Below are positions 1 to 30,000 of a DNA stretch of 30,000 nucleotides, one piece after another. A program made the position numbers and the translations under genes. Source of the stretch: Chromera velia (lineage: Eukaryota > Sar > Chromeraceae); NCBI GenBank assembly GCA_018398765.1, contig JAHBMJ010001427.1, positions 1 through 30,000 of the forward strand, read 5' to 3'. Every line of letters starts with the position of its first letter. Positions within the stretch are counted from its first letter, which is position 1. The notes beneath the pieces were generated by a model. The model was given only the letters and a program-made list of their open reading frames with translations, was not told where the DNA came from and did not search any database.

Positions 1-31
1 TGTGTATGTGTGTGTGTGTGTGTGTGTGTGT
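1..31. repeat. (TG)n microsatellite
   Basis: Nearly pure TG dinucleotide run at the window edge, ending just before a CAATACAG that looks like a 3' splice site. It probably lies at the end of an intron. Confidence 0.9.
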
Positions 32-39
32 CAATACAG

Positions 40-276
40 AAACAATTGATCTTCGAGGCGACGGAGCTGGATGTCGACATAGTGTTCAACGACACCCCTC
101 TGGATGCCACTAAAGAGCAGCTTGTTCTTTCGGTAATTGCGCAGCTGGACAGAATTTTGCAGAGGGAACAAAGTCAAAAAGAAAAGCAACCACCGCAAGA
201 AGAGCGGGACGTTTGTGGGGGGGGGGCACAAAAAGAACAAGGACAGACGGAAGAGGAGAAACAAGTTTTGTCTTGA
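40..276 (+). CDS. Probable terminal exon of an unknown gene (5' part outside window)
   Basis: After the TG repeat and a plausible acceptor (CAATACAG) an open frame of about 78 codons runs to TGA at 274-276. Its first part looks protein-like (IFEATELDVDIVFNDTPLD, then a leucine-rich stretch ending LDRILQREQ), followed by a charged Gln/Glu/Lys-rich tail that could form a coiled coil or be disordered. I do not recognise a family. The start, and all upstream exons, lie outside the window. The C-terminal tail includes a poly-G run read as GGG, so the last third may be poorly conserved. The case for coding rests on the acceptor and on amino-acid composition only. It could also be a chance open frame. 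Confidence 0.4.
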   Translation, partial: KQLIFEATELDVDIVFNDTPLDATKEQLVLSVIAQLDRILQREQSQKEKQPPQEERDVCGGGAQKEQGQTEEEKQVLS

Positions 277-1015
277 CAGCAGGGATGGGGGAGAAGAGAA
301 GCAATAGACTTTATCTCGCCAGCCGGGGGAGCTGCAAAACCGTTTCTTTCATTTGTGTACGGGGGAGAGAAAGCGAATGTGGGCCCTGATGAGTCCATGA
401 AAGCGTAAAAGAATCGTAACGGAGTGTTGTGTGCGTCTTTCTTTGTCTGTGTGCTTGGCGTGAAAGAATTAATGGGCTTTTAAGGGGGGGGCGCAGCACG
501 CAGACATGCAGCCGTGTCGTGTCGTGTACTGATACAACTCTGGTCTGAATTCGCTGTGTTCTCGCGTTCATGGTTGATTGGCGTGAAAGAATTCAACTCA
601 TTTGCGTCCATTTTAAGTGCAAGAAAAATATGCCGTGGGTTTCTTTTTGCTTGCGTCCATCCATTTGTGTGCCGGTGCCTCGCAAACTTTCAAGCTGAGG
701 CCCGATGCAGTCAATCCTCCAAGTGACAGCCTGCTTGCGTGCGTGCGTCAGTGTGATCGAGTGACAAAGGCGACATGGGAGCCCGGGGAGCTGGGGAGAG
801 AGGTGAAGACAGGGGATGCATTGTCTGCCCAGACAGACTGTGGGGACCCAACTGAGTTTGCTGTCGAGTTCTTTATGCTACAGGTGCCGTTCTGATAGGG
901 CGTGCGGTCGATCCATTGGACATGGTGCAGCATGCGTCTCGATCCCTCAGTCTCTCTCCTTTTTCCTTTTCTTTTTCAGGGTTCGAAAGGACACGATATC
1001 GGGCCTTTCTCTTCT

Positions 1016-1140
1016 AATCCATTCATCCATCCATCTGTACATTCATTCATTGGTTCATTTCTTCGTCTATCCATCCCTTCATTCACCCATGCATTAATTT
1101 ATCTGTCCATCGTTTCATTCATTCATTCATTCATTCATAC
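1016..1140. repeat. Degenerate (CATT)n/(CATC)n repeat
   Basis: Repeated CATTCATT and CATCCATC words with interruptions, ending in a clean CATT run around 1116-1137. Short frames reading through it (HPFIHSFIH-like) are repeat translations, not genes. Confidence 0.85.
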
Positions 1141-1198
1141 AATGACCCGTTGCTTCCTTCTTTCTTGTCGCCTGTGCAAGTATTTGGCCAAGCATGTG

Positions 1199-1245
1199 CG
1201 TGAGTGAGTGAGTGAGTGAGTGAGTGTGTGTGTGTGTGTGTGTGG

Positions 1246-1282
<37 letters not shown>

Positions 1283-1290
1283 CGCGTGTT
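1199..1290. repeat. Compound (GTGA)n-(GT)n microsatellite
   Basis: Six or more GTGA units pass directly into an interrupted GT tract (with GTGGGTGTGCGT variants) ending near 1290. Confidence 0.9.
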
Positions 1291-2078
1291 GGTCGATCTC
1301 GACCATGCCCGTGCATGTCGTTTCGCCTTCAACGTCTCATGACCGTAAATCTGGCCGCAAATGGATGGGCTCATGCATGCATGGATGGATGCATTGGGGG
1401 TGCACGCAGAGAGTAACGGTGCACAGAGCAGGTCACACAATGTCGTGGACTTAACAAGTGTTTGGGGGCGGAATCACATTTCTTCTGCCTCAATTATGCA
1501 GTGAATGAGTCTGTTTTGCAAGACAATTGAAATGGTCATGCATGCATGCGTGCTGGCTGCAACTTGCTGCACCAAACGTGCATGGATGGATGAAGTCATT
1601 CTCGATTCTGTCTATAGGATTCTGTCGTCAGGGGGAGGGGCAGGGAATCGACGGATACAGTATACAACTCGTTTGCAAAAACCATGAATTATAATCATTT
1701 GATAAAAAGTGGAAGTTGGATACTATTGGATATAGGCAAAACTGGATGCTAGCCTATAAATTGTCCGCAATAACAACGCCTAGAACAACGCTTCGGCATT
1801 TTAGAAGCTAATTTAGAGCTAGAGTTAGAGCAATTACAGCTTCTCTGCCATAAGTCTTACAGAGAAACAAATTCAAAAATATTGAAATCTTGTATATATA
1901 GTTAAAATCCAACAGAATGACTATCAATTTTTAAGTTATCTAGTATCACATAGTATCATACATCTAGATCTAGTCAGCAGGACTAGCAGCAGGATGACAG
2001 CGGCTTTCACCACCATGCACACTGGCAATCAACAATTAACAACTTAAATCAGAGTCTGATTCAGAGAACTGGTACGCA

Positions 2079-2086
2079 GGTCTAGG
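2079..2086. repeat. 8-bp target-site duplication, left copy, hAT element 1
   Basis: GGTCTAGG immediately before the terminal TAGTAACC of element 1. The identical 8-mer follows the right end at 3234-3241. Eight-bp duplications are the hallmark of hAT transposition. Confidence 0.85.
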
Positions 2087-3233
2087 TAGTAACCATGTTT
2101 GATTTGATTTGATTTGATTTGATTTGAGGTAGGGCTTAAGCTCAAATCAAATATCCAGTCAGGGAGGACCTAGTCTTTAAAGACCTATCAAATACGATCA
2201 AATATTTGATCAATATAACTTTTAACCTCAAATATGAAGGTCCCGAAAAAAGTTTTGCAAGTACCAATCCGTCACGCATGCTGATTCAAATGAAAAAACC
2301 TAAATCTTGATAGTTTGCTCTAAAAAAAAAAACGTTTTGAGCTGCACTGAAATTAACGTTTCACCCCTTTTTACTTCATGCAGAGATAAACCGATCAGCT
2401 GAACGTTTTCCCGAACAGCTGTGTTGACTTTTCTGGTACTGGAACATCTTTTACGGCCCCCTTTTTGAGCGTCTGCAAACATTTTACACCCCATAAAGAC
2501 ATGTCACACAATCCGACAGGGTCAAACGGGAAGAAGGAGGCATTTGTTTTTAGAGCCGGGTACGTAAAAAAAATATGGTCCGTGCAAAAGGGGGCAAATG
2601 TAATTCAGTGTCAGGTGAAAATACAAGGAGCCGAGGGGGAAGGAGAAACTATTTGTGGCTGTGAGTATGCAGCAGTGGCAAGCAGTTCTTTTCAAACCCA
2701 CCTTATCAATCAGCATGGCTTGACAATCACGTCTGACAAACATGTGCAGCTGCTCCAAGAAAGACAGGAGAAGCAGTCAGAGGGGGCGGGGGGGACAAAG
2801 CAGCCTGACGTGCGAACGTTTTTCCCCACCAAAGATGAAGCAGAAGCCGTGGTCGCACCATATGCAGAGACGTATGAGAAGAGAATCAAGTGCGATATGC
2901 TGACCACTGACTTTCTGGCCAGTGCTGGCTGGCCTCATCTCACAGAAAATGAGGCATTGCGAAAGCTGGTCAAAGTACTGGACCCCCACTACGATCTCCC
3001 GTCTGTAGAGAAGGTGCAGAGACTTCTGCTCCCAACACTAAAGAACGAGATTATTCTGTCAATCAAAGACAGGTTGAGAAAAGCAGCGACCCGACGAGTG
3101 TCGATCACCCTAAGACAGTAAGTCAGTAACTCAGTGAGGAACCCTAAGAGGTTAACCTTAAATCTTACCTCAAATATCAAATATTTGAGGTTGAAGCTCA
3201 AATCAAATATAATCAAATCAAACATGGTCACTA
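2087..3233 (+). mobile_element. hAT-type DNA transposon remnant, element 1 (1147 bp)
   Basis: The termini are inverted repeats: TAGTAACCATGTTTGATTTG at the left and its near-complement ending CAAACATGGTCACTA at the right. The left end has one mismatch to TAGTGACC. Just inside are arrays of TTTGA at the left and the reverse at the right, like the subterminal repeats that hAT transposases bind. The 8-bp duplication GGTCTAGG flanks it. The interior carries the 5' part of a transposase gene and then jumps to the 3' end, so this is an internally deleted, non-autonomous copy. It shares about 717 bp of left end and about 120 bp of right end with element 2 next door. Confidence 0.85.
2501..3121 (+). 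pseudogene. hAT transposase N-terminal fragment (BED-like finger and start of the core)
   Basis: The open frame from ATG 2501 encodes about 206 residues. Residues about 12-80 resemble a BED-type zinc finger: an aromatic-rich start (FVFRAGYVKKIW), then CGCEYAA...SSFQTHLINQHG with Cys pair and His pair. Residues about 140-195 match the opening of the hAT core, with LTTDFLASAGWPHLTENEA, then ALRKLVKVLDPHYDLPS, then a helix ending KNEIILSIKDRL. This is the classic 'weak residue block, P-x-Y-x-(L)PS' hAT signature. The RNase H-like catalytic core and the dimerisation domain of a full transposase (usually 600 residues or more) are absent, so it cannot transpose by itself. Truncation comes from the internal deletion near 3114, not from a point mutation. 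Confidence 0.75.
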
Positions 3234-3248
3234 GGTCTAGGGCTGTGG
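3234..3248. repeat. Junction of two hAT target-site duplications
   Basis: Fifteen bases separate the two transposons. The first eight (3234-3241, GGTCTAGG) are the right duplication of element 1. The last eight (3241-3248, GGCTGTGG) are the left duplication of element 2. They share one G. Confidence 0.85.
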
Positions 3249-4888
3249 TAGTGACCATGTTTGATTTGATTTGATTTGATTTGATTTGAGGTAGGGCTTA
3301 AGCTCAAATCAAATATCCAGTCAGGGAGGACCTAGTGTTTAAAGACCTATCAAATACGATCAAATATTTGATCAATATGACTTTCAACCTCAAATATGAA
3401 GGTCCCAAAAAACTTTTTGCAAGTACCGATCCGTCACGCATGCTGATTCAAATGAAAAAACCTAAATCTTGATGGTTTGCTCTCAAAAAAAAAACGTTTT
3501 GAGCTGTACTGAAATTGACGTTTCACCTCCTTTTACTTCATGCAGAGGTAAACCGATCAGCTGAACGTTTTCCCGAACAGCTGTGTTGACTTTTCTGGTG
3601 CTGGAACATCTTTTACGGCCCCCTTTTTAAGCGTCTGCAAACATTTTACACCCCGTAAAGACATGTCATACAATCTGACAAGGTCGAACGGGAAGAAGGA
3701 GGCATTTGTTTTTAGAGCCGGGTACGCAAAAAAAATATGGTCCGTGCAAAAGGGGGCAAATGTGATTCAGTATCAGGTGAAAATACAAGGAGCCGAGGGG
3801 GAAGGAGAAATTATTTGTGGCTGTGAGTATGCAGCAGCAGCAACCAGTTCTTTTCAAACCCACCTCATCAATCAGCATGGCTTGACGATCACGTCTGACA
3901 AACATGTGCAGCTACTCTAAGAAAGACAGGAGAAGCGGTTGGAGGGGGCGGGGGGGACGAAGCAGCTGTCCAGAAAGGTAAGGGAAAAGGCAATGGGGGG
4001 GCTGCTGACAGTGCTGGAGGGGGGGCTGCTCCTGCAGGGCCCAGCGGGAGGACTAATGTGAAACCAAAGGAGGCGGCCGCAGACGCAAATGCTGAGAAGG
4101 CTAGGGGGAAACTTCCCCCTCCTGAGAAAGTCATCACTCCGGGTGAGGAAGGCTACCGACCTCTCTATATTCACCTCTAATACAAGGGGCTTGTTGTCGG
4201 CCCTGGCACGGCACAGAGGGTAGCCGAACTTACCAACTCTGGATGCTTAGCTGCCCAGAAATAGGACGGTTCCAACACCAACAGCAATAGCAAATGTATG
4301 CGTGGTTCTCCGTCTCACCCCGTTGTTATCTCTCCGCAACTGAATAGAAGCCCAGGAGTACCCACCCCTGGAAAGCCGAAAAGTCAGAGAAAAAGCTCTC
4401 AGCAGCTCCCACCACCGATCAATTCGATTCATATTGAAGAAAGTGATCATGAAGAAGAGGAAAAGGAAGTGCCATAAAGCTGAGTGATTGTCACCTCAAT
4501 TTTAGTACGTGCTCTAACTTTATCGTATCAACAAAAAGTCATATGCAATTTTAAATCTATCAATTTTACGTTCTTAATCTCTATTAGTACTAGAGTGAGT
4601 CTCAGTAACTAGTGTATATACACTGCCACACAGGCATATTTTTTTTACGGAACTGATAAGTTATAATTATATATATATTTTTTTAAATTTTTGAAATACA
4701 CATCAGAAATGTTCTGATAACTATTGTCATGAGAAAAATGATCAGAGTGACAGTAAGTCAGTGACTCAGTGAGGAACCCTAAGAGGTTAACCTCAAATCT
4801 TACCTCAAATATCAAATATTTGAGGTTGAAGCTCAAATCAAATCAAATCAAATTAAATCAAATATAATCAAATCAAACATGGTCACTA
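3249..4888 (+). mobile_element. hAT-type DNA transposon remnant, element 2 (1640 bp)
   Basis: Starts with TAGTGACCATGTTTGATTTG and ends CAAACATGGTCACTA, with TTTGA subterminal arrays at both ends. It is flanked by GGCTGTGG at 3241-3248 and 4889-4896. It matches element 1 at high identity from its left end to about 3965 and again from about 4749 to its right end. Between these lies a segment (about 3966-4748) that element 1 lacks, just as element 2 lacks element 1's 2804-3113. The unique part includes a stretch near 4365-4477 reading as a basic/acidic C-terminal tail that ends IEESDHEEEEKEVP and a stop. It probably preserves the 3' end of the parent transposase gene. Confidence 0.85.
3663..3920 (+). 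pseudogene. hAT transposase N-terminal fragment, nonsense-mutated
   Basis: Starts at ATG 3663 (MSYNLTRSNGKKEAF) and reads the same BED-like finger as element 1 (CGCEYAA, HLINQHG) for 85 residues. It stops at a TAA (3918-3920) where element 1 has CAA, a C-to-T change. An upstream cysteine is also replaced (VIQYQV against VIQCQV in element 1), which may damage the finger. Downstream sequence (Gly/Ala/Lys-rich, then stops) shows the internal deletion and decay. Confidence 0.75.
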
Positions 4889-4896
4889 GGCTGTGG
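4889..4896. repeat. 8-bp target-site duplication, right copy, hAT element 2
   Basis: GGCTGTGG directly after the right terminus CATGGTCACTA. It is identical to 3241-3248. Confidence 0.85.
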
Positions 4897-5132
4897 CCCC
4901 GAACATAATGTAATCCTGTAATCCTGATTGACTGATCGATTAATTAAACAAAGATATTCTTTTAGATATTTTTTAATGATATACTCTAGCATACTATACA
5001 AAAAATCCTTATTGAAAGTACGTTCTACCCTGCAAAAACTTAGGAATTTAGACAGGAATTTACTAGGGAATTTAAAGGAATTTAGATAGGAATTTAGAGG
5101 AATTTAGAAGAATTTAGCTAGGAATCTAAAGG

Positions 5133-5154
5133 AATTTAGACCTCTAAATTCCTA
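5133..5154. repeat. Perfect short palindrome in the foldback arm
   Basis: Ten-base arms GGAATTTAGA and TCTAAATTCC separated by CC, formed where the arm's repeat unit switches orientation. Confidence 0.8.
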
Positions 5155-5309
5155 AACTTTGGAGGTTAATTTCTCGTAAACTATGATAACTCATTGATGA
5201 GTTAGAACTTTATATTAAAGGTGCTTATAGACCTATATTCGACAGTGTTTTTGAAGCTGATTCAGGTTCATTACTTTAAGTTCGAAGTGAACCTTGAACC
5301 TTGAACCTT

Positions 5310-5402
5310 TTCCTAGCACTAATTCGACGGTGTAAGTCGAGGCCCGGCAGTGGACTGCGGGGCAACCCGGAACATAAATCCTATCCTATCCTAATCCTAG
5401 CT
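5310..5402 (+). repeat. SINE-like 3' end with (A)ATCCT tail
   Basis: A GC-rich stretch (GGCAGTGGACTGCGGGGC, AACCCGGAACATAAATCC) followed by repeated CCTAT/AATCCT units. It resembles the 3' end of a non-LTR element or SINE with a simple-repeat tail. A related block lies on the minus strand at 11098-11190, and a fragment flanks the hAT pair. The family is not identified. Confidence 0.4.
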
Positions 5403-5590
5403 TATTAGAACTATAAGCACCGCTAATATCAAGTTTGAACTCATCATAGTTCACGAGAAATTGACCTCTAAAAATTGCTAAATTCCTGTCTTTAAATTCT
5501 TTTAGATTCCTAACTAAATTCCTCTAAATTCCTGTCTAAATTCCTAGGTCTTTGCAGGGTAACTTAGAATTTCACTTTTAACGAAAGTTG

Positions 5591-6725
5591 TAGTTAAATC
5601 TGTAGGGATCAAAAACCTTATAGACGTTGCATGCTCACGTATAAATGAAATATGAATGTGCTTTAAATTGCCAGTGCCAAGTTTATTGCTAATTATAGAT
5701 TGGAACTTGGAAGACTAGTTGGAAGACTGACGAAACGAAGAGTTAGACCAAATCTGGGGCCTGCCGGGCAGTGCCATGCATACAAACCTAAAAACAAATA
5801 TACCACGAGTGGGACACTGGGAATCAATGAATGAAATTATACACTGTCATATATGTGCATGTCTTTGCCCTTCTTTCAGCTTCTCCTTTGCTGCTTGCTG
5901 CACGTGTTTCTTCTTGCGCCATCCTTTTTGGATGTCAACGAGTGCAATGCGAGAAAACACACAGCAACTTGCAGTGAAAAGAGAGGCCAAGAAAAGACAG
6001 AAGGCAGGAGAACGGAGCACCACACACACAGAGTAAGAAGAAACCGGAAAATGCTAGGGAAAATGCATAAGTTTTTTGCAAGGACCCTCGACTCTCGGAT
6101 CGAGACCTGTTTTGCTGTATGTCCGTTTTTTCTTTCTCTTTTTTTTCCTTTGAGAAGCTTGCAGGTTTGACCGGGAAACGCTTCCAGGGCATCATGGATT
6201 CATGACATGGAATATAGTAGAGGCCTCGACTGTGCATGCCTTGCTGTCCCTTGCACTTGGCACCCTTCCTTCCCGTCTATTGTCGCACAATTATCCTCAA
6301 AACGCCAGTAACGATTAAATCTTTCGGGAAATTATTTCCGTTGTTATCTTCCCTCAATGTGCATGAAGGAAGAAGAATCCACTCGTTCTTGAAAATCTTC
6401 TGTCGCAGTACGTGGTCATTCATTTTCTGTATGTGCGAAAAGGAAAAAACACGATTGAGAAAGCCTGAGGGAAAAAAGAGCGATCAAAGCACGACGAGAT
6501 CTCTGCATGAATCAGGAATCAGAAAAGCCGCCTTTTTCTGTCCTGTGATTACAGTTGTTTCTCTTCTCTTTCCAGCTTTCCCTCCAGTGCTCCCACGACC
6601 TCAAATGACCCATTGAGTTCCTAATTCTTCCTTTCCCGTTTCTTCGCTTTTCCCTTCAAACTTCCCCAAACCCACCTAGGCCGTCAATCCAGTCCAGAAC
6701 CCCAGCTAGCTCGGTCGCTTTTGAC
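5591..6725. other. Intergenic, no gene supported
   Basis: AT-rich to about 5760, then mixed. Several short open frames occur (for example around 5853-6170, where a DVNEC string appears), but there are no family matches and no convincing splice structure. The last part is downstream (3') of the minus-strand zinc-module gene. Confidence 0.5.
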
Positions 6726-8614
6726 TCAAAACTGGTGGGGGTTGAACGGAGGGGGGGCCGAGGCCTGTCCGAAAGGGGGGGCGGTGCCTGCCTGCTGGGC
6801 CTGTCCTGCCTGCTGGAAAGGGGGAGTCACACCGGCACCTCCGAAGGGTGCGGCGGCGCCGCCGAAGGGGGCCTGCTGCTGGCCGAAGGGTGCGGCGCCG
6901 CCGAAGGGAGGCTGCTGCTCTTGCTGGCCGAAGGGTGCGGCGCCGCCGAAGGGAGGCTGCTGTTGCTGCTGGCCGAAGGGTGCGGCGCCGCCGAAGGGAG
7001 GCTGCTGCTGCTGCTGGCCAAAGGGTGCGGCGCCGCCGAAGGGAGGCTGCTGCTGCTGGCCAAAGGGTGCGGCGCCGCCGAAGGGAGGCTGCTGCTGCCC
7101 TGGCTGTGCGAAAGGAGGAGCGGCCTGTCCTGAGGGAGGCTGGAGAGAGGGGTAGGTGGAGGGGAGGGGAGGCATCTGGTTGCCTCCGACTCCCTTGAAG
7201 CCCCTGCCTGCACACCCGCCGCAGGGGTTCCACGGGCCCTCGCAGATGTACTGGTTGCGTCCAGCTCCGTCTTTACCACCTGCATGCAGAGAATCATAGG
7301 GATTCGAGCAAGAAAGGTGTCACACTTTCAATATTGATACGGGAGGTCGAGATGGGCACGTCACGCTCTCTTTTTTTGCATTGCCACTGACGGGGTGAGG
7401 CGAGAGAGCACTAGGGAAAAGGCCAGCTTCTCTGTGAAATGCACTGCCGGACAAATACCCACAAACAGCAATACTGACCCTTTCCTTCGCACTGTCCGCA
7501 CCGAGTCACCATGTTGAAGCCAGGGTGGGAAGGGCTGCCCCCGCAGGTGAAGCACACGTACTTCCTCCTGGGGTCTGCCATGTCGCAGGGGGACTTGTTC
7601 TCGTCGAGTCCTCCTGTGCGCACACCCACATCAGGGGGGGGATGAGAAATGCTTTCAAAAAACCAACACATGGGGGAGGGCCGTGGACACCCTGCTCAGG
7701 CTTGGGGAGGCAGCGAGAGAGAAGTAAGAGAATTCAGCTCTTGAATGGCGCGGATGAAGACTTCGTCCAACGTGGACTAGGGGCGAGGCCAGATTTCACG
7801 GTGCAAGTGCAAAGTGAGAGACCGACGCAACCCTTTCCCGTGACGGTATTGTCTGTGATGTCGGAAAGAAAAGGTGATATGAGAACATGGGACTGATGTT
7901 TCCTCCAAAGAATCTAACTCACCTTTTCCTGCGCATCCAGGGCAAGGGCTTCCTCCCATCACGGGTGCGGCAGGAGTGGGAGCTGCTTGAACTTGCTTGA
8001 AGCCACGACCGGAGCAGGCTGTGCACTGGCTCTTGAAGTGCATGTTGTACGGGATCGCAGGCTTGCTCCAAGTGTCAAAACCACCTGCAATCACACCATC
8101 GAGTCAGGGAGTGGAGAGTTGAATGGAATCTCTCACTGATCGAACCAACCACGTAGGGGGTGGCATTTGTGAGTGTTGCGGAAGAACAACACAAACACCA
8201 AGAGTCAATTCCCCAAGAAGGCAGAGAGCAACAAAAATGTATAATAGGAGAGGGGGAGCTGTGCTCACCTTTCCCTTCGCAGGTACCACACCGGGTGATC
8301 ATCACAAACTGGGGGCCTCTGCAGGCTCCGTTGCAGGTGTGGCAGGGTCCTTTGCGGTGCATGTTGGAGGGGTCACAGGGGTTTCCCCAGGTGTCGAAGT
8401 GACCTGCAGTGCGCACAAGTCAGATACAAAGGCATTCATTCATGCAGCTAGGGTGGATGGGCAGAAGGTAGATGCACCAAGAGGAGGACCAACCCTTTCC
8501 ATTGCACTGAGGGCAGGCAGCGTCGGACATGTTGCTGTTGGCGCCTTGTTGAAGAGAAACGGAGGCTTCAGCAAGTTTCTGTGCACCGTATGCAGCAGCT
8601 TGGGCAAGGAACAT
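6726..8614 (-). CDS. CxxCxGxG zinc-module protein with PPFGGAAPFGQ repeats
   Basis: Five exons on the minus strand: 8614-8494, 8403-8269, 8084-7923, 7613-7479 and 7279-6726, giving about 368 residues. Every intron is GT-AG and in phase 1. Exons 2-4 each encode a module of about 45-54 residues. A typical module has an FDTW-like start, a CxxC(x)G pair, a linker and a second pair such as CGTCEGKG or CPGCAGKG. Exon 1 ends with CPQCNGKG and exon 5 opens with a related CGGCAGRG. The CxxCxGxG form is that of the DnaJ/Hsp40 central zinc finger, so zinc binding is likely, but there is no J domain. Exon 5 then encodes repeats of PPFGGAAPFGQQQQ and a disordered Pro/Gln tail ending NPHQF. Function unknown. 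The ATG at 8614 is the first in frame. A GTAAGT near 8677 hints that a 5' exon may exist upstream. Confidence 0.75.
6849..7102 (-). repeat. Coding minisatellite, 42-45-bp unit (PPFGGAAPFGQn)
   Basis: About six tandem units with the + strand core CGGCGCCGCCGAAGGGAGGC, followed by CTG/TTG codon-complement runs of variable length. On the minus strand each unit reads PPFGGAAPFG plus three to five Gln (one unit has a Glu). The number of Gln codons varies from unit to unit. The GC-rich units leave all frames open, producing spurious frames on both strands. Confidence 0.9.
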
Positions 8615-9292
8615 AACAAGGAAGTTTTTTAAGAGACAGGCTTGAACAGAAGGTGGAACACTGGGAAACTACTTACAGGATCCTATCAGGGCTGATCGAA
8701 CAAAAACAGTGAGTGGGGAATTTCCAGGGGAAATCTGCATGAGACGGGAGACACACATTTCCGATTACTGCCGGGGTCAGGGGTCCTCAAGCAGAACGCG
8801 TGTATCGCTGTGCACGATTTGGGCCCTGGCATGGCGCTGCGCGGCCGCCGGAGTGGTGATTTTTGTGGCGTGTCTCATGCCAAAATCGGCTAGCAAAAAA
8901 GTTAGCTCTGCCTGCATGCCCGCGCGGCTCTTCGGCGCTGCATGAATCTGCATGACGATGGCGTCTCTGACATTTTGCGGTGTCACGCAGCAGTCAGGAT
9001 AATGGGGGAAAACAAAAGCGCCTGATCCGTTCAACAATGATCACTCCTCCTCATTCTTCCTAACTGACCCCTCTGAATTTCTTGTGGGGCAATTGTGCCC
9101 AGACTCACTTATATTGGCCGGGTCGAACAACTTTTAGGGGGGTCACGCTGGGATCCACTGATCCAACAACTACAAATAGGAGCAGAAGTCACAAGAGACC
9201 GACAGGGCTTTCCTTTTTCAAAGGCGTCGGCAGTGCTGTATTCACCCATATCTGATTATTTTTTGTCTGCAAAATTGCGTTCTGTTTTCATC
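8615..9292. promoter_or_regulatory. Shared upstream region of divergent genes
   Basis: About 680 bp between the minus-strand zinc-module ATG (8614) and the plus-strand hydrolase ATG (9293). It must carry both promoters and 5' UTRs. No TATA-like box or other clear motif stands out. A minus-strand open frame at 8777-9037 lacks a good start and any family resemblance. It could contain a 5' exon of the zinc-module gene. Confidence 0.4.
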
Positions 9293-10714
9293 ATGTCCCG
9301 ACTTTCCCAAGACGTGTCAAGGCCGTCCATTCATGTCTCAAATGTGCGGTCTGTGGAGGGTCGTGACGTCTTTCTTGCAGATGATCTTTTAGAGATTCGC
9401 ATCCGTGGCTTGGCGCCTTCGTGCGCCTTCTCTTTGAAGTGCCGTCTCGAGGACGATAAAAAAAGGGCCTTCGCCTCTGAGATTGAATATGAGGCTGACG
9501 AGACGGGTGCGTGGACGTCCACCAAGGACTTCTCTCACCGTCCCATGGAGAGTTTTGAGCTTTGCAGACCGGCTGAGGGGCAGAGACAGGGAACAAGGCT
9601 GTCACAGTCCGATGTCATGCAGCCCCAGAAAGCGTTTTTATCCGTCTGCATCGACGGCCGCTCCGTTGCCAGCACGGTGTGTGAACGGTACTACCACGAC
9701 GACGCGAATGTCTGGAGGGAACCGTTTCGCAATGCCGATGGGCTTGTTGGCACTCTCTTTTTGCAGAGAAATTCGACGCCTCAAAATCAGGGGCGTTCAC
9801 CTAGCGGCACCTCAGCGACGCCTGCGGACAAGCAGGCAGTCGCTCGAAGCCGATCAAATTTGTTGATTCTTGACATGTTTGGGACTGGAGGTGGGCTTGT
9901 GGAATACAAAGCCTCTCTGCTGGCTGCACGGTTGGGGTGTGATGCCGTGCACATTGGGTTGTTCAATGTGCCCGGTACTCAGTTACCATCCGTTTGGCAG
10001 GACATCGACCTTCTGTATCTGAAACGATTCCTGCAGGCGATGCGGTTGAGGTTCCCTGATCCCGAGAAAAGATTTGTACTGCACGGTATGTCGATGGGTG
10101 GTCAGCTGGGCATAGCAGCCGCGTCCCTGTTTCCCGACCTAGTCGACGGTCTGGTTTCGGTCAACGGCTCCCCCTTCCTCTTCGACCCCTTCCGCCTTGA
10201 CGGACACCCCCTGCCTCACTACGCCCTGCAGACTGAAAATGCAGAGTTTGGAACGATAGGAGAGGGGCCAGACGCTTCAAATTTCATCATCACAGAAAGG
10301 ATGTTCAAAGGCGTAGACCTGGACATCGCCACTCGGAAGAGAAGGGACACGTGGCCGATGGCTCCTGTCTCTTCCATCCGTTGTCCGACTCTGATTGTCG
10401 CCTCGAAGGACGACAAGAACTGGCCCTCCCTGGAATTTGCCAAACAGGTCAGACGAATAACTTCAGCCGACCCGGAGACGTCTATCAACTTTCTGGAGCT
10501 TCAGAACGCCGGCCACCTGATGGAGCCCCGACACGGACCCGTGTGCACTGTGGTTTATCACGGGGTCTTGAAGATGCTCCTCCAGCAGGGAGGAGAGAAT
10601 CTTGTGGGGGCCGCTGCTGACTTTGAGTTGGCATACGAGGCAACGCTCGCTTTCTGTCGGAACATTGCCACTAGCGCTCAGAGAGCAAGAAAGGGAGCGA
10701 AGGCCAGGTTGTAG
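9293..10714 (+). CDS. BAAT/acyl-CoA thioesterase family hydrolase with PTS1-like tail
   Basis: Intronless, 473 residues from ATG 9293. The frame is open further upstream but without an ATG. Residues about 15-150 match the N-terminal domain of bile acid-CoA:amino acid N-acyltransferases and type I acyl-CoA thioesterases (beta-sandwich, with LEIRIRGLAPSCAFSL, then EIEYEADETGAW). Residues about 185-465 are the alpha/beta-hydrolase domain. The nucleophile elbow is GMSMGG with Ser267. The catalytic Asp lies in SKDDKNWPS (about 373-374) and the His in NAGHLMEP (His408). Serine rather than cysteine points to thioesterase activity, releasing fatty acids from acyl-CoA. The protein ends RKGAKARL, and ARL fits the peroxisomal PTS1 consensus. 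Length is close to family norms (about 420-480). Family assignment is firm; substrate and location are inferred. Confidence 0.85.
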   Translation: MSRLSQDVSRPSIHVSNVRSVEGRDVFLADDLLEIRIRGLAPSCAFSLKCRLEDDKKRAFASEIEYEADETGAWTSTKDFSHRPMESFELCRPAEGQRQGTRLSQSDVMQPQKAFLSVCIDGRSVASTVCERYYHDDANVWREPFRNADGLVGTLFLQRNSTPQNQGRSPSGTSATPADKQAVARSRSNLLILDMFGTGGGLVEYKASLLAARLGCDAVHIGLFNVPGTQLPSVWQDIDLLYLKRFLQAMRLRFPDPEKRFVLHGMSMGGQLGIAAASLFPDLVDGLVSVNGSPFLFDPFRLDGHPLPHYALQTENAEFGTIGEGPDASNFIITERMFKGVDLDIATRKRRDTWPMAPVSSIRCPTLIVASKDDKNWPSLEFAKQVRRITSADPETSINFLELQNAGHLMEPRHGPVCTVVYHGVLKMLLQQGGENLVGAAADFELAYEATLAFCRNIATSAQRARKGAKARL

Positions 10715-11437
10715 ATTTGCTGATCATATGAAGATGAAAGACCGAATCAAACTCTAAGTCTTTTTCTGAAAACTACTAGTCTGAACAACTTGAACCTATT
10801 CTTCGACATTTTTGAATGATTTTTCTGTATATTTTTAACATATTTCTCAACTTTTTTGTAAAGATAGCTAGAGATAGCCTATAGGGGATAGCGTTAACAT
10901 TATTAGCGGAAAGGCATAACGCAGAACAAATCAATAAACCAATCACTAAATTAATTAAAATGATATGATAAAATTAATAAACATGTCTTTTCTATAAAAT
11001 TCTATAAACATTTTGCTTTGTTTTTCAAAAAAACTTTTCAAGCTTTCAATAACATAACATTTAGCCAAACGACGAACGTTCGTTTAAAACTTTGTTAAAA
11101 ACGTGAAGGATTAGGGATTAGGAATTTAGGATTATAGGATTTATGTACGGATCGAGGATTGGCCTCCCGCCCCGATGCTTAATTATAGCTTAAATCTTTT
11201 GCTATTGTGTGCGCTATATGACATATATCATAAAAACTTCTTGGCTTTTCCTTAGACTTCTTCGAACTTCAGTGCTAACTTAACACTGCTAAGCCTTCTC
11301 TGTACACGTGTACGCATCATTTCCTCTTACAGGATTACTTTAATAGAGAGAGAAACTCAGAGAATCCTCTACAGTGGGCCATTCGGAGTAGTGGCTGCCA
11401 GTGCCTGCATGTGCAAGAGCGCCTTAGTTTCACAAGT
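10715..11437. other. Convergent AT-rich intergenic region
   Basis: Lies between the 3' ends of the hydrolase (+) and the PUB-CAP gene (-). Strongly AT-rich with many stops in all frames. It contains AATAAA-like words (for example near 10931 and 10975) that could serve polyadenylation, and a SINE-like fragment at 11098-11190. Confidence 0.6.
11098..11190 (-). repeat. SINE-like tail, minus-strand copy
   Basis: On the minus strand, a GC-rich block (GCATCGGGGCGGGAGGCC) leads to CGTACATAAATCCTATAATC and further AATCCT-type units. This is the same order as at 5310-5402. On the plus strand the tail reads GGATTAGGGATTAGG and so looks telomere-like, but the shared GC-rich block favours a retroelement tail. 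Confidence 0.4.
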
Positions 11438-14400
11438 TCAACTTGTTCTAGTTTCTGCGTTGCCAGTAGGATCTTTCTTGTACGCCCCTTGTACTCCGAA
11501 GAGCTGCGTGAGGTAGACGCCCGTGGACGAAGACGCCCCCGCAGCGACTCCCAAGCCCATGACGTCAAAGTCCCCCAGCAAATTCTTCCGATGGCCCTCC
11601 GACTGGATCCAGCTGTTCACAGCCGCACGGGCGCACTTCTCTCCAGATCCCTGCAAGCAGGTACTCCTCCGCAGATGTACACATGATGAAAAAGATTGAG
11701 GCCGTAGGAAAACGTATGGACGATCCCAAAAAGCAATACCAAGGAACCTCAGAAATGACTAGGAAGCAGCAGCGAGACGGATTGCGGAATGCTGCGGATT
11801 TTGCTTGCTTGCTTGCTTCCTTGCATGCATGCATGCTTGCTTCCTTCCTTTCTTTTTCTTTCCAGAATTACTTTCATCGGAACACGTGACTCTATGCGTG
11901 ACAGTCAGGTCGATACGATGTCCGAGAGGTTGACTGACAGACTACCTGACTAACGTGATTGATTGCCACGTTCTCCGCAGCAGCCCTTGAGAAGAACGGA
12001 TAGCTCGCAAACCTCTCATGAGCACCCTCGTGTCCGAAGGGCACTTCTGCCCTCAACATCCGTTGAGAGTGGACCCGCGCAACGTTGGAGACTCCTTGAG
12101 ACCACCTCAAAGGCGGCTTTCCGTGCATTTCTCTGTAGGCGTTGGTGAACCTCAGGACCGCAGGCCCGATGGCAGACGGGTCGTTGGAAGGGTCAAACTG
12201 AAGAGGGGAGGTGAAGGAAGAATCAGCGAGAGAGGACGATTATGGCGACGCAGACGGACATCTTCTGTCTATTGGTATTCAACATAAACGCGTAGAGAGA
12301 AAGAGTGGATGGAGACATGAAGAGAGATTGAACGATCTGTAGAGAGGGGGAAGCGGACGGACAGCTGCACAAGCAGAAACAGACGATTTGACAGAGCCAG
12401 ACATGCAGACAGAGTGTTTTTTTTCGTTTCTTTCCTATTCACTGACAAATCAAGTCATGACGCACAAGCAATCGAGGATATGAACGACAAGTATACACAT
12501 TCGTTACTTCACACGAATGAGCCTTGCATGGTGAGTAAATGACATACGCACTCGACCGGCTAGCCCATAAGGGAATTGCAAGAGAATGGATGAAACAAAC
12601 AAGACAAAACGAAGAAGGCATGCAGAAAGCAGTGGCTGACTAACCGACCTTCGCATCTGCCGCTCTGTCACGTTCATCCAGTTTCCTCAAGTCTGTCCCT
12701 CCCCTCACCTCCCTCTCCCGAGTTCCCTCCGACGGATCATAAACTCTCCAGCTCCCGTCAGCTTCTCTGATCCGAGCCTGCACGGAAGGAGGGTGGGAGG
12801 GAGTGGGGTCATGGCTCAATGTCGTCCTGTCAGGTGTGTGTCCTTCTGCCTGCCTGCTTTTGCAGGTCTCCTCGCTCTTTTGAGGCTGCAACTGTCTGTT
12901 CGTCCTCCTGCCCAGGGGTGTGTGTGTTGCGGTTTGCCTGTGAGCGTGTGTATGGCTGTTTCCCTTCCTCTCTGCGTTTATCTCCCCGTTAATCAACTGA
13001 ATCGTCTGTTTGCGGAACCCATTTCTGAACACACGCTGCACGACCGAGTAGGGACAGCTGGAGGGAGAAAGGCAGGAGGAGGCCCTTAGAACGGACCGCT
13101 GAGGGATGTGCACCCCCTCTTTGAAGCTGTGCCTGCTGCGCCTGCCTGTTCTTGTGCGCCTCTCTGGCTGCCTGCAGGTAGTCCCTCAATTGCTCCTGCT
13201 GTTGCTGTTCCTTCACTGCTCCAGGGTCGCGTCGCCTGCACGAGATAAGATGATTTGGGTGAGCAGGGAGTGACTGAGGGACAGAATCAAACTAGAAGAG
13301 TGGATAGAAATGAAGAATTTAAACATGGAGAAGGATGGATTGCAACCAACGGAACTGCATGCTGACATGATGACTCAACTCTCTCTCCCACTCAATCAGA
13401 ATATATGTCTGCGTACGATCAGACAGGCTTGTAGACGCGGTAAACGTGCCAACGTGTCCATGCACGTGCATACGTACACAATGCGCGTACATGTACACGT
13501 GAAGTCAGTCAGGCGCGGAGAGGAATACACACCTGCGTGTAAGGCTGCACTGAGGCAGACAAAAAAAAAAAAATGAATGACTGCATCGATGGTAGGCATA
13601 CTGCGGAATATTGTGGGTAAGGCACAGTCAGCCTCAAAAACGGAGAAGCTGAAGATTGATGAAAGAGCAACCTGATTGATTGATTGATCGATCTGCATGT
13701 GAGAAGGACCGACCGACCGACCTCTTGAAATCGAATGCTCCCCCGCCTGTTGTCCTCTTTTCCCTCTGACTCCCCCCGAAATCCCTGTCTTCCCCCTTCC
13801 CCCTGTTGAGAGAGGAAGCAGCCCCCGTTGTTCCCTGTGTCCCCTTTTGAAGGCTCTGGTGACCTTGTGTCTCTCCATTTGCTTCTCCATCTCCGCCTCC
13901 TTCCACGGAGATCCCCGTATCACCCTCACCACCAACAACACGCTCAGATCCCGTTGACATATCCTCCAACAGACTCTTCGCAAGCCACAGACGGGGGTAG
14001 GCGGTTTCGACCGACGGGTGCACACTGAAGACGCCTGCCTTCTCCGCAAAACCCATGGCCTGCGAGTAGACAACAAGAACTTCTAGTGCATGAAATTAAG
14101 CAAAGGACAGGAGCCACGGAAAGTAGGGTAAAAGTGACTGACCTTCAGAGCTCTAACAGGCCTGGTGTCCCCCCCTACAGCTGCCTGGAACTTGGGGTTT
14201 GACGCTCGAATGGACTGGAATCGAGAGATGTCTGCAGAACAACACCCATACATGCAGGGAAAGTATGTATGTTGTTTGCAATTTTTGTGGACTTTCGCTG
14301 AGAAGGTATCTTTAATTACGAACAGACGGTGTCCCACCTGGGTTTTCCACAACGTTGGTGGCCACCTGCAACAGCAGATCAATGCAGGCCTTCCTTTGGG

Positions 14401-14710
14401 AAGAAGGAAGCTCCATCAGGTCCCAGAGAGACGAGGTGATTAGGGCAACGGTTTTGTCACTCATTTCGGCTCCCGTCTCGTCAGCAACAGACCCCTCTCC
14501 CTCCTCTTCTTGTTCTCCAGCCTGAAGCAAAACGCTCGGGGGCTCAGAAGACACCACCCCCCCTTTACTTTCACTAGTGGCAGTGGCTGCGCGTCCAACC
14601 ACATAGCCAGGACCGCTACCAGAAAAGGGAGTTACTGTTGGACACTGCCGCTCTGACTGTGAACCTGTTTGTTCAGAAGACTCAGATTGCCCCATTATAA
14701 TCAGATGCAT
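11438..14710 (-). CDS. PUB domain - CAP/SCP domain fusion protein (seven-exon model)
   Basis: Exons (minus strand): 14710-14338, 14231-14143, 14059-13722, 13235-13097, 12777-12649, 12197-11946, 11650-11438; 510 residues. All phases match at GT-AG junctions; only the exon-4 donor (GTCCGT) is weak. Residues about 98-195 form a PUB/PUG domain: DLLLQVATNVVENP, then RFQSIRASNPKFQ, ALKAMGF and YPRLWLAKSLLEDM. In other proteins PUB domains bind the C-terminus of p97/Cdc48. A Gly/Ser/Glu-rich linker and a Gln-rich helix (about 270-300) follow. Residues about 366-495 form a CAP (SCP/PR-1) domain of bacterial YkwD-like type: FGHEGAHERF (His412), AAAENVA (Glu431), WIQSEGHRKNLL (Glu458, His460) and YLTQLFG, so the CAP tetrad is intact. 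CAP proteins are normally secreted, yet no signal peptide is visible. An internal start at 14695 gives MGQSES, an N-myristoylation-like N-terminus. Domains are firm; their union in one transcript is inferred from exon phases. Confidence 0.7.
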
Positions 14711-15204
14711 AGGCGTTTCGTGGCCTTCCCTCGTGCTAGACACAGTAAACTTACACGATTTTTGAAATACTCTGCAGATTGAGTGTCTCTGGCAGAGAGA
14801 ACTGATCAGGTCAAACCGTAAAAGACTCAAATACTGTTCTGCAGAAGACTGTCTACAAGTAGACGGGCTCTTTGCGCGAAGCTCGGAATGGCTCTCGAGT
14901 AGATCCGATTTTGAAGGTCAGTCGCGCATGTAATCGGTTTCGTGCAGACACAGACAAAATTATCCCCGCCTGCACGAGCTCGATCCTTATATAATTGCAA
15001 GATGGTCCTGCAAATTTAAACTGTCAGAACGTACTATACTCTCTATAGCATCGTTACCAGACTTGTATCCGAGAGGTTTGGACCAGGTGATCGGTGTGTC
15101 CTCGAAATCGCTTCTCTTTGGGACCCTTAAATTTGGTCGTGTCTGTTGTTGGCAACTTGGCGCTTGGGTGACTGTTCATCTTGTCTCCAGCTGCTTGGGT
15201 CAGG
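14711..15204. promoter_or_regulatory. Bidirectional upstream region
   Basis: About 0.5 kb separates the ATG of the PUB-CAP gene (-) from that of the DEAD-box helicase (+). Both promoters must sit here. On the minus strand a GTAAGT near 14755 could be a 5' UTR splice donor. No recognisable core-promoter box was found. Confidence 0.4.
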
Positions 15205-18168
15205 ATGACAGCCGTCTTCTCTGACAGATCCTTCCGAGACTTCTCGGAGGAAGGGGACAAGCCTGGTGGGTGTATTCAGAAGCGGGTGGTTGATCAGTTG
15301 GAGTATCTTGGTTTCAAACAGATGACCCGCATTCAGATGCTCTCCATCCCTGAGATCTCTGCTCGTCAGGACTGTCTTGTCAGGTGTCAGACAGGCAGTG
15401 GGAAGACGCTCGCTTTCCTCGTGCCCCTTGTAGACCGTCTTTTGAAAAAGGGGAGACTCAACAGAGACGAGGGGACCCTTGCGATGGTCATTTCGCCTAC
15501 GCGAGAACTCTGCGCGCAGACTGAAGAGACGTTGAGGAAGCTGACCCAGATGACTCCTTGGATCGTCTCCTGTGCCATCACAGGAGGGGAGAAGAGAAAG
15601 TCTGAGAAAGCTCGACTGAGAAAGGGTGTCACGATTATCTGTTCTACGCCTGGGAGGTTGGTGGATCACCTTGAGACTACAGCGTCTTTCAAGGCAGGCA
15701 ATGTTGAGATGTTGGTGTTGGACGAGGCAGACCGTCTCCTTGATATGGGGTTTGAAAAGAACATCCACAAGATACACGAAATGCTTCTGCAGAAAGCAGC
15801 TGAGTCAGGGAATTCTGCTGTTGACAGTTTGGGCATTGCGAAGGAGATGTTGCAGGGTCTGGAGGAGGAGTCGGGGGCAGGTGAAGGGAATGGGCTTGCA
15901 TCCGAGGGGGGGGTTGTGAGTTTCGACAGTCCGGGGCTGTCGTCAAAGAAACATCCGAGGAAGGGGAGAGATGGACCCGCAAAGCCTGTCAAAATACCTG
16001 TAAAACAGGAGGAGGGGTTGGGGGATGGAGAAGAAGAAGATGACGGAGATGAAATGCTGTTTAACTTCGCTTCACTTTCCAAGCCTGTGTCAGCCAAATC
16101 GCTCCCAGTCTCTCCCAAAACAAAGATCAAGAAAGAAGAGGAGGAGATTTCAAGAGGAAGTGGAAAAGGGGGTGGGGGAAAGGAGGTCAAAAAGGAAGAA
16201 ATGATTGCCCAGATGAAGGAAGAAAAGCCAAACTCAGCATCCCCACCACCACCACCACCAGCAGCAGCTGCCAAGAGGATCCAGGTGGTCCTTGTCTCAG
16301 CAACCCTCACGCCTGCAGTCAAGCGTCTGGCTGCGTTTCTTCTCCGGAAGGATCACAAAGCAATCGGCCTGGACCTCCCGACAGGTTCTGTTGGACTTGC
16401 AGGGCCTCCGACTGAAGCCCTTCCGTTGCAGCCTGCAGAAAAGAGTCATTCAAAGAAAAGTGAGGGAAAAGGGGAAGATGATGATGATGAGGGGGACGTG
16501 GAAGCGGAGGCAGCTGCTGAGCTGCGCATCGATGCGCCATCCCGGTTGCGACAGTTCTACTTGATAGCGACTCTGAAGACTCGCACAGTCTTGTTGCTTT
16601 CTTTTCTTCTAGAGAAGGCCCCGAAAGGCAGAATTGTGGTTTTTGTCTCTTCCTGCGATTCCGCAGATTTCCTTCACGCATTCCTTCAGAGTGCTCGCTG
16701 GCCGACCGCAGAGGTCGTTCGGGGGGGTAAACCTGTTCCCTCTCGGGGTGCGCACCCCCTGAGCGATGTTGACATGACAGGCATGGACGAGGAGGAAATC
16801 GCAGCAGCAGCGATGGAAAGGGGGAGATTCAACCGAAATAAGGGGAATGAGGGAAGGGGGGGGAACAGGGGAGGGGTGGATTGGAGCAGCATGGCAGGTG
16901 ATGTGATTTTGGACAATGCGGTGGGTGGTCCCATTTCGGTGTTTCGACTGCATGGGAATCTAGAGAAGGAGGATAGGAAGGGAAATCTGGATGAGTTCTC
17001 GAACACTGAGAGGTCTGTGTTGATCTGCACAGATGTAGCAGCTCGAGGTTTGAACCTTCCTGCCGTCTCGTGGGTTGTGCAGTTTGATCCTCCTCAGATG
17101 GCGGAGGAGTACCTTCACAGGGCGGGGAGGACCGCCAGAATTGGGGCGGGGGGGAATGCTGTTGTGTTCTTGCTTGAGCATGAAGAGCGGTTTGTTGACT
17201 TGTTGAAAGAGAAAGGAGGAAAGTTAAGTGCGCTTTCTGAAGAGAAGGTTTTCACCGCTTTCAAGGAAAAGCACACACCCCCAGCGTTGTCTTCGATCCG
17301 TAACCCGGCGCCCTTTCTTCTCTCCTGGTTTGCGAAGTTCGTTTCGTCCGATCCCAAACTTCATGGGCTTGCACGGAAAGCCTTCCTAGCAACGTCTAGG
17401 GGATACAGGACATTCCAGCGCACTCTGAAGCCGATTTTTGATTCTTCCAAACTTCACTTGGGCCGTTTGACGTCTTCTTTCTTCCTTGATGAGACCCCCC
17501 TCAAAGTCGCAAAAGCGGCAGCACAGGATGGAGACGGGGGGGGGCAGGAGGGGGCCGGACAGGGCAGGGGAGGAGATCAGAGGGGACATTGGGGGAAACA
17601 CGTGAATGCAAAACAACAGAGACCTGGGAAAGTGGCTAGACTCCGTGCGAGATCAGAAGAGCACTCACGTGCGCAGCAAAAGCGAAAGCCTGCCGTCCCC
17701 GATATTGAAGTGGTCCCTTCGGGGCCCGGTGGGAGTGGGAAGGGAATGCCGGGGCCCATGAAGAAGTCGGGGGGGTGGGCGGGTCCGCCCGCGGGAGGAG
17801 ATGAAGACTTCGTTGGGGCTGCACTTGCAGCGATGAAAAGTTCAGGTGCATTGCTTGCCAAACCTGGAGATGGTTCAAAAAAGAAGAGGAAGGGAGGGAG
17901 AGAAGAGGGGGGAGAGGGAGGGAAGAAGTTTCGTGAGAGGGGAGGTGACGAAGCTCGTGGAGATGCAACAGAGAAAGGACGTTCCAAGTTTTCCGCCTCC
18001 GCAGGGGGGAGGGGAGGGGTGATCAAGGACAGGGCATTCGTGAAGAAGGGGGGCGTCCAGAAGGAAAGGTTTGGACCCCCCAAGAAGTCTGAGAAGGTAG
18101 CACAAGGGAAAGGAAAGATGGGCAAGCAGTCCTTTCAGTCCATGATCAGGTCTGAGTTTGCAGCGTGA
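15205..18168 (+). CDS. DDX31: DEAD-box RNA helicase, DDX31/Dbp7 type
   Basis: Single exon, 987 residues from ATG 15205; the frame is open upstream only from a non-ATG codon. Motifs in order: Q motif FKQMTRIQ (37-44), motif I QTGSGKT (62-68), Ia PTREL (98-102), Ib TPGR (148-151), II DEAD (173-176), III SAT (365-367), V ARGLN (613-617), VI HRAGRTAR (638-645). The GGEKRKSEKARLRKG block before motif Ib is typical of Dbp7/DDX31, ATP-dependent nucleolar helicases in 60S ribosomal-subunit biogenesis. WVVQFDPPQMAEEYLHRAGR also fits that subfamily. A roughly 160-residue acidic, Lys/Ser/Pro-rich insertion (about 197-355, with poly-Pro and poly-Ala) splits motifs II and III. Another acidic stretch lies near 415-435. 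The last 230 residues are Gly/Lys/Arg-rich and disordered, as in nucleolar proteins. Orthology is inferred from motifs, without an alignment. Confidence 0.88.
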   Translation: MTAVFSDRSFRDFSEEGDKPGGCIQKRVVDQLEYLGFKQMTRIQMLSIPEISARQDCLVRCQTGSGKTLAFLVPLVDRLLKKGRLNRDEGTLAMVISPTRELCAQTEETLRKLTQMTPWIVSCAITGGEKRKSEKARLRKGVTIICSTPGRLVDHLETTASFKAGNVEMLVLDEADRLLDMGFEKNIHKIHEMLLQKAAESGNSAVDSLGIAKEMLQGLEEESGAGEGNGLASEGGVVSFDSPGLSSKKHPRKGRDGPAKPVKIPVKQEEGLGDGEEEDDGDEMLFNFASLSKPVSAKSLPVSPKTKIKKEEEEISRGSGKGGGGKEVKKEEMIAQMKEEKPNSASPPPPPPAAAAKRIQVVLVSATLTPAVKRLAAFLLRKDHKAIGLDLPTGSVGLAGPPTEALPLQPAEKSHSKKSEGKGEDDDDEGDVEAEAAAELRIDAPSRLRQFYLIATLKTRTVLLLSFLLEKAPKGRIVVFVSSCDSADFLHAFLQSARWPTAEVVRGGKPVPSRGAHPLSDVDMTGMDEEEIAAAAMERGRFNRNKGNEGRGGNRGGVDWSSMAGDVILDNAVGGPISVFRLHGNLEKEDRKGNLDEFSNTERSVLICTDVAARGLNLPAVSWVVQFDPPQMAEEYLHRAGRTARIGAGGNAVVFLLEHEERFVDLLKEKGGKLSALSEEKVFTAFKEKHTPPALSSIRNPAPFLLSWFAKFVSSDPKLHGLARKAFLATSRGYRTFQRTLKPIFDSSKLHLGRLTSSFFLDETPLKVAKAAAQDGDGGGQEGAGQGRGGDQRGHWGKHVNAKQQRPGKVARLRARSEEHSRAQQKRKPAVPDIEVVPSGPGGSGKGMPGPMKKSGGWAGPPAGGDEDFVGAALAAMKSSGALLAKPGDGSKKKRKGGREEGGEGGKKFRERGGDEARGDATEKGRSKFSASAGGRGGVIKDRAFVKKGGVQKERFGPPKKSEKVAQGKGKMGKQSFQSMIRSEFAA

Positions 18169-18847
18169 TCTCGCCACCATTGAACAGCTAATGCACCATA
18201 AACGTATATGATCGTCTACAATAGTACTTGATCGTATCATGCCAGTGGATCCTATAGCATTGTTTATATGATTTGCATGTTATAATTTTTCATATAGAAT
18301 CACACATATATAATTAACAATTAATATAGAATTATATTTGTTATTAATGCTAGACGGTAGCATAGACCGTACTATATTTTTTAATAATAGCCTACATATG
18401 ACATTTACTAGGACGTGGTAGTGAGAGTAATAGATAGTAGGATATAGTGGGACGTAGATTCCATGCTCAGCACACTAAAATGGTCTAAACTTCACGAATA
18501 ATTTCCCGGGCTAAATTGTATTTAACTAGCTATTTAATTAGTATAGTAGTTAGTATAAGGAATTTAACCCGGTTTGGTAACTAGTTTGGTAAGGTAGCCT
18601 TCAAAGTTAGCTGGACTCGCTGCTAGAGGCTTAGGGCTTTGTAGTATTTAACATCAAACTACATCAAATTAATTGCAAGTCAAATTGCGCTTACAAAACT
18701 AACATTAGTACTTATCAGTCGTGCACCCGCACATATACTCGCACGCCTGAGAATTTATGTGCATCAATGATTAATAAACATCTAAAACTAATATAAAGTC
18801 TAGTATAAAGTCTACCATATAGCTCTTTGAAAAGACATTTCACAAAT
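18169..18847. other. Convergent AT-rich intergenic region
   Basis: About 680 bp between the 3' ends of the helicase (+) and the exostosin-like gene (-). Dense stops in all frames; no gene, RNA or repeat recognised. Presumably holds both 3' UTRs. Confidence 0.6.
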
Positions 18848-20425
18848 TTATTGAAAATTCAAAGGTGGAGTCTCCGCCTGGCTTGAAGGCGGCTGTTTCC
18901 AGATTTCAATCGGATCGACCCTGGAAGGGGGGGTCGTCACTGTGCTTTGTAGGACTTCTGCCGTCTCTGTCCCAAATTTGGCGATTCCACTCCTTCCACC
19001 TCTATTTATTAATACATTGCCGGGACTCAGAAGATTCGAAGGGACGGCCGAACCAGAATTCAAAATGGCATCGACTCGCGTTCGAAGGAGACGCAAGGCA
19101 GTGAGCATGCGAGGTTGAGTCAGCAACGTCTGTGCCATCCTTTGCCCCTCTGCCTGCATTGCTCGAAGCCTCTCGTCACTAATTCCCCTCAAAGTCTTCA
19201 TCAGTTCCGGTAGTCTCTGTGAGGGCCACCATATGCACCAGGCAGAAAACTCTGAAAGCTCATCCCATGGAGGGATTGCATCATTTGCAATCATCACGGG
19301 GACAGAACCAAGGAGAGTCGCCTCTATCAAACGATGCGAAGCTCTACCGTTTCCCTGCGGGGCGAAGGTGAATTTCGATCTGAGCAGCACCTCTTTGTAT
19401 CTCAACGCCTTATCAGAGGACTCCAACGTCCCCGCAAACCCCCCGCAACTCTGAACCCACCCATTTCTCTGAAGAGACACCAACACGTCCGTGTCTGCTG
19501 ACGACACAGCACGACAGAGCTTCTCCCGCACCTCCTCTGCAGAAGCGAACCACCCCTCAAAACTCGCTAGGATGTCCCGATCTCCCGGGATGGGAATTCC
19601 CTGTCCCCCCGGCGCTGTCCTCTGTTTCCATTCTTCGAGGAAGGCATCATGGGCACGCAGGTGAACAGGAACGTCAAAACCCTGACGGAAGAATTTATGA
19701 CTCGACGAAGCCCGAGCGAGAATTGCAAAGTCCCCGTCGATTCTGAAGGAAAACAAAAAAAATCACGGAATAGGTTAATGAAAGGATAGAAGAAAAAATC
19801 ACGATACGTTTCAGGCAAATCAACAACTACGGAAAGAACCGAGCAGCCCCCTTTGTTTGTGCGTCAGCTCACACCAGCAAGTTGGATTCTGGACTACACT
19901 TCGGTGTTTGGTGCTCTCTGTCCTTGGACTTTCATTAGAACTCCCCCTCTGTATTTCCGTTTCTCCGCCTCTACATAACATCTTCCGTCAGCCCCCTCCC
20001 TCATTCTTACGATTGAATCTCGCGTCCTTCTTTGCTCGCCCACTTCCTTTCTTCCTGTCTCGATCTGCGTCTTTTCTGCCCAGTTTTCTCTTGTGCAGTT
20101 CATAGACTGTGCTTCGTTTCTGATCATACAAACTCGTGCTCCTCTAAGAATTGACCGCCGGTATGAATAATACACGACCTTCCAACTGGTGCTTGTGAAA
20201 CATCACAGAATCAAACTCTCACTGACTGACGGAATCACGGATTGACTCACATCCCCACCTTCACGCTCGCTCCCTCCCTCTCCCGCAATCTCTCCCCCTC
20301 CCTCTCTCTCCCTTCGCTCTTCCACACACACACACACACACACACTGTGGCCGTCACTCCCTCCCTCCCTTGCCCCCTTCTTCACTAGCACACACATCCA
20401 GCGATCTACTTGCATGTTCACTGAC

Positions 20426-20472
<47 letters not shown>

Positions 20473-21460
20473 CGCACATACACACACACACACACTCACT
20501 CACTCACTCACTCACTCACTGGATAACTCAGTCACTCACTCACTCACCCAACCAGCCAGCCCCGCATCCACTCGCTCAATGACTGTCTCACTCACTCACT
20601 TAGTCACTCACTGAGCCAGCCAAAAACCCACCCTCTCACCTACTTGTAACTCACCAAGCGACCTTCTGACCCATCCACCGAACCACCCACTTCCTCACCG
20701 GCCCGTCTACCCATGCCCTCACTTGCTCACTTACACCCCTGATGGACCTGCTGAATTCGGGAAAATGGATCTGGGAGAAATAACACAACAAAGTGTACTG
20801 CCTGGTTGATTGACTGACTGACGCTGCGTATTCGTCATCCGAGTGGTCCTGAAGCAGGTGGTTCCTTCCCTGGTTCCAGAAGGGCAGAGACCGGAGCCTT
20901 GCAAGGGTCCAGCCCTCGTAAGTCTCAAACTCTGCGCCCTCAGCGTATGTCCAGGGAAGAAACCAACAGGCCTCTTGGGGATCAGAGACAATCTCAAAAT
21001 CCCGAGAGGCCACCAGAGGATCCAGCACTTTGGTCTGAAATTCGTTCTTGCAGTCTTCCCACCGTCTATATGGAAATCGCTCAAACAGACGGCAAAAAAA
21101 CGCATCCCACCCATCGCACTTTCCGTAAACAAAGACTTTGGACGTCTTGCCGATGCACCTCTTCAAGTCGAAACACTGTTCATTTCGCAGAGAACAGTGA
21201 CGATAGTGCAGGAGAAATCTTCTCTTCCGGGAGGAGAAGAGAAACCCGTAGAGGGGCAGAAACGTCAACTGCTTTGTCGTCTCAAGATGAAAGATGAAGC
21301 TGTCAATGAGTAGGAACAGACAGACAAACAACGCGAGGAGGAGAAGAACAATCGCCCCTTTCGATCGTCTGCCGAGCCATCGAAAAACCTCGGCTTTCAG
21401 ATAAGAACAAATCTTTCGGATTTTCGTCGACACCAAAAACCACCTTTTTCGTACCCTCAT
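18848..21460 (-). CDS. Exostosin-like (GT47) glycosyltransferase, type II membrane protein
   Basis: Two exons: 21460-20823 and 19742-18848, joined in phase 2 by a 1080-bp GT-AG intron; 510 residues. Residues 1-35 are short, basic and cytosolic (MRVRKRWFLV, RWLGRRSKG). Residues about 36-57 (AIVLLLLALFVCLFLLIDSF) are a single membrane anchor. This is the Golgi type II layout. The lumenal part has the exostosin fold: SKVFVYGKCDGWDAFFCRLF (about 107-126), ACWFLPWTYAEG, PFWNQGRNHLL (about 193-203), then in exon 2 LLRSKFTFAPQGNGRASHRL (332-351), EATLLGSVPVMIAND and PPWDELSEFS. The family transfers sugars in glycan or glycosaminoglycan-like synthesis; the specific sugar is unknown. The stop codon TAA lies inside an AATAAA (CAATAAAT), which could double as the polyadenylation signal or be chance. 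Start choice: first ATG in frame, immediately before the basic segment. Confidence 0.85.
20256..20640. repeat. Composite intronic microsatellite: (CA)n, (CT)n, (CG)n, (CA)n, (CTCA)n
   Basis: Within the exostosin-gene intron. CTCC-rich DNA and a CA run (about 20322-20345) precede (CT)n at 20432-20457, (CG)n at 20457-20475, (CA)n at 20475-20493 and (CTCA)n at 20493-20520, followed by degenerate CTCA words to about 20640. The CG plus CA part is an alternating purine-pyrimidine tract. Confidence 0.9.
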
Positions 21461-23140
21461 GATTGCACTTGCTCTTACGTGCCAAAATAAAAATTGAGTG
21501 CCCAATCACAGAGCTTGAAACCAAGCAGTAAGACTGTTCCAGATACAGAGATCGAATGATTTGCGCGACGGAACTACATGAAGGCGACGACAGTCTGCAT
21601 GCTCGTTTTTTCTGAGTCTCCTTTTCGTAACTGTCCTTTCCTTCATCAATTCAGCTTAGAATGATTGCCATTTCCGTCATCATTTGTATCCACATTCCAC
21701 CAAAGTCCAGTGCACTGAGTGCACACAGTCCAGCACTGTGGATCGAAGCAAACGCTGCCAACCTGAGATGTGAGGCTACAAGTGAGGTGTGGCGTTGCTG
21801 TTGTCTGGCATGCACTGTGCGTGATTAGTGTTGCCGTCGGACCACGTACGTCGTACCGTGACTCGTTCGTACGGCGGCAGGATATCCGTGGCAGGCCCCA
21901 GGGCAGGCCCGGGCCGGCAGGCCTGGCATCTAATTCCCTCAGCCGCGGGCCGGGTAAAGACAGCAGGGGCCTCGGGGTGGGGAGACCCCCCACAATGATG
22001 CTCCCCACCTGCCCGAAGCCCCACTATACCCCATTACTAGAAAGATTTTCAATTAAGGCAGGGGAAAAAGGGTTTATATAAGCGTTCACTAGCGTTTACT
22101 TGCCTGAATGTATTCCCCGAATGTACTCGAAAGACAGATAAAAGACTCTTCTTAGTACTACTAGAAATTACTAGAAATTAAGGTTTTCAATTAAAGTAAA
22201 TGAATGAATGAATGCAAGAAAAAGGTTTATTTCAGTGCTCATCTGCTCAAAGGAACCTCAAAGGCTTGGTAAAAGCTTTCTAATGTAGAGAAGACATAAG
22301 TATTGGGTTAGGTATCGGGGGAGTTCAGTATAGAATGGACCGATTTAGAGTCTAGACCAATCAGGTTTTAAACCTGAAATATATGCTTCAAATTATTCAT
22401 ACAGATATTGTTATGTATATAAACCTGACGTTTAATTAGCTAGTAATAGCAAGTAATACTAACATTACATATTGACTGAGAATTTGATTCTGAATCCTCA
22501 TCCTTTACTTACCTTTACTATAGTTTTTACTTAATAAAAAAAAATAAATAAATAAATTATCTTACAATATGATAAGAACCCAGAGAAGTATATGCTTTTC
22601 AGACAGCTGAGCGTTTTAAGTTCTCCTACGGTGCACCGTTTGTTGAGAGAGGACACGGTCTCCATCGGGTTAATCAATCATATCTTCCTCTATGGATCGA
22701 TCAACGTGATACATGCAAGCGCGAAAAAGACAAAATGCACGCAAAAAAAAGAAAAATCCAAAGAGCAAAAAAAGATAAATGCATGTATCTCGCTTATACC
22801 GTGCGCACAACATATTCGTCTGCTATAGCACATTATCATAGTGCCATATAGTCACTCGATTCCAGGATCAACAAACCGTCCGCGCTAGAGAACGCTATAT
22901 CTAAAACAAGACTTGCATGAACATACATAAACATGAACTGCCAGGATCTAGGCTCCAACTAACTCCAACAGCTATAGTCATTCATTCATTCACATATTTT
23001 TAATTATGAATTAATTCTAGAATTAATTTAATTTATATAAGGTTTTAGGATCATAATCTATGTTGATCACAATGTTAAGAGTAAGATCCAGAGTTCTGAA
23101 TCTTATATCCCCGGCCAGCAGTGGAAATTTGAAGGTTGAC
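21461..23140. other. AT-rich intergenic DNA
   Basis: No supported gene. Contains one GC-rich island (about 21830-22025) with a strong hairpin, AATG and AAAT simple runs (about 22198-22215 and 22538-22557), and otherwise AT-rich sequence with stops in all frames. Confidence 0.55.
21966..22022. other. GC-rich hairpin
   Basis: GGGGCCTCGGG (21966-21976) pairs with CCCGAAGCCCC (22012-22022), 10 of 11 positions. The adjacent GTGGGGAG (21977-21984) pairs perfectly with CTCCCCAC (22001-22008). A three-base bulge and a 16-base loop complete a 57-nt stem-loop. It sits in a GC-rich island inside AT-rich DNA. Confidence 0.6.
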
Positions 23141-23252
23141 TCAATAAGTAAGGTTGACATGAGTCGGGTGCTCTAGACTGAGTTTATTGCAGATGGCCTC
23201 GACAAAGTCCCAGTAATTTTTCGCCGTCTCGCCGTAGTCTGATACACTGTCT
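23141..23252 (-). CDS. Probable terminal exon of an unknown minus-strand gene
   Basis: After an acceptor (TTTGCAG, 23253-23259) a frame of 36 codons runs to TGA at 23141-23143. It reads DSVSDYGETAKNYWDFVEA, then ICNKLSLEHPTHVNLTY. The composition, with paired aromatics and acidic residues, is protein-like. Further upstream on the same strand lie other coding-like segments (23610-23921 and 24409-25137) that may be exons of the same gene. I could not fix the junctions between them. It is unrecognised as a family. Confidence 0.4.
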
Positions 23253-23609
23253 CTGCAAAGCCATATGCATATCATGACGGTCAATTAATGACATTCGTTC
23301 ACCACCACTAATTGGTAGCTACAAACAACTGATTCACTCAATGAATGAACGATGCTCCAGGCAAAGCCAAGATAAGCTAAGACAGAACCATGATATTTCA
23401 CACATCCGCATACACCTTTTCTTTTTAGCTGTCCCTGCGATGTATCCCAAGAATGACTTTGAGCCTGTCTGCTGCAGATTCCTTCCCGGACTTCTATGCT
23501 GGAAGCACCACCACAAACCTGCAGGACATATCGGAATAAAATCGAACTTCAAGCTTCTTAAATAATACGTAGACACGTTTGGAGCATTCTTAATTTCCCC
23601 CCCCTCTCT

Positions 23610-23921
23610 TTAAAAGCACATTGAATTCATACATCTGCACGGATCCTGGCCGATTAGTCTGCATGAAATCTCATTGATTAATCTTATCTTGCTCACGAGC
23701 TCAGGAAACGCTGCATCGACAGAGGCCCGCATTCCTTCTCCGACATTCGGTGGGAAGGATGTTATATACCTCACCGTCTCTGAACATGCAAAGGTGGCAC
23801 CTGCATGCTGAAGAGAGTTGAAAAAGGGTAGGATTTTGCGGAGAATTTCGGACAGGTTGTTGGTTTTTTTCATAACCTGTATGTACCCGAATTCAGGTGA
23901 TCCTCTTAGCCAGACTTTCAA
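23610..23921 (-). CDS. Coding-like segment, unknown gene
   Basis: An open minus-strand frame with a coding-like centre: LSEILRKILPFFNSLQHAGA, then TFACSET and SVDAAFPELVSKIR. Internal GTGAGGTA (after ...TCAGAGACG) and GTGCCACC (after ...CATGCAG) are possible splice donors, so only part may be exon. No family recognised. Probably part of the gene that ends at 23141. Confidence 0.3.
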   Translation of the reverse strand: MKVWLRGSPEFGYIQVMKKTNNLSEILRKILPFFNSLQHAGATFACSETVRYITSFPPNVGEGMRASVDAAFPELVSKIRLINEISCRLIGQDPCRCMNSMCF

Positions 23922-24408
23922 CTCGCTATCACACGATTGCTACCCCCCTCTCCCTACAGGCCAGTCATCTGCATAACCTCCGGCTTCAAGTATCAGGAGG
24001 CAGACCAATCTCTCCTTCTGAAGCTGTGTCGGAGTCCAACTCAGAAAATTGAGAGAAGGACAGCTGGATCCCTTCATGCAACTCCTCCTCTTTTTTTTAT
24101 AAAATCATCAGGCCGTCAGACAGCTTTTTCATGATCTGAGGGGGGATTTGATTGCCATGATTCTGACTTCGGGTGACAAGTCAGCAAGTCCCCCTTCCCC
24201 CAAATCTATCCCTTCCCCCCCTAACCCACGAATGGCCAAACCCAACTTCTGAGCCTCTCGGATGCGCATCTGAATGCGGTCTCACTATGATATTTCTGAT
24301 CAGATGAACTGACGGCCCGATAGTAGGGGAGTGGAGAGGAAAGTAAGAGGTGTGTGGCAACAGCCACCCACCCATTTTCCCAACCACTCACCCACCTACT
24401 CCTCTCAC

Positions 24409-25137
24409 TCACCCATTAATTTTACTGAACCCTCCTGCAACTGATTCTCTGCCTCTGGATCCTCTGTTCCTGTCCTGGGCAGGAGTAACAATATGCCGTT
24501 CCAGCAAGGTCAGTTCCACTCCCGCCGAAAAACGATTCACTCCTCCTACTCCGATGCCCACTCCTTGACTGACTGTACTATAGCAAACGTGAGGCGTGTT
24601 TGCAGGCCAGTGAGCGCCAGTGAGGTGGAACTGGTTGAGAACGAAGTAGTCCATACGCATATGCTTCATATTCCTTGAACGTCCAGGGAAGAGGCTTCTT
24701 CTGACCGAACTTTGCCAGGAACACGGTTGCATTGAGACGCAACCCAGCGTTGTACAGAGCGTGGAATAAGGCCTCGGCGCTGATATCAGTCAGGTAGAGG
24801 GAAGTGACGAGATCGCTCTTATTGGGAGCAACCTTTGGGCCATTGCCCACCCTGTCGATCGCCCTGCAGATCCTTTTCTGCACCTCTTCCCTCTTTGCCC
24901 GGAGATCACCATTTGGCAACTGGAAGGTGGAGTTCGATTGCATGATTGGAATGTGCAACTGGAAGGGGAAGGAAGTCACTTGAAGACAATCCCATAAGGT
25001 GCAGCCTGCTGGTCCGCCTGTTTCATCACGGTAGACGTTCTTGTCGTTCTTCATCTTCCACTCATCCTTGACGACGGCCTTAATGCCACTGAAGGTTGTT
25101 TTGATCAAACAGCCATCAAGATCAAATCCGGACCAGC
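24409..25137 (-). CDS. Unknown protein segment with HAD-like FDLDG motif
   Basis: A clear acceptor (TTTTTTGCAG) precedes an exon starting at 25137. Its first residues are WSGFDLDGCLIKTTFSGIK. The D-x-D-G arrangement followed by LIKT resembles motif I of HAD-superfamily phosphatases, especially the 3'-phosphatase domain of polynucleotide kinase-phosphatases. However, I find none of that family's later motifs (the NQ-containing motif II or the RKP motif). The frame continues for about 180 residues (PFQLHIPIMQSNS, KREEVQKRICRAIDRVG, ATVFLAKFGQKKPLPWTF) to a stop at 24578. A second frame at 24409-24590 (GVGIGVGGVNRFSAGVELTL, ending before GTGAGTGAG) may be the next exon. The motif resemblance could be chance. 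The exon itself looks real. Confidence 0.4.
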
Positions 25138-25319
25138 CTGCAAAAAAACACCCAAAAAGAAATAAATGAAAAACGAAATCAGGAAAAATGAAAGAATGAT
25201 GAAAAACTGAACAATTCCAAGTTTGATGCTGACCTTCACGGCGAAGACGACGTCCTCCATGGTTATTGGTTCCTTGATCTCCAAAGGAGTAAGGGAAGTA
25301 GGTAACTCACTGCCCCCAT

Positions 25320-25740
25320 GGTTCTTTGTCTGGACAATGGACGTCCATTTCGTAGCTAACGAAGTCTTCGATGAACTTATCCGACATTCATGGGGCACGG
25401 TGTTAAGGGAACGCTTCCAAATTTGAGGGCTGCGTCCTCGAGGGGGGCCCTGCAGGTCCCCGACAGCTGCATGCATGAGGATTCCATCATGCACGGCGTC
25501 CCTCTCTAGGGTGGCGGTGGAGAAGCGGTGGAGGGGCCTCTTTTGCCAGCCCTGCCGGCGAGCCTGGAGGAGGGCTTCCTCCGAGATCCTCCCACCCCTA
25601 GACAGCAGATCTCCCAGCTCCATCAGCCCCAGGGCCTCCACCCCCGAGTTTTGCCGTGTTTGGGCAAACGATGCGAAGCTGGCGGTCGCTTGCCGCGCCA
25701 CGGGCTTCAACTTTAAAGTACTCTGCAGGCTTTTTGAAGA
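25320..25740 (-). CDS. Coding-like segment upstream of the FDLDG exon
   Basis: Minus-strand frame reading SGVEALGLMELGDLLSRGGR, ISEEALLQARRQGWQ, then RFSTATLERDAVHDGILMHA. This is protein-like for about 110 residues. Near its 3' end a second frame from an ATG at about 25393 reads MSDKFIEDFVSYEMDVHCPD, followed by a good donor (GCA/GTGAGT). The two overlapping frames cannot both be right, unless an intron or frameshift lies between them. No family recognised. Confidence 0.3.
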
Positions 25741-25999
25741 AGACTTTTGCTGTCTTCAGCTACGCTGCTACTTCGTCACCGGGGGAGTACTGACTGCAGA
25801 GGTTCATTGAGTGAACGTCTTCCTGGTATGGAGGGGGGAGACGTATATGAGAACACTTTGTGTATGAGTGCTCCCAATTCAATACGGTCCCCCCTCTCCA
25901 TGGAGCCAAGGAGAGGAAAACCACACACATTGCATATAAAACGCACACAGGCAGACAAAACTTCCAGAAGAATTTCTGGAATCTCTGAGAGGCGGAGGG

Positions 26000-26708
26000 G
26001 CGGGGGGTTGTGGACATTTGTCCCCTGAGCTTCCTGGACAGCCCACCGCAAAAATAAAAAGTCGTCAAAGTCTTGAGCGAGGCCTGCAAAAACACTAAGA
26101 TGATCCACCTCCTGGACCGTAGTACAAAATAATTTTAAATATTCCCAGAACCCTTTCTTGCCGCCCATCCCCCCCAATAAAAAATTTAAACGAAAGTGGA
26201 GATCCACGAAATCCCTCACAGTCGTCTCTTGCACATCTTTTGTCTTTATGTAGATCTCAGCCAACCGACCGAAATCGGCACATCATCGTATAGTCGCTCT
26301 AAGGGCTTCGTCTCCCTCCAACTCCCCCCTCTCTGACAAAGCCCTGGTAAGATGCTGAGTGCATTCTGAAATAAAACGCTTCTTGTCAGTCTCTGTACTC
26401 AACATGAGCTGAGTGATGTGTCTGAAGACCTGCTGCACACGGCAAGCACAGTCAGTACCCGACACCAGCTCTCTCGCAAAAACTTCATAGGGAGACTTTA
26501 AACCACTACGTCCCAAGTTCCCCTTCCAACCATGCATATATTCAACCACCCTCCTGTCATCTTGTCCCAAATCCCCCAAAAGTGCAAATGGCCCCCCTCT
26601 TCAAACATTTAGCCCCCTGTTTTTACCCAACCGGACCCCAGACCGAGACGGAGACGCCCAACCGATCCCACCTTCAACCTGCACTGCAGGCAAACCGGCC
26701 ATCTGGAC
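26000..26708 (-). pseudogene. Long coding-like frame interrupted by two in-frame TGA codons
   Basis: From an acceptor (ATTGCAG, exon start 26708; ATG 26702) one minus-strand frame reads MAGLPAVQVEGGIGWASPSR, then TGA (26601-26603). It continues with DDRRVVEYMHGWKGNLG, SPYEVFARELVSG, CRVQQVFRHITQLML and ECTQHLTRALSERGELEGDE to a second TGA (26283-26285). It then reads FGRLAEIYIKTKDVQETTV, DLHFRLNFLLGG and DFDDFLFLRWAVQEAQG to about 26010. Frame and protein character persist across both stops. Possible explanations are a decayed gene, unseen short introns, or assembly error. No family recognised. It may belong with the segments at 23141-25740. Confidence 0.4.
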
Positions 26709-26749
26709 CTGCAATAAATGATAGAAATGACAATAACCTCCATTAATTG

Positions 26750-27012
26750 ATCATTCCATTAATTGATCATACTCCTCATTCTGTTTCTGGCTTGCTGTCT
26801 GACTAATTGAGAGATGGACTGCGCGACTGCCTGACTCATGACGGACTCATTCATTAACTGATTAAAGACTGGCTGTCAACGACTAACGCGATGACTGAAC
26901 GGCTGGACGATGGCATCAACAACTTATGTACTGCCTGCTTGACTGGCTGACTAGGTGGCTGACAAACTAACTAGCTCACTGGCTGTCTGTTTCACTGACT
27001 GGGTGACTGACC
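26750..27012. repeat. Cryptic simple sequence (CTGA/GACT words)
   Basis: Degenerate but frequent GACTG, CTGACT and GGCTG words, characteristic of a decayed tetranucleotide repeat. No coding frame. Confidence 0.6.
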
Positions 27013-27084
27013 TGCCGAGTTTTTTCTTGTTTTTTGTTTTCTGCCAATAAACTCATTCTCTCTCTCTCGCTCGCTCCCTCCCTC

Positions 27085-27176
27085 CCTTACACACACGCAC
27101 GCACGTACACACACACACATACACACACATACACACACACACACACATACACAAACACAGATAGACAGACAGACTA
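27085..27176. repeat. (CA)n with (GACA)n end
   Basis: CACACGCACGCAC leads to an interrupted CACA/CATA tract, then GATAGACAGACAGAC. Frames of His/Thr or Cys/Val through it are translation artefacts. Confidence 0.9.
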
Positions 27177-27279
27177 TATGTTTCTTCTTCTCCCTTCTTT
27201 TCTTCATGAACAGAACAGACAAAAAGAAAGAAAGAACAAAGATAAAAAAACAGCACCAACAATCAAACAGCGTGGGCAG

Positions 27280-28130
27280 AGGGCCCAAAAGGTGAGAGTT
27301 AAGCGCCCCTTGCCTCTCTACCTCCCGATAGACTTTCACATAATCACTGGTTTCACACACTACTCCTCTGCTGCTTCCACTCAAGACAAGAAAGAGAAGA
27401 AAAGAAAACAAGGCAAGAAAAACCAACAAAAATTAAAAATGATAACAAAACGAAAAAAGAAAACTACACGTGGGGACCGGCACCGTCATGTTCGTTAGAC
27501 AGAGGTGGGGGGGTGGGGGGACGTCCTTGCGGAGGGGGATTTCTTCTGATGTTATGTCTTTGTATCTTGTGGGAGGACTCTTTCGGCGGTAACAAAACTC
27601 TTCAAAGTCCCATACCAAAGGAGCGACGGTGCTCAGTTGCTTGAACCTTCTCTAAAACCTCTTCTCTCTCTTCAGGACTCCAGCTCTGATGGTGAGTCAT
27701 ACGTGGACCCATTGTTTGCGTGCTTGCTGTGGGGTGAAAGGGAAGGGGCGGATCCAGGTGTGATGGGGGATGGGAGCTCCCCCTCCATCCCTTCTTGGGA
27801 GTGTAGGTCTTGATGTTGTTGGTCTGTAGAGATCGGGATGGGGGCGGGAGCTGGAACAGGTTCGGCAAGGGCGGCTGCACTGGAACTGGAACTGTTCTCA
27901 TCTATTCTGTGCAATCTTCTTGACTTTCCCGGTGACGATCTTCTCCAAGGGGGTTATTGCGGGGGGGCGGGCGGGAGGGAGGGAGGAGGGGGTTCCGAAG
28001 AAGATGAAGCAACCGAAATGGCTGAAGGAGATGAAGATATTGAAACGGCTGGAGGGTGGGCTGGGAGGTGGGTTGGAGGTTCTGCGTTTACTGCTGGGAT
28101 TGCTGAGGAGGAGGAGGAGGAGGAAGAGGA
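27280..28130 (-). CDS. Fragmentary Ser/Pro-rich coding-like region, unknown gene
   Basis: Four minus-strand pieces look coding but lie in different frames: a Ser/Pro/Ala-rich stretch (about 27960-28220, SPADPPLQALPPSSS); DENSSSSSAAALAEPVPAPA continuing STDQQHQDLHSQEGMEGELP (about 27670-27910, same frame but after an in-frame TAA); SWSPEEREEVLEKVQATEHR (about 27620-27690); and VWDFEEFCYRRKSPPTRYKD (about 27540-27615). A possible further exon near 27290-27370 reads CETSDYVKVYREVERQGALN. Overlapping frames suggest missed short introns, frameshifts or decay. No family recognised. Confidence 0.25.
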
Positions 28131-28136
28131 GGCGTG
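28097..28136. repeat. (GGA)n trinucleotide run
   Basis: GAGGAGGAGGAGGAGGAAGAGGAGG. On the minus strand this gives a poly-Ser or poly-Leu run depending on frame. Confidence 0.8.
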
Positions 28137-28225
28137 AAGGGACGACGAAGGAGGGAGAGCCTGTAGAGGGGGGTCTGCAGGGGATGAGGAGGCCGATGAA
28201 GAGGGAAGAGGGGGGGCGGGGGCGG

Positions 28226-28361
28226 GCAGACATGCAGACAGACAGACGGACAAACAGACAGACAGACAAACAGACAGACAGGCTATATCGTCTTTTCTTC
28301 ACTTCACCTTTTCTGAATCGTTTCCTTTCTTTCAGACAGACAGGCAGACAGACAGAGAGAG

Positions 28362-28393
<32 letters not shown>

Positions 28394-28577
28394 AGACACA
28401 GACACAGACATAGACACAGACATAGACACAGACACACACACAGACAGACACGCACACAGACCCACATATACAGACCCACACACACAGAGACACACACACA
28501 TAACATACACATACACATACACACACACACATACACACACACATACACATATACATACACACACACACATATACACA

Positions 28578-28630
<53 letters not shown>

Positions 28631-28788
28631 ACACTGACACAGACACAGACACAGACATAGACATACACACAGACACACAGATACATAGACATGCATAGAT
28701 ATACACACAGAGACACATACACGTACAGACATACACATGCACACACAGACACAGAGACACAAACACACACACACACATACATATACAG

Positions 28789-28819
<31 letters not shown>

Positions 28820-28820
28820 T
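28226..28820. repeat. Long compound (GACA)n / (CA)n microsatellite block
   Basis: (GACA)n around 28229-28281, a 55-bp unique spacer, then about 490 bp of CA, CAGA, CATA and GACA variants, with a pure CA run near 28583-28623. Long Cys/Val frames on the minus strand and His/Thr frames on the plus strand are artefacts. Confidence 0.95.
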
Positions 28821-28910
28821 GAGACACTCTTTGTGTTTCTTCTTTTGGTGTTAGGACCTTCCTTCAGACCTCAATGAAGAGGACCCCCCTCCCCTTTGGC
28901 CCTTTCTACA

Positions 28911-28966
28911 TCACTTTGTTGTGTTCTTCAATCCCGACATTCCCCCCAGCCCTGCTCACATTTAGC
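28911..28966. repeat. Local duplication, copy 1
   Basis: ACATCACTTTGTTGTGTTCT followed by TCAATCCCGACATTCC and CCTGCTCACATTT. It is nearly identical to 29217-29281 apart from substitutions and about 9 extra bases in the second copy. On the minus strand each copy begins with AAAT/GTGAGCAGG, a possible splice donor. Confidence 0.75.
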
Positions 28967-29158
28967 CCTCCGCGTGCCGAATAGATGTGGGGAGGGAGGC
29001 CTGCTCCGGGCCGCAAGGAAACGCCAAGCTCGGCCTTCCCAAAAATCTCTGGTTTGAAGATTTTCTCCTGCAAGAGTGGACCCGCCAAAACACTCTGCTT
29101 TATCCAATTTTTCAGGTTCACTTCAAGAGTTGATGTTCCCTTAAAAACAAAGATGTTT
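28960..29158 (-). CDS. Probable internal exon, unknown gene
   Basis: Bounded by an acceptor (CCAATTGACAG before 29158) and a donor (AAT/GTGAGC at 28960/28959). The frame reads NIFVFKGTSTLEVNLKNWIK, QSVLAGPLLQEKIFKPEIFG, then KAELGVSLRPGAGLPPHIYS. It is convincingly protein-like over about 65 residues. The likely upstream exon at 29279-29435 ends in a different phase in the simplest model, so one of the junctions is wrong. No family recognised. Confidence 0.45.
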
Positions 29159-29216
29159 CTGTCAATTGGATCGGAAGGAAATGCCGCCAAAAAAAATCAA
29201 GAGGCATGCGACCATA

Positions 29217-29281
29217 CATCACTTTGTTGTGTCCTTCGATCCCGATATTCCCCCTTTCCCCCTCCCATCCCTGCTCACATT
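29217..29281. repeat. Local duplication, copy 2
   Basis: Second copy of the 28911-28966 sequence, with GTGTCCTTCGATCCCGATAT and a CT-rich insertion before CCTGCTCACATTT. Confidence 0.75.
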
Positions 29282-29435
29282 TCGCTGGTTGGGTTGGAGA
29301 AGCCGCTACGTCGCTATTGAAGGTCCGTCTTTGAGGCAAAGACGGTTCCATCCTCACAGACTTTCTTGTGGCTCTCTGCAATTCGCCATTCATTCGTTCA
29401 ATCACATCTGAGAATTTGTTCACCGACTTGCTCAC
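29279..29435 (-). CDS. Probable exon, unknown gene
   Basis: Minus-strand frame reading SVNKFSDVIERMNGELQRAT, RKSVRMEPSLPQRRTFNSDV, then AASPTQPAK. It ends at a donor-like AAAT/GTGAGC. It has helix-like composition in its first half, and its 5' boundary is unclear. It probably belongs with 28960-29158. Confidence 0.35.
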
Positions 29436-30000
29436 ATGGTCATTCGTTCATGCATTCAGTCATCCAAACATGGATTCGTTCATGCATCGATTCACTCATT
29501 CATTCAGCATTACAGAGTGTCTGAGATGACTGTGTTTGTGTCGAGAAAACAATCTTACTTAGACAGGATGCACTTTCGAGCAAAAGGTGTTACCGCAGCT
29601 ACTAGCCCGACCAAAAAAGGGCATACGTGGGCCTGTGCATACCATCAAAACTCGGATACTCACGGATCACAGAAGCAAGCGAGCACTTACTCACTCAGGT
29701 TTTTATTTTTTTACACAGTGTCACCAACGCATTCACTCCATTTCTCAGTCACTGGCTATCCCTCTCCATTACTGACCCCTTTACTCAATGCTGGGCGCAC
29801 TCATTCCCATCAAATTTACTCTCCCTCACTTACCCTTTGCCCTTTTAGGCTTGGGGGAGGAACGGCGAGAAAGGCGTCTACCGTGGGAGTGAAAGGAAAC
29901 CGGCGAATCGAATATGGGGCTCCTGCCTGGGGGACACGGTCTCATGCTTTATAGCACATTGCGACTCCTTCTAGGCATGCTGTGCTGCCTTGCAGCAGCC
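29436..30000. other. Non-coding tail with CATT/ATTC words
   Basis: Degenerate CATTCATT-type sequence to about 29510 and again CACTCA/CATTCA words from about 29690. No gene supported. The last 150 bases are more GC-rich and could be the edge of a gene outside the window. Confidence 0.5.

Follow-up and report, generated by a model that had tools for sequence, protein, structure and literature searches.

Gene organisation of the locus

The window, meaning the entire 30,000-nucleotide stretch of Chromera velia DNA analysed here, contained a gene predicted on the minus strand between positions 14710 and 11438. Seven exons chained in phase to a protein of 510 residues, encoded by 1533 bases with a single terminal stop, as the first-pass annotation of this stretch had proposed from the exon phases. 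All six introns had GT-AG borders, with lengths of 106, 83, 486, 319, 451 and 295 bases, and the phase fitted at 6 of 6 junctions.

The predicted protein joined a PUB domain, located on exons 1 to 3, to a CAP domain, located on exons 6 and 7. Exon 1 (14338..14710, minus strand, as are all exons) comprised codons 1 to 124 and held two in-frame ATGs, the first at 14710 and another at 14695. The PUB match began within it at residue 105 (approximately position 14398), and V116 and N119 were encoded here. Exon 2 (14143..14231) extended up to codon 154 and carried the PUB core, ISRFQSIRASNPKFQ..., with F129, R133 and N136. The end of the PUB match was on exon 3 (13722..14059), followed by a glycine-rich linker with a terminal AFDFK. 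The linker continued on exon 4 (13097..13235; RRDPGAVKEQQQQ...) and exon 5 (12649..12777). More than one in-phase donor was available for exon 4, and the GT at 13096 yielded the 510 residues of the earlier model. The basis for exon 5 was phase and codon usage, and its similarity to the paralogue on contig C354 described below was scant. Exon 6 (11946..12197) comprised codons 357 to 440 with the first part of the CAP domain, including H399, H412 and E431. Exon 7 (11438..11650) encoded the remaining part with W454, S457, H460 and the motif YLTQLFG in codons 441 to 510, followed by the stop.

Codon usage was scored with stops omitted, and the training set of the model comprised five open reading frames from outside the gene (the DEAD-box and BAAT-like frames, C1436, a C682 neighbour and the C114 UBA frame). 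The modelled frames, which had been picked free of stops before scoring, outscored the other two sense frames in each of the seven exons, with values of 0.168 and 0.242 for the linker exons 4 and 5. Intron frames scored between -0.25 and +0.03. The remaining two sense frames of exon 5 were also positive (0.155 and 0.058 vs 0.242 for the modelled frame), and one antisense frame of exon 6 outscored the modelled one (0.104 vs 0.072).

An intronless DEAD-box helicase frame with an SPB4-type C-terminal extension was located at 15205-18168, divergent from the PUB-CAP gene. The 494 bases between the first ATGs of the two genes (14711..15204, the DEAD-box ATG being at 15205) represent a candidate shared promoter region. 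An acyl-CoA thioesterase/BAAT-like gene was present at 9293-10714; its frame ended with KARL, which we take to resemble a peroxisomal targeting signal. Two very similar open frames at 2390-3121 and 3552-3920 (TDQLNVFPNSCVDFSG..., compared by eye) represented a local duplication, possibly derived from a mobile element. Repeated PFGGAAPFGQQQQ units at 6726-7319 on the minus strand resembled an FG-repeat or low-complexity protein.

Domain content and a paralogue in the same genome

Pfam searches with the 510-residue protein identified PUB (PF09409) at residues 105-169 with an E-value of 4.2e-10 and 39.9 bits vs a cut-off of 34.3, and CAP (PF00188) at residues 371-491 with an E-value of 3.6e-17 and 63.7 bits vs a cut-off of 21.1. 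The CAP match covered the profile in full length (1-117/117). No third family was detected in the protein at E-values up to 1. Both matches being above their cut-offs, the earlier claim of a PUB domain and a complete CAP domain in one gene model was borne out.

A search for both domains in the assembly to which the window belongs (4040 contigs, 177.8 Mb) yielded 11 matches to CAP and 4 to PUB; the intron-split PUB domain of the window was outside these four. On the minus strand of contig C354, one PUB and one CAP match were located in the same open frame, which spanned 687 codons without a stop (238-2301, minus strand of the extracted locus). Counted from the first ATG (MGQMAGG...), the protein comprised 681 residues, and both domains exceeded the Pfam cut-offs (CAP with E 8e-17; PUB with E 3.2e-11 and 43.4 bits vs 34.3), in the same order as in the window. 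Since this frame is uninterrupted, no splicing model is necessary for the pairing there. The fusion of the two domains is very likely real, because a second, intron-free gene of the genome has both in one open frame.

The two proteins resembled each other in an MGQ start, the PUB domain, a glycine-rich linker with the stretch AF[DE]F[KQ]RR and the CAP domain, in this order. In the window, the linker stretch was formed across the junction of exons 3 and 4. The C354 gene differed in being intronless and in its longer N-terminus. The pairing seems to have been retained through a long divergence, because the CAP domains were 49% identical, the PUB domains were far apart, the whole-protein alignment showed 33% identity and the linker motif was shared. 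The CAP domain of the window had 37% identity to that of the next CAP gene, on contig C91. A direct pairwise search with the PUB domains gave 28% identity at an E-value of 0.19; the case for their common descent thus draws on the profile match, on the domain order that both proteins have and on their CAP domains.

For a census of the pairing, 15 stretches of the genome were scanned with HMMs built from its own PUB and CAP sequences. Of the 12 stretches selected because they matched CAP, 2 had PUB, and of the 5 PUB stretches 2 had CAP, in both cases the window and C354; intron-split domains can escape such a scan, the HMMs derive from these same genes, and one of the 12 CAP stretches, C1309, was very weak. 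An additional PUB match in the window (29563-29772, E 0.18) looks like chance. On contig C682, a frame had PUB as the sole family above the cut-off. This frame stopped 0.7 kb from the contig end, so a downstream CAP domain could be cut off. Two other PUB proteins had different companions. On C1436 (3120-4811, plus strand of the extracted locus), PUB was located near the C-terminus of a protein with a rhodanese match (E 6.5e-11), a weak dual-specificity phosphatase match (0.041, below the cut-off) and an MGCASSKK start, at which acylation is, we presume, plausible. On C114 (1779-2700 and 4239-4583, plus strand of the extracted locus), two UBA_7 stretches were followed by low-complexity sequence with N runs and then by the PUB frame; the UBA_7 stretches and the PUB frame presumably belong to one gene.

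The PUB pocket and a possible link to Cdc48

The published motif of the pocket that receives the p97 tail (PIM) is YxxN(x)9Y together with K/RxxN, represented in PNGase by Y38, N41, Y51 and N58 (PMC6995525). When aligned to PNGase, the window protein read VxxN(x)9F and RxxN (V116, N119, F129, R133, N136), and the C354 protein LxxN(x)9F and KxxN (L, N, F, K, N). The YxxN(x)9Y pocket was found in neither, as the first Tyr was replaced by Val or Leu. The K/RxxN carboxylate clamp was present in both, as R133xxN136 in the window and as KxxN in C354. Inspection by eye of the genome's five own PUB domains showed that the first pocket Tyr was kept only in C114 (Y, N, F, K, N); the position was held by Thr in C1436 and by Ile in C682. 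The first-pass annotation had described a p97-binding-type PUB domain and considered that a CAP domain tethered inside the cell to the Cdc48 or ubiquitin system would be new. The domain is a PUB by its profile, with N119 and the R/KxxN motif kept, but with the first pocket Tyr replaced a tethering to Cdc48 was not established.

A frame located about 1.2 kb behind the best Cdc48 match of the genome (C3521), found with a filter for such endings and presumably spliced to the AAA exons, had the tail EDEDDLYGS. A PIM-like ligand therefore probably exists in the same genome. At a second Cdc48-like locus, C3757, no PIM-like end was present among the frames listed. SHP, VIM and VBM are further p97-binding patterns. 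The strict SHP and VIM patterns were absent from the window and C354 proteins, and a search for additional SHP, VIM and basic VBM motifs gave none beyond shuffled sequences, with looser matches in the window protein recurring in 22-52% of shuffles. From the pocket residues, binding of the PUB-CAP protein to Cdc48 itself appears conceivable but rather doubtful.

The PUB domain might instead have lost PIM binding, like that of SPATA2, and grip a folded partner, which would make the protein a scaffold unconnected with Cdc48. We give this reading somewhat less than an even chance. It draws on the replacement of the first pocket Tyr by Val and Leu and of the second by Phe in both proteins, and on published changes at these positions. 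In UBXD1, Y181A raised the KD for p97 from 14 to 111 uM, an approximately 8-fold weaker binding, and Y194F raised it to 141 uM, approximately 10-fold weaker, with partial unfolding (PMC6995525). In the PUB domain of SPATA2 the first pocket residue is Val, and this domain is described as binding no known PIM peptide (PMC6995525). On the other hand, N119 was kept, and so was R133xxN136, which would contact the tail carboxylate and which reads KxxN in C354. The second-place Phe is not diagnostic, because the C114 PUB domain has Phe there with the first Tyr intact. In addition, the PNGase mutant K50A/Y51A still bound in a qualitative pull-down (PMC6995525).

Type and conserved residues of the CAP domain

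Sequence similarity places the CAP part closest to the YkwD type of bacteria. Its best relative of solved structure was 4ifa, an extracellular SCP-domain protein which we take to be bacterial, with an E-value of 2.7e-7 that improved to 1.2e-12 with a profile of three CAP sequences. GAPR-1 (1smb) was matched at E 0.15 with the window CAP alone and at 1.7e-5 with the three-sequence profile. The NCBIfam model spore_YkwD (TIGR02909) gave E 8e-14 with 51.7 bits, far below its cut-off of 171. Using tblastn against plasmids, CAP relatives with 32-38% identity were recovered in 10 bacterial or archaeal records, and four phage records matched the C354 CAP domain at approximately 29-30% identity. A viral or prokaryotic source was also looked for. 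A peptide-pattern scan of viral contigs yielded 146 pattern stretches and no relative. A scan of genome contigs with patterns from the CAP alignment yielded 180 pattern stretches, again without a relative; this null result mainly reflects patterns that were too specific, because tblastn on plasmids does recover CAP relatives.

The His/Glu/Glu/His set of the CAP domain had been reported as intact in the first pass. H412, E431 and H460 were invariant in the CAP domains of the window, C354 and C91, which supports three of the four positions. All three domains had Ser (Ser457 in the window) at the position equated with the second tetrad Glu of GAPR-1, an assignment that we made partly through the GAPR-1 numbering as we take it to be. 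The intactness of the tetrad is thus doubtful at one of its four residues. The bacterial-type structure 4ifa likewise had Ser there (...WLNSEGH), and only the window protein had a Glu one residue further on, E458. The zinc ligands of GAPR-1 are His54 and His103 (PMC6900432), which we equate with H412 and H460 as putative counterparts. Cysteines were few, with one among the 133 residues of the window's CAP region and two in the aligned C354 domain.

Could the CAP domain, as an enzyme or a metal site, act on polypeptides when they leave Cdc48, in the way that PNGase acts on glycans? The conservation of H412, E431 and H460 across the three aligned domains would suit such a role. Against it, the second tetrad Glu apparently corresponds to Ser457, and we know of no accepted catalytic activity common to CAP domains. 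Enzyme activity is carried by some PUB proteins, for example PNGase (PMC6995525). Taken together, we regard a processing role as unlikely.

N-terminus and predicted location

The hydropathy maximum of 11 residues at the N-terminus was 0.46-0.53 for the window protein and -0.05 for the C354 protein, compared with 2.88 for C91. Neither the window nor the C354 protein had a signal-peptide-like start in hydropathy and frame checks, in line with the intracellular setting that the first pass had envisaged for the CAP domain. The C91 gene (7736-8446, plus strand of the extracted locus) is a CAP frame of 237 codons with a signal-peptide-like start, MKIAICASVLALLADG, and its CAP domain was the closest to the two fused ones. 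On C3788 (4701-5480, minus strand of the extracted locus), a signal-peptide-like start (2.35) was located in the frame upstream of a CAP frame, with a stop codon between them that marks either the edge of an intron or a disrupted gene. This locus is weaker evidence than C91, because the stop codon separates the start from the CAP frame.

Met was absent from the open frames in which exons 4 and 5 lie, and the first Met of the exon 6 frame was inside the CAP match. The frames of exons 4 to 6 thus give no sign of an independent CAP gene starting with an ATG and a signal peptide; a start on an exon further upstream is possible. Given the missing Met ahead of the CAP match and the contrast with C91, the CAP domain is most likely intracellular. 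We consider it highly probable that the PUB-CAP protein is cytosolic.

Of the two in-frame ATGs, the one at 14695 had the better context, with A in position -3 and G in position +4; that at 14710 had C in both. A start at 14695 gives MGQSESS(EQ...), and the start of the C354 protein is MGQMAGG, without Ser at position 6. The consensus for N-myristoylation is MGxxxS/T. From the putative start codon, MGQSES fits this consensus, and MGQMAG fits a looser pattern only. Myristoylation of the N-terminal Gly is thus an option that we hold tentatively, at a little under even chances.

Export by an unconventional route, with action outside the cell, appears highly improbable. To our knowledge, PUB domains occur only in the cytosol or nucleus, and the one present here argues against export together with the lack of a signal-peptide-like start and the single Cys in the CAP region. 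Export would agree with the secretion of most CAP proteins (PMC11599453) and with the signal-peptide-like start of the near relative C91. A merger of two neighbouring genes, one for PUB and one for CAP, by the exon model has a very slim chance and separate genes were ranked low, since C354 has both domains in one frame with zero introns, the exon 4 to 6 frames offer no Met ahead of the CAP match and the phase is consistent across all six junctions, even though the fusion model is a prediction from sequence, exon 5 is poorly backed by the paralogue, and the exon 3 frame (13634-14095) continues into intron 3 until a stop, so that a PUB-only product through intron retention is possible.

Interpretation

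With moderate confidence, we favour a single intracellular adaptor in which the PUB domain docks a partner's tail and the CAP domain binds lipid or protein, possibly with an acyl anchor. The partner would belong to the Cdc48/ubiquitin system, and its tail peptide would be the docking site of the PUB domain. The CAP domain at the C-terminus, cysteine-poor and of bacterial YkwD type, would bind lipid or protein; for this ligand taken by itself, the chances appear even. The N-terminal Gly of the MGQ start may bear myristate and hold the protein at a membrane, as in GAPR-1.

A broader scenario is speculative and, in our judgement, on the unlikely side. An alveolate lineage would have made a CAP domain of bacterial type cytosolic through fusion with PUB, and the resulting small family of acyl-anchored adaptors would recruit Cdc48, or a different PUB ligand, to a site at a lipid or membrane. 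If true, the ubiquitin system would here include a CAP domain for the first time. What is new in the PUB-CAP protein is the way in which two known domains are combined; it does not amount to a novel type of system. CAP domains occur widely, and published abstracts continue to describe how they act as elusive. Two divergent genes that combine CAP with PUB would provide a cytosolic setting with few testable partners, namely the Cdc48 tail, PIM peptides and lipids. The list of PUB proteins would grow beyond glycanase, UBX and ligase proteins.

Comparison with known systems

The first-pass annotation had called the pairing unfamiliar, and a literature search likewise found no description of PUB with CAP/SCP among the papers listed. 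A search for Chromera velia together with the CAP domain found no paper, and the main text of the Chromera velia genome paper had no mention of SCP, p97 or Cdc48 (PMC4501334). In the assembly itself, 11 matches to the alveolin family, which also occurred in 1 of 14 control genomes (a bacterium), and 58 matches to light-harvesting proteins, likewise present in 1 of 14 controls (a cyanobacterium), suggest a photosynthetic alveolate. The plastid marker PsaA/PsaB had no match there.

The known PUB proteins PNGase (NGLY1), UBXD1/UBXN6 and HOIP/RNF31 share the PUB domain with the window protein. A profile of the five own PUB domains matched the chains of PNGase (7.7e-11), UBXN6 (3.9e-9) and RNF31 (2.4e-3); it also matched a C-type lectin chain at 1.6e-5, with no stretch passing by itself. 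The partner domains of PNGase, UBXD1 and HOIP are transglutaminase-like, UBX and RBR, respectively, and not CAP. The window PUB domain differs from all three in having no first pocket Tyr. For SPATA2, we know of no CAP domain. Its PUB domain is like that of the window in the Val at the first pocket position, according to the published description (PMC6995525).

The best sequence matches of the CAP part were bacterial YkwD-type and SCP proteins (TIGR02909, 4ifa), which differ in being secreted or spore proteins by name. We know of none among the bacterial YkwD-type proteins with a PUB domain. The nearest functional parallel to a CAP domain inside the cell is GAPR-1/GLIPR2, an intracellular CAP protein on the cytosolic side of a membrane with an N-terminal myristoylation sequence (PMC7554809, PMC3596275). 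GAPR-1 is located on the cytosolic leaflet of the Golgi, where it anchors Beclin 1 (PMC7554809), and GLIPR-2 that was not myristoylated was without effect in cells (PMC3596275). In contrast to GAPR-1, which consists almost of the CAP domain alone (PMC6900432), the window protein has a CAP domain nearer to the YkwD type, placed after a PUB domain.
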